This document shows positions 1-64,000 of a stretch of DNA of 64,000 nucleotides, piece by piece. The position numbers were made by a program, and so were the translations under genes. The notes under the pieces are model-generated. The model was not told the origin of the DNA. It was given only the letters and a program-made list of their open reading frames with translations, and did no database searches. Source of the stretch: Periplaneta americana (taxonomy: Eukaryota; Arthropoda; Insecta; Blattodea; Blattidae); the NCBI RefSeq assembly GCF_040183065.1, contig NC_091126.1, positions 145,230,204-145,294,203 of the forward strand. The letters run 5' to 3'. How positions within the stretch are numbered: position 1 is the stretch's first letter; every line of letters starts with the position of its first letter.

Positions 1-1606
1 GATATAATTCCTGTCCCATTACACCTCTCTTTTACGATTTTACAAATTACATTTAAATTCATTACTCCAATTTCCTCCCATAACCATCTTAGACCTCACC
101 TTGTTCTTTAAATCTTCTAGCCAATTGGATTTCAAATTCGTGTCCCGAAGAAAATATCCCACAGCTTATAGTAAGAATATTATTGTGAGGGTTAGTTTGC
201 TAGCTAGCTGCAAGTGGAAGCATAGCGAGGGAGGGAAGTTTCCCAGTCCATGGTTTTCTTCTCATGCACAAGTTGCTTTCAAGAGAGAATGAATGGCCTG
301 TACATTTTAGAGAGGTAATTCATTATAATATTCTGTGTCTGTTTGGCCAGTGACTTTATAATTTTGTCTTACTAGATCTGCCCGCCTTAAACAGGTATCC
401 TCAAAGAGAAGTTTTACTGTATTTCTTCTTTTAAGATTCAAATTGTTGTAATAGTATTTATTAGCAACTGAACCCATGTTCACATGAACTTTCTTTACAC
501 AATATGACTTCAGGAATAAGTTGAAGTGTGGGTAAAATGTTGTAAATTATTTTATATATTATTATTCCATAACATACACCAGCATTATTACTAAATAAAA
601 TAATTTGTTATATATTAGGATAAATGAGATATAATTCTTCACAATTTTTATTATGTATTTATGGGACGATGTTAGATTGCATCAGATCAGTTTGAAGTGG
701 ACAATTCAGCTTCTCTACAGACATGAGAAAGTACCTAAATCATGAGTTTCTTTCCCCTGATTATAAATTATACACTTGAATATGAATGATGAACAAAAGT
801 TTCCTTATAATTGAATGGCAAAGACAAGTCGAAGAGAGTATTTATGTGGACTTTTATTGTCTGCATTATTGTCTCTGTCAACTGTGGTGTATCAGCACAT
901 TTTCTTTTTATGAGCACTATACCTATAAAAAAAAATCCGCAGTTATTAACATATTGTCAGAACATTAACAAAAATAGCAGTGGCGGTTTCTGGCCTGGTT
1001 GTAGGTTTGTGCAATCACCACTTTTACCACTACCTTTATTACATTCTTTTAAAATTGAATCGAGATTGAATTGTTTCCACTCCCAAAAACATTTCATTTA
1101 ATCCCTTCTTAGCAGTGATTTGTTGAAAGCACTTTACAATCAACAGCAACACAACTTCGTTTGCATTCATTCCAGCAAGGTGTGGTAGTTGCTCTGCCAC
1201 CGAGTAGATGACCAGAACTTTAACTCACTTCTTGCACACGTGCATCTAACCTATTTCTTTCATAGCTGAAACCATTATGCTCTGTATTGTGAATTCTAGT
1301 GGCAGTTGGCTTGCAACCTTTGTGACAATGGTGAGTAGTGTTGCTGTTAGTGCTGATTACTTAAACTCGATAGTAACTCAATACATTTTCAACATGAATT
1401 CAATGTTCAGTTATTGTGAAAACCCTTCAGTCTGCATTCGACAGAAGACAAGTTGTAAATTAAAACTTCAGGGTGACCCATCTGGCTTTAAACATAGAGA
1501 AAACTACAAAAATAACCATAGAGCAAGAGAGGCTTTTGACATTATTCATGCTTTCAGCAGAAAGACTTTATACAATGTTGATTACACAACTTTTAACATT
1601 ATATCA
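1..1606. other. AT-rich stretch with no gene recognised
   Basis: Only short open frames without recognisable domains occur here on either strand. No tRNA-like boxes, terminal inverted repeats or coding similarity could be identified. It is probably intergenic or intronic DNA, or transposon sequence too decayed to recognise. Confidence 0.5.
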
Positions 1607-2004
1607 CTTCGGAATATGTATTATATTATATCTTTCGCGTGTTAAATATTACATATCTGCATATGTTCTACAAAAACACTTCCACATATGCAGAACGTAT
1701 CACAGACATGGAAATTCTACATATTCAACCAAAAAGCAAAAAACTAAACACACTAGAACAATACGAAATATATAGACACACAAAACCACATCCAAATGAA
1801 ATTCTCAACACACAACTCAATTTCAGAACACACACACAGTTTAACTCCACATTACACTACACAAACACACCCACACAGGAACACAAACAAAAGGTGCCAA
1901 GACCAGCACCAACCAGTTCTGAAGATGGGCCATAACAGGCTGAAACTAGTTAACCAGGTACTGTAATATTTAACACGCGAAAGATATATAATACATATTC
2001 CGAA
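1607..2004 (+). mobile_element. Penelope-like retroelement fragment bounded by inverted repeats
   Basis: The frame at 1639-1935 contains EILHIQPKSKKLNTLEQYEI followed by YRHTKPHPNEILNTQ. This resembles the C-terminal tail of Penelope-like elements, where a leucine-rich LEEFEIYKH-type segment precedes NPxxILN. The fragment is flanked by nearly identical inverted arms at 1608-1653 and 1962-2004, which differ mainly by a three-base length change. Inverted flanking copies of terminal sequence are known for Penelope-like elements. Only the 3' end is present and no reverse transcriptase core is visible. The family call rests on remembered motif similarity. Confidence 0.55.
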
Positions 2005-2844
2005 GGAAAGACTTTATTGTGAGCATTTCCAGTTCAACCATAAAGTAATTGATAAGTTCGCTCACAGAAAAGAATTTAGAATGGACTTCCTTTCCAGTAG
2101 GACTATGTGACTTAGAAAAATGTTTAATATATGTACTGTATAGCATTATTACGTATTTTAATTGTTTATATAACTTTAATCTCAGCTGAGTCTATACATA
2201 TTTATGTTTTATTCGCAATTTTATTGCAAAAGGAATTCCCTTTCTCATATTTCGTTACTTGTCTCTTTCTGTCAGGGTTAAATCTGTGTTGCATAGTTGG
2301 AAGGTCGTTTTCCAAATTGTGAATTTTATAGATAGCAACCACCAAAAGAAAAAAACTATACCACGAACCGCCACTGAAAAAAAAAAAAACTCTTTCTTCC
2401 CTTGAAACTGACAAGCAATTCTATACAATGTAATTTCAGTTGAGTTCTGTTGTATTTGTTGTACTGTAGCAATGTACCACTGTTTTCATGATTTTATATA
2501 ATATAATTAACACGAAGTTAATATATTAGTAAAATGTGAATTTCTAAAACGACTGAACAAAACATATACCTGCCTCTGTTCACACTAATGAATATGCGCT
2601 CTACCCCATCCCCTTCCATAGCTATATGATTTTATTGATAACAACCAAGCTTCCCTCAGCCACCTGACTTCACATAACAGTTTAAAATTGATTCACCATA
2701 CAGTTTGGAATAGTTAAATTAACATCTGTTAGCCATTGCATTGGTAATATCATTCTGTGGTTGTTTTAATAAAGTATTTGTGTTATCAGAAGTTACAAGG
2801 TGAAAGACATATTCACTTATGTCAAAGGTGGAAATAATCTGTTG
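2005..2844. other. No gene or element recognised
   Basis: AT-rich sequence with short chance frames and an A-tract near 2377-2389. I see no repeat ends or coding similarity. Confidence 0.5.
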
Positions 2845-2855
2845 TATAGTACATA

Positions 2856-3169
2856 TAGGTCCCGCACCATGGTTTAAGGCATCCTGCCTAGGACTCCGTT
2901 ACGGAATGCACGCTGGTTCAAGTCCTCATGGGGGAAGAAATTTTCTCATGAAATTTCGGCCAGTGTATGGGACCGATGCCCACCCAGCACCATGATGAAC
3001 TTGGGGAGCTATGGTAGGTAGCGAAATCCGGTTGCGAAAGCTATAACGGCTGGGGGGATCATCGTGCTAACCACATGATACCTCCATTATGGTTGGATGA
3101 TCGTCCACCTCTGCTTCGGCATGTGGGCGTGAGGCCAGCAGCTGGGCCCTTCACGAGCTGTAGTGCCAC

Positions 3170-3216
<47 letters not shown>

Positions 3217-3221
3217 ATTAT
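2856..3221 (+). mobile_element. tRNA-derived SINE with (ATT)n tail, 11-bp TSD
   Basis: The head is tRNA-like. It has an A-box-like region near 2870 and the B-box GGTTCAAGTCC near 2932. A roughly 200-bp body follows, ending in GGGCCCTTCACGAGCTGTAG, then an (ATT)n tract at about 3169-3214. The direct repeat TATAGTACATA at 2845-2855 and 3222-3232 is a clean target-site duplication, so both ends are fixed by the sequence. A short 3' relative of this family lies at 34880-34945. Confidence 0.85.
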
Positions 3222-3538
3222 TATAGTACATACAGAGTTCTGCAGGACCAGGTGCACAAGCAGAAAACAAGAGATCAAGCCCAGCCTAACTGGTTAAGGC
3301 TACACACATCTCTTTCGAAAACTGAGTGACCAAGTCTAAATGTCACGCTTTAATCCAGTGTTCGATGCGAGTCTGCTACTTCATACAGCACCAGTCAACC
3401 AAAGCCTCATTTAGACTATAGGTTACGATTAAGGAGAACCATAGGTACTATGTTGTGTTGGCCTTCGTTTTAACTGTCAATTTGAAACCAGTGAAATGTT
3501 CTGATAATGTTTTAGGAGACTAACTCTAATACAGTATA

Positions 3539-3792
3539 GTCCACACCTGTGGAGTAACGGTCAGCGCGTCTGGCCGCAAAAGGTGGCCTGGGTTCGAACC
3601 CCAGTCGGGGCAAGTTATCTGTTTGAGGTTTTTTCCGAGGTTTTCCCTCAATCCAATACGAGCAAATGCTGGGTAACTTTCGGTGCTGGACCCCGGACTC
3701 ATTTCATCAGCATTATCCCCTTCATATCATTCAGACGCTAAATAACCTAGATGTTGATACAGCGTCGTAAAATAACCCAATAAAATAAAAAA
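3539..3792 (+). mobile_element. tRNA-derived SINE (CACCTGTGGAGTAACGG family), 12-bp TSD
   Basis: The tRNA-like head contains GTGGAGTAACGGTCAGCGCG (A-box side) and the B-box GGTTCGAACCCC. The body includes GAGGTTTTTTCCGAGG and TTCAGACGCTAAATAACC, and it ends in an A/T-rich AATAAAATAAA tail. TAATACAGTATA flanks it at 3527-3538 and 3793-3804 as a target-site duplication. Relatives in this window are at 32945-33201 (plus), 22606-22840 (minus) and, more diverged, 48341-48597 (minus). From memory this family is very common in cockroach genomes. Confidence 0.9.
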
Positions 3793-3804
3793 TAATACAG
3801 TATA

Positions 3805-4643
3805 AACAAAGTGTACCGTATTCCCTTATTTCATTAAGTATTTTGTTAAGTTATTAGAATGTTAACAATAGCTTTTATTTAAAGGATCACTTTTATATTC
3901 CTTTAAATTAATGAATAAGGTTGCTATATTTAAAAAAGTGAAAATCCGGGACACTTTACTTTCTTTCATCTTTAAAATGTGCTTAATGAAAAAGTGGCAA
4001 AAGTATATTAATTAATTCAATTGAATTAGATGGTATGAAATAAACTAAAGATTAAAAATAAAATACTTGACTAATAAAGGCTTAACATAGGCTACATTGT
4101 TACAAATAAATAAATTCACATTATTGAGATGTTCAAGCACCATTTTCATCATCCTGTGTCCGTGCATCTGAGTGCTCCCTTGAATCATGAATTTGTTGAA
4201 GTAATTTTTTGTATTTAATTATTTTCTGTTGATGCTCTAGCCATAATAAATCGAAAAACATTTTCACTTAATAATTTTCTCTTTTGTCAATATATTTTCA
4301 AAATTTTTCATTGCTTCTTATATGGTGTAATTGGTAATCTGATGACAAGGCTTGCCAACAAGAAACGTAATTTTCTTCTTGCCACTGTTGTGGACAGCTG
4401 TAAAATTATAATGTTGCCATGTCCATAAATTGAAGAGAATAACACTTTGTGAAAATAAAGGCATAAACATTATTTTAATGAACAACTAGTAAACAACAAA
4501 AAGAAAGGAATATGGTATATATTTATTTATTCTAAAAAGAAATGTTACAGATGCCTAAAATACTGTTGGACATTCAAGTAGTGAAATAATTTTTTGGAAA
4601 TCCTCTCCTTTGGGTTTAGTTCATTCAGAAAGGCCTTGCTTCA
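3805..4643. other. Unassigned, possibly outer part of an old hAT element
   Basis: No intact gene. Near 3916-3956 the sequence GGTTGCTATATTT followed by AAATCCGGGACAC resembles the start of hAT elements whose ends read GGTTGCCA...GGGACA. A possible partner in reverse orientation (GGGACACCTGGCAACTCTA) lies at about 9460-9478. No matching TSD was found, so pairing them is only a suggestion. Confidence 0.25.
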
Positions 4644-4650
4644 CTACTAG

Positions 4651-4833
4651 CACAGTCTACTATATACAGTCACGAAGCTTGAGTTTTGAGGGTGCTTGAA
4701 ACAATAGACTGTGACGGTTCTATTTTGCATTGCCTGTAATGAAGCGATATTAGCGATCCTAGTGGTGAGCAACTATCTAATATTTGCATATTTACTACGT
4801 ATTGAGCTTCGCGACTGTATATACTAGACTGTG
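4651..4833. mobile_element. 183-bp MITE, 29-bp TIRs, 7-bp TSD (CACAGTCTA family)
   Basis: The ends are near-perfect 29-bp inverted repeats starting CACAGTCTA and ending CGAAGCT, with two mismatches. CTACTAG flanks the element on both sides (4644-4650 and 4834-4840), a 7-bp target-site duplication. A second full copy of exactly the same length is at 62133-62315, also with a 7-bp duplication. A right-hand piece lies at 30253-30353 and a left-end piece at 24152-24185. It has no coding capacity. Confidence 0.9.
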
Positions 4834-5109
4834 CTACTAGGATAAGAGAGATCGACATAGGAGAAATGATGTTATGGCAGTTGCTGCTTGTGCAGGATAA
4901 GCCTACACGAGACTGCATCCTTGGACAGATGAGGTAGGAGGAGGAGAAAGGGACTGGGTAGAGGGTTCAAGTATATTCAAGAGTAAGCAAATCTTGACCT
5001 AGCATAACCACTATTTTGCACTGCTCTAGTACATAGCTGCCCCTTTGAACAGTCCAAGAGGTTTGTTCAATAGATGACCTTAAAAATAGTTCATTTCTTA
5101 ATTTCATAT

Positions 5110-5838
5110 ATGTACGTATGTATTTATTTACACTGCAAGTGGGCAAGCACCCGGTGGCAGTGGTATACACAATAAAATTACAATACACAATACAATTATA
5201 CAATTCACAATACAATTAAGAATACACAATACAATTTAACACAATAATTACATATGTATAGGCCCTACATAAGTTCCAATAGTCTTTCACTTTACTCTCA
5301 TCTCACTCACTGTAGTGGCACTATGACGCATTTCAGTGACACTTTAGGACACATTTCATTGACGCTATAAATTATCACTGATCAGAACTATTCACTGCAC
5401 TGTAAAACCATAACTTCACTGACTCACCTCGCTTCACTGATACAACAGTTAAAATAAGACAGATAATTACACCCTTATGCATACTTATAAACAGAACTAC
5501 ATTTAAGCTAAACATTTCTAGTCTAAGGCCCACTTACACGCTATTTTTTAAATAATTTATAATTGAAACCATGGGAGTAACTCGTCAGGCTAAATAAATA
5601 CATGTTACCTTAAAGAAATTAAATGTTAAATGTCACTTTAATTTTAATTTGCACTTTATACACAACTTTTTAAGTTATTCTTGAATCTCCTTAAGGAAGG
5701 ACAGCCCTCAAAGACCGCTGGTAATATACATATTGGGTATATTATTTTCAAGAATAGGGTTAAGTGAGCAGTCATTGAAATCTCTAAGACTAGTCTCCTG
5801 AAGATTCAAAAAGAAAATACGTTGAGTTCTGAATACAG
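5110..5838 (-). mobile_element. 5'-truncated LINE fragment, interrupted by a hAT element
   Basis: Read on the minus strand, the part near 5838-5650 encodes LRTQRIFFLNLQETSLRDF and then ENNIPNMYITSGL, which looks like the C-terminal tail of a non-LTR retrotransposon ORF2. The 3' UTR runs to about 5110 and ends in AT-rich repeats (AATACACAATACAATT as seen on the plus strand). The coding tail is cut at 5839 by the hAT element, and LINE-like sequence may resume after 6954. The clade was not determined. Confidence 0.5.
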
Positions 5839-6946
5839 CAGTAACGGCTGGTGGTCAAAATAATGAGTGTGCTACAATCTCTATATCGGCCTACTGTATA
5901 CACTTACCGTATATGTATTTATCTTAATTTGAGTTTCTCCTAGTGATGAAATATGAAGTCCATACGACGTTCCTTCCTACTGCAGAACTTTTCAATTACC
6001 ATGTTAAACCCCTCCATCTTGGACATCATATTCTTTTCTATTGACAGTATTGCAAGAGCAGTGAGGCGATCCTGGGACATAGTGTTCCTTAAAAACGTTT
6101 TTATGCGTTTCAAGCAAGAAAAACATCTTTCTGGCTCAGCAGTGGTCATTGGTGTTGTAACCGAAATATTTAACAACTTCGTTACTTCACAGAATGGATC
6201 CTGTGAAGTGTTGGAGGCTACGTTTTGTAACAATTGAACAGCCATCTATATTTCGGAAGTCGGGTCTTCTGTATAGAACTCCAAGTTGTGTCTTTAACGC
6301 TCTTTTGTTCAGTACAGTATAGTTGTTGACAGCAACTTCAAGTTTGCGTTCAGGAAAATTATGCGAAAAATTGTCAAAAAATTTGCTGTTTAACAGTTTT
6401 ATTGTGTCTAGGTAGCTTAAAGACTGGAAACAATAAATAGTTTCCTGAATTATATGGTCACATACTTCCTTGGCTTCTATTTTCTGGGATTCCATTTTCC
6501 ATCGTGTGCTGACTGATTCAGGAGGAACCTCAAAAAACAGGTAGATGGCAGTCGGACACTTATATTACCAAATACATTGTACATAGTTCCGAGTTCCTCC
6601 ACAAACAAGCATTCTTTCGTTATGCTTTACTTTTGCAATCTCCAAGCTGTGTCGTGCTGAAGCTGACTACAGCACTTCCTCACGTAAAAATAGCCAATCA
6701 GAGCAGTGATTTCAGCTCCGCACAGCTGCATTAATCGTCTACATTGTCGTGTAGAATTTTGAGTAGCACAACATACCCCCTGAGGCACCGAAGACGAAAG
6801 ACTAAACACTCTATAACACGTCATGAACATAACCACGGGAAATTGTCAAATGACAAATCAAATACTATGGTATTGCAAATACATTATTTGAGCAAAAATT
6901 ATCATTGTGCTGTAGTACTGTAGCACATAAAAATGGGCTGCCCCTG
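5839..6946 (-). mobile_element. hAT transposon derivative with 8-bp TSD
   Basis: GAATACAG flanks both ends (5831-5838 and 6947-6954), an 8-bp target-site duplication as expected for hAT. The ends are imperfect inverted repeats: the left starts CAGTAACGGCTGG and the right, in reverse, starts CAGGGGCAGCCC. Both lead into a similar TGTGCTAC block. It carries a remnant of the transposase on the minus strand. At 1108 bp it lacks most of a full transposase and is an internally deleted copy. Confidence 0.85.
5940..6545 (-). pseudogene. hAT transposase C-terminal remnant (ZMYM1-like type)
   Basis: Two overlapping minus-strand frames cover the end of a hAT transposase. The first holds MESQKIEAKEVCDHIIQETI, with the residues FFEVPPESVSTRW readable just upstream. 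The second holds the dimerisation-domain hallmark LLNISVTTPMTTAEPERCFS followed by LKRIKTFLRNTMSQDRLTAL and AILSIEKNM. The frame changes at about 6187-6245 and the catalytic N-terminal half is absent, so it is non-functional. It lies within the TIR-bounded element at 5839-6946, which supports it being that element's own transposase rather than a host gene. Confidence 0.8.
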
Positions 6947-7394
6947 GAATACAGTATGATCTGTATTATTCGCGGTAATGAAGGGGATGGATTGTATGGT
7001 TAATTGAAAGCATTGGATAGTTCATACCATAAAAGATTTTCATAAATTAAGTGAATAATACTTAATTTCGTAAACTCAAGCTCCTGCCATACTGCAACTA
7101 TTGGTGTCTTAATACTACAATATACAATGTTATGCTGGTTATAAATAATAAACAGAATTAAGTACAGTAATACATAGCACTTTATCCTTGTATTTTATTA
7201 AATCTCGCTCACTTGTAATGCCAATTTCATATTCTGGTGCGAAGCAAGCTAGTTTCTCCTTTCCCAAACTGCTAAATTATTTGCACTTTTTGATAGCACA
7301 ACACCTTTTCTTGCTGCATGAACATTCAGTTCTCTAGCCACTACTTTAAATCAAAACAATCAATTATTACCACTCAAACCATAGATGAATTTTG

Positions 7395-7505
7395 ACCTCA
7401 CTCACTAAAGCTTTCCAGAGATTTTTGTCTTCAGGTGCGTCTTGATGCCTCTTGGAGATATAGTTCACTTGGTCTTCCATCGGAGTCATCACCTACCAAG
7501 TGGTC
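7395..7505 (-). pseudogene. Possible LINE ORF2 C-terminal remnant (RTE-like)
   Basis: On the minus strand one frame reads DAPEDKNLWKALVSEVKIHL. This resembles the AQDRxxWRxLV tail of RTE-type LINE proteins, and a GRRPLGR-like segment precedes it in another frame. It is short and frame-broken, so the call is tentative. Confidence 0.35.
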
Positions 7506-7969
7506 TTCTTCCTTTGAGTCTTTTTTTTTTTTTTGGAAGAGATTTATATAGTCTTGGCTTAGAATATGACTTAGTCCTTTGCTTTTCACGAATGCTGCTA
7601 CTAGGGTTAAAAGGTTTTCAGAATGCCAATAAAGGACAAGATGAGGTCGAGTCTTGAAGTATGATGTCTATTACAAGAAAAATGCAATTTTTTTTTTTCA
7701 GAAAATCCCATATGCACACCATGCCATATTATTGACATTGTTTTGTACAAACATATCTAAAAACACTCCTAATTACCACCTTTTTTATTATAACTTTGTT
7801 ACTTGGGATTTAGATTAAAAAGAAATGCAAATGTTTTTGTACTACAATACTAAATTATCCAATAAAATTATTGATTTCTGTTTAAAAGTACACATATTTA
7901 TAAGCCGAAATATAGCATTACTGTATAGTACAAAGTATATTATGGTCATTAATATTTTGTTTCTTTTTT

Positions 7970-8439
7970 AACATAAATTAGCAAAGATGGTAATTGCTTC
8001 AGAAAATGAATGACCTCTATGATTACAATTTAAGGTAACTTGGACCTCAGCTTTCGTGAGATTTGTAGAACATCTGTTCCTTTCATCCCTTCACTTATTT
8101 TTCGTAACAGGAAATAGACTTTCTACATAGGCATTCGAACCTGAAATAGACAGGCAATAGGATACTAACATTAACATGTGTGGAACTTCACTTAAATTGA
8201 CTTCGGAAACAAATTGGCCCTTTTTGTATTTAGGCCTACATTTTCATTGTGTTGAGTAGTTACTTTCTCAATTATGTGTTCCTTAAATTAAAAACATTCC
8301 TCATAAAAACTGTCTACATTGAAATCTGGACAAACATCTGTTAGTTTTAAAGAATGTACAATTTGTTCAATTTTTTAAATTTCAATACAGGTTAGATTTA
8401 GTGGACTCAGATCTTCGAAAATATTTCTCAATATAGTTA
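7970..8439 (-). pseudogene. Old hAT transposase C-terminal remnant
   Basis: The minus strand contains FNVDSFYEECFNLR, then LMLVSYCLSISGSNAYVES and, in a shifted frame, RNRCSTNLTKAEVQVTLNCN. The SNAYVES block and the following NRL...LKAELQV-like block are the usual hAT C-terminal dimerisation motifs. The copy has stops and at least one frame change. The Tigger element at 8440-9337 lies immediately beside it and probably interrupted its flank. Confidence 0.55.
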
Positions 8440-9337
8440 CAGTCAACTCTGGATATAGTGAACATTCGGCTATAGTGAACCTAAATCGCTGGCCCCAACT
8501 CGCATACATTAAAAGTACATTAATATTTCTGTTTATAGTGAACCTTGTATCCTGACAAATTATTTGAAATCAGACCTTCTTGTATAAAATTAAAAGAATG
8601 TGTTGAGAACAACATTCTAAGTTTCTTACTCCTTTAGTCAAATGACAAAGGTAGGATTAGTGATTCCTAGACAATAAGCTGTAATGTAAATCCAGGCAAC
8701 ATGTGATGACCTTGCCTCACTCCACCGTCGAAGGTTTGACATTCTTTTCTCAAGTACTCTACTGTTATTTCTAATCCTCCACTGTCAAAGGGTCGCCTTT
8801 TGTTCTCAGAAACATTTCCATTATGACAGATAACATTGAAACCAACAGAAAATAAATTTGTCTTCTTTTATTAAAAGGGAACAGACATTATATCCAGAGC
8901 ATAAATGAAGGTAAGATTTCGATGGCTTTCAAACTCCATCAATCCTCTCCCAGTTTCCATTAAGTAACCCGGGAAATTCCAAGGCTGAGTAATGCAGTCA
9001 CACCATAACAGCATTTGTCTGTTTCTAGTGTTCCAACAGTGAATACACTGTATAAAAATGTCGAAGCGTAAAGTGCTTTCTTTGGAAGATATGGTGAATA
9101 TTATAAGTGACATTGAACGTGGTCTTTCACAAGCGGATGTGGGTCAACAGCATAGTTTAAGTAAATCAACTGTTAGTAACAGTATAGAGTGTAATCCATT
9201 CCACAAAAATGAAATATTTTATTTTCATGTTCACAATTTCATTTATTTCTGCCATTTAAAGTTAGGGGAGAGACACTTCGGATATAGTGAACGAAATATG
9301 CAAGTCCACAGAGGTTCACTATATCTGGAGCTGACTA
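8440..9337 (+). mobile_element. Tigger/pogo deletion derivative
   Basis: The terminal inverted repeats start CAGTCAACTCTGGATATAG (left) and, in reverse, agTCAGCTCCAGATATAG (right), and TA lies at each flank. Each end also has a second inner TATAGTGAAC motif. Near the right side is the start of a pogo-type transposase at 9058. The element is about 900 bp, far short of a full-length copy, so most of the transposase is deleted. Confidence 0.8.
9058..9190 (+). pseudogene. Tigger transposase N-terminus (CENP-B-like HTH), truncated
   Basis: ATG at 9058 begins MSKRKVLSLEDMVNIISDIE, continuing RGLSQADVGQQHSLSKSTVS. This is the N-terminal helix-turn-helix of pogo/Tigger transposases and CENP-B (typical KRKxLSLxxKVxII...SKSTVS). 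After about residue 43 the similarity ends, so the rest of the DNA-binding region and the DDE catalytic domain are missing. It sits inside the TIRs of the element at 8440-9337. Confidence 0.75.
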
Positions 9338-9642
9338 TATATGATTTTTCCAAGTTACAGCACTACTATAAAGTGCATTCATTTACTAGACCATAAATAC
9401 GGGATTTTGGACTTACCATACAAGGTCAACAAGGGATAAGCTTTTACAGTCTCAAATATGGGACACCTGGCAACTCTAGCTACTACATTTGAATCTTTAT
9501 GGATATGGTAGTTATTAATTGCCTACTTTTTAGAATTCTCCAAGAATCATTTGTAGAATGGGACCGAAATCTTAATCTATTTTCGAAAGTAAGAATTGAT
9601 TTTGCTGATTTTATTGGTTACAAAGTTTGAGTTTCTACAGAG

Positions 9643-9950
9643 TTTTTTTTTTTTTTTTTTTTTTTTTGCTAATGGCAGATACTTTTCGTCATTCGCCCAT
9701 ATGAAGCCAGTTGTGTAGACCAATTTACTGACAGAGTCATTGCCCAGGTGGCTGATCTACACTATACCCACGATGGGAGGTGATGGTGATTTGTTGGGAT
9801 GCCACAGGGGGACCAAAGTTCTGGAGAAAACCCTTGTTACCTGGACCGTGGACTTGCCCAAAACAAATTATAAATCAGTGATACACCGGAGATCGAACCC
9901 GGGTCCACAGGATTATAAGTCCAGCACTTTAGCCATCCACTGTGGCGACA
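9643..9950 (-). mobile_element. tRNA-derived SINE, minus strand, with 25-nt poly-T (poly-A) end
   Basis: Read in reverse, the sequence from 9950 starts CGCCACAGTGGATGGC and carries the B-box GGTTCGATCTCC near 9893, both tRNA-like. The body ends at an uninterrupted 25-T tract at 9643-9667 that would be the poly-A tail. TTTCTAC occurs on both sides (just before the tract and at 9951), a possible short target-site duplication. It is a different SINE family from the one at 3539. Confidence 0.7.
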
Positions 9951-10096
9951 TTTCTACTATATATAATACCAGTAATACAGGTAAAATTATTGTTTTGTAA
10001 CACTATTTAATTCTGCAGAGCAGGATTGGGATGAATGATATACCCACAATTAGCAAGAGAAATTGCACATGCGGAACTTAAACTGAAATGAAAATA

Positions 10097-11467
10097 CTTA
10101 CTTACTTACAAATGGCTTTTAAGGAACCCGAAGGTTCATTGCCGCCCTCACATAAGCCAGCCAGTGGTCCCTATCCTGTGCAAGATCAATCCAGTCTCTA
10201 TCATCATACCCCACCTCCCTCAAATCCATTTTAATATTATCCTCCCATCTACGTCTCGGCCTCCCTAAAGGTCTTTTTCCCTCTGGTCTCCCAACTAACA
10301 CTCTATATGCATTTCTGGATTCGCCCATACGTGCTACATGCCCTGCCCATCTCAAACGTCTGGATTTAATGTTCCTAATTATGTCAGGTGAAGAATACAA
10401 TGCGTGCAGTTCTGTGTTGTGTAACTTTCTCCATTCTCCTGTAACTTCATCCTGCTTAGCCCCAAATATTTTCCTAAGCACCTTATTCTCAAACACCCTT
10501 AACCTATGTTCCTCTCTCAGAGTGAGAGTCCAAGTTTCATAACCATACAGAAGAACCGGTAATATAACTGTTTTATAAATTCTAACTTTCAGATTTTTGG
10601 ACAGCAGACTGGATGATAAGAGCTTCTCAACCGAATAATAACACGCATTTCCCATATTTATTCTGCGTTTAATTTCCTCCCGAGTGTCATTTATATTTGT
10701 TACTGTTGCTCCACGATATTTGAATTTTTCCACCTCTTCGAAGGATAAATCTCCAATTTTATATTTCCATTTCGTACAATATTCTGGTCACGAGACATAA
10801 TCATATACTTTGTCTTTTCGGGATTTACTTCCAAACCGATCGCTTTACTTGCTTCAAGTAAAATTTCCGCGTTTTCCCTAATCATTTGTGTATTTTCTCC
10901 TAACATATTCACGTCATCCTCATAGACAAGAAGCTGATGTAACCCGTTCAAGTCCAAACCCTGCCTGTTATCCTGAACTTTCCTAATGGCATATTCTAGA
11001 GCGAAGTTAAAAAGTAAAGGTGATAGTGCATCTCCCTGCTTTAGCCCGCAGTGAATTGGAAAAGCAGCAGATAGAAACTGACCTATATGGACTCTGGTGT
11101 ATGTTTCACTGAGACACATTTTAATTAAGTAATCGAACTAGTTTCTTGGGAATACCAAATTCAATAAGAATATCATATAATACTTCCCTCTTAACAGAGT
11201 CATATGCCTTTTTGAAATCTATGAATAACTGATGCACTGTACCCTTATACTCTCATTTTTTCTCCATTATCTGTCGAATACAAAAAATCTGACCAATAGT
11301 CTATCTATTACGCCGAAAACCACACTGATGATCCCCAATAATTTCATCTACGTACGGAGTTAATCTGCTCAAAAGAATATTGGACAAAATTTTGTACAAC
11401 GTCAACAAAAGTGATATTCCTCAAAAGTTACCACAGTTGGTTTTGTTCCCCTTTTTAAAAATAGGTA
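10097..11467 (-). mobile_element. 5'-truncated RTE LINE copy, 14-bp TSD
   Basis: This is a reverse-oriented copy of the 3' half of the intact RTE at 56296-59519. It begins within the reverse transcriptase region (IVPIFKKG equivalent) and ends with the family's AAAAGCCATTTGTAAGTAAG tail. CTGAAATGAAAATA lies at 10083-10096 and 11468-11481 as a 14-bp target-site duplication. The frame is broken: 10700-11119 holds the RT core, with YEDD where the intact copy has YADD, and 10119-10733 holds the C-terminal tail ending in [10 protein letters not shown]. Reverse transcriptase activity is lost. Confidence 0.9.
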
Positions 11468-11481
11468 CTGAAATGAAAATA

Positions 11482-12103
11482 TTATCCAAAATATGAATTT
11501 CACAGAATTGGTAAAATCTTTTTGCACCATTAAGGTGAACAAGATCAGCTTCAATAAGGTGTGTTTGTAAGTACCTCGTTATTTGTGTAACTTTATGTGG
11601 AGTCTAGCAGTACCCTCTTTTTAAATTCACTTTCAATTGCAAAGGTTATTCAGCATTGAAATTACATATAGGTGAGAAATAGCCAACAGATCTTGCCCGT
11701 TGTCCTCTTATTAGAGATCGGGTTCTTTTAAATGTTATAGATTCAGAAGACAAGACCAACATCTTTACTTTTCTACTGGAAGCAGCCATTTAAAACACAT
11801 AATCGCCCTTAAATATCCATTGCCCTTCTTGTCGGATTTGAAGCTATGACTCTTGGATATAACTGCTAGAATGGTAGTCACTAAACCACTGAAGACAATG
11901 TGGGACATTAATAAATTTCTGATTTAGAAGTACAACTATCATTATTAAAAAATAATTTAAAATGTAGTTAAGGGGTGCTAAGAGTACCATGATACAGTAA
12001 TTATATGTAAAGTAAATGCCTTAAAGCTTAATGACACATATTTCACTTGATTTATTGTATTCCATAGATCTTACATTAGCAATGAATATATAAATGACAA
12101 TCT
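11482..12103. other. No gene or element recognised
   Basis: AT-rich sequence between two RTE fragments. No domains, repeat ends or tRNA-like boxes were seen. Confidence 0.45.
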
Positions 12104-12706
12104 GGAGAAAATTAAATGCAGAATAAATATGGAAAATGCCTCAAGAGAAAATTAAACGCAGAATAAATATGGAAAATGCCTGTTATTATTTGGTTGAGAA
12201 GTTTTTGTCATCCAGTCTATCAAAAAACCTGAAAGTTGGAATTTATGAAACAGTTATACTACCGGTTTTTTTGTATGGACTTTCACCTTAAGAGAGGAAC
12301 AAAGGTTAAGAGTGTTTGAAAATAAGGTGCTTAGGAAAACATTTGGGGCTAAGTGGGATGAAGTTACAGGAGAATGGAGAAAATTGCACAATGTAGAATT
12401 ACACGCACTGTATTCCTCACCTGACATAATTAGGAATATTAAATCCAGACGTTTGAGAAGAGCAGGGTATGTAGCACGTATGGGTGAATCCAAAAAATGC
12501 ATATAGAGTGTTAGTTGAAAGGCCGGAGGGAAAAAGACCTTTGGGGAGGCCAAGACATAGATGGGAAAATATAAAAATGTATTTGAGGGAGGTGGGATAT
12601 GAAGGTAGAGACTGGATTAATCTTGCTCAGGATAGGGACCAATGGCAGGCTTATGTGAGGGCGGCAATGAACCTCTAGGTTCCTTAAAAGCCATTTGCAA
12701 TTAAGT
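12104..12706 (+). mobile_element. RTE LINE 3' fragment with internal duplication
   Basis: It matches the last ~600 bp of the intact RTE, including [35 protein letters not shown] and the end YVRAAMNL. A roughly 40-bp segment (GAGAAAATTAAAYGCAGAAT and onward) is repeated in tandem at its 5' edge. The GCETWTL stretch is partly deleted near 12275, and a frame change occurs near 12490. It is more diverged than the 10097 copy and lacks the long TAAG tail, so it is older. Confidence 0.85.
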
Positions 12707-13639
12707 ACTAGAAATATTATAGGCCTATTTAAATTTGTGTGGGTAATTTTTGCCCAAGCTGGTAATCAATGTCATAAAAAATATCTTAATAATGCTAGGG
12801 TTAATACACTGAAATTAATCCAATTTCTATTTGTCAAGTGATGTTGAACAGAAATCAAGCTTCCTCATAAATTCGTTGGTTTTATCTTTGCTGTTATTAT
12901 GTTGACATCCTGGCCTTTCAAACGACGTACTATTCAAAGTGTTTAAGTGCTCGAGAAATATAGCAGCAAGGAATGCCAGTCTAAAAAGCCAAAGAGAATT
13001 AGAAAATCGGTTTGCATATTTCGATTTCTCGTACTTTGACTGAAATTATCGTTGTTTTCAATTTTACAGGCATTTGCATTATTTGACTAGGGTTAAGTAC
13101 AGTTATAGTGATGGCGGGGGGGGGGGGGGGTCACAAGCAAGTATCTCACCCAAAAGTGGGTTGCTCCTTCAAAAATTTTGGGAACCACTGGGTTAGTTGA
13201 TGAAGCAAATATACGGAAATGCAGGCAAAATTTTTAGTAGGAAGGAAAGAATACAGGACATCTAATAATGATAAATGTGAAAGACTACTTATTAAGGAAC
13301 TTCACTCAATCATAAGAAAATCTTAAATCAGCAAAAAATAATTATTTATTTTATATCTCTTTACGTTATTGTTATGCTCCATATTTCTAATTTACATTAT
13401 TTTTTCTTAATAAAGTATATATAAAAACATATGACATCATTCAAAAGACAATCGGATTTTCTGTATCACTATATTTCTTTTCATGCGACTTAGTTTATGG
13501 AGGTCACAGCTTTTTAGCCGCCCAGAAAAACACAAACCATTTGCACTTAAGCAACACTGTCTAGTTGTACTGTTAAGACTTGGTCACTGTTATGTGCGCA
13601 CACACACGCACAGTGGCACTACAGTTCTCATAGAATGTC
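12707..13639. other. No gene; G-tract and a hAT-like terminal motif
   Basis: No coding signal. A 16-base G tract is at about 13115-13130. Read in reverse, 13195-13140 gives CCAGTGGTTCCCAAAATTTT, the typical outer end of CAGTGGTT-type hAT elements; no partner end was found. Confidence 0.4.
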
Positions 13640-13960
13640 GGCCATCTTACATATGTCCTTCCAGGTACTTTTGTCCTCTACTTGTCTTCTCCATCTCTTT
13701 GCTCTCATCCTTTCCAGATCACTCTCCACCCCATCAATCAATCTTTCATGCGGTCTTCCTCTAAATCATATTCCTCCTGGTTTACCATCCAGTGTTTTTC
13801 TTGGCATTCTTTCATAAGGCATCTTGTATACATGTTCCAAACACTTCAACCTCTGCACCTTGATTGATGTTACTAAGTCCATTTCATTATAGAGTTCGTA
13901 AATATCTTTATTTGTTCTTGACCTCCACTTCCCTCTGTCGTTCAATGGCCCATAAATTAA
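13640..13960 (-). pseudogene. RTE-type LINE ORF2 C-terminal remnant (second family)
   Basis: On the minus strand the order of motifs is VQRLKCLEHVYKMPYERMPR, then KTLDGKPGG, FRGRPHERLIDGVESDLERM and RAKRWRRQVEDKSTWKDI. This matches the tail of RTE-like proteins (RLRWxGHVxRM...GRRxxGRPxxRWxDxVxxDL...A.DRxxWR). It contains at least one stop and is clearly different from the intact RTE family at 56 kb. No endonuclease or RT core is nearby. Confidence 0.6.
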
Positions 13961-14091
13961 ATATTACATGCGCCCTAGCTAAATATTGTAGCCAAAGAGA
14001 AGATGAGATGTACAAACTAAGTCACCTGAAAAGCATTATAGTATCTCAATATTTCTTTCAAGTGCAACAAAACAGGTGAAAATTCATTATC

Positions 14092-14176
14092 TTCATTTTA
14101 CGTATCATTGTTTCTTGAACACGAATGTCTCATTTTCATTTTACGTATCATTGTTTCTTGAACACGAATGTCTCAA
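14092..14176. repeat. Two-copy 43-bp tandem duplication
   Basis: A unit beginning TTCATTTTACGTATCATTG is repeated directly with period 43 (14092 and 14135). The copies are essentially identical, so the duplication is recent. It lies about 220 bp downstream of the ASF1 stop codon. Confidence 0.9.
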
Positions 14177-14396
14177 TCATTTTTTCACAAAATTAATTAA
14201 TGGCATATCAAAATGGCAATTTCATTAAAATTAGTTTAACGAAATAGTAACAGATGGAACATAAATAGATGTTCCTCAAGAATCTTTAATGACAAGGCAT
14301 TAGCATGCGAGCACACAAAATCAATCAATCACACACACGCAGGCAGACAGACACACACCTTCACAGAAGGTAAATTTCAACAAAAGTACCACAACA

Positions 14397-17300
14397 CTAC
14401 ATCACTTCCATGGCATTCTGAGCACTGGAAGTGGAGACCAGCTCCAGCTCCTCATGCTGTGGTTCCGCATCATCCCAGTTGATCTTGAATCTGGTAACCC
14501 TAGGCTCTGAAGCTAGGATGTTGCGCATAACCTGTAACAGGATAATATACACAGAGTTGACTTCAACACTGTACACACCAACCAACATTGAACTCACTTG
14601 TGAACACATGCCTTGTCAAACTGCGGCTGCACAGGTGGGGTCTCACGCAACTCAGGCTCGGTATACTCATTGTTGATGAAATAACCCACCCTCACAAACT
14701 CTTGCCCCCGATATGCACACGTCAATAGCACCACTGTGACGCCAAGTGCATCAGCCACAGGAATCTTGCTGACATCTGGAGGGTCAGCCTGCACATAAAG
14801 AGGCTTAGTCAGCCAGACATACAATGCCACCATCACAACCATCACATGGTCAAGAATCCTACCTGGAATACAAACATGTGTTTTCCTTCTGGAATGGGCC
14901 CCACATAGATGGTGTCCAGCACCTGGTCATGCTCCTCACTCTCTGCAGAGCCCACATAGATCATCTTCCATTCCAGATCTGCAGAAATTAAGTACTGATC
15001 ACAAACATTTCCACTAGTCAATATTATTTGACATTTTGATTTATGCAAATTATATAATTTAGTTTTCCTCTTTAAGGCTCATTCAATCTACACAATGTCC
15101 AAAATATTCTCCTCAAAAAATCAATGTCTTTGGCCTTCAGTAGTTTTAAATTTCGAAAAGAAAAACAACGTATTTCTCTGGACGAAGATGAGGCGGAAAA
15201 TGTGTACAGTGAAACCTCTCATTTACGGACATCGTAACAATCTGTCCGCATCTGAGAGGTGTCCTTTATTGGGAGAGGAGGCTCCCCAATCTAACAGTAA
15301 ATTTATAATATGCATTATGTATCCCTTCACGCTTTAAATGAAATGTATTACTGTAGTTTAATTCTAAATACAGTATACTACAGTAAATTCTTTGCAACTT
15401 TGAACTGCAGTAGATAAGACCGAAAAAGGAAAATACAGTACTGTGCCATGTAATTTTATTCTAGGTCTACAGTTATTCAGTACTGTAATTTACAGTTTTC
15501 AACTTAACCTTTAAGTTCAGATGCCATGTCTCTCAAAACAGAACAACTGATTGAAGTGAATAGAATAATCCTACTAACCCTATCATGTGTCGAATACAAT
15601 TTCACGATCGCGGTAACCTTGGACCCATCAACAAGGTTAAATTTTATGACTTTGTTTATCCACCCACTTCCAGCTAACAAGGAGTAGCCGGCTTGGCTAG
15701 TAGCTAGTGGTAGCCTACGAGACCCTTATTGTCTTCCTTCATGTTAAGGAATTTTTCTGTACTAAATTTTCCACTTTTGTAACACATTAGGTCTTGAAAT
15801 CCAAGTTTTATCCGCAGTCAGGAGGTAAAGCAAGCTTTAGGACTGTGAAACAGCTATCCGTGTCTAAGAATGTCCATAAACGAGAGTTAAATTTATTATT
15901 ATTTCTATATTATTTCAGTTGAGACATAAAAATCTGTCCATATCTGAGGAGTGTCTATAAGGAGAGGTTTCACTGTAGGCCCTACTACTTTTTTATCTAT
16001 TAAATTTAATTTAATTTGTACAGAAGTCTGAAATTTGGCCTCTGAAAAGAAGCTCCGAAAATGTATTAAATGCCAAAGAAATGAGTTTCTGGAGACGAGC
16101 TGCAGGAAAATCCAGAAGGGAAAGAATTACAATTAGATATAAAGCAAAATCATAATAGCATTTCGTTGTGTAGATAATGTAGCCTAAATATATTGTAAAA
16201 ACAACTCCCTAATTTGAAAAGATAATTTAAACGAAGTAATTAAATATTAATGTCAACAACATAAAATAAAATGCATAAGCAAAACAATTAGTTGTTTAGA
16301 TAATGTAAATATATTATAAATACAACTCTCTAATTTTAAAAGACATAATATTGAAATAAATTTATAATATTCTTGCCAATTCCACTAGGACAGTGGTTCT
16401 TAATTTTCTTTGAGTCACGGACACCTTCAGAAGTGTGGTAAGAATCGGAGATTACAGAAACAGCACATGTCAATCAATACACCACACACAGTGACATGTG
16501 CTGTTTCTGCAATCCCCGATTCATTTGTTGTCAACAGCTGTTACAGCTATCTACATGTAGTGATTGATGGCCCTCACATTTCTGTATATGGTGCCATCAC
16601 CACATTTATTCACATTTATATTACTGTCATTTTAACACTTCATTTGTATTTCTCTTATTGCATTTATATCCTCTTCCCTTATAGTTTCTCAACTTTAACC
16701 CCTATTATCATCTCAGATCTATACTCGTACTCCTTAACCTATAAACCTTATCTACACTCTACTCCGTAATCTTTTTTTTTTTAGTAGGTTATTTTACGAC
16801 GCTTTATGGACAAATTTCAGAACACGGATTCCTTCCTTTCCCTCTTACTTCAAAATTCCAACCTTGTGCGCACAAAATAAATTATTGGCACTGAAAAGTA
16901 CCTTTTCGTAAGCATTATGATGCGCATTTGACAAACGCAGATAAATCTGCTCTTTTTAGTATTGCAAGATATAATTGTCAGTGAGGAATCCGTATACTGA
17001 AATTTTCCCCTCCTCTTGCCTCATGTTAAGAGTAACGCCTGCCCAATACTCCCCCCACCCAGCCTGGGGCATGCCAGATTCCTGACCGCCTATGGGTTAG
17101 ACGGTTAAATGAGGGAGGTATGTGATAAGTTAGTGGATTAGTTGAGGAGATACCTCAGTAACGTGAAGCTGAAGAATGAGACAAGGTTTCAATGATTTGA
17201 GTTTTCTCTTTGTTTGTAGTGTGGAGAGATTTCGAAGTTTCACCGTATATTTTTTTCATTATGACAAAAAGAACGCCGCAGAAATTAATACTGAGGAGCA

Positions 17301-17858
17301 ATATCCGTTGTGCCCTTTCACCTATGAACAGCAACGAACCTAACCTAACTTTATTAATAGACTCCTCTTCCATGTATTGCTGTTTAACAACAATTACCTT
17401 AAGGTAGATATAATGCAAAAAAATCATAATGAAATAGAAGTACAACCAATAAAATAACGCTGATAAATTGTGGTGACGAAACGGGGAAACAGGAGAGCTT
17501 ATAGAATGCATGTGGGAGGCAGTGCTTTGCGAATACGCATCCCCCACGCGCAACTACAATTGAATGGATGAAGCTGTTCACGTCATTATTGGCATTATCG
17601 CATTAGTAATTTGAGTCAGAATTATATTACATGAATAACTACTTTCAAAATTTGCTAAATATTTAAATCTACATCTGGTACAGTAACATACAGTCTAATA
17701 TTTTCAATCACTTGTCACTCAAACATTCCCTTGAAACACAAACGCTTACCTTCTTTCAGTTCTTCGATACATTCAAACGTTAGCTCAAATTGGAAGGGGT
17801 TGAGAAAAGGTGATGGATTATCCAACACAACAACATTACACAGTTGTACTTTGGCCAT
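14397..17858 (-). CDS. asf1: Histone chaperone ASF1 (anti-silencing function 1), 4 coding exons
   Basis: ASF1 binds H3-H4 dimers and hands them to CAF-1 or HIRA for nucleosome assembly in the nucleus. Coding exons on the minus strand are 17858-17750, 14978-14863, 14788-14612 and 14531-14397; the first starts [18 protein letters not shown]. They join to 178 codons with TAG at 14397-14399. Recognisable blocks are [27 protein letters not shown]-type [19 protein letters not shown] and [19 protein letters not shown]. The immunoglobulin-like core of about 155 residues is complete, and most of it reads almost like the Drosophila protein. The acidic C-terminal tail is short (about 20 residues), so the protein is shorter than the ~200-residue animal homologues I recall. 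Introns are 2771, 74 and 80 bp. Introns 1 and 2 are GT-AG; intron 3 needs a GC donor (AAG|GCATGT). No internal stop or frameshift was seen. ATTAAA (reverse of 14285-14290) may serve as polyadenylation signal. Confidence 0.95.
15207..15975. mobile_element. Tc1/mariner-type (Tigger-like) non-autonomous element in ASF1 intron 1
   Basis: The ends are inverted repeats reading CAGTGAAACCTCTCATTTA (left) and, in reverse, CAGTGAAACCTCTCCTTATA (right). Inner similarity continues (CTGTCCGCATCTGAGAGGTGT on the left, with the matching CAGATATGGACAG motif on the right). TA flanks both ends (15205-15206 and 15976-15977), as expected for this superfamily. The 769-bp body has no transposase frame. Confidence 0.8.
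16387..16522. repeat. Foldback hairpin beside a hAT-like end, ASF1 intron 1
   Basis: Arms of 31 bp at 16442-16472 and 16492-16522 are inverted copies with about three mismatches, separated by 19 bp; the arm includes AGAAACAGCACATGTCA. It would form a strong stem-loop in RNA. Just upstream, CAGTGGTTCTTAA at 16387 is a typical hAT terminal motif, so this may be a decayed foldback MITE. Confidence 0.7.
16800..17010. repeat. Dispersed repeat, second copy at 52705-52880
   Basis: This stretch matches 52705-52880 in the same orientation, sharing ACAAATTTCAGAAC, GTGCACACAAAATAAATTA and AAATCTGCTCTTTTTAGTAT with several gaps. It is preceded by a fragment of SINE 3' sequence (TTATTTTACGACGCT). No ends or coding capacity could be defined. 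Confidence 0.65.
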
Positions 17859-18415
17859 TCTTTGCAAAACTGGAAATAAAGCAATATTTTTCTTAAATCA
17901 TAGAAATTAATTGAAAAGCAGCCCGAATAACAAATATCACACTGTAATAAAATTCCTAACAGCATTATCCAATGCAAGTATTTACATTAAACTCCAAAAT
18001 AAATACACTGCTCTTTACTAGAAATATTACTGTATTAATTCCTTGCCGTTTCTCCCGCAAACTATTTTGTGTATGTATTTTTGGCGGCAAAAGCACCAAG
18101 TTATAAAACAGGGTAACCAACAACCGAGTTAAAATGTCCAAGTTGTCTGCTAAAATTGACCACAGCTAACTAGAGAGCTTAATAAGAACAAAAATAAGAG
18201 GAGAGTGACGAAACAATAAAAGATAAAAAAAAATATGACTATAGTATAAGAAAATTTCGAAGCTTTAACATTCGGCAAGAATGTATAAACATTTTTCATC
18301 TCTGAACAAACATTGGCTGCGCTGAGGTAGCGCTGACGACCCCATTCATTCAACGCCTTGCTGACCGTCAGCGCTGAAATAGCGGCCGCCAATTTTCTTA
18401 GCAAAATTTTCGCTT
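17859..18415 (-). promoter_or_regulatory. Probable ASF1 5' UTR and promoter region
   Basis: This interval lies directly upstream of the ASF1 start on the minus strand and becomes CpG-rich at 18300-18415. A CCAAT box in the direction of the gene (GCCAATGT, reverse of 18309-18316) is visible, and another CCAAT lies on the other strand near 18388. A 97-codon minus-strand frame crosses it but has no recognisable domain and is probably chance. Transcription start is not determined. Confidence 0.45.
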
Positions 18416-20020
18416 CAAAGCCCACGTCACAAGCCGGAGCCATACGTCGGCAACACTATAATTAACTGTCAAATGGAGGCCTACTGTTCAGAACATGTGC
18501 TTGTGCTAATGTCGAGTTTCAATATAAATTAATATTACAATATAAGTGTGTGTCGATGGAATTATGTTCGAGGTCGTAACAAACGTTAATTGTTGATGTA
18601 TTATAAACTAAGTGTGTGTTGGCGATAAAAACAAGACAATGAAAATATGGCTGCAGTCTTTGGCAATTTTTACGGTTATTATTAATGACAAAATTACTGA
18701 CAATTCTTCTAAATATTAAATATTGTATAAACTACATTTTTTTAGTCTTACTTGTGGTTTGTGGCGTATCAGAATTCTAGCCAAATTGTTGCGTCTCGCC
18801 TGCTACATCAATAAAGTTACGGTGTTGATTTTCAAGTTCATTGTAAACAGCTGTTTTGTGATCCCGGCATAAATGTTGCAGTTTTGTTGAAGATTCTGAA
18901 TGCCTGCTATACGTCAGAACTGTCTATATTTGTAGATGCATACACTCACCATGGATGAATATATATTATATTTATCCATGCACTCAATTTGTTTGTTTTC
19001 AAGGTTTGTTGGGCGCGGCTCCGAACAGAGGCAGCGGCATTTCCCCTAAGGTTAGAGCTCAGTTTAGATGTGTGTGTATTAATAGAAAAAAATGTCATAT
19101 AAACATGCGTCCTATTTTCAGTATTTTAGCCCCTAATATTCGATTAATACATACACACCTAAACTGAGATCTAACCTTAGGGGAAATGCCGCTGCCCCTG
19201 TTCGGAAGCGCGCCCGGTTTGTTTAGTAATATTATTTATTTTGTAATAAATTAGTTATAAACATGTTTCTTTTCACTTCGTATTTACAGGATTTAAAGTT
19301 CACTGAGTTTACGCTAATTGGCACATACTTAATAGATAATGATGTGTTTTATTACGTATTATGTTGAAGGTATGTTTCTTCATTTTTTCATAGATTTTTA
19401 TACTTGGCCTTGGCCTAATTAAAATTAAATTTAAAAAATTTATAACAAATAATTTAGGATAACAGTATTGTTATGGTGACTGGCGAAGTTCAAACTAAAA
19501 CTGGCTTCCTGGACATCTGAAATATTTATAGAAAAGCACGACAGATAATCACATGAAATTAACATGTATATGATATCCTAGACCTTTCACGTCAGAGGTG
19601 AAACAACATAAGGCGGCAAAACATTGTCAATTTACTACCCACGTAATAGTTAATTGATTGGAATAGGGTACTGCGAAAATAGGGCTACGTCGTTATTTTT
19701 GGTACAAGTAACATTTATTTAAGTTTTTATTTACTTTCCCTTGTATCATCAATAAAAAAGCACTTATGCTTTTAATTTTTTTAAGTTATAAGTGGCTGTA
19801 TGCATATACCTACGCGGTATTCTGAAACTCAAATGAAATACCATTTCGGATTCCGTAATAAATTACGTACAACAATACACTGAATCTTGATCATATGCAC
19901 TTAGTTTTGTATCAATTAATGTCGAAAATTTACATGTAACAACGAAATCAAAGCACTAAAACGTCAAACGTCATGCCTTTATTTCGCCTCCGCCCGCCTC
20001 CACTCAGCGTTGCCAAACCT
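18416..20020 (-). mobile_element. P-element-like transposon, decayed copy
   Basis: It is a reverse-oriented relative of the element at 30506-32478. The left end (AAGCCGGAGCCATACGTCGG) matches that element's right end. Internal blocks match throughout, for example the splice-acceptor-like ATTTCAG before ATGTCCAGGAAGCCAG. The other end stops at GCGTTGCCAAACCT (20021), so the outer TIR is lost there. A 205-bp MITE is inserted at 19011-19215. It carries no intact transposase. It lies just upstream of the ASF1 promoter region. Confidence 0.75.
19011..19215. mobile_element. 205-bp MITE with ~73-bp TIRs and 8-bp TSD
   Basis: Two long inverted arms starting GGGCGCGGCTCCGAACAGAG and ending at GTGTATTAAT make up most of the element, with only a handful of mismatches. 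GGTTTGTT lies at 19003-19010 and 19216-19223 as an 8-bp target-site duplication. It is nested inside the P-like element, so it is younger than that copy. An 8-bp duplication fits hAT or P; no coding part remains to decide. Confidence 0.88.
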
Positions 20021-23000
20021 CAATTATTTAATTAATGGAGATATACACAAAATTGAACAGAGGAGTCGCCATACCAATGTGGGTTTTGTGAACCTTTTCC
20101 AGAGGCATGACAAGCCGTGGATGAATAGGATTATTGACCTGGCTCAGTTGGAGAGGGACATGGCCCATATTAATATTATAGACACATCCTTCATTGTAAG
20201 AGAGGAATATAGCAATCATGGACTGCATTTGAATTCTCGAGGCAAGGACTCGCTAACGCGTCTCACAGGCTTTAGTGTGACCATGGCAAGTGTGACAATA
20301 AAATTCCTCTTGTAATCCGTCATAGCGCTTGTCCTTTTCAGGGTAAATAAAAAAGTCAAAATAATAGCAATAATAACAGAATCAACAAATCGTAACGCAA
20401 ACAACACTCAGTGTATTCCATCAGAGTATAAGAAGTATAAGAAATAAGACTAATGAACACCTTGCATTCTTAGATTCCGTACATTTCAATCCGAATGTGC
20501 TAAGTATTACGGTACCGAACACCATATGAAAAAAGCAGGAAATATTGTCTCTCTCACTGGAAGGATATAAATTAGGTGCTAGTTACTGCAGACAAACTCT
20601 TGAGGATGGAGATGTGAGTGTGTTTCTCAAATCTGGCCTTAAATTAAAAAATATTGAAATTCACATTTTCGCAGAGACAGGGATTTAGAAATTTGTACTG
20701 TTGACTTAGAAAATGAAACATATAATTTAATTATAATATGTCTATATAGATCACCATCTGGAGACTACGAAAATTTCATTCATTTATTGGAAAAGACACT
20801 GGAATACTTGCAGAAACTGAAACGTGAATGCATTATTGCAGAGACATCAATATCTATTAAGTAACAGAAAGCAATAGGAAAGATCAACTATATTCATTGC
20901 TAGAATCTTTCAATTGAATTTACACAGTAAATTTTCCGACCAGAATACAAGGGGATTCAGCTACTGCAATAGACAACATATTTATCGGAAAAGAATAGGT
21001 ACATCTCAAACAACCCCAATAATTAATGGTCTTTCGTACCATATGCTCAACTCCTAAATATAAATATTAGCACATCAAAAAAAAAACAACTAAAGTGAGA
21101 TTCAGAAATATAAACAAGGAATCACTAAATAATTTTGAAATAAATCTTAAAAATGAAACATGGGAATCAGTATTAGTCAAAGTGATATATACAGTAAATT
21201 CAGAGAGGTTCATAAAACATTTCTAAATACTTTTGAATACAATCCTTTAAAGTATAAAATATGTAACGATAGATGGATTACACAACATATTAAAATCTCA
21301 TCCAAAACCAAGAGATCATTATACATACATAGCAGAAATAATGGTACAAACTTAAAACAACACTATGTATAAAAATTATTAAAAAATATTACACAAAGTT
21401 ATCCTAAAAGCTAAATAATTACACTATAATATGACAATACAAAACTCTGATAATAAAACCAAAACAATATGGAACATAATTAAAAAGAAAAGTGGACGAT
21501 CAAAAAGTAAAGTAACAAACTATACCCTTATATCTAACAATACAAAAATGTCATACCCACATGAAATTGCAAATATATATAACAAATATATATAGGGGCG
21601 CAAATATCCATAGTAGCTGACGCGCCCTTTTTAAACCCCACTAACTAACTAACTATAACAAATATTTTCTTACAATAACTGATAAGCTCAACATTCCCCA
21701 AGATAATGTTACCAACAGTTTAGACTCCTTAACACAATATTTTCCGACAAAATTCCCAAATATTGAAATATTTCCAACAAACAAGCAATAAATGATTGCA
21801 ATTATTAAAAATCTAAAGTCAAAAAACTCCTCAGGGTATGATGAAATAACAAGCAAAATATTAAAAGCGAGTCACATATTATAGCTGGGTCATTAAGTTA
21901 TTTATGTAACTATTCAATGTTCGATGGTATATTCCTCGAGAGATTAAAATATTCAGTGGTTATTCTTATCTTTAAAAAGGGAGAACAATGTCTCCAGAAA
22001 ATTATAGACCCATATCACTTCTACCAGTCTTCTCCAAAATCTTTGAAAAAGTAATGTATAAAAGATTACACCTTCATCTAGAAAGATATAACATTTTAGT
22101 CCCAGAAAAGTTTGGATTTAGGAAAAATAAAGGCACGGAAAATGCCACATTTAGTTTAACTGACAAAATTCTGGAAGCAGTTAATAAGAATTACAAGTTT
22201 GAGGGATTATCTGTGATTTATCCAAATCATTTCACTCTATAAATCATAAAATGCTACTAGACAAATTAGTTTATTATGGAATTAAAGGCGTTGTACACCA
22301 ATGGTTTCACTCATATCTCATAGATAGGAAGCAGAAAGTCGAAATCAATACAACTTACTATGAAATCTATCTCGACATGGGGAACTATTAATAATGGAAT
22401 TCCTCAAAAATCATTATTAGGTCCCCTACTTTTTCAAGTGTTAATAAATGATCTTGCCTTCCCTAAAAAAAATATGTAGGTCATCCCATATTATTTGATG
22501 ACACAAGTATAGTAATTACAGTCAATAACTCCGACACATTTCAATTTTCAACAGGAAATTCTCCTCAAAATATGTTCTGACTGGTTCCCAGTCAATTTTT
22601 TCCGTACGTTATTTTACGACGTTGTATCAACATCTCAGATTATTTAGCGTCTGAATGAAATGAATGCCGGTGAAATGAGTCCGGGGCCCAGCACCAATAG
22701 TTACCCAGCATTTGCTCATATTGGGTTGAGGAAAAACCCCGGAAAACCTCAACCATGTAACTTGGCCCGACCGGGTATCGAACCCGGGCCACCTGGCTTC
22801 GCGGCCAGACACGCTAACCGTTACTCCACAGGTGTGGACTCCTTAGTTAATAAATTTGTATTAAATTATAACAAAACTAACACAATTCAATTTAAATCCT
22901 CTCCCAATTCAACCAAACAAATTTCAAGCACAGCAATTAACAGTAGGTCTCAAATAGAAACAACAACAGAATTTCTTGGCTTAAAAACGATGTGTTAGAA

Positions 23001-23745
23001 TGGTAAAGAAATTCCCCCCAAACTAAATACAGCACTTTTCTATTAGATCTATGCAAAAGATAGTAAATATCAATACCTTAAAAACAAAATAATTTGCATA
23101 CTTCCACTCGGTAATGAGTTTTGAAATAATATTTTGGGGATATTCCATAGATAGTAACAGTACATTCCTACTACAAAAAAGAGCAATTAGAATAACAGTA
23201 GATGCCAAATCTAGGAAATCGTGTAACTATTAAAAAAAAACTACAAATAATGCCCATGGCTTGTCAGTATAATTTTTCACTAATAGCCTTCCTCGTATAT
23301 AATCGTGAAAACTTTGTAACTAATTCAACAGTTCATAGCATAAATACGCGTCAAAAATGACTTTTATACTCCATCGGCAAGTCTATCATGCTATCAGAAA
23401 AGGAGTGCGTTATATGGCAGTAAACATTTTGAATAGCCTACCTAGGGATATAAAAAATAAAACTCAGAATATAAGATTATTTAGGCCAAATTAAAGTAGT
23501 ATCTAATTTCTTACGCCTTCTATTCTGTAGGTGAATTCATGACATTCAACGACGCTTCATGAAATTGATACTAAAGCTTTGTGTTATACTCGTAGATTAA
23601 TTGTAAACCTCTTTATATATATTTTAACCAGACTGTGATTAAAAATTAAGATTTTATAGTAGTATTAAGTTTTTTGACTTGTTCCATATTGTAGCTGTGA
23701 AGCAAGGTACGAATATTATGGAATGTTAATAAATATGTACAATAA
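20021..23745 (+). mobile_element. Decayed CR1/Jockey-like LINE, near full length
   Basis: Parts in order: an ORF1 remnant at 20021-20310 (FVNLFQRHDKPWMNRIIDLA, NHGLHLNSRGKDSL, an SGNH-like motif seen in some LINE ORF1 proteins). Next is an endonuclease remnant near 20690-20870 (YNLIIICLYRSPSGDYENF). RT remnants follow, including ENYRPISLLPVFSKIFEKVM at 21994, FGFRKN and later pieces, then a C-terminal region and a 3' UTR ending GGAATGTTAATAAATATGTA. There are many stops and frame changes. A SINE interrupts it at 22606-22840. A 5'-truncated copy of the same 3' end is at 44985-45600 (minus). Confidence 0.8.
22606..22840 (-). mobile_element. tRNA-derived SINE inserted in a LINE (minus strand)
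   Basis: It is a reverse copy of the SINE family at 3539 and 32945. Reading from 22840, CACACCTGTGGAGTAACGG leads to the B-box GGTTCGATACCC and the body ends with GTCGTAAAATAACG. It lies inside the LINE's RT region, so it inserted after the LINE. A clean TSD could not be fixed by eye. Confidence 0.88.
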
Positions 23746-24151
23746 ACCTACAATAAAACATTCCAGAGACGTTTCTTGTTTTCAGCATCCATTGTATTTC
23801 CTAAGGCTAATAAATATCTATCTATTAACATAGGCCTACACTCTTCAAAATGATATACCGTAATCACAATGTGATATTATTATTATTGGACTACAAATAA
23901 AAGTAATCAAAACTTTTGCTCATAAAATCTAATCTTCTAAAACTTATCAGTATTTTCTACTCCTGGAAGAAAAAAATACAAGACGTACGGTGGACAAGTA
24001 GGTCTAAAGGCAAATGTCCCGTATCAGTTTAAAAATAATATTACACCGATTGTACGTATTTTTCCACATCTATTTAAACTTTTCTTTCTGACACACGAAT
24101 AGGTAACTGATAACCAATAAGTGTTTTATAGAACATAATACCACAGTCTAC

Positions 24152-24185
24152 TACATACAGTCACGAAGCTTGGGACCAAATAATC
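24152..24185. repeat. End fragment of the CACAGTCTA MITE family
   Basis: CACAGTCTACTACATACAGT and the following CACGAAGCTTGG match the left TIR of the MITE at 4651, but the rest of the element is absent. It may be a truncated copy or the end of a longer relative. Confidence 0.6.
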
Positions 24186-24249
24186 ATAGACAGTGGTCAT
24201 CATTCGTTCATAGGAGAGAGTATGAACATGGGTATCTCTGACCACAATG

Positions 24250-26766
24250 GGACCTTGCTTCATATGTAAGTAAATAAATTTCTTACATCCAATAATCATA
24301 AAGTGAAAAAATATAAAAGAATGTTTAGTGAAGAAAATATAGAATATTTCAAACGTTTGCTTGAAAAGGAAAATTGGATGGATGTAACTAGCAACCCAGA
24401 TATTGATGGTAAATCAATAGAATTCATAAACATCATGAGACATTACTTTAACATTGCGTTCCCACTCAAAAAAATAATAATATCCTATAATGGATCACGT
24501 CAGTCTAATAAATGGATAACTAAAGGTATCATAATCTCATGTAGAAGGAAAAGAAAATTGCATGAACTCAGTAGATTGTCAAATGATCCAAATCTTAAAT
24601 CGTACTATAAGACATACGCCAATATCTTAAAGAAAGTTATTTTTGAGGCAAAATCAAATTCCAATAGGGACTACATAGCGAATGCTAAAAACAAAGGGAA
24701 AGCATTATGGGATGTTATAAAGAAAGAAACTGGTAAAACTTCAAAAAATGCTACCCAAACCATTGAATTATTAAACAACAACCATATAGTCAAAGATCCG
24801 CAGACAGTTGCTGAATTGTTCAACAAATACTTTGCAAATGTAACCAGCTACAATACTTCTGAAGCAATCAATCAAACCTCAATTACAAACTGCAACATAA
24901 ATAATAACACCATATTTTTAACCCCAGTATCTTCATTAGAAATACTTAAGAAAATGAAGAATTTAAAAAATAGTCTAACAGGTGGGTTTGATGAAATACC
25001 AGACCATATTATAAAAAGGTGTGCTGCCCTTCTAACAGTGCCCCTTGTAGATATATGTAACTCCTCCATAGCGACAGGTAAATTCCCCGAAAACTTGAAG
25101 ATAGCAAAAGTTCGTCCTATTCTAAAGAAGGGTAAAATGGAATGTATCGAAAATTATAGGCCAATCTCTCTTCTATCAGTTTTCTCTAAAATTATTGAAA
25201 AAGTTATGTATTCTAGACTGATATCTTTCCTGGAAGCAAATAATATACTTTGTGAGTCTCAATTTGGCTTTAGGAAAGGAAAAGGAATATGTAATGCCAT
25301 CATAAATTTCACAGAATCTATTCTAAGCTCCAAGGACAACAAAGAGCACACAGTTGGACTTTTCCTTGATCTTAGTAAGGCATTCGACATGGTAAACCAT
25401 GAAATCCTAATTCAGAAGTTGAGTCGCTTTGGTATAAGAGGATTAGCAGGTAACTGGTTCGCTTCGTATCTAAACAATAGAAAGCAAATAGTCGAAATTG
25501 GAGCAGTCAAGTCAAACATTGCTCCCCTAACAAATGGTGTTCCGCAGGGTTCCATACTTGGACCTATATTGTTCCTTCTGTATATAAATGATCTTCCAAT
25601 AAGTATAGCCCAAGCCAATACAGTGTTATTTGCAGACGATACAAATATTATTATAAATTATACTAATAGGGATAATTTAAAACAAAAAATCTATGAAACA
25701 TCAACTCATTTAGAGAAATGGCTATCACACAATAAGTTAAGACTAAACACAAACAAGACCATTTGTATAAACTTTAGCCAACATCAATTACACGATCCTG
25801 TCCAAATATTACTTAATAATATCAGGATTAAGGAAGAAAGTTATACAAAGTTCCTAGGCATATACATTGACTCAAATCTAACATGGGAATATCATGTACA
25901 ATTTTTGAATGAAAAATTGTCCAGATTATGTTATGTCTTTCGTATCTTAACCAAAATATCTCCCCTGAAGCTTCTATTGTCAATATACTATGGTTATGTA
26001 CACTCAGTTATTGCATATGGCATAATCATTTGGGGCTCATCATCAAAATCCTTACAGATACTAAAATTGCAGAAGAGAATAATAAAAATCATGAAACAAG
26101 TTCCAATACGGACTGCGAGCAGAGGCATTTTTAAAGAGCTCAATATACTACCGGATCCCCTGTATCTACGTACTAGAAACAGTCTGTTACATCCATCAGA
26201 ATGCAAAACAGTTTATACCAAACTCTGAATACCATGACTACAATACTAGAAGTTCCAGTAATATGCATTTAAAATACCACAGGCTTACCAGAAGTCTTAA
26301 CAGTATATCTCATAATGGTTGTAAATTATACAACAAGCTCCCCTTACATATTAGGAAGTGTACCCAAAAAATTTTCAAGAAATCGGTAAAAAAATATACT
26401 GTTGAAGCACATGCCACTGAGCATAAACGAGTACCTAAATTTAAATCTTGAACAGGAAATGTAACAATCTCTATTTTATATACTGTTATTGATTGCTGTT
26501 GTTTTCCCTGTTTACTGCTCCTTACCTTCCTCTTCATGTACCTGGTAGAACCACAAACTGACAAGATTGTCATTATAATAAAATACACAATATTAGAAAG
26601 TGATTATTATTATTATGTTGTAATTATAATTTTTGTCATTACTATTGTATTTGTTTACATTACTATTATACCATTGTATTAACATGTAATTGTTATCTGA
26701 CGATGCCATGAATCCTTGTATTCTGACGGCTAATAAATACAATTACAAATTACAATTACAATTACG
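24250..26766 (+). mobile_element. 5'-truncated CR1/Jockey-like LINE with nearly intact RT
   Basis: It lacks ORF1 and the endonuclease but keeps the linker, the whole reverse transcriptase, the C-terminal tail and a 3' UTR. The 3' end reads GACGGCTAATAAATACAATT followed by ATTACA-type repeats up to 26766, the kind of simple tail used by CR1/L2/Jockey-type LINEs. It is different from the LINE directly upstream. The 5' boundary is approximate and no TSD was found. Confidence 0.8.
24303..26228 (+). CDS. LINE reverse transcriptase (ORF2, truncated), 641 codons open
   Basis: This is the RT part of a non-LTR retrotransposon polyprotein, which copies element RNA into DNA at a nicked chromosomal target. 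The frame stays open for 641 codons. RT blocks in order are IENYRPISLLSVFSKIIEKV (about residue 280), SQFGFRKGKG, LFLDLSKAFDMVNHEIL (about 355), NGVPQGSILGPILFLLY (about 412) and the catalytic LFADDTNI (about 441), followed by the thumb with TKFLGIYIDSNLTWEYH. The first ~200 residues correspond to the linker after the missing endonuclease. It has no proper start and lacks the endonuclease, so it cannot act alone. Near 26190 a frameshift moves the tail into another frame (26263-26451, including NGCKLYNKLPLHIRK). The single frameshift suggests a fairly young insertion. Confidence 0.85.
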   Translation: MKKYKRMFSEENIEYFKRLLEKENWMDVTSNPDIDGKSIEFINIMRHYFNIAFPLKKIIISYNGSRQSNKWITKGIIISCRRKRKLHELSRLSNDPNLKSYYKTYANILKKVIFEAKSNSNRDYIANAKNKGKALWDVIKKETGKTSKNATQTIELLNNNHIVKDPQTVAELFNKYFANVTSYNTSEAINQTSITNCNINNNTIFLTPVSSLEILKKMKNLKNSLTGGFDEIPDHIIKRCAALLTVPLVDICNSSIATGKFPENLKIAKVRPILKKGKMECIENYRPISLLSVFSKIIEKVMYSRLISFLEANNILCESQFGFRKGKGICNAIINFTESILSSKDNKEHTVGLFLDLSKAFDMVNHEILIQKLSRFGIRGLAGNWFASYLNNRKQIVEIGAVKSNIAPLTNGVPQGSILGPILFLLYINDLPISIAQANTVLFADDTNIIINYTNRDNLKQKIYETSTHLEKWLSHNKLRLNTNKTICINFSQHQLHDPVQILLNNIRIKEESYTKFLGIYIDSNLTWEYHVQFLNEKLSRLCYVFRILTKISPLKLLLSIYYGYVHSVIAYGIIIWGSSSKSLQILKLQKRIIKIMKQVPIRTASRGIFKELNILPDPLYLRTRNSLLHPSECKTVYTKL

Positions 26767-28070
26767 ATGATTTTTTTGCCAACGAGTTGCATTTCTCGCG
26801 ATAGTTGCTAGCCGCTTGGAGCGCTGTGAGTACTAGGAACAATCAAAGACGTTTATAGACTGTGCCACCGCCATCGTGATCTAGTACAGGCCGTAAGGCA
26901 GACCATGTGACTCGCTTAACCCGATCACGAAGGGCGGCGTTTCAACCATATAAATTAATTGGAATGCATAAGGAGTAACATAAATTTCTCTAAAATGTAG
27001 TGTAATTGCTTTAATAAAATTTAAAACAATGATTAGGGGACACTTCAGACATAATTCCTTCAGAGTTAAGGTGTAATATTATGTTTAGTGTGAAAATTAC
27101 GTTGTTCGTATGTGTAATACCTGCCTTTATTTCGATTAAATATTGCGAAATTCTTGTACATTCATTTATGCACAATTCAATAATTTTCAGTCGCACCGCA
27201 CGAATATTTAGATATGTTGAAATTATAGATTATGTTTACTGTCCCATTTGCCTCTTTCTGTCTAATTTTAGTGGTCTACAGTGCCCTGCCACTACATATG
27301 TATGTTATGTCACATGGATATTATTGATTACGTTTACTATATTTAACTTATATTCCTATATTTGCAATTATAGATTATAATTAAACATAATGTCATGTAT
27401 GACGCCCGTCACATTCTATTTTTCTGTATTTTAATGCTACAATTGAATACTGAATTATTGTATTTATCTACTACCTAAGAGACGAAGTAACACAATCATA
27501 CGTACACTAATTTCATAGGAGTGGTATGGTAAATTTTCTGTCTACAATTAAGGAAGGTAGATGTGCTAAATTAAAATCACAATATAAATTCGTTTTTATT
27601 GAACCTCAAAATATCTTCCATTCTAAACTTAAAATGTTGATGCGAACAGATTATGTTAAGACGTAAAATTCTCTTCACATTAAAATAACACAGTTTTGTA
27701 ATTATTTCTGCAACATATTATGCAACAAGAAGTAAACGGAACTTATGGACACATTACACTAAATGAAGCTTAGCAATGATATGTAATGAAGTTATAATCA
27801 AAGACGTTATATAGTATACTAGACTCACACAGAGCGCTGGTGTGCTGTCCAAAATTGAAACCAGTCTGCGCATGTTCAACGCCGCCATGCTACTGGTAGA
27901 AACAGAGCGGTAAAAACGAGTGTCATATTTGTCCTTTCTTTTGTCTCAGGTGTTTTTAGAGAACAGTCTGAAAGTAATGTAAATTGATGTGATAATTGCA
28001 TGAATTTTGGTTTTGTAAATGTTATTATAGTTGATATGAAGTGATGTGCTTTGCAAATAGTGAAAAATGG
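26767..28070. other. No gene recognised; GC-rich islands at 26800-26960 and 27825-27910
   Basis: The two islands each contain a GAGCGCTG motif and a CCGCCAT motif, and the sequence AATCAAAGACGTT precedes each feature (26839 and 27799). They could be promoter-like, or ends of a DNA transposon containing the THAP exons that follow. The AT-rich rest holds only chance frames. Confidence 0.35.
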
Positions 28071-28073
28071 TGA

Positions 28074-28437
28074 TTTCCTTTATTTCCGTATAAGTGCAAT
28101 AACACGTGGCTTAGAGGGCCAGGAATTTCTTTTCACAAGTACAAACGCTTTAAAATAATAAAATTGAATTCTGGAGGCTACATTCAAACTGTAACATATG
28201 TATATGTTAGATACTATAGTTGAAAAACTCTATAATTAGGCAACAATCTGTCTTTACAGGTTCCCTTTGAAGAAGCCCGACCTTGTTGTTATAATAAGAG
28301 ACAAATTTGTGTCTACACATTATGTAAAATTGTGTTCGTCTCATTTTAAAGGTAAAGATTTTTGGGAAAGTAATGGCAATAGAATATTGAAAGATGATAT
28401 ACTATCCCTGTTTAATTTTCCAAGCCATTTGCAAAAG
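28074..28437 (+). pseudogene. THAP zinc-finger domain in two exons (P-element-type transposase or host THAP gene)
   Basis: THAP domains are C2CH zinc fingers that bind DNA; they occur in P-element transposases and in host genes derived from them. The first piece (28074-28138) reads CNNTWLRGPGISFHK and ends at a GT donor. The second (28260-28437) follows a good acceptor (TCTTTACAG). It reads FPLKKPDLVVIIRDKF, then KLCSSHFKGKDFW (the C-x2-H pair) and ILKDDILSLFNFPSHLQK, and ends at AAG|GTACGA. Joining across the 121-bp intron keeps the frame and the expected GISFHKFPLKKPDL order. Only one upstream cysteine is readable, because a stop lies just before 28074, so either the exon start is elsewhere or the gene is broken. 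No DDE-type catalytic part was found downstream. Confidence 0.65.
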
Positions 28438-28699
28438 GTACGATATAATATTATCTCTGTTGTTACAATATCAATATCATTAAAATCAATCAGTAGTTTA
28501 TGGCAATAAAGAATACTTAATTGTTAGTACAGGTATATCAGACTGTAGAGAAATCCCACTGAGTGAATTATTTAAGACTTACACATCAGATGTTAAAACA
28601 TTAGTGGAAAGATAACTTTTTGTTTTTATTATGTAAATGAATTTATCTGCAAGATAATAAACTTTCATTCAAAATTCATATATGGATAAATAAATATGC

Positions 28700-28853
28700 A
28701 GATAATAAATAAATAAATAGCTATAATAGCTAAGCCTTCTTTGTAAACTTATGATAACTATGTAAGCAAATGTATTTAATTAGAATTAGAGTCTGGCTGG
28801 GCGGAAGAGAAGGCCTACTGTCCTTAGCTCTGCCAGATTAAATAAATAAATAA

Positions 28854-28903
<50 letters not shown>

Positions 28904-28905
28904 TT
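28700..28905 (+). mobile_element. LINE 3' tail with AAATA and ATT repeats
   Basis: GTCTGGCTGGGCGGAAGAGA and then CTTAGCTCTGCCAGATTAAA precede a run of AAATAAATAAAT and an (ATT)n tract at about 28855-28898. From memory this end is shared by a common insect LINE 3' UTR. No coding part is attached. Confidence 0.45.
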
Positions 28906-30252
28906 CGCCTATAAATAACTATTTTACATTTTGCTGGATATATCTTATTAAGAAAAGCAAGGAATGGCAGCTTATTGATATTACATACGTGCATAAAAAT
29001 TATGTACCATCACTCCGCAAGCAATGATAATATACCTATTTCATTTATTTAAAATAACAATACAATATGTAAAGAAATCCACATATAAAAAGTATGTCGT
29101 TTTCTTTTTCATTTTGCATAAAGTGATTATGTTTAGTTTTTAGGTCTTCACGTTACCTATTGTTTCCAATGTATTGGGTACCGGTACGTTTTATAATTGA
29201 TAGCATTCCCTTTATTATTTGAAGAATGAATTCAATGTAATTTGGCTACCTTTGCGCAATATATTTTGCCAGATTACTTATGACCTTTGGTCTAGAAGTA
29301 CCGGTAATATAATTTTTGATTATCTAAAACTTAACAACAGATCTATACTGATTATCACATATTTATTTCACTTAAGAATTTGATTATAATAAAAACGTAT
29401 GTAATCAAGGTGCATATATTTATGTCTTGTGATGTAAGAGTAATATATGTTAACATAATTTTAGATTCTCTGAAACCTAACAATATGTTGATTATCGTAA
29501 AATTATACATTATATAATGTGTATTGTGTAGGCCTATTTATGGATGTATGAGCATGTTTTCTATAAATTGCTGCGTACGTATTTTCTTTCCTTTAATGCT
29601 CTGACGCATATCAATGAAACTTTGAATATGTTTATTTCGTCCTAATTTTACGTTAAATGTCGAAAATGGCCATAATCTGTCAATTTTAGATCATCACAGC
29701 GTTAAATTGCGTGATTTACGTACTACTATTATGCGTCTGCTCTCCAACATCATGGCGGCAAGCGCAGCGTTCAATTTGCCCCGGTTTCCTCGTTCCGCGC
29801 AGCCGAGACTGTAGGGGCTTGGTTATAATATAATATTTCACTGAGCTACATGTACTGAAATAGAAAACCCGAACATATATTACGGCCTGGTCTAGATCGA
29901 AAAGGCATTGACTGTGCCGTATTTCGCTTTGTTGTGAAAAGTTGTGTAAACTGTGAAATGTTCGTTATCGGTTGTAATAACTGTAAATGTCGAAAATACA
30001 AGAATTTGAATAATAATATGGGACAAGGAGACGTTTGTGGTACTATAAATATTGTAAGAAAAGGAGGTCAGAGTTATCCTTCTTCCGAAAGATTCAGGAA
30101 GGTGCGTTTATAAAAAATATAATATATACTTTATGAAAATAATATATAAACCTTATGTATTTCACATTTAAATAGTGGAAGGAAGGTGTTAATTTTTTCA
30201 AAAGAATACGATATCGAAAGTAAAATACATTTTATCGTCTGCTGGGGAAAGG
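28906..30252. other. No gene recognised; possible second THAP start
   Basis: A CpG-rich patch at 29745-29815 contains ATGGCGGC. At 29958 a frame begins MFVIGCNNCKCRKYKN, which recalls the start of THAP domains (cysteine followed by CNN) but shows no confirming second half. The rest is AT-rich and featureless. Confidence 0.3.
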
Positions 30253-30353
30253 GTCTGTGATGAGGCGATAGTAGCGATCCTGGTGCTGAGCAACTATCTA
30301 TGTTTGCATATTTATTAAGTATTGCGCTTCGTGACTGTATATATTAGACTGTG
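30253..30353. mobile_element. Right half of a CACAGTCTA-family MITE
   Basis: The stretch AGTAGCGATCCTGGTGCTGA through GACTGTATATATTAGACTGTG matches the right part of the MITE at 4651-4833. The left half is missing. Confidence 0.8.
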
Positions 30354-30505
30354 ATAATACTACTACTACTACTACCAAGCTTCGTGTTAGTTGTGATTAT
30401 GAGCTGTGTTATGACTTTATGACCTATCTTGGTTTTTAGGGAATCTGAATAACTGCAGGCTCGGAGAGATTTAATTTGTTGTTACTACAGTTTACAGCAC
30501 TATAC

Positions 30506-32478
30506 CAGAGCCTTCTTTAGTTACAAGCCGGGGCATGGGTAGGTTTGGCAACGCAGAGTGGAGGCGGGAGATATTAGAGTGCTATTGTGTTTGCTCATTG
30601 CTTTCGTTATACGTAACGCGTATTTTTTCAATATTACCTCATGCACAAAGGTAAGATCAAGATTCAGAGTAGTGATGTAAATTATTACGGGTTCGAAAAT
30701 AGTGTTTTATTGCAATCAATTAGCTATACTTCAGAATACGGCGTAAGTAGGCTACTTACATACAAAGGCTGCCACTTAAAATAATTACAAAAAAACATGT
30801 TTTTTATTGATAGTACGAAGGTAAATAAATAAATAAATAAAAAAGATATTCCTTGCACCGAAAATAATAAAATCAATAATGCAATAAAGACGTAAGTTCC
30901 TACGCAGTATTCTTAAGTTCCATTCAGTTAACAAATTTGTGGCTAGCAAATTGACAATGGTTTGCGACTTAATGGTGTTTCATCTGTGAAAGGTTTAGGA
31001 TATATTTTAATATTATCTTATGCGATTATTTATCGTGTTTTTCTACAAATATTTCAGATGCCTAGAAAGTGCTGTGTGCCTATGTGTCGTAGCAACTACA
31101 CTTATAATTACAAAAAATAAATACATACTTGTTTTTTTATTGATGGTACAAGGGAAAATAAATAAATACTTAAAGAAATGTTACTTGTACCAAAAATAAA
31201 TAAAAATATTGACGTACTTTCGCAATACCCTATTCCAATCAATTAACCATTATGTGGCTAGTAAATTGACAATGTTTTGCCGCTTAATGTTGTTTCACCT
31301 CTGACATGAAAGGCGTAGGATATCATATGCATTTTAATTTCATGTGATTATGTCGCGCTTTTCTAGAAATATTTCAGATGTCCAGGAAGCCAGTTTTAGT
31401 TTGAACCTGGCCAGTCACCATAACAATACTGTTATAAACTTTTTAAAATATAATTTTAAATAAATATAACTACAGAAAACAAGCTAAGAATGTGAATTAT
31501 GCAAATAGGCCTAAAATAAAATGTAAACGGAAGAAACTATTGACATTCCTATTATAATAAAAGTATGAGGATGTAAATACAGTTAAGCCAAGTAAAACAA
31601 TCTATGAAAAAATGAAAACACATCCCTTCAACATAATACGTAACAAAACGCAACATTATCTATTAAGTACATGTATATATCAATTAGCGTAAACTCAGTG
31701 GACTTTAAATCCTGTAAATACCAAGTGGGTGAATGTAGAGTATCCAACGCCCACTAAACGAATATTTCACTTTTATCACTGCCAATGTTGCGCTATAATC
31801 GTATATGCAAGGTAGGCTATAACGAAAACCTAAACTAACCAAACCTAACCTGTCAAAGAAACAACAAGTTATACTAAATATGTGTAAAATTGGCCTATGT
31901 CTATATAGTGGGCGGGACATAAGTAACATTGACCAAACCAACAAAGTGATTATATGCATCTACAAATTATAGATAGTTCTGACGTATAGCAGGCATTCCG
32001 AATCTTCAACAAAACTGCAACATTTATGGGATCACAAAACAGCTGTTTACAATGACTTTGAAAACCAACGGCGTAACTTTATTGATATAGCAGGCGAGAC
32101 CCAACAATTTGACTAGAATTCTGATACACACAAATCACAAATAAGAATATAAAAATGTGGTTATAAAATATTTAATAGAATAGTCAATTACTTTGTCATC
32201 CATAACCGTAAAAATTCCCAAAGACTGCAACCACTTTATTTTCATTTATTGTCTTGTTTTTTTATCACCAACACGCATTTAGTTTATAATACATCAACAA
32301 TTAACGTTTGGTACGACCGCAAACATAATTCCATTGACACACACTTATATTGTAACATTAATTTACATTGGAAATCGGCATTAGCACAAACACGTGTACT
32401 GTACGGTCAGCCTCCGGGTGACAGATAATTACAGTGTTGCCGACGTATGGCCCCGGCTTGTAACTAAAGAAGGCTCTG
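30506..32478 (+). mobile_element. P-element-like (THAP) transposon with 29-bp perfect TIRs, 7-bp TSD
   Basis: The first 29 bases (30506-30534, starting CAGAGCCTTCTTTAG) are exactly repeated in reverse at 32450-32478. ACTATAC flanks both sides (30499-30505 and 32479-32485), giving a 7-bp target-site duplication. Inside, a splice-acceptor-like sequence precedes an ATG that opens a THAP domain start, supporting a P-superfamily origin. A segment of about 300 bp upstream of that ATG occurs twice in tandem (about 30766-31083 and 31107-31396), the second copy with a different exon start (ATGTCCAGGAAGCC). Part of the interior (31728-31940) looks like inserted foreign repeat. At 1973 bp with no long frame it is non-autonomous. 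Confidence 0.85.
31058..31120 (+). pseudogene. THAP-domain first exon remnant of P-like transposase
   Basis: Directly after TATTTCAG, ATG at 31058 begins MPRKCCVPMCRSNY, with the closely spaced cysteine pair expected for the first zinc ligands of a THAP domain (C-x2-4-C near residues 5-10). The frame stops at 31118-31120 after 20 codons. The acceptor immediately before the ATG suggests a 5' UTR intron. It supports assigning the enclosing element to the P superfamily. Confidence 0.65.
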
Positions 32479-32944
32479 ACTATACACAACAGAGACAAGA
32501 ACAACCCACGCCCTTTTCATAAGAACGTGCTGGCATAAGCAGTATTGGTCTATGGTAGCAATTCTATGACCTATTGCTGCAATTTATTTGTTAATTGAAA
32601 TTAAAATTTCTTCACCAAAGTTATGTATTCATTTGTTCGCACGTATACGTCATATTAGCAATAAGTTCATGTAAATGTATCGTGTAAGTAGGATAAGTTA
32701 AATGTGAACCTACTTGTGAAAACTGAACTTCTATTGCAAATTGCGGCAACTTATCACAAAAAACCGCAATACCCCTATTGTGGCTTAAACTAATAAAAAT
32801 GCCGGTACTTAAGGAAATAAAAAAGTGAACTTCAAAATAGTATATTCAGTGCATCTCGTATGGGCTAAATCTCCTTTTTTATTATCAAGTTTACATCGGC
32901 TGTCGAGTTTACCTCAATTTATTGTATGGAAAATAGTTAATTTC

Positions 32945-33201
32945 GTACACACCTGTGGAGTAACGGTTAGCGCGTCTGGCCGCTAAACCAGGTGGCCCGG
33001 GTTCGAATCCCGGTCGGGGCAAGTTACCTGGTTGAGGTTTTTTCCGGGGTTTTCCCTCAACCCAATACGAGCAAATGCTGGGTAACTTTCGGTGCTGGAC
33101 CCCGGACTCATTTCACCGGCATTATCACCTTCATTTCATTCAGACGCTAAATAACCTAGATGTTGATACAGCGTCGTAAAATAACCCAATAAAATAAAAA
33201 T
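32945..33201 (+). mobile_element. tRNA-derived SINE, 15-bp TSD
   Basis: This is the best-preserved copy of the family at 3539. It has GTGGAGTAACGGTTAGCGCG, the B-box GGTTCGAATCCC, the CAAGTTACCTGGTTGAGG body and an AATAAAATAAA tail. AAAATAGTTAATTTC flanks it at 32930-32944 and 33202-33216. The perfect duplication and good tRNA boxes indicate a recent insertion. Confidence 0.95.
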
Positions 33202-33369
33202 AAAATAGTTAATTTCTGAGGAAATAGTGTGAAATACTTGACTCGATAAGATCTACCATAAAAAATATGCCCCCCCCCCTTCCCAACAGACTGAAATGCC
33301 GTTCTTGCTTTTGAGGCTACTAATATTGATTTTTCTCATATGAAATACGTACAGAGTTAAAATGATGCA

Positions 33370-34160
33370 TAAATATATTTAGAAATAAACTGAATTTGCG
33401 ATCCAGATTCGAAAAATTATATATCTCAATTTATGATTCATTTGAAAGTAAGAAGCAGAAAGATTTGAATTTATTCTCAATTTCCGGAACTTATAACTTT
33501 TTCCAAATTGACTGGGTGTAGAAGTCTCGTATGTTTCTAAAATAAAATTAATAAGAACCATATACAGTTACTGTATGGCATAAAAATATCAAATAAACTA
33601 CACAGAATTATTTCTTTCATCATGGACATACCATTTTGCAGACTATCCAAATTTAAATGTAGTCCTAACATGTTGGGCTGTAGAATGTTCAACATATTAC
33701 CACAGGATGCACAGGAAGTTTCACTTGACATATTCAAAGTCAAAGTGAAAACGTGGCTTCTTAGAAACCCATTCTATTCTGTGCAAGAATATTTTGAATT
33801 AGAAAATCAAGCTGTAGATATTTTTTAGGTTTCTTTCTCTGAATTTTATTATTATTTTGTAATATATTAGGAAATTCTCATAAATTGTTAAGTTAATTCT
33901 TGTTTTATTGTATATAAACGGAGCAAATCAAATAATATTTGTGACCAGTGTGTTACAATTTTCATCTATAGATATTAGCCTATTTTTGATAATCTTGACT
34001 CTCAATTGTAAACTCTAAGGAGTATTTGTGATCATTTTGTTTTATGTTTAGTGTTGTAATAGAATAATTTTCATTTTTTCACGATAATTTCACACGTGTA
34101 ATTTGACAATGTCATTAGCTTTTGCTATAACGACAGCTAATAAATACTATACTACTATAT
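33370..34160 (+). mobile_element. 5'-truncated LINE 3' end
   Basis: A frame at 33622-33828 reads NMLGCRMFNILPQDAQEVSL and then FKVKVKTWLLRNPFYSVQEY, the C-terminal tail typical of CR1/Jockey-like ORF2 proteins (FNxLPxxI...FKxxLKxxL). The 3' UTR ends CAGCTAATAAATACTATACT, a simple-repeat tail of the same style as the LINE at 24250. The 5' edge is uncertain. Confidence 0.65.
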
Positions 34161-34879
34161 TATCTGTGTTATCATATGTACTGTACAACAATCTACAGTA
34201 ACTTGCCTACCGCTGGAGCGCTACTGTCGCATCATTTGTCGAGTGCTGGGGCTGGGGGGGGAAGTGTCGGACAACGAGTTAGAAAGAGGTAGATATAGAG
34301 TGGTTATTGCGCCGCCATGTTTGAAGAAAATTGAACGACCGTCGGTAATGAACTTATGCGCCCAAAACAAAGTGGGCGTGGTGATAACTGACATTAGAAT
34401 CGTCAGCTGTCTTAATTTCGTTTGCATAAATCAGTTAAACTGGAGTGGAAAAACCTAGTATTTCGTCAAATACGTGCTAGGAACTTAATCTAAACTTATG
34501 TACGCTAAATTTAAAACACTTGAGCTATTCCTAGAAGGAATGCTTAAAAGATTAACCTAAGCAAAATTGTCATGTAGTACGACAAGAAGTCCTAGCAAAT
34601 ATACTGAAGAAAATGTTAATATTCCTAGGTTCTTTTAAACGCGACCTGCAAGATTGCCTATAAAATGAACGAGTATGATTCGGATGATTTTATTAAATTG
34701 TTTTCCCAGTCTCTACACTTTGCAAAACTATTTACTGTACTATAAGATATAGAATGAAAGTAGGCCCTATCTGTAGTAAACAACCTTTACCTCCAAGCTT
34801 GTAACGTGGGTGAAACATGACAAAACACGCTTTCAGTTTTTTGTTACAGTAAAGTATAATTATTATCGAAATGTGAACG

Positions 34880-34945
34880 TGAGGCCGACAGCCGGCTGGT
34901 CTGTATGAGCCTTTCAAGGGCTGTGGCACCACAGATAATTATTAG
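34880..34945 (+). mobile_element. 3' fragment of the (ATT)-tailed SINE family
   Basis: GTGAACGTGAGGCCGACAGC through CAAGGGCTGTGGCACCA matches the end of the SINE at 2856-3221. The tRNA-like head is absent. Confidence 0.6.
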
Positions 34946-34948
34946 TGG

Positions 34949-35036
34949 TAATTGAGCACTCACGTACAATAATGAGGGAAGTAGTTACGAAATATATTCA
35001 TACTTACCCCATTATTGCACGTGGGTGCTCAATTAT
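34949..35036. repeat. Palindrome with ~28-bp arms
   Basis: TAATTGAGCACTCACGTACA with the following ATAATGAGG is repeated in reverse as CCCATTATTGCACGTGGGTGCTCAATTA, with about 30 bp between. It could be the hairpin core of a small foldback element. Few mismatches were seen. Confidence 0.7.
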
Positions 35037-35879
35037 GTTCTTTCATGTCCTGCCTGTCAAAATACTAACAACAATACGACCTACCCCAGAGTTTTGCGTT
35101 ATTTTGGATGCGAGTGTCGAAATACAATTTTAATATTTGATTGCTATTACTAGGTTTGAAACGGAATTGTAGCGGTTTTATCCTTATTTAGTTTAACTTT
35201 ATTACTAGTGAACCATTTATTTGATCAATCGTTTGACTTCGAAATAGGACGAGACGATAAAAGTCACGAGACGATAGAAGTCACCCTCGGCTCTCTTTTT
35301 GCGCATGCGCCAATCGGTGTAGTATTTCCGTTTCTGGTGTGATGCTGGGCCCCGTTGTAAGCATAAAAATTGTTTTATTCACCGCATGCTAGATTCACCT
35401 TCGTCACAATCATATATTATTTACATTTCGGTGATACAAGTTACGTAATTATAATAATAGTGCATTGGTAGATTTCGCAATTATTACTCCAGCTCTTGTT
35501 ATCCAAGTCAAACCTTATTTTCGTATAATTGTATTCCAGAATATTTCCTCATAAGTCTTGATAGGCTATATGTATTAAGAGTTAATTTCTGGTGGTAGTA
35601 TTGATATTAAACTTGGCCAACACAATATTCCACCTACAACTTCAGAGGGGCGGCAAGAACTAGCGCTGAGGTAGTTCTGGATATTTCAACTGTAAACCAA
35701 CTTATGAATGTCGTGATATGCAAATAAATATCACCAAACGTAGATGCCAACTTCAGAGGGGCTGCAAGACACTTTGTGTGCAAATTTATAAAACCAGGGG
35801 CATCACATCCAGTAAAATTAAGAGTGATCTCAACCTTGTTAACAATTCGAAGAGATATTCCTATGTTAATAAAGCGGCG

Positions 35880-36089
35880 AAACTAGCGCTGAGGTAGTTC
35901 TGGTGATTTCGGAAGTGAAAATTGTTGAATTTATAACGGATTCTTTTTATGTAGATACAGTTGATCGTATATGCATCATAGACAAATATATGCATGGCAT
36001 AACAAAAGCCTAAACTAACCAAATCTAACCTGTCACAGATTCGTATATGCAACATGTATATAAGCGGGGAACTACTTCAGCACTAGTTT
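35880..36089. mobile_element. 210-bp MITE with 21-bp TIRs (AAACTAGCGCTGAGG family)
   Basis: The ends AAACTAGCGCTGAGGTAGTT and, in reverse, AAACTAGTGCTGAAGTAGTT are inverted repeats. The body includes CTAAACTAACCAAATCTAAC and CTGTCACAGATTCGTATATG. An equal-length copy is at 42522-42731, and diverged relatives occur near 35650, 50990-51692, 51885-51957 and 31820. No TSD was confirmed. It may be a part of the host transposon that amplified separately. Confidence 0.65.
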
Positions 36090-37160
36090 AGCTAAAAATC
36101 GAATTAATTTATTTGAAAGATGAAGTAGGATGTAGGCCAAAGATTATTATTTGAACTCTATAGAGAGTAGTGGTTTGGTTCGACTGGAACATCTCGGAAA
36201 AAGAAAATATATATTTTTTTATTATTACCGGCATAGACCTATATTCATTATTATTTATTATTCCACAGTTGAGTAACAAAATGGACAAGAAACCATCAAG
36301 AAACTGTATTACAATAATATGTAAGATGTTTACAGGACAAAAATTATTAAAACATGTAACAATGCTATACAATATTGAAGTATAACTTAATACACAATTT
36401 ATGGCATTCATAGTTGACAAATTACCTAAGCAAGTGGTTGCCCACCTGGGTGTGTGGAACCAATGTATGTTTTCAAACGTTATTTTAACTAAATTTAACT
36501 TCATCGCATTCTGTGACATATCAGCTGGCTGAAATATTTTTTATCTCACACTTCTAAGATTTTAACAGGAATGAGTTTGTCCAAGGACTTCCCTTGGCTT
36601 GAAACTCTTGCTTACATATCCGATATTATTATTATTTTTCTTTATTTTAATCTCTAGGTTCCAACTGTGTTCAGCATTCAGGATAAGACTAAAGCAACAA
36701 TAAAGAAATTAAACTTGTCTTGCTGAGTTATCAATCGAGAATTCGATTAATGTTCCACTCCGTGACTTTCGTCCAATATGTTTGGAAGCATAAAAGCATA
36801 AAAGTATCTTCATTGATTGACATTAAAATTACGGAAATATTATCTAATAAAGACAATTGTATGAAAAATTCATTCCCGATGACAAACAATTAATAGTTTG
36901 ACCAAAGAAAAGGGTCTCTTAAAATTATTACAATTATCTACTGATATCGTGGTTAAAAATTGTGTTTCCTAAAACATCTCTGTTGCAATCTTGGTTCCAT
37001 GACTCACCAGTATATCTCAATGTTTTCTGGATTGCAGTACTACACTTAATGCCATTTGCATCAATATATTTGAGTGAGAGTACATTTTCTGCTCTGGTCT
37101 TCTTGAAGAACAAATACGAGTATAGAAGTAAACATAATCTTAAGGTAGATTTGCAACTTA

Positions 37161-39795
37161 AGCTACGGTTTGTTTATGGTGATCATCACCGGACGCACAT
37201 CGCCGGCGATTATAAATGCTGGCGATGATCGTCAGGAAGTGGTATCTTTATCAGTGTAAATCGCTGTCATTTCTCATTTGTTTTGCTACTTTAACTCGAT
37301 TAAATATTTCTACATGGCCTTCTCTAAAAATCGATTATTGAACATGTCGCTCATTTGCGACAAGAGAGGCACAACTCAAAATTTTTCATTTTTGAGATTT
37401 TACAAAAATGAACTCCAAAAGTAGTATATTTTCATCGTGAATAACGACAAATACATGATTACATTATTTTTCCCCCAGATGGCAGATGTGTCTTTATTAA
37501 ATTGTTTTAATCTAACAAAATCATTACAACAACAAAGACTTAATTTTAGTTGTTACGAAGCATTCAAACTGAAAGGTTTAAATCTTTTCATGAAGAGTGA
37601 CAGAATTTGCGTTGCGTCTTTTCATTGAATAATTTTTTTTTCAGCGGCAAAGAATTATTGTGTTGTGTCATTATTTTAGAAAAGTAACAAATACTTACTT
37701 AACTTCCCTTATTATCAGTAAGCTTACATTTAATATTGTGACGGTATTTATGATTAAAACTATTTTAATTTAATAATTATTTAATGTTATGTCTGTCTAT
37801 TTGAAAAGTATAATAACGTTTTACCTTTATTTTGAATATGGTTAGTAATTTTTTTTACACGGAAATGAGTCAATTACGTTCCCATGTAATTCTAAAGCTG
37901 TCAAAACAAACATTTTTAGACAATGATGTCTGGCAGCCGGTTACTCAAACACAACTCGAATGTTTGTTCAATAATATACCGAAAATTTTATCAAGATGAA
38001 TAGTATTAATGCCTTGATTAAAAATTTAAAAGAAATAACAGTGTCCCTGTAAATGAAATAAGTTTAAAATATGTAACATGAATAATGATCTGCCCTGTTA
38101 TTTACATAAAGTAAGCATGCTAGTGTAAATGATGCTGATACAGATTCTAAATAGAATGTTTTTAATTTAACATTTTGACTTGAAAACAACTGATGTCACC
38201 TATTTCATTTGGCATGTGGGAGAAGCAGAAAGAGATGTCAATGAAGTAGGTACCTGTGTACTTAACTTCTTGGAAGAAAAACAGAAAATGTCGGCTGAAG
38301 TCATAAACATAATTTTCTATACTGAGCATTGCTGAGGACTTCTGTTCTGAGGTTCATGATCCATCTGTACGTGTTCACTGTATCCAAATTCCCAAATCTG
38401 AAATCCATTATCCATAAATTCTTGATAACTGGACACACTCAGGATGAAGATGATAGTGCCCTTTCAATTATCGAGAGCGAAGTAAAACGCGTGTCCAAAA
38501 GTGGTCCGATTTACACTCCACATCATTTTGTCTCTATTGTTAAAGCTGCAAAGAAAATAGGACGGACCTACAAAACCAAGGAAATATCCCATAAGGACTT
38601 TTTCAATATCAAGAATCTAGGAACAAATTACAAGAACGCAAATTACTTCAGGAGCACAAGGAAAATGAACGAAGTAAAGGTTTTGACAGTGCATCAAAGT
38701 CATCCATTGTCATTTTTCTACAAAACATTCTATTTCGACGAAGAATTTCAAGAAGTATAACTAAAAAAAGTTCTTCAAGAACTGAAACCAAAACCGAGAC
38801 TCCAGAATTGCCACAAGTTTATAATGAAAAAAATAGGTATAAGTGAGAGAAAAGAAGCAGATTTACTAGATCTCATTAAACTGAATCACATTCCAAGCTT
38901 CTATAAAGAATTCTTTGAATCTTTGAAAGTGTAGAGAAGTGTTGTGAACTGTATTGAAAGTGTTGTGCTGTAGTTTATGTTTACTGGGCAATTTATTTCT
39001 GAAATAATTTTGTGTAAAGAATTTCAGATCTTTTATAATGCTTTCTCAATCTAGGTTGTTGCTATTATATTATTTTTTCTAGCATAATTCATAGTCATGT
39101 ATTTAAAAAGAGTCATTAAGTTATACGGTTAATTATAAAGTATAATTTTTATAAAAAGTTATTACATTCGTTTGTCAATAAAACAACATCTTTGTTAAAA
39201 TTTAAATTTATTAATTAATGTCACAGAGCATCCTTACAATATTATTCTGTAATGACATGCCAATAAATTATTCCCTTGCATTACTTTATCGAAAAATTTC
39301 CTTTCTAGAAACACAATAATTGTGCAGTTATTGTACAACTGCAATAATTGTACAATTATTGTACGTCAGGTAAATATTCTTACTGTCATAACTAAAAACA
39401 GACATATATTTATTTAAAAAAGAACGACACAACTTAAAATAATTGTTGAAATTATTGAAATTAATTAATAATTATGGTACTATACGCTACAACACTAGAA
39501 ATATAATATATATGCAAAATTGCATTCCGTTTGGAAAATGCGTGTGCCTACAATTTGATTTCTAAGAATATGAAAATTTTGAAATGCTTCTCCTGTAAAA
39601 TTAACACTTTTTTAAGTTGTGTCACTCTTATCGCAAATGAGCGATGTATGGAGTGATATGCGTCCTGAATTTGCTTCAGAAGCAACCTCCAGCGATCTGC
39701 ACCGCGTCCAACAATCATCACTGTAAAGAAACAGTACTCATTCATTTTAACTGCCAGCAACTCCAAGCAATGATCGCCGTAAACAAACTGCAGCT
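37161..39795 (+). mobile_element. TIR transposon with TTA target duplication carrying a DUF7869-like gene remnant
   Basis: The ends are inverted repeats of 26 bp with four differences: AGCTACGGTTTGTTTATGG on the left and, in reverse, AGCTGCAGTTTGTTTACGG on the right. A second inverted block lies inside: TCGCTCATTTGCGACAAGAG at about 37348 and its partner at about 39650. TTA flanks both sides (37158-37160, 39796-39798). The insertion interrupts a hAT coding frame precisely, which independently fixes the boundaries. A 3-bp TWA duplication is typical of PIF/Harbinger, but the protein remnant inside is not a recognisable Harbinger transposase. Confidence 0.8.
38190..38934 (+). pseudogene. DUF7869-like protein remnant
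   Basis: A 143-codon frame (38329-38760) contains NLKSIIHKFLITGHTQDEDD, then SALSIIESEVKRVSKSGPIY, TPHHFVSIVKAAKK and NIKNLGTNYKNAN. After a stop, KFIMKKIGISERKEADLLDL and IPSFYKEFFESL follow in another frame up to about 38934. Upstream, YFIWHVGEAERDVNEVGTC reads in a further frame. The HKFxxTGHTQxExDSxHSxIE pattern is what I remember from insect and cnidarian proteins annotated with DUF7869; I could not check it. The frame breaks show the gene is dead. It sits inside the TIR element at 37161-39795 and is its probable transposase or accessory gene. Confidence 0.55.
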
Positions 39796-39880
39796 TTAGA
39801 GTACCTACAATTCAGCCAGACTTCGCAAAGCGACTTCAACCATTCCACTAATAATTTTATAAGTATAAAATAAAACTTGT

Positions 39881-41155
39881 TTAACACTAGAAGAACCAAC
39901 CGATCATTTGACTCATTTCGATATTTAATTAATTTGTACCTCCTCTGTGTATTTGCTCATCAATCTAGTCCTTCAGGACATTTATTGAATTTACTCTTTT
40001 TAAATCCTCTGAAAATGTCAAGTCCCTATCATTATTTATGGGGATAAAAGTACAGTTACCTAGAAGGACGAACATAGGTCATTTTTACTGGTCTGCACTG
40101 TCTTATTTTCATGCAGCAGCAAACTACAAATATTGCTGTTTTATGATCGTCTTACGCATCCTAATAATGAACTCAATAGGCCTACATTGTCCCCATGTGA
40201 CAAGCTTATTGAATGTATGTGGCAAGTCTTTCATATTACCGAAAATATTCCCTTTATGTAGACTGGTTGATACTCAAAACATAAGAACGACAATAGGGAG
40301 TTTATAACCGCTTTCCTATGACATTACAATATAGTCAATATATTCTGGATAACAGCGGCAATTCTTTTGGCAACTGTGTGAAGTATTTCATTAGTCTATC
40401 TCAAGATTTCTATTTGCCATGTACTGTAGTTATTTTGCAAACATGGCACGAAAGGGTTTGAGCGATGAACTTCTGTTATGAAAGATTATGAGGGATGAAG
40501 AATTCTGCATTATTTAGAAACACTGTCAGAAATAGATTAGGAAAGAGAATATCCAGTTAGTGTTTGTGACGAAGATGAAAATGAGACTGGTGATTTTAGT
40601 TATATCTCGCGAGATTATATATTCCAGCAGTGTCCAGGAAACCAGAGAGGAAGACCTGTCAGATTGGAGGGTGTCACAGCAGAAATAAGACCACATGTCT
40701 GCGCAAAGTATAACAAATTCTGAAAGAATCATGTATGTGTGTGCAAAGTGTAGAATCATGTACATGTGTGTGTGTGCAAGATGTGATTATAGTAATCAAT
40801 AGACTATAGATAAATTCAGAAAACACAAAATATATATGTCAAAAATATTTAATGAAAAATTGAGTGAACATGATGTTAAGAACAGAATTACATTTGAGAA
40901 ATGGCAGAATTAATATGCTAGTACTTATACACAGTTAATAAAACAATTTTTCTTCATCTACACATAACAATTTCTTCTTAGAAGAAGAGTGTATTGTGGT
41001 CTCAAATTTTGTTCTGAAATTATTAACTCGCAACCCTTTAATTATACCCACTAAGTCTGTAATAAGACGATATTTCAAATGAAAGCTGCTAATGAGACAG
41101 AAATTTAGGATAAAACGTACATGTCAAAATGACCTGTGCTGGTCGTACTAGGTAC
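39881..41155 (+). mobile_element. piggyBac-like deletion derivative
   Basis: The left end is TTAA followed by CACTAGAAGAACCAACCGAT, close to the CACTAGAAGGACC style of piggyBac-type ends. The right end in reverse, CTAGTACGACCAGCACAGG, then TCATTTTGACATG, is similar, but no TTAA remains there. Inside, at 40443, MARKGLSDELL resembles a piggyBac transposase start. About 220 bp later GNQRGRPVRLEGVTAEIRPH followed by a cysteine-rich tail resembles its C-terminal zinc finger. The catalytic middle is missing and stops are present. Confidence 0.5.
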
Positions 41156-42521
41156 TTTGAAAGTCCCAGTCTCTGTAATGTTAATTTTAACAGCAAAAGA
41201 AACATCCCACTGGAAACCGTATAGTTTTATTTTTGACAGTAAAGATATGATAAAACATAAAATAACCTTGTATTTGTATATTTATATTCAAAACTTAAAA
41301 CTGATATTTAATATAGCTACCAACTTATTAAGGGTAGTTAATTCACTACATTATGCAAATGTTTAATGAGTACAAAATGATTACCAGATTATTACAGAAA
41401 ACACTGGAGGTCCACCAAAATGAAATGTAAGCTTCAAAGGGTTCATCACACACCATATTTGGAAACCACTGATTTAGGTTATGGCAAAATATAAGGATAA
41501 TAAATAACGACTATAAGATGCAATGTTACAAATGTAAGATAATTACAGGGCAAAAATAGAGCACAATACATTAACAGAAAATAATATATAAATTATGAGG
41601 AATATTTACAGAAATTATCTTTGAGAAAATAAGAGACGATACATGGAGACATTATTCATTTAAGATAAATGATGATAAAAACAATAATACGTTAGCATTA
41701 AATAAGTGCAAAATAAGTGTTTGTTGCTTGAATAGTGGTGCAAAATTACATGTTGAGGATGTAATGTAATTAATGGAACGCACTGAATATCTGGATTGCG
41801 GTAAATAAAACATTTTTATGCTTACAACGGGGCTCAGCATCACACCGGAAGCGGAATTTCTTCACCGATAGCGCATGCATAATAAAGGGAGCCGAGGGTG
41901 ACTTTTATCGTCTCGTATAAAAGTCACCCTCGGCTCTCTTTTTGCGCATGCGCCATCGGTGTAGTATTTCCGTTTCCGGTGTGATGCTGGGCCTCGTTGT
42001 AAGCATAAAAATTGTTTTATTCACCGCATTCTAGATTCACCTTCGTCACGATCATATATTATTTACATTTCGGTGATACAAGTTACGTAATTATAATAAT
42101 AGTGCATTGATAGATTTCACAATTATTACTCCAGCTCCTGTTATCCAAGTCAAACCTTATTTTCGTATAATTGTATTCCAGAATATTTCCTCATAAGTCT
42201 TGATAGGCTATATGTATTAAGAGTTAATTTCTGGTGGTAGTATTGATATTAAACTTGGCTAACACAATATTCCATCTACAACTTCAGAGGAGCGGCAAGA
42301 ACTAGCGCTGAGGTAGTTCTGGATATTTCAATTGTAAACCAACTTACGAATCTCGTGATATGCAAATAAATATCACCAAACGTAGGTGCCAACTTCAGAG
42401 GGGCTGCAAGACACTTTGTGTCCAAATTTATAAAACCAGGGGCATCACATCCAGTAAAATTAAGAGTGATCTCAACCTTGTTAACAATTCGAAGAGATAT
42501 TCCTATGTAAATAAAGCGGCG

Positions 42522-42731
42522 AAACTAGCGCTGAAGTAGTTCTGGTGATTTCGGAAGTGAAAATTGTTGAATTTATAAGGGTTTCTTTTTATGTAGATAC
42601 AGTTGATCGTATATGCATCATAGACAAATATATGCATGGCGTAACAAAACCCTAAACTAACCAAATTTAACCTGTCACAGATTCGTATATGCAACATGTA
42701 TATAAGCGGGGAATTACTTCAGCACTAGTTT
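42522..42731. mobile_element. Second 210-bp MITE of the AAACTAGCGCTGA family
   Basis: Same length and position relative to the surrounding transposon as the copy at 35880-36089, so it was present before the two transposon copies diverged rather than inserted separately. Confidence 0.65.
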
Positions 42732-43304
42732 AGCCAAAAATTGAATTAATTTGTTTGAAAGATGAAGTAGGTTATAGGCCAAAGATTATTATTTGAACTC
42801 TATAGAAAGTAGTGGTTTGGTTCGACTGGAACATCTCGGAAAAAAGAAGATATATATATATTTTTTTATTATTACCGGTATAGACCTATATTCATTATTA
42901 TTTATTATTCCACAGTTGAGTAACAAAATGGACAAGGAACCAACCAAAAGAACAAATCGGGACACCCTTAGAACAATAGCATTTTAAATATCATGGTAAA
43001 TTAGGAAACATACCACTAACTTTATGACTTCCTGTAGGCCCTAAATGTTTTTATCCATCTAAATCACTGATAGAGGAGGTCAGCTGTCGAACATGTTAGT
43101 AAAGCAATTCACAATGCCGCTATCTTTCCTGAATTTGAGATCGGTGAATCTTCACACACGCAACAGAGTGACTCCACTTCTCTATCCATGATCCACATTT
43201 TTGTAGTTCGGTTCAAATCTATGAACTATTGGGATCGAACAGTAATGGTCCTAAGTCTTACCAAGCGGAAATGACACAGAGCTAACAGTTAATTAACAGT
43301 GTAT

Positions 43305-43604
43305 GGTAATTATGTAGTAATAATCGGCCAGGCCTCCATATTCCCGCAATAGAGGTCCAGGGCACCTTCGTTATCATATGTATTTTCTTTTATTAAATTT
43401 CGTTTGTATATGATTAACTTGTCATCCAGTATCCACTTTACACCCTGGATCTCTGTTGTAGTAAGATGATGGCCTGGCCGATATGACCTGTCGATGGTTT
43501 GTTTCTACACAATTATTAAAATATATGTGTATACTTGGTAATGTATCTATCCTGGATCTCTATTACGGGAAGATGGCCTGGCTGATGATTACTACTTAAT
43601 TACC
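43305..43604. mobile_element. 300-bp MITE with ~52-bp TIRs
   Basis: GGTAATTATGTAGTAATAAT with CGGCCAGGCCTCCATATTCC on the left is repeated in reverse at 43550-43604, with some mismatches. A further inner copy of CTGGATCTCTGTTGTAGTAA and ATGGCCTGGCCGAT lies near 43445-43485. No coding sequence; TSD not resolved. Confidence 0.7.
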
Positions 43605-44197
43605 CAAAATTTAAAACTAACCATTATCAACGCTCGTTTTTAGGTTGATTTTTTTTTTTGTTATGATCGTCGTCGTAGGTGTGTGCTCGTTAATTGATTA
43701 GCAACGGCTATATAACTACTGATAATGGATAAATGCTTAATAAAGAAAATTGTCCCCACTGAAAGTGCAGTGAACGGGAATACAATGATAAATTGGGTCA
43801 TATTAATGACAGTGAAATTAATGACTCATCGTCGGGTGGCGATCAAAACCTTGTAATTCCAAAACTGAAAATTTTACAAGAGAAAGATATAATATTACTG
43901 ATACGATATCATGTTCACGTGCTCTATTTTATGTACATGTCTTAAATGTCTGTTTAAATTCGACTGTTTACTAAATATGGTACTGCAATGTTTGCATACC
44001 ACAGGCATTATTACAGAAGTTTGAAAACTAATCCATCAATCTCGAATGAAAGTAAAAGAAATCCAGTTCACAATTACTGCGGTAAATAAAACATTTTTAT
44101 GCTTACAACGGGGCTCAGCGTCACACCGGAAGCGGAATTTCTTCACCGATAGCGCATGCGCAATAAAGGGAGCCGAGGGTGACTTTTATCGTCTCGT

Positions 44198-44850
44198 GAA
44201 ATAGGCCTACTTCTTATAAGCTACAGCTCATCGTCTTCTTATATAAGCAGTAAGGACAGAAGGAGCAGAAATAAAGGATGCCGGTGTCGAAATACAGTTT
44301 TAATATTGTATTGCTATTTGTTTTTCACTGGGTCTGAAACGGAATTGTATTGGTTTTATCCGTATTTAGTTTAAATGCATTACCAGTGAACCATTTATTT
44401 TGTTTATGCCGGGCGTTGTTACACATTTATGGATGAAAAAAAAAATGCTGCTAATTAACAAAACTATGGACTTAACTTCATAAAATTTACATGAAATATG
44501 ATATATCAGTTGTCTTTTTCCTTTTGACATTGTAGTTATATGCAGCACACACAACAGGCATGTTTTTTCTTCGTTTTATTGTACTGCTTACCTCCGTTAT
44601 ACAACATTGTAAGCAGACGAATTTTTACAAAGGTGGGCGCTTAGCTCAGATCTGCCGTGTTTCGCGGTGGCACCGCAAAGAGCGCTGTACAGGACAACAT
44701 GGCCACTCTATAGTCTTCTCTTTCTAACTCGTTGGTGTCGGAGGTGAGCGACTGTGGTATTACTGTAGAGTGGCTATAACGCCTGGTCGAAAACAGTTGA
44801 ACATTAGTTCGCCATGTTTTGCTTGGTCAATACATAAGGGCGTGATTCAA
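44198..44850 (+). repeat. Right flank of the interrupted older element
   Basis: It contains the second copy of the direct repeat found at 35100-35225, here at 44288-44402. A GC-rich end (44640-44830) includes TCTTTCTAACTCGTTG, the reverse of ACGAGTTAGAAAGA at 34275. It may be the distal end of the element whose left part is at 34200-35240. Confidence 0.4.
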
Positions 44851-44984
44851 ATGTAGCAGGAGATGGCAGTGATGAAGTTAATTATTTTTGTTAATTGATA
44901 TAAATATTATGTTAATAAGTAAAAAAAAACACACACACAGGCAAATTTATTGATTTCACTGAATATCATCAATAGTGTTGCATT

Positions 44985-45600
44985 GTATTGTATTTATTAA
45001 CATTCCATGGTATTGATACATTGCTTTACAGCTAGAATATGGAACAAGTCTAAAAACTTAATACTATTATAAAGTCTTAATTTATAGTCACAGTATAGAT
45101 GAAATATATATACAGACGAGATTTACAATATACTCTACTAGTACAACACAAAGTTTTAGTATCAATTTCATGAAGTGTTAATGAATATCGTGAATTCACT
45201 TATAGAATAGAAGGCGTGAGAAATTAGGTACTTCTTTAATTTGGCCCTAAATAATCTTATGTTTTGAGTTTAATTTTTTATATCGATAGGGAGGCTATTA
45301 AAAATTTTTACTGCCATATAACGCACTCCTTTTTGATAGCACGATAGACTTGCCGATGGAGTATGAAAGTCATTTTTTGACGTGTATTTCTGCTATGAAC
45401 TGTTGAATTAGTTACAAAGTTTTCACGATTACATACGAGGAAGACTATTAATGAAAAGATATACTGAAAAGCCATGGGCATTATTTGTAGTTTTTTTTAA
45501 ATAATCCTACAAGATTCCCCAGATTTGGCACCTACTATTATTCTAATTACTCTTTTTTGTAATAGAGATATACTGTTACTATCTGTGGAATGTCAAAACC
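44985..45600 (-). mobile_element. 5'-truncated LINE 3' end, same family as 20021-23745
   Basis: Read in reverse, it matches about 23140-23740 base for base with small gaps, including the TATATCGATAGGGAGGCTAT-like 3' coding region and the end GGAATGTTAATAAATACAAT. It begins in the C-terminal coding tail, so it is a truncated insertion. The tail consists of AATAC-type repeats at 44980-44995. Confidence 0.85.
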
Positions 45601-48340
45601 TCTGAAGAACGATATCATTATTTGTTGTAGGTTGTAGCTCAACACCAGTGTCAAGTTCCTGACGTAAAAAAAAAACAATTTAGTTTAAAAAAGATGCGAC
45701 AGACCGAGATTCACCTATTGTTGCCATCTATTTGGGGGAGCTTCATAGATCCCAGGGAGGCGGAGTGGCTTTCACAGAGAACTACAGCACACCAGGCAGA
45801 ACTGTGTAGCTAACTTGCACAGATGGAATAATTGAGAATCACGTCATCTAAGGTTCTGCAATCTTTAGGTCAATATAGGATGCAGCAAAACATGATTTAC
45901 GAACAGATGCTATCGATGTGAGAAGGATGCAGATTATCAACAGAGTACTCCATCAGACCTGGATGCCACAGCTGAATTGATTAGATGTCAATAAACAGTT
46001 TTTTCATGAGTTGAGGTGCTAAAGACTTCAACAATCATCTCATAATAAGGAGGTCGACATGCTAAGCCTCAGGCTCCGATGCGAGCCTTCTAGCCCTCGT
46101 CAGAAAAGGTAAAAATGTCACAAAGGACAGACCAGCGAATAGAGATTACAAAGAATGGACACTGAGCGAATTTTCCTGTGTTTTGTTTCTCTGTGCGCCG
46201 GCGTTTAGTTCCACTTTCAAGCGCTAGAGGTTAGTGTAATCGAGCACACGCTAAGATAATAATTGAGAATTGAGTTGAGACAAACGAGCTAGAAATAAGA
46301 ATAACTTCTAACTTGTTGGTTGAGATACAGGATCCAAAAATCGCCTACCTTATTGCATAATCCAGTAACGCTTTGCTTCAAATAAATTCAAGTTAACAGC
46401 TTTTCCTTATTTCTCAGTGACAAACTAGTTGTAATAACAATTTTTTATATTTTATATATAATAAATTACATTATAAAATTATGTATCAAATTCGTTTAAT
46501 ATTTGTATACAATCCTAGATCATATATACCAACAGATAACTCTTTTATATAGACTTTCGAGTTAGCAGTTGGAGGCCGGCTTGATGTAGTTCAATAATCG
46601 TTAACAGATGGCACAACGACCAACACCATCACGAGACACGAACTCTGAACCGGTCTGGTCGGTCTAAATCGATTATTTCTTGCTTACGAGATTATCTCGT
46701 ATGTACTGTCGACAACTGATGACCATGGATAAATATTATTGGCCTATATGACCTTGGCAAGTTCGGAACGAGGGAGCTAAATATAGTTGTCACGTGGGCG
46801 AAGCGAAGAAATAAGATAAAGTACGCCTTTGTATTGAATAGAATACAATACAGTCTCTCGGCGCAAAGCCAATATACCTATATAGAATATAGAATATGAC
46901 CATGTTATAAAGTTATCGGTCGGCTAAATTATGATTCGTTATCTCTTCTGTTTTTATATATTTGTCGTGAATATTATTTATATTATCAACTGAGTGTATA
47001 ACATAATTTATCCGTTAATTGATATTTTACTAAGATAAATCCAAAGAACAATGGGAAATAAGGGACTAAACACTGAAAAATAAATAAAATAAGAGAATTT
47101 GACGTTCATAATTATAATGTTATCGGAGTTTCGTTATACTTTACTTTGAATTATTTTAACTTGCACCACAAAAACGTATGACAATTAATGTTAACATTAC
47201 CTATTTAGTTATGATAGTAGTATATTGGAAAATGTATGCATATAGCCTGATTACAATATATAATACTATCCTAACCTAAGCAATAGTAGTCTTGTTTATT
47301 TCATACGTGTTCGTATAATTATACAAAAACAAGAATAATCTAGTTTGCAGCCTGTGATGTCTCGTTTACAGTATTATATAATATACATATTACGATATTT
47401 ACTAGGTACTTTAACAATATATAGTTAATAATATTATAAACTATACAGGCCTAATCCATTACCAAGAAATACCCCTTCCCTCACATTTTCAATACTGTTT
47501 ACCTCAAAAGGCCTTCACACCTTATTAGACACTGGATTAAAATAGTCATGTTGATGTAGGCCTACAACATTACATTTTTTTGTCACTACTCCTGATCCCA
47601 TTCTAACAGTTTCAGGTTTTGTAATTTGTAACAATACTAACAATACTGATGGGTCATTCCATAGTGACACACATAACATTTTCGAAGTAACTATGATCTT
47701 CACAGGATATTTAATTAAATACTTAAGAGTTTATGAAAGAGACATCACTGTCTTTTAACGTAAGCATTCCAAAATATATACAGAAAATCTTAATGAAAAG
47801 GAATAATTAATTATGTAAAAAATATGAAATATTATATGGTGTGACGAACATTTTCTTGCCACTTAATTTATTACCAAAATGGGAAATGTTCATATTATTG
47901 TGCCAAATAACATAGGCCTAAATAGATGTTTTCCAAAAAATTAAGACACGTGTAGTACAGGTAACTGCTGACATACTTTAATAAAAATAACAGTGCCATT
48001 AACAAATAAAATATTACGAATTATATTGTGACACACGAACATTTCTGCCAAGTTGATTACTATTTTTTTCAGATGCATATCGAGATTTATACACAGTGCC
48101 TACAGTTCTTATTATACAAAGCAACACTTGATTACACTAAAATACACATTCAGATTTAAAATGTTCTTGGTTATTTACAACCATATGTGGTGATATCTCC
48201 TGTGTAATATCATGTGATGAATACACCAATATAGGCTATCTACTTTGCCTACCATTTGTAGTACTTTCCTTCCTTGAACATCACGGAAACTTTAAATTCG
48301 CCACCACAAGCTTTTGTAACTTCCTCTGCTTATCTGACGT
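45601..48340. other. No gene or element recognised
   Basis: About 2.7 kb of AT-rich DNA without long frames, TIRs or tRNA boxes. A slightly more GC-rich stretch lies at 45730-46250, with no coding similarity seen on either strand. Confidence 0.45.
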
Positions 48341-48597
48341 CTTTTTTTAAAATTGATTATTTAACGATGTTGTATCAACTACTAGGTTATTTAGCCTCGA
48401 TGGGATTGGTGATAGTGAAATGATATTTGGCGAGATGAGGTTGAGGATTCGCCATAGATTACATGACATTCGCCTTACAATTGGGGAAAACCTCGGAAAA
48501 AACCTCAACCAGGTAACTTGCCCCAATCAGGATTTGAACCCGGGCCCACTCATTTCACGGTCAGATGTGCCTACCATTACTCCACAGCAGTGGACCG
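48341..48597 (-). mobile_element. Diverged tRNA-derived SINE (minus strand)
   Basis: Reverse reading from 48597 gives CCACTGCTGTGGAGTAATGG, the B-box GGTTCAAATCCTG and the body CAAGTTACCTGGTTGAGG, ending near AACATCGTTAAATAATC. It belongs to the same superfamily as the SINE at 3539 but is older or from another subfamily (internal differences near 48430-48480). Confidence 0.75.
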
Positions 48598-50344
48598 AAC
48601 ATGGGTTATGTACATTAACTCTTTTGACTTTCGGTTAGCTTTCTTAAGAATACGCATAAAGAAATGTAGTGTTTTCCAGGCTATCCTTGTAATATTAGTG
48701 ACTTATTTCAACCAGTTTGTTACTAAAATATATACAGTACCTAAGTGTTTACTTGTGGCACTGGTGATCCATTTAATTGGTATATGAGACGAATTTAATT
48801 TTGTGTTTTACAGAAGGATACATATTGATTTACTTTTGCTCACATTGATTTTAATTTTATTTGTTGTAGTCCAGTTTTAAATAACGTCAAGCTAGTTTTG
48901 CAAGGCGGTGATATAAGATTTATCACTAATTTTTTCTATATATTATACAGTCATCCACGAATAACCTTGCCTGAGAAGTGGCATTTCTATTCAAATCCTA
49001 CAATAATTTTCAGTAAATATTTTGCACCGAGAAGCTATTATACATTTAATTTTACTTCTGAGACCAGTGAAATATATGCCAATTTTATTAGAAAGGTGCA
49101 TGTATAATTATCCAATAGCATGATGTTATCTGCAACAAAAACTAAAGGGCATGAAAGAAAAGAAGAAAACATTAATGCTGTGGTTCTTAGAGTTCCATTA
49201 GAGTTACACGTTCATTGTCCACTGAAAGTTGTATTTCTCTATTGAAGTGTAAAAGAGAAACTCTCATAAATTGTGTCAGAAACAAAGAAAGGCACCACCC
49301 AAATATGTGGGATAATTAATTTAATAATGTTATTACCGGGACTTGAAAAAAGCAATCATATGTAATGGGTGGGGAAAAAAAATACTTTTTAATCGCGCTT
49401 CTATAGTTCGACAATGCTGACTATTCAGAGTTTTGCCTGACAGGTGAGATACCATAAATTCCTTGAAGTCCTAGTTATTATTGAAGCCGAATGTGTGTCT
49501 ATTGTCAAGAGTCCATTTTATTTATACTTGTTAAGACATCATTCATAGACTAGTTACTGCTTTCAGTTTTGATACTACATACATTGAAATTAATCTATTA
49601 TTATTCGTCCTATTTATACATTTATATTGAATGATTCCGTCTACCTTCATAACACATCTCATCAACAATAACTTACTCGATAAAGTTGAATTAGCTTCCA
49701 TGCTGCGTTGTATTTATTTTGTCATGTTCCTATAGCAGGAATATTAAATAGGAATTCCTTAAAACAGATTTATATTCACTCCTTTGCCTTTATATAGAAT
49801 ACCAGTACATATACTGTATTTCTTAAGATTTGGTTACTTTATAAACAGTATGTTAGTGCAAGAACTCTTTTTTTCATATTTAATAATTCTGGCATGTGTC
49901 AATAAATATGCTTGAGACCTCTGTCTCTCTGAATTACTCTTTACTAACTGGAAACATATTCCAAATTTATATTTTAAAAAAGTATTAAAATATCCTCACA
50001 ATTTAGAGCATAACAATTCCCGAAATAATCATCCTACATTAAATTATTAAGATAAAAATGATTCAATCTATCGCTTGTAACAATACCTTTATGGTCCTAA
50101 TAAATTAAGAAATAATTTACATCCAACAGATTTATTTTAAAATGGCCTGCAGTTATTATTTTGAATTTTATTGTACCTTAATAAATTGAGTTAAGGTACA
50201 ATAAAATTTCATCAAGTTTCAAACAAAGTAATTCCATTTTTCCAACAGGGGGACAATAAATACTTAAAGTAATGCTAAACTCGAAAAACTTATTGATGCA
50301 ACTTAATTTCATATTCTATACCACTAGCACCAAAAAAAAGTATC
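48598..50344. other. No gene or element recognised
   Basis: AT-rich, with a small inverted pair near 50170-50205 (TGTACCTTAATAAATTGAG with AAGGTACAATAAAATT). Short frames here show no recognisable domains. Confidence 0.45.
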
Positions 50345-50662
50345 CTATTGTTCATACAAATTCAAGATGAATAGTTTCTTAGTGTTTGTCCATTCCACTT
50401 TTTTTATTGTCCTTCCCATTTCTATTTCTCTCATTTTTAGTAGGTACTTCACATGTAGTATATGTTTTATTTTAATACATATAATGACCATGAAGATATT
50501 TGGATATGTCTTACAAAATTCTTGCTGAAAACCATTGTGGTAATATTCTGCCGCATCTGTAGTTTGTACATTTCGAAATTGTCGTGCTTCAGCCCAGAAT
50601 TCAGGCGAGGGGAGGGGAGGTTGATGTGCCAATGTAGTTTTCCAGAATATAATAATATTCAA
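50345..50662 (-). pseudogene. MULE-type transposase C-terminal remnant
   Basis: The 105-codon minus-strand frame contains PSPEFWAEARQFRNVQTTDA followed by AEYYHNGFQQEFCKTYPNIF. This corresponds to the RTNNxxEaFHxxxNxxFxxxHPxIxxFI block near the end of Mutator-like transposases. Only this block is recognisable; the catalytic DDE part and zinc finger are absent, and after about residue 55 the similarity fades. Ends of an enclosing element were not found. Confidence 0.55.
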
Positions 50663-50989
50663 AACATTCTCTAATATGAGGGGCCTCTGATATTAGCTCT
50701 GCAAAAAATCTGATACCGGTACTTCTGTTGCTGGTACATAAGAAAGAACGAAATATAAAAATTTTTAACCACTTTCGAATTTCAGGTGTTTTGTGTCTCA
50801 GCTGCTGGTTTGATATACTGTTTGTTTCCTTTAATTTTCCAGAGCAAAAACTGTCCTAAGCGAAATTTACACTCTGTAATTTTAACACTGGGAACATTTA
50901 TTTTGGCAGCATTGTGTGATGCTATTTCATAATATAACAAGAGCTTTGAAATGATTAACTGCTAACTACTTACCTGCGTGAAGCGGTTC

Positions 50990-51692
50990 CTGTGATTTCT
51001 GAAGTGAAAACCGTTCAATTTATAAGGAAATTTTTTGTGGAGATGCTGATTGTATATGCAAGGTGTAAAAGTGCCTAAACTAACTGACCGCAGTGCTGTC
51101 ATGGAGGCCACACGAGGCCATATATCGTATGGAACCTACAATTTTTTTTAATTAATCGTATGGGGAAATGAAAATTTTGTCTGTAAGGAGCCGTACGGCA
51201 TATGGTGCCTAAGTTTTGTACGTGGATATCTATACAGATCTTAGATCATCTCTTCCTGTTCCTACTGCACCTATTTTGTTTGATGTTCATAAACAAAAAT
51301 TATCCACCTCTTCAGCACTGGAATCCAGAATTATATAAAATAATGGTTGAAAAACAAGAAATGCTGCAAATATACACTCCAAGATTCATCGAGACAAGTG
51401 TGCATCTATGGTGGTGCTACATGGTGTATTCTTTAAATCAAACTTGTACAATTAAATTGTAAAGCAAAACAATTTATTTACTTCTTCTTTAATATTAAAA
51501 AAAATAATTAAATGGCAATTGGAGAGATAGAGAGAGGAGAGTAAAATATATTTCAAGGGAGAAAACAAGGGGTGGGGTGTATGGCCAAGAAAAAAATTAC
51601 CATGACAGCACTGACCAAACCTAACCTGTCACAGACTCATGTATGCAAGGTGAATAAGCGGAGTATGAAGGAAACTACATCAGCCCTAGTTT
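50990..51692. mobile_element. Diverged MITE of the 35880 family split by a 523-bp insert
   Basis: The left part (GATTTCTGAAGTGAAAACCG to CTAAACTAAC, 50990-51083) and right part (CAAACCTAACCTGTCACAG to CATCAGCCCTAGTTTA, 51616-51692) together equal one MITE. A foreign TIR element sits between them. Confidence 0.65.
51091..51613. mobile_element. 523-bp TIR element nested in a MITE
   Basis: Perfect 14-bp inverted ends, CAGTGCTGTCATGG at 51091-51104 and CCATGACAGCACTG at 51600-51613, bound this segment. It interrupts a MITE copy. Its 86-codon plus-strand frame (51202-51462) has no recognisable domain. A TSD could not be settled, since bases near the junction are ambiguous. Confidence 0.7.
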
Positions 51693-51884
51693 AACTCTTA
51701 TAGATGAACTATATAAAGAATTTCAAGTGTCAATATTGTCTCAAAGGTTTCTGTGTAACAAACTTCATTTAGAAATGTCCATCTCCGATTATGTTAACTG
51801 CAGAAGAAGGAAGAAATATTGTCGTCATATGAAGTTACTCAAATTTCCAATTAAGGACAAGGAAAGGCTACAAAAATTATTTTT

Positions 51885-51957
51885 GATTTCACCCTTATAA
51901 ATTGAACGATTTTCACTTCAGAAATCACCGTAACTACCTCAGCACTAGTTTAAGTAA
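51885..51957. repeat. End fragment of the AAACTAGTGCTGAGG MITE family
   Basis: TTATAAATTGAACGATTTTC then ACTACCTCAGCACTAGTTTA matches one end of the MITE at 35880 in reverse. The other end is not present nearby in matching form. Confidence 0.6.
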
Positions 51958-51965
51958 TTTAAGGA

Positions 51966-52704
51966 CCAGTATAAAGTAAATTTGATTAAAGTGAGAAAGA
52001 AATTCGTAAGGGAGGCGGTCAGGAGGGATTGAGGTTGTCTACTAATTCGTTACAAACAACTATTATATGCTATTTTATTTGATTAACGATGATTTGTAGA
52101 GAGCAAAATACCTACAGTAGGGTAAAGAATCTAAATCAGTATGTTTATGAGAACGGATATAAAAGTGTCAGGAAAATAACAGAATTACCGTATATTGCAA
52201 ATAACTCTGCATTGGCAGAGAAACCGCACAGGGTATCGTAAATCTGCTGAAAATTAGAAAATTGTGTAAAAAAATGCATTCAGAGCGAATTTTCCAGCCT
52301 GATAATATCTCGCCCACGTTATGGACATAATTCAATACCGTAAGACTGATATGAAACGAATACTAGAACAATTTGTTAACCAAAGACGATGTTCAGTAGT
52401 TATTTAACAACATACAGAGCAAATAAAAACACAAACGCATATTCTAGCAATAGTTCAGATGAAAAGAAAATGATTAGTACGACCGCTTATTCGTAAAAAG
52501 AACACTGCCAGCTGTGTAGCCTACATGAAGCAATATATCAGGCCTACGTTATGAACACGTTGAATTTAATGTGGACGAGAAACGTACAGTTATTATTTAT
52601 CTGCTTCCATATCGCAACATATAATACACCTGTAAAATGAAAACATGTAGGCCTAGCAAAGAGGAAACATGTTTGGGGGGAGGGAGTTGTAATTCTTCTC
52701 CTTT
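51966..52704. other. No gene or element recognised
   Basis: AT-rich DNA with no recognisable frames or repeat ends. Confidence 0.45.
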
Positions 52705-52880
52705 CGGATAAATTTCAGAACGAGGGATACCTGCTTTTCCTTCATATAAAAAAATTGTAATCTTGTGCACACAAAATAAATTAGTGCCTTTTCGTGAGCA
52801 TTCAACAAACGCAGACAAATCTGCTCTTTTTAGTATTTTGTGATAATTGTTGCTAGTGAGGTATTGTATACTGAAAATTA
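52705..52880. repeat. Dispersed repeat, second copy of 16800-17010
   Basis: It shares ATAAATTTCAGAAC, CTTGTGCACACAAAATAAAT, CAAACGCAGA and AAATCTGCTCTTTTTAGTAT with the copy in ASF1 intron 1. It is shorter by several small deletions. Confidence 0.65.
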
Positions 52881-54273
52881 AAAACAATTAGATATCGTAC
52901 ATCTAATGATGACAGATTATATATTGAACGCAAACAACATTATATCAGCCATGTACCAAAATGTCATCTATGTGTGTTGATGAATTTGGGTAAAACAAGC
53001 TTCTGTATGCTACAATTTAGCGACACATCAAAGTAACATAACCTCACATTACAATGAGAAAGAAATTTGGAGGTGGCATGACTTAAAAAAGTCTTCCCAG
53101 GGTCGTATTACTCTATGTACTTTTCAGGTACTCTGCCATCTAGTGTTTGTTATCGCAAGCTCATTTCTCGACACTAGTGACGCATAGCGTCCGTTATTTT
53201 CCAGTTGCGTCCAAATTTAACATAAGCTTGGCTGATCTGTTTTATATATGATCTAGGATACAATATAATATAAGTATATGATTTTACTTTTCATAGGAGT
53301 TTTATTTTTCCATTTTCAGCGCTATCAAATCATTACATATTTTAATTGGTGTTGGGGTCCACGTCTCAACTCTCATTATAAAGGAACTCTAGAGTCTAGA
53401 CATTGCGGTTAATGACGGATTTATTATTTCATTGGTCCAATTTATTTTATTTGAGTACCTAATGTACCTAGATATATTAATTGTATGTGTTATATTTCCG
53501 CTGTGTCGACTGCTAGCTAGTGTGATGTCAGTGCCAACTCCAGGGAGAAAGCAGAGTCTCACGCTCAAACTGGTTTGAAGAGCATTGAAATCAGTCCTGC
53601 TATATCAACGGTACCGACGCAAAGTGTCCATACTGTATATTTATCTATACGCTAGAGAGAGACTTTTAAAAAGTGACTAAAGATGTTAGGGAATGTTACT
53701 AATAGTATGTAAATTTGCTGTATTTTGAAGTCTTTGAATTTTTGTATTGTGAAAATGTAAATATTACATTAGCATTTTCTGATGGCATTAGAGAAAATAC
53801 ATATTTTTTTATGATAAAATTGGTGAAATGCTGCGAGTCCTTACCGGAGATTAAATCGAACCTTAATCGAGAGTAAAGCATTGGTGAAACCAGCCCTATG
53901 TTCAGTTCCACTCTAATGAGCACTCTCGTAGAATTGGAACGAATAAATATTAGCTAAGGGCTGGGTGTCTTCTTTTGAAGACCATTGTTTTTTTTTTGTT
54001 ACTGTAGAGCTTAAAATCGTATTTGGCAGTAATTAATTGTAATCATACATATTTTGTCATGTGTCTGCTGAATCTGCTATTGTTCCTTGATGATTGTCCT
54101 AAAATATTTTGTCTGGGTATCTTTATTTCTGGAGATTTTGATTGCCTTTGTATGGTTTTGCTTCAATTCTAAGATTAATACATTAATATACACAGTATGC
54201 TAAATGCTGTAGGGGATAATGGAGAACCCATTCTAACACCTTTATTAATAGATGAATTTAGTATTTATCTAAT
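52881..54273. other. No gene or element recognised
   Basis: No coding or repeat signal found. Moderately GC-rich patches at 53160-53230 and 53510-53620 have no obvious features. Confidence 0.45.
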
Positions 54274-55145
54274 ATGTTTGTCTATGGTGTTAGTTATGGG
54301 TCTATTGAATCTGCTCACACGTTGTACTTTGCATACTGTTACTCTATCCTAACGTATGGTATAATCTTTTGGGTTAATTCACCTAATGCAATCCAAATAT
54401 TTAAACTACAAAAGAGAGCTATTAGAGCCATAGTTATAGTATGTCAAACTACCAGCTGCAGGCCGTTCTTAAAAAAATTGCGTTTCTTGCCATTACCCTG
54501 TACTTATATTTATGAATCTTAAAATTTTATCAAATATAATTCGTATAGCTTTCCTACAAATTCAGACACACACCAGCACAATACAAGAAATAAAGATAAT
54601 ATTTTTATTGAAAGTTTTAACACAACTCTGTACAAAAACAGTTTCATTTATGCTGGTCTTCTTGTCTGTATATAATAGCCTACCAAATTATCTTAAAGAA
54701 ATATCTGTACATAAAAAATTTAAGAAAGCTCTTTACAAAATTTTAATCGAAAACTGCTTTTACAGTATGGACGAATTTATTGAAAATTGTTATAACTCAA
54801 TAGAAAAAGAACGCCTTACTTCAAAAAATTTTACTTCCTCTTTTCCAGATCCTGACTCGGATAAAGATGTCTTCTCATGATGGACGCGTTGGTTGAAATT
54901 GACTCCAGACTGTTACGTGAACTGTCCTGACTTCAAGACACTGCAAACGGGACTTATAGCCGAAATCGACCGACCTATACTTTTCTACAATTAATTAAGT
55001 CTCAAGTTTTGTATATTTGTATTTGTGTTGCTTTTAATTATAGTTATTACTTTTATGTATGTTATGTAATTAATTATTAGTTTGTAAATATGACATGTCC
55101 CATATCATATGTATGATCAGTGGATGCAATAAATAATTATGATTA
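54274..55145 (+). mobile_element. 5'-truncated CR1/Jockey-like LINE 3' end
   Basis: The frame at 54274-54522 reads CYSILTYGIIFWVNSPNAIQ then IFKLQKRAIRAIV, the conserved YG(I/L)I(F/I)WG...LQKRAIR block after the RT domain. In a second frame, VYNSLPNYLKEISVHKKFKK follows, a typical C-terminal tail. The 3' UTR ends GTGGATGCAATAAATAATTA. There is a frame change near 54515. It is only the last ~870 bp of an element. Confidence 0.75.
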
Positions 55146-55872
55146 TTTTCATATATTTTTATTGATGCTAATAATGAATTGGGTATAATTTTATTTACTC
55201 AGGTGACTTCTCTGAATAGTTTTAATTGATTTCTTGGAGGAGAATTTATTCTAAGTAAAATACGAAAATCTACTTTTAAACAACGAAGTAGCGTTTATCT
55301 TGTCCGCCAAGTGACGTAACACTATGCTGACCAATGACAGCTCGAGTTGTTGGTACGGGTGTACCTGTAGCCTGTTAGTATCGAGTAATATGACCAAAGT
55401 CTGTATATTTCCTATTCAAGGTGAAAATGTGCACAAAAATTGGAAAAAAAAAAAAAAAAAAAGAAAAGAAGAAGAAGAATAACAACATAGTTGAACGCGA
55501 TATTTATATAAATTAGTACTCTTTCATTTATGTTTTGAATAAATTGAATAGGCCTAAACAAACATAGATTTATTTCGAGCAGTGTAGTAATGAATAAAAT
55601 TATTGGAAATTTGTAGACTTATGTAGTCATGGCCGTAAAACTGCCACGTATTCTTGATAGTTATCGTTGAGGTTTAAGTACAGAAACCTTGAAACGTGTT
55701 TTTTTATATGTTTGTTAAAATAGAAATCAGAGTTGGTCATGTTCGAAGTAGCTGTGTCATGCCAGTTCTGCATAATTGCGTGAGGTCGAAGTAACTGTAA
55801 TCTGTGACAGAAGTGTGGTTAAATTTCCAGTTCTTGTAGGTAAAAGAAACATAACGTTTTGGTGCGCGCCTG
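55146..55872 (+). promoter_or_regulatory. Upstream region of the SCPx gene
   Basis: It precedes SCPx exon 1. A CRE-like TGACGTAA at 55312 and a CCAAT box (GACCAATGAC) near 55330 sit in a locally GC-richer stretch, and an A-rich tract (about 55441-55475) follows. The 5' UTR probably covers roughly the last 100-150 bases before 55873. The transcription start is not determinable. Confidence 0.4.
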
Positions 55873-55938
55873 ATGAACCATCTCTTCAAAATGTCTCCAA
55901 AAGTCAGAGTTTTTGTAGTTGGCGTTGGTATGACAAAG
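55873..55938 (+). CDS. Sterol carrier protein X (SCPx, thiolase/SCP2), first coding exon only
   Basis: SCPx joins a peroxisomal 3-ketoacyl-CoA thiolase to a sterol carrier protein 2 domain and acts in branched-chain lipid breakdown and sterol transfer. The exon encodes MNHLFKMSPKVRVFVVGVGM ending TK. It is followed by a good donor (AAG|GTAAAT at 55939). The block RVFVVGVGMTK is the conserved N-terminus of animal SCPx, where FxKPG normally follows. Two in-frame ATGs are present (55873 and 55891). The second gives the MSPKVRVF start that fits family length better, while the first would add six residues. No continuation (FEKPG...) was found downstream, so the first intron is at least 8 kb and leaves the window. 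It contains the intact RTE. No defect was seen. Confidence 0.8.
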
Positions 55939-56323
55939 GTAAATAACACGTATCAATTGTTAACATGTAGTATTCGAATTAGTACATGGTCTTATATGAA
56001 ACTTTCAGGTCAGTTACTTTATGAAATAGCATGTTATTTAATTATTGGTAGTATTACACAATAAGAGAGGTTATTGACAGATTATATTGCTGAATTTTTC
56101 ATTTGACATTCTAGTATTTTTCTGTTATTCAGATATAATTACTGCATGTATTGACTAGGAGGTAGTTGTTCAGTAGGCCAAAATGTAATTACAATTTTCA
56201 ATTTATTGTTTGTTTGTAAAAAATCATTCGTGATTAAGAGGGAATTTTGTGGGTGCATTTCTTCGTTGAGAAGTTTTTTTTTATATTAAGAATCCATGTA
56301 TGGTGGGTCCCTATCACCACGGC

Positions 56324-56473
56324 ATGGCGCGTCCTCAGGTTGCGGATAGAGGAGACGGCCTCCAGATATGGAGGGTAGCTGCGAATATATTGAATAAGCA
56401 GTCGTGGACAGCCGATAAGGGGTGGTCCTCCAGCTTGGGGGTTGGGCGAAGGGCTAACAACCCATCACCGTAA
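56324..56473 (+). CDS. RTE small ORF1 candidate (49 codons)
   Basis: ATG at 56324 opens [20 protein letters not shown] and continues for 49 codons to TAA at 56471-56473. It is the first ATG within the element and overlaps the open ORF2 frame by about 80 bases (ORF2 frame is open from 56394, in the +1 frame relative to this one). RTE-1 of nematodes is known to have a similarly small ORF1 overlapping ORF2. No domain is visible, so coding is inferred only from position and family architecture. Confidence 0.45.
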
Positions 56474-59400
56474 AAAACAGCTTGTTACGAATTCCTACAG
56501 TAAGCCTCGGAATAGGACTGATTCTCTGGCACGACCACAGCAAAGGAATAAGGTTTTGAGATTTGGCACTTGGAACGTAACTAGTCTTTATAGAACAGGA
56601 GGGGTAACATTAGTAGCAAAAGAACTAGCTAGATATAGAATAGACTTCGTAGGAGTACAAGAGGTTAGGTTAGATGGGAATGGCATATCACAAATAGGAG
56701 ATTACTTGTTGTATTATGGGGAAGGAAACAATAATCACCAATTAGGAACAGGATTCTTTGTACATAAAAGAATAAAATCAGCAGTAAAAAAGGTCGAATT
56801 TATCAGTGACAGGTTATCATATTTAGTACTTAAGGGTAGATGGTGCGACATCATAGTTATAAATGCTCACGCCCCTACAGAAGAGAAAGACGACTATGTA
56901 AAGGATAGCTTCTATGAGGAATTGGAACATACTTTTGATCAGTTCCCTAGATATCATATGAAAATTTTGTTGGGGGATTTCAACGCTAAAGTAGGACGGG
57001 AGGATATTTTTAGACCAACTATTGGAAAAGAGAGCCTACACGCAATTAGTAGTGACAATGGAGTTAGATTAGTCAACTTTGCCACATCGAAAAATTTAAT
57101 TGTCAAAAGTACAACATTCCCCCATAAGGATATACATAAATATACTTGGACTTCTCCAGATGGATTGACACACAACCAAATAGATCACATCTTGATAGAT
57201 AAACGGAGACATACTAGTATAGTAGATATTCGAACTTTCAGGGGTGCAGACTGTAATTCTGACCATTATTTGGTGATTGGAGAATTAAGAGAAAGATTAT
57301 CAGTAGCCAAGCGAGTAGAGCAACAAGTTAATATTACTAAATTCAATATTTTGAAATTAAAGGACGAGGAAGCTAAGCAAAATTATCAGGTCGAAATTTC
57401 GAATAGGTTTGCCACTTTAGAAAGTTCCGACGAAGTTGAGAAAGAATTAGATGTTAATAGCGTGTGGGAAAATATCAGAGATAGTATCAAAATTGCAGCT
57501 GAGCAGAGCATAGGTTATTATGAAACTAAGAAAAAGAAACCGTGGTTTGATGAAGATTGTTGCATGGTAGTAGAAAGAAGGAAACAGGCAAAATTGAAAT
57601 TCTTACAGGATCCAGTTGAGGAGAAGAGAGATAATTATTTCAATGAAAGACGGGAAGCAAGTCGTACACTTAGGAATAAAAAGAGAGGTTACTTGAAGGA
57701 AAAACTGAATGAGGTAGAAACAAATAGTAAGAATAAAAACATTCGAGATTTATATAAGGGTATAAAGGAATTTAAGAACGGATATCAGCCAAGGGTAAAC
57801 GTGATCAAGGATGAGAATGGTGACTTGCTTGCAGACTCTCCATCAATCCTAAACAGATGGAAAAACTATTTTGCGCAACTACTAAATGTACATAGGCCAA
57901 ATAGAAATGATCGGGACGAAATTAAAATACAAACTGCTGAGCCATTTATACCCGAACCCACGCTTTCAGAAGTCGAAATTGCGATAGAAAATCTGAAAAA
58001 GTACAAGTCTCCAGGTATCGATCAAATTCCAGCAGAATTAATACAAGAGGGTGGAAGTGCATTATATAGCGAAATTTATAAACTTGTACTTGCTATTTGG
58101 GAAAAGGAAATTGTACCAGAACAATGGAAGGAGTCCATAATTGTACCTATTTTTAAAAAGGGGGACAAAACCAACTGTGGTAACTTTCGAGGAATATCAC
58201 TTTTGTTGACGTCGTACAAAATTTTGTCCAATATTCTTTTGAGGAGATTAACTCCGTACGTAGATGAAATTATTGGGGATCATCAGTGCGGTTTTCGGCG
58301 TAATAGATCGACTATTGATCAGATTTTTTGTATTCGGCAGATAATGGAGAAAAAATGGGAGTATAAGGGTACAGTACATCAGTTATTCATAGATTTCAAA
58401 AAGGCTTATGACTCGGTTAAGAGGGAAGTATTATATGATATTCTTATTGAATTTGGTATTCCCAAGAAACTAGTTCGATTAATTAAAATGTGTCTCAGTG
58501 AAACATACAGCAGAGTCCGTATAGGTCAGTTTCTATCTGATGCTTTTCCAATTCACTGCGGGCTAAAGCAGGGAGATGCACTATCACCTTTACTTTTTAA
58601 CTTCGCTTTAGAATATGCCATTAGGAAAGTTCAGGATAACAGGCAGGGTTTGGAATTGAACGGGCTACATCAGCTTCTTGTCTATGCAGATGACGTGAAT
58701 ATGTTAGGAGAAAATACACAAACGGTTAGGGAAAACACGGAAATTTTACTTGAAGCAAGTAAAGCGATCGGTTTGGAAGTAAATCCCGAAAAGACAAAGT
58801 ATATGATTATGTCTCGTGACGGGAATATTGTACGAAATGGAAATATAAATATTGGAGATTTATCCTTCGAAGAGGTGGAAAAATTCAAATATCTTGGAGC
58901 AACAGTAACAAATATAAATGACACTCGGGAGGAAATTAAACGCAGAATAAATATGGGAAATGCGTGTTATTATTCGGTTGAGAAGCTCTTATCATCCAGT
59001 CTGCTGTCCAAAAATCTGAAAGTTAGAATTTATAAAACAGTTATATTACCGGTTCTTCTATATGGCTGTGAAACTTGGACTCTCACTCTGAGAGAGGAAC
59101 ATAGGTTAAGGGTGTTTGAGAATAAGGTGCTTAGGAAAATATTTGGGGCTAAGCGGGATGAAGTTACAGGAGAATGGAGAAAGTTACACAACACAGAACT
59201 GCACGCATTGTATTCTTCACCTGACATAATTAGGAACTTGAAATCCAGACGTTTGAGATGGGCAGGGCATGTAGCACGTATGGGCGAATCCAGAAATGCA
59301 TATAGAGTGTTAGTTGGGAGACCGGAGGGAAAAAGACCTTTAGGGAGGCCGAGACGTAGATGGGAGGATAATATTAAAATGGATTTGAGGGAGGTGGGGT

Positions 59401-59489
59401 ATGATGATAGAGACTGGCTTAATCTTGCACAGGATAGGGACCGATGGCGGGCTTATGTGAGGGCGGCAATGAACCTTCGGGTTCCTTAA
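56442..59489 (+). CDS. RTE ORF2: apurinic-type endonuclease plus reverse transcriptase
   Basis: This protein nicks chromosomal DNA and copies the element's RNA at the nick. The frame is uninterrupted for about 1015 codons. Endonuclease motifs: [14 protein letters not shown] (about residue 40), [22 protein letters not shown] (about 176), [10 protein letters not shown] and SDHYLV (about 273). RT motifs: [70 protein letters not shown] and the catalytic YADD (about 748-751). The tail holds [37 protein letters not shown] and ends AAMNLRVP. All catalytic motifs I can recognise are present. Codon 56442 is TTG; the first in-frame ATG is at RYHMKILL within the endonuclease. Initiation therefore probably depends on ORF1 or a non-AUG start. 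Length is in the usual RTE range. Confidence 0.93.
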
Positions 59490-59531
59490 AAGCCATTTGT
59501 AAGTAAGTAAGTAAGTAAGTATTAAGAATCC

Positions 59532-59782
59532 TACCTTGCCTATTCGTCTTTATGTAGCCTACCTCTGCGTTAATTTTAAATGTCAAACTTTGCACGTTGT
59601 AGGATTAAAAATTTGCCAGTGCAGTAGTCGTAGAAATTAATTTATGAGGCCTAAAAACCGAAACAGAATATTACTTTGTGCTGTAATCTTTGAATTGGTA
59701 TTTTTTTTATTACCGATAGGCCTATCGTCATTTTTGCGTTTTATATAGCCTACTTATATGAGGAAAATATAAAATTAACTAC

Positions 59783-59830
<48 letters not shown>

Positions 59831-59933
59831 CGATGGAAGTATTCGTTACTAGGCTATCCTAGATTATAGCCTAGGGGCCGCAAAAACGTGATAGCCGCAC
59901 AACAGTGTGTCGTTAAAGGGGTGGGACAAGGTA
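59532..59933. repeat. Short gap with (ACT)n microsatellite
   Basis: The tract ACTACTACTACTAATACTAC and onward at about 59778-59830 is a trinucleotide repeat. The rest of the gap has no recognised feature. Confidence 0.8.
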
Positions 59934-61200
59934 GAGTATCCACCGGCCACTGAGCGAATATTTCACACTTTTATCACTGGTAATGTGGCGCGAACAGCCC
60001 ATGAAGGGCCAGTGGAGAGAGATGCGGGCAGGCAAGATCGCTCAATCCAGGTGAAGGAGGTATGCAACAAGGAGTGGGCAGCACATGTCACATCATTTCC
60101 ATGCTTTTCCTTACTGATCACAGAGAAAAGCCAGTTTTAGTAAGGTCGAAAATCAGTGACAGGTTAGGTTAGATTATGTTAGTTTAGGCATTTGGTATGC
60201 CTTTGAAGAAAGGGCACATTCTTAGAAAATTGAGAATATCTACATGACATACCAAAAGTCTAAACTAAACTAATCTAACCTAGCCTGTCACTGATCCGAC
60301 CTTATGAATACAAGTTTTTTTCTCTGTGATCAGTAAAACACGCGGAAATGAAATGTATGTGCCATCTACTCTTCTACCTCAATGGAGCGATCCTGTCTGC
60401 CCCTACTTTCACAGCAACTTTCAATCCTTATTTTGGTGCTAAATTGGTGTTGGCACTCAATTTTTCTTTTCTTTACGGTACATATGATTTCACTAGAAGC
60501 CAAGTACATTTATACAGTTGTACTCTAACGTGGTAACGCAATTGTAAAGAAATAGATATCTATCCGGTTTTCTAAACTGGGTTTAGCTACTTAATGCAGC
60601 TTCCCAAATTCATCGCAATTCGTTCCCATTGAGGACTAGATTCCCACGAAATAATGTTGTCGTTGGTTTACAAAGGAAAAATATATAAGGGGATGGAAAG
60701 TGAGTCTCTTACCTCTTCATGAAGAAATTATTTGTCAGTGTTTCATCCCTCTCACTAGTCGTGATGCCCAGAGCTCTGATACAGTAAGTTACTTGTTATC
60801 TACAGCATCGTTATCACAAATCAAGAATTTCTGTTGATTTGTGGGTTTTTCTTTAGAATTGCATTACCACATTAAGGCACAAATGCATTTACTTGCTTCC
60901 TAGTTGAGTCATATGTACCATAAACAAAAGAAAAAAAATTGAGTGCCAACACCAATTTCATATTGAAATATGGGTTGAAAGTTGCTGTGAATATGGGGGT
61001 CTGGTGGAGAGGTGCATGCAGGTGGGATCAGTCCGTTGTGGTGGAAGGGGTAGATTGCAGAGAGAAGCAACACATCTCTTTTCTGTGCGTTTCCATACTG
61101 GTCACAGAGAAAAGACGAGTTTACCTAAGGTTGAATCAGTGAACAGGTTAGGTTAGTTTAGATTTTTGGTATATCTTACATATACTCTCAGTTATCTAAG
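59934..61200. repeat. Large foldback repeat cluster (GTGACAGGTTAGGTTAG family)
   Basis: A left arm at about 60240-60550 is repeated in reverse at about 60835-61190, with shared landmarks GAGTGCCAACACCAATTT, GGTACATATGA, TCACAGAGAAAA and CAGTGACAGGCTAGGTTAG. A third copy in the orientation of the right arm lies at 59990-60190. The arms are about 300-350 bp, diverged by many small differences, and are separated by about 290 bp. The front (GAGTATCCACCGGCCACTGA) also matches 31737-31800 inside the P-like element. No coding capacity; likely a foldback or MITE-like family. Confidence 0.7.
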
Positions 61201-61411
61201 AATGTCACTATTCCACCCAAACCCCTCTCTCCCGCGCTATCCCTTAGTGTCTTTGATGGGGGTCCTTGGTATCTGCCTTCCTTTGGTAATGCTATTGTAA
61301 ATATTTATCAATTTGTGTTTCTGCTGTCTAACAGTACTAGGAACAACTGAACAATATCTTTACAAGTGTCAACAAGAATGAACAGCCTCAATCCTTTAGA
61401 CATTGGTAGCA

Positions 61412-61768
61412 CTAGGCCTTTATTTCTTTCATCTGTTTCATCTTCATAGATGGTAGGATATCCTGCATCCTTTTTGTTTGATATGCTACAAATAATAATT
61501 CCTCATTTGCCATATATGTGAGCTTCTCATTTAATTGTAGCCTGTTGATCTTTGTGTTCTTTAGTTTGAAGCTAATATACTTAATAATGTTTCGTACACT
61601 TGTGCTGTCACCTTTTAAACTACCAGTAATGTTCTTTTCAAGCATACTAGATGCTTGAGGAATTGCTACTTTCTTGACTTTTATGAATGGTACATTGAAT
61701 AATGACTTTGTCAAAATTATCCAATACAGCACTTTGATCTTGCTACACACCACAGACAGGACTCGCAT
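61412..61768 (-). CDS. Unrecognised 118-codon open frame
   Basis: The minus-strand frame starts MRVLSVVCSKIKVLYWIIL and includes ASSMLEKNITGSLKGDSTSV, KYISFKLKNTKINRLQLNEK, LTYMANEELLFVAYQTKRMQ and DILPSMKMKQMKEIKA before a stop. The composition (lysine-rich, amphipathic, no low complexity) is more protein-like than neighbouring chance frames, and the second half could be helical. I do not recognise the family. It may be an exon, a retrocopy or transposon ORF1. No splice sites or companion exons were identified, and a truncated RTE is inserted directly upstream at 61797. Confidence 0.35.
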   Translation of the reverse strand: MRVLSVVCSKIKVLYWIILTKSLFNVPFIKVKKVAIPQASSMLEKNITGSLKGDSTSVRNIIKYISFKLKNTKINRLQLNEKLTYMANEELLFVAYQTKRMQDILPSMKMKQMKEIKA

Positions 61769-61796
61769 CTTTTTTGTGTTGTTTCATTTAATGATG

Positions 61797-62002
61797 GAGT
61801 GTTAGTTGGGAGACCGGAGGGAAAAAGACCTTTAGGGAGGCCAAGACGTAGATGGGAGGATAATATTAAAATGGATTTGAGGGTTATGATGATAGAGACT
61901 GGATTAATCTTGCACAGGATAGGGACCGCTGGCGGACTTATGTGAGGGCGGCAATGAACCTTCGGGTTCCTTAAAAGCCATTTGTAAGTAAGTAAGTAAG
62001 TT
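61797..62002 (+). mobile_element. Very short RTE 3' insertion, 11-bp TSD
   Basis: It is a 206-bp copy of the last part of the intact RTE (from GTGTTAGTTGGGAGACCGGA to the TAAG tail). A small deletion lies near 61885 (GATTTGAGGGTTATGATG lacks about 11 bases). ATTTAATGATG lies at 61786-61796 and 62003-62013 as target-site duplication. Very close in sequence to the 56-kb element. Confidence 0.93.
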
Positions 62003-62132
62003 ATTTAATGATGAATTGAAACTGAGAGATGATGTAATTTTATTGATATACATATATCTGGAAAAAATAAATAGAGTTTCGTTAAGTTCTTGGATCAGCG
62101 ACAGGTTAGGGTTGATTTGTTCAGGGTTTTAG

Positions 62133-62315
62133 CACAGTCTACTATATACAGTCACGAAGCTTGAGTTTTGAGGGTGCTAGAAACAATAGACTGTGACGGT
62201 ACTATCTTGCATTGCCTGTAATGAGGCCATATTAGCGATCCTAGTGGTGAGCAACTATCTAATGTTTGCATATTTACTACGTATTGAGCTTCGCGACTGT
62301 ATATACTAGACTGTG
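62133..62315. mobile_element. Second full 183-bp CACAGTCTA MITE, 7-bp TSD
   Basis: Same length and ends as the element at 4651-4833, with only a few differences in the body. GTTTTAG flanks it at 62126-62132 and 62316-62322. The close match between the copies shows recent spread. Confidence 0.92.
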
Positions 62316-62961
62316 GTTTTAGTGTGCCTTGCATATTACATATCTTAGTAGATAGATATGCAAATAAATTTTCCCTGGATCGATGAAAGCAGTACTTTCC
62401 CCACTTAGTGCAACATAATGGTTGTACCATGGGGCTATGTGATCAGGTGTGAAAACATCTGAGAATGTCATATATATGAAAAGGAAGGTATTTGGGCATG
62501 TTGAATGGGCTTATAGTTTCGCAGTGGCCACGTTGTGTCCTTAGAATAGTGTGCTACAATTTTGAGGTAGTGGTGGTTCAGTCAACTGTTCGAAAACAGA
62601 TTGGAACATCATAAGGCATCACTCACGAGGCAACTAAGCCAGAATATAATGGGGTAGGGTGGCCAGTTCTTTTGCGCCTCCATTGCATACATCGCTTACT
62701 AGTAACATATTTCACTATGTATACGAACTGCTGTTCATCCTCTGACACGTATCAAGTGAGATGTAGGCCTACTTATAATGGATGTAGACCTATATAGGCC
62801 TACATCAATGGGTGAATCTCTCAAATGTAGCATATTTCCAACCTCAAAAATAAAAGTGAAATATTCTCCAAAAAATTTGAAAAAAATTCGAATGAACTTA
62901 TTTTAAGATATTCTTTCATTCAAAAATAGTGGTCACATACTTTATCGAGTTCAAATGCTAG
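62316..62961. other. No gene recognised
   Basis: Short frames only; includes runs of TAGGCCTA-like sequence near 62765-62805. No repeat ends were recognised. Confidence 0.45.
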
Positions 62962-62974
62962 ATTTTGGGCTCTA

Positions 62975-63204
62975 GTCGACCTGGTTGGCGAGTTGGTATA
63001 GCGCTGGCCTTCTATGCTCAAGGTTGCGGGTTCGATCCTGGGCCAGGTCGATGGCATTTAAGTGTGCTTAAATGTGACAGGCTCATGTCAGTAGATTTAC
63101 TGGCATGTAAAAGAACTCCTGCGGGAAAAAATTCTGGCACATCTGGCGATGCTGATATAACCTCTGCAGTTGCGAGCGTTGTTAAATAAAACATAACATT
63201 TAAC
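62975..63204 (+). mobile_element. tRNA-derived SINE (CCTGGTTGGCGAGTTGG family), 13-bp TSD
   Basis: The tRNA-like head GGTTGGCGAGTTGGTATAGC includes the A-box, and the B-box GGTTCGATCCTG follows near 63030. The body includes CATGTCAGTAGATTTACTGG and ends CGTTGTTAAATAAAACATAA. ATTTTGGGCTCTA flanks it at 62962-62974 and 63205-63217. A third SINE family, distinct from those at 2856 and 3539. Confidence 0.93.
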
Positions 63205-63217
63205 ATTTTGGGCTCTA

Positions 63218-64000
63218 AAATTTTAAGGTCGAGGAGGCTGACATTGGACAAAATAGCCTACTCTATTTTAGTCTCTAATGATTTGGCAACAGGGTCATAA
63301 CTAAGGTCGTCAGACAGAGTACAAAATTAATACAATTCCTTATCTTTTCCTTGGGGATTATTGTATGTCACTCTTATGTGAAGAGTTATTTGCCCCATTT
63401 GACCCACCGAAGTGGAATGACTGGACCCCCTGTGCTTACTTACAGAGGAAATGTTTACTGAAGTCTGTGTTTTTTTTTTGTCTGAGTTTTTTTGGCTTCT
63501 CTTTTCTTCTTCAGCCTCTCCAGTGTTTGATTTTCTGTATCTTTCCTTTTTGGAGCCATTTTCTAGAAAAAGAATAAAAGTAAAAAAATTCAAAACTGAC
63601 TGGTATGTCATTGGTATTACATAGGCCAGCTGACAGATTGCTAAATCGTACTTCAGTAAATAAAATGCCTAATTACATAGTAAGATGATTGTCAGTGTCC
63701 TGGTAAAGATGTCAGCCTCCTGGTAAAGAAAGCCAGAAGGCTGACTTCCAGAAGATTGACATTTTTCACTATTTTATTTTATTGCTAGGCCATGAATGTA
63801 ATTTTTAAGTTATGTAAGTGGTTTAGAAATATCCGTCTACTATATGATAATTTCAGGGTATATTTCAGAATTTTATATATTATATCTTAGAAGTGGTAGC
63901 TACCAATATATTGACAAAATGTAAGTGAGACATTACTGTTTCTTTCTTTCTGTATTTGTAAGCTCCAAAACTAATGTTAGAAGATGAATCACACTTCCGT
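63218..64000. other. No gene recognised
   Basis: AT-rich sequence, presumably still within the long first intron of SCPx. A T-rich tract is at about 63470-63500 and a short direct repeat (GTCAGYSTCCTGGTAAAGA) at about 63690-63730. Confidence 0.45.

Follow-up and report, generated by a model that had tools for sequence, protein, structure and literature searches.

Nested transposons in the Periplaneta americana genome point to DUF7869 proteins as probable transposases

A nest of transposons on contig C10

The window (the whole 64,000-nucleotide stretch that was analyzed, which sits on the large contig C10 of the 3.23-Gb genome that we searched) holds a set of transposons nested one inside another. 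The whole nest is carried by a host element of ~6.65 kb with ~120-bp inverted ends (positions 35266 to 41916, no strand assigned), which was delimited by its copies elsewhere in the genome. An open frame of this element is interrupted, and translation of the rejoined frame places its 5′ part at positions 36923 to 37160 and its 3′ part at positions 39799 to 39848, both on the forward strand.

A preliminary description of the locus had treated the 2635 bp at the interruption as a single transposon with a 3-bp TWA target and a DUF7869-like gene. The length of the interval is correct. Its inverted ends are found at positions 37157 to 37186 and 39770 to 39799 (30 nt, 83% complementary), and the forward strand reads TTA at positions 37158 to 37160 and again at 39796 to 39798. 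The interval is not one element, however: within it lies another element, 2296 bp long, that has its own pair of TIRs and is flanked by an ATGT duplication. What had been described as one transposon is thus two nested elements, an outer MITE and an inner element of the DUF7869 type. The MITE, recognized from its copies elsewhere, is split on the forward strand into a left part of 187 bp that includes the first ATGT (37161 to 37347) and a right part of 148 bp (39648 to 39795). The inner element occupies positions 37348 to 39643 of the forward strand, as delimited by its copies elsewhere, its ends, and its duplications. Inverted-repeat and end-pattern searches place its left TIR (CGCTCATTTGCGACAAGAG...) at 37348 to 37381 on the forward strand and its right TIR at 39610 to 39643 on the reverse strand. 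It begins CGCTCATTTGCG and has ATGT at either side (37344 to 37347 and 39644 to 39647, forward strand), as read from the flanks.

When the interval is removed with one TTA, a single 96-aa open frame results, ending ...VDLQLRVPTIQPDFAKRLQPFH. As had been proposed, the frame of one element is broken by a second that has TIRs and a TWA target of 3 bp. The name given to that frame fared less well: a search of the rejoined 96 aa for a hAT domain gave no Pfam match up to E 10, so hAT is at most a tentative label.

The host element occurs in 11 other places at 97 to 100% identity (best 24 of 21206 candidates), and nine of these copies reach both ends to within ~15 bases. The copy at C11:80587550 stops at query position 10524, and the one at C14:89288750 consists of the right part alone (query 6683 to 10917). 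The recurrence of the host unit explains why the nest is found at high identity on several chromosomes. Abutting the host element, in the same orientation and with related ~120-bp inverted ends, is a 2.28-kb element (positions 41917 to 44198) that has more than 10 copies elsewhere at 98 to 99% identity.

The TWA target belongs to the outer MITE

The MITE end sequence AGCTRCRGTTTGTTTAYGG has 421 matches in the genome (211 + 210), while the same pattern read backwards, used as a control, has none. Among the first 100 of the 421 matches there are 18 facing end pairs within 3 kb. Twelve of these pairs measure 278 to 381 bp and thus leave no room for a transposase gene; two further pairs belong to copies of the nest, and the remaining ones measure 550 bp, about 1.4 kb (two pairs), and 2.7 kb. 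TTA or TAA duplications flank all nine independent MITE copies that were picked from facing end pairs among the matches listed (the window copy being extra), each copy at a different site. Because nine end pairs at different sites all have TTA or TAA, the outer element is a Harbinger-like MITE of ~335 bp, and the TWA target is its own. The left 186 bp of the MITE also have many copies in the genome (best 40 of 955 candidates). The 3-bp TWA duplication and the short TIRs are features shared with PIF/Harbinger; the difference is that no transposase partner was found for the MITE, the longer intervals read being one 2.7-kb case. In that case (C2:141027344-141030081), the MITE copy, flanked by TTA at either end, is interrupted by an insert whose 365-aa frame we take to be reverse-transcriptase-like.

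Eight MITE copies that have no insert were fetched, and all eight share one host flank. Seven of them carry an unbroken single ATGT at the point where the inner element is inserted in the window, which makes the empty site exact. A further observation concerns L100 (C17:4192053-4192463), a MITE without the inner element that has a small deletion or replacement exactly at the insertion site. Three variants of L100 recur in all or almost all of the 13 copies that bear the insert; at one site, however, none of the 13 agrees with L100, and at another 11 of them do not. The change may have been left by excision or may have arisen by chance in a sister copy, and because of this ambiguity we did not use it as evidence.

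The inner element is a separate transposon with a 4-bp target

Outside the MITE, the inner element is present, whole or partial, at 26 further loci with other flanks (L021 and L023 to L047), some of them fragments. We tabulated flanks for 29 rows (the window, L021 to L047, and a copy on C2), of which 25 could be read at both ends; the flank pair is missing for L022, L044, L046, and L047. Matching 4-bp flanks were found in 22 of the 25 copies. They are mostly ATAT, with ATGT, ACAT, ATTT, AATT, and TTTT also seen. The flanks of L024, L030, and L036 do not match. Allowing up to two mismatches, the left-end pattern of the inner element has 201 matches in the genome (97 + 104) and none in the control.

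A whole-genome search with the 2.64-kb interval returned, among the best 40 of 1260 candidates, 13 full-length copies including that of the window and a ladder of shorter copies that cover only about positions 190 to 2490 of the interval. All 13 full-length copies scored carry both sets of ends together, as would be the case if a single TWA element had captured a DUF7869 gene, which is how the preliminary description read the locus. The 12 sister copies, however, have their flanking host sequence in common (seven of them were checked 1.5 kb out on each side, and the flanks are shared), and they therefore represent a single insertion event that was copied along with the host. Moreover, the inner element is found outside the MITE and the MITE is found without the inner element. 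Given these solo copies and empty sites, we reject capture by one composite element, to which we assign only a very remote chance. The TWA target had been linked to DUF7869 wrongly: the DUF7869 remnant belongs to the nested inner element, whose ends are different and whose target is 4 bp long. For DUF7869, the outer MITE is a landing site and nothing beyond. The case shows how a gene may be assigned the wrong target-site duplication when insertions are nested.

In our best explanation, the small TWA-target MITE inserted into the ~6.65-kb TIR element, a 2.3-kb non-autonomous DUF7869-type transposon inserted into the MITE, and the ~6.65-kb host element subsequently spread, carrying both the MITE and the inner element.

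The DUF7869 remnant of the inner element

The open reading frames, Pfam, and alignments together place a DUF7869 remnant at positions 38326 to 38757 of the forward strand. It comprises the third acidic motif (GHTQDEDDSALSIIE) together with what follows this motif, whereas the region of the first two acidic motifs is missing. The resemblance is real though weak in Pfam, where the E value of 0.063 is under the curated cut-off: in a pairwise comparison with a DUF7869 protein, 48 of 141 residues (34%) are identical (E = 1e−24 for the pair). On the DUF7869 protein, the alignment starts just past the second acidic motif, so that the third falls within it. In the whole-genome search, a 96-aa piece of the remnant gave an E value of 1.5e−8.

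The inner element probably arose from a DUF7869 transposon by deletion. Because it has no gene part bearing two of the three acidic motifs, the window element presumably moved in trans. No full-length partner with exactly its ends was seen among the 100 matches listed of the 201 to its left-end pattern. Its TIRs and those of a 3195-bp DUF7869 family described below are alike at 22 of 39 positions, and a proportion of 0.0002 of shuffles did as well; this likeness suggests cross-mobilization only. One copy of the inner element, L042, has a different DUF7869 match (C16:109012858-109013232) as a neighbor at a distance of only ~140 bp.

DUF7869 genes lie between several kinds of inverted ends

A search for PF25273 gave 150 scored matches in the genome from 2969 first-look candidates, and no match in 14 control genomes. 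Fuller DUF7869 genes are enclosed by inverted ends of three or more further kinds that clearly differ from one another, and their duplications are 4 bp long and mostly AWWT. Among the fuller DUF7869 elements examined, none has the ends of the outer MITE. Counted by sequence, the kinds of ends besides that of the inner element number at least four, two of which are alike (CGCACC..., GGATAC..., GAATAC..., and GAAGGG...).

A young family was recognized from a 590-aa stop-to-stop frame related to the window remnant, which scores 28.2 bits against Pfam DUF7869 (cut-off, 26) and is flanked by inverted arms of 39 nt, ATAT being part of these arms. The element is 3195 bp long with 35-bp ends, and its five full-length copies (on C2, C5 [two], C15, and C9) are 99 to 100% identical. 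Their duplications (ATAT, ATAG, ATAT, ATTA, and ATAT) are perfect in all five. The 96-aa match stretch is free of stops in four copies (frames of 590, 590, 590, and 544 aa) and contains a TAA in one. Two deletion derivatives were read at both ends, one with ATAT on both sides and one with unmatched flanks.

A second family came to light inside a copy of the inner element. The copy at C2:5990391-5995360 holds an insertion of 2.68 kb that has perfect inverted ends of 23 bp (GGATACTTTAAATAACAAAGGTG), AATT on either side, and a strong DUF7869 domain (2.7e−15); the AATT site that it fills corresponds to positions 39346 to 39349 of the forward strand in the window. We had considered this 4969-bp copy as an autonomous parent of the inner element and rejected it, because the extra 2.68 kb had inserted separately, as its different ends and the AATT on both sides show. 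Elements of this type have ends of at least 23 bp and measure about 2.7 to 2.8 kb. The ends of ten more copies were fetched, of which one pair has N on one side and nine are usable. Six of the nine have perfect duplications (AATT in three, AACT, ATAT, and ATTT), and the three rows that are off by one base are copies of one duplicated site. The 2.7-kb DUF7869 element also has copies on C10 (117693573-117710850) and C67 whose flanks are the same; two of these copies are inverted, as in a duplicated or palindromic segment.

An automatic scan of 31 loci for duplications did not single out 4 bp (loci with duplications of 2, 3, 4, 5, 6, and 8 bp numbered 15, 5, 12, 0, 5, and 4, respectively; a control in which the right half was reversed gave 0 of 31 at 4 bp). 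Since 5 of the 12 results at 4 bp are internal repeats, only ends checked by hand are counted here, and the scan was replaced by inspection of the ends by eye. Among the 30 best-scoring DUF7869 loci, viewed within 1.5-kb flanks, six have both ends in view, along with a 4-bp duplication that matches (L050, L061, L062, L065, L070, and L074); both ends were not in view at other loci. L073 has both GGATAC-type ends with unlike flanks (ATGT versus AATT), and L069, which has a 625-aa frame, has both inverted ends, its left flank being cut by the edge of the locus. Five of these loci (L050, L061, L062, L065, and L074) are DUF7869 elements of 1.3 to 2.3 kb with GGATACTTTAAAGTAGAA ends, AATT or ATTT duplications, and a partial gene only (frames of 159 to 235 aa).

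A probable transposase with candidate catalytic residues

Five acidic residues (D382, D458, D500, D502, and E507, numbered as in L069) are invariant in four DUF7869 proteins, of which the other three are 39 to 48% identical to the first. The first D closes a hydrophobic stretch (VTVDLQ), the second closes another (WSDNC), and the third acidic group follows a hydrophobic stretch and opens a likely helix (GHSFLPCDRDFAMIE). Judged from the sequences, the order and spacing of these residues would fit an RNase H core. In an alignment of ten rows, D500 and E507 are conserved at 90% or more. The exceptions (L058 has N at position 458, L048 is without E507, and L079 is without D502) leave the third acidic residue ambiguous and indicate that some copies are probably dead. 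Searches for relatives elsewhere gave no significant match among PDB sequences of solved structures and none in PHROGs (best E value, 0.11). Pattern matches in viral contigs (1 and 52) and in bacterial and archaeal genomes (67) were in no case confirmed by tblastn.

DUF7869 is most likely a transposase, and very probably one of the inner element's kind and not of the outer's. Taken jointly with the nested structure of the locus, this is our best explanation of the data, and we hold it with considerable confidence; the earlier suspicion that DUF7869 is a protein of mobile elements was right. A cut-and-paste transposase, rather than replicative movement, would most simply account for the duplications at inverted ends together with the empty sites and the copies that are nearly identical. 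We hypothesize that the DUF7869 protein would use an RNase-H-like D-D-D/E center to cut at its own TIRs, and that insertion would occur at target sites rich in AT (mostly AWWT), where a stagger of 4 bp would give rise to the 4-bp duplications. It is also conceivable that DUF7869 is a passenger or accessory protein that rides along while another, unseen protein moves the elements. The window element is without a full gene, and the transposase role is deduced from sequence features, both of which would accommodate such a passenger. Yet in the 4.5-kb locus of the 3195-bp family the DUF7869 protein is the sole open reading frame of at least 90 aa with a start codon, and the gene, which keeps its conserved acidic residues, is found again within ends of three or more further kinds that are clearly distinct. 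We therefore consider the passenger role improbable and retain the transposase role, which gives a Pfam family of unknown function a testable one. Where inverted ends and 4-bp duplications enclose a DUF7869 gene, it should be annotated as a transposon and not as a host gene.

Comparison with known transposon superfamilies

DUF7869 elements differ from PIF/Harbinger in having 4-bp duplications and not 3-bp TWA. Kolobok and piggyBac also share with them 4-bp duplications; both are, however, TTAA-specific, and none of the matched duplications at the hand-checked ends of DUF7869 elements is TTAA.

The closest resemblance is to Sola2. A review describes Sola elements as having DDD transposases, 4-bp target-site duplications, sizes of mostly 2 to 9 kb, and TIRs of 11 to 1124 bp (PMC10741241). 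Another paper reports Sola2-type elements of two social amoebae with AWWT duplications (ATAT, AAAT, and ATTT), consistent with Sola2, and a transposase of 888 aa (PMC3627910). The DUF7869 elements match these descriptions in their 4-bp, AT-rich duplications, which in three families are mostly ATAT, AATT, and ATTT and fit AWWT, in having TIRs, and in sizes roughly within the 2- to 9-kb range (3195 bp; about 2.7 to 2.8 kb); their candidate acidic residues may likewise correspond to the DDD as published. On the other side, the likeness is one to published descriptions; the DUF7869 frames (590 to 625 aa) are shorter than the 888-aa Sola2-type protein; and some duplications here are not AWWT (ATGT, ACAT, AACT, ATAG, ATTA, and TTTT). 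On balance, we lean somewhat toward DUF7869 elements being members of the Sola2 group.

It is rather unlikely, though less so than the passenger role, that DUF7869 instead represents a distinct, unrecognized superfamily of eukaryotic 4-bp-target transposases that is Sola2-like in its duplications only and has at least one family that is young and possibly still mobile here. The word DUF7869 occurs in none of the papers covered by a search for it. The young, nearly identical 3195-bp family offers a natural test system.
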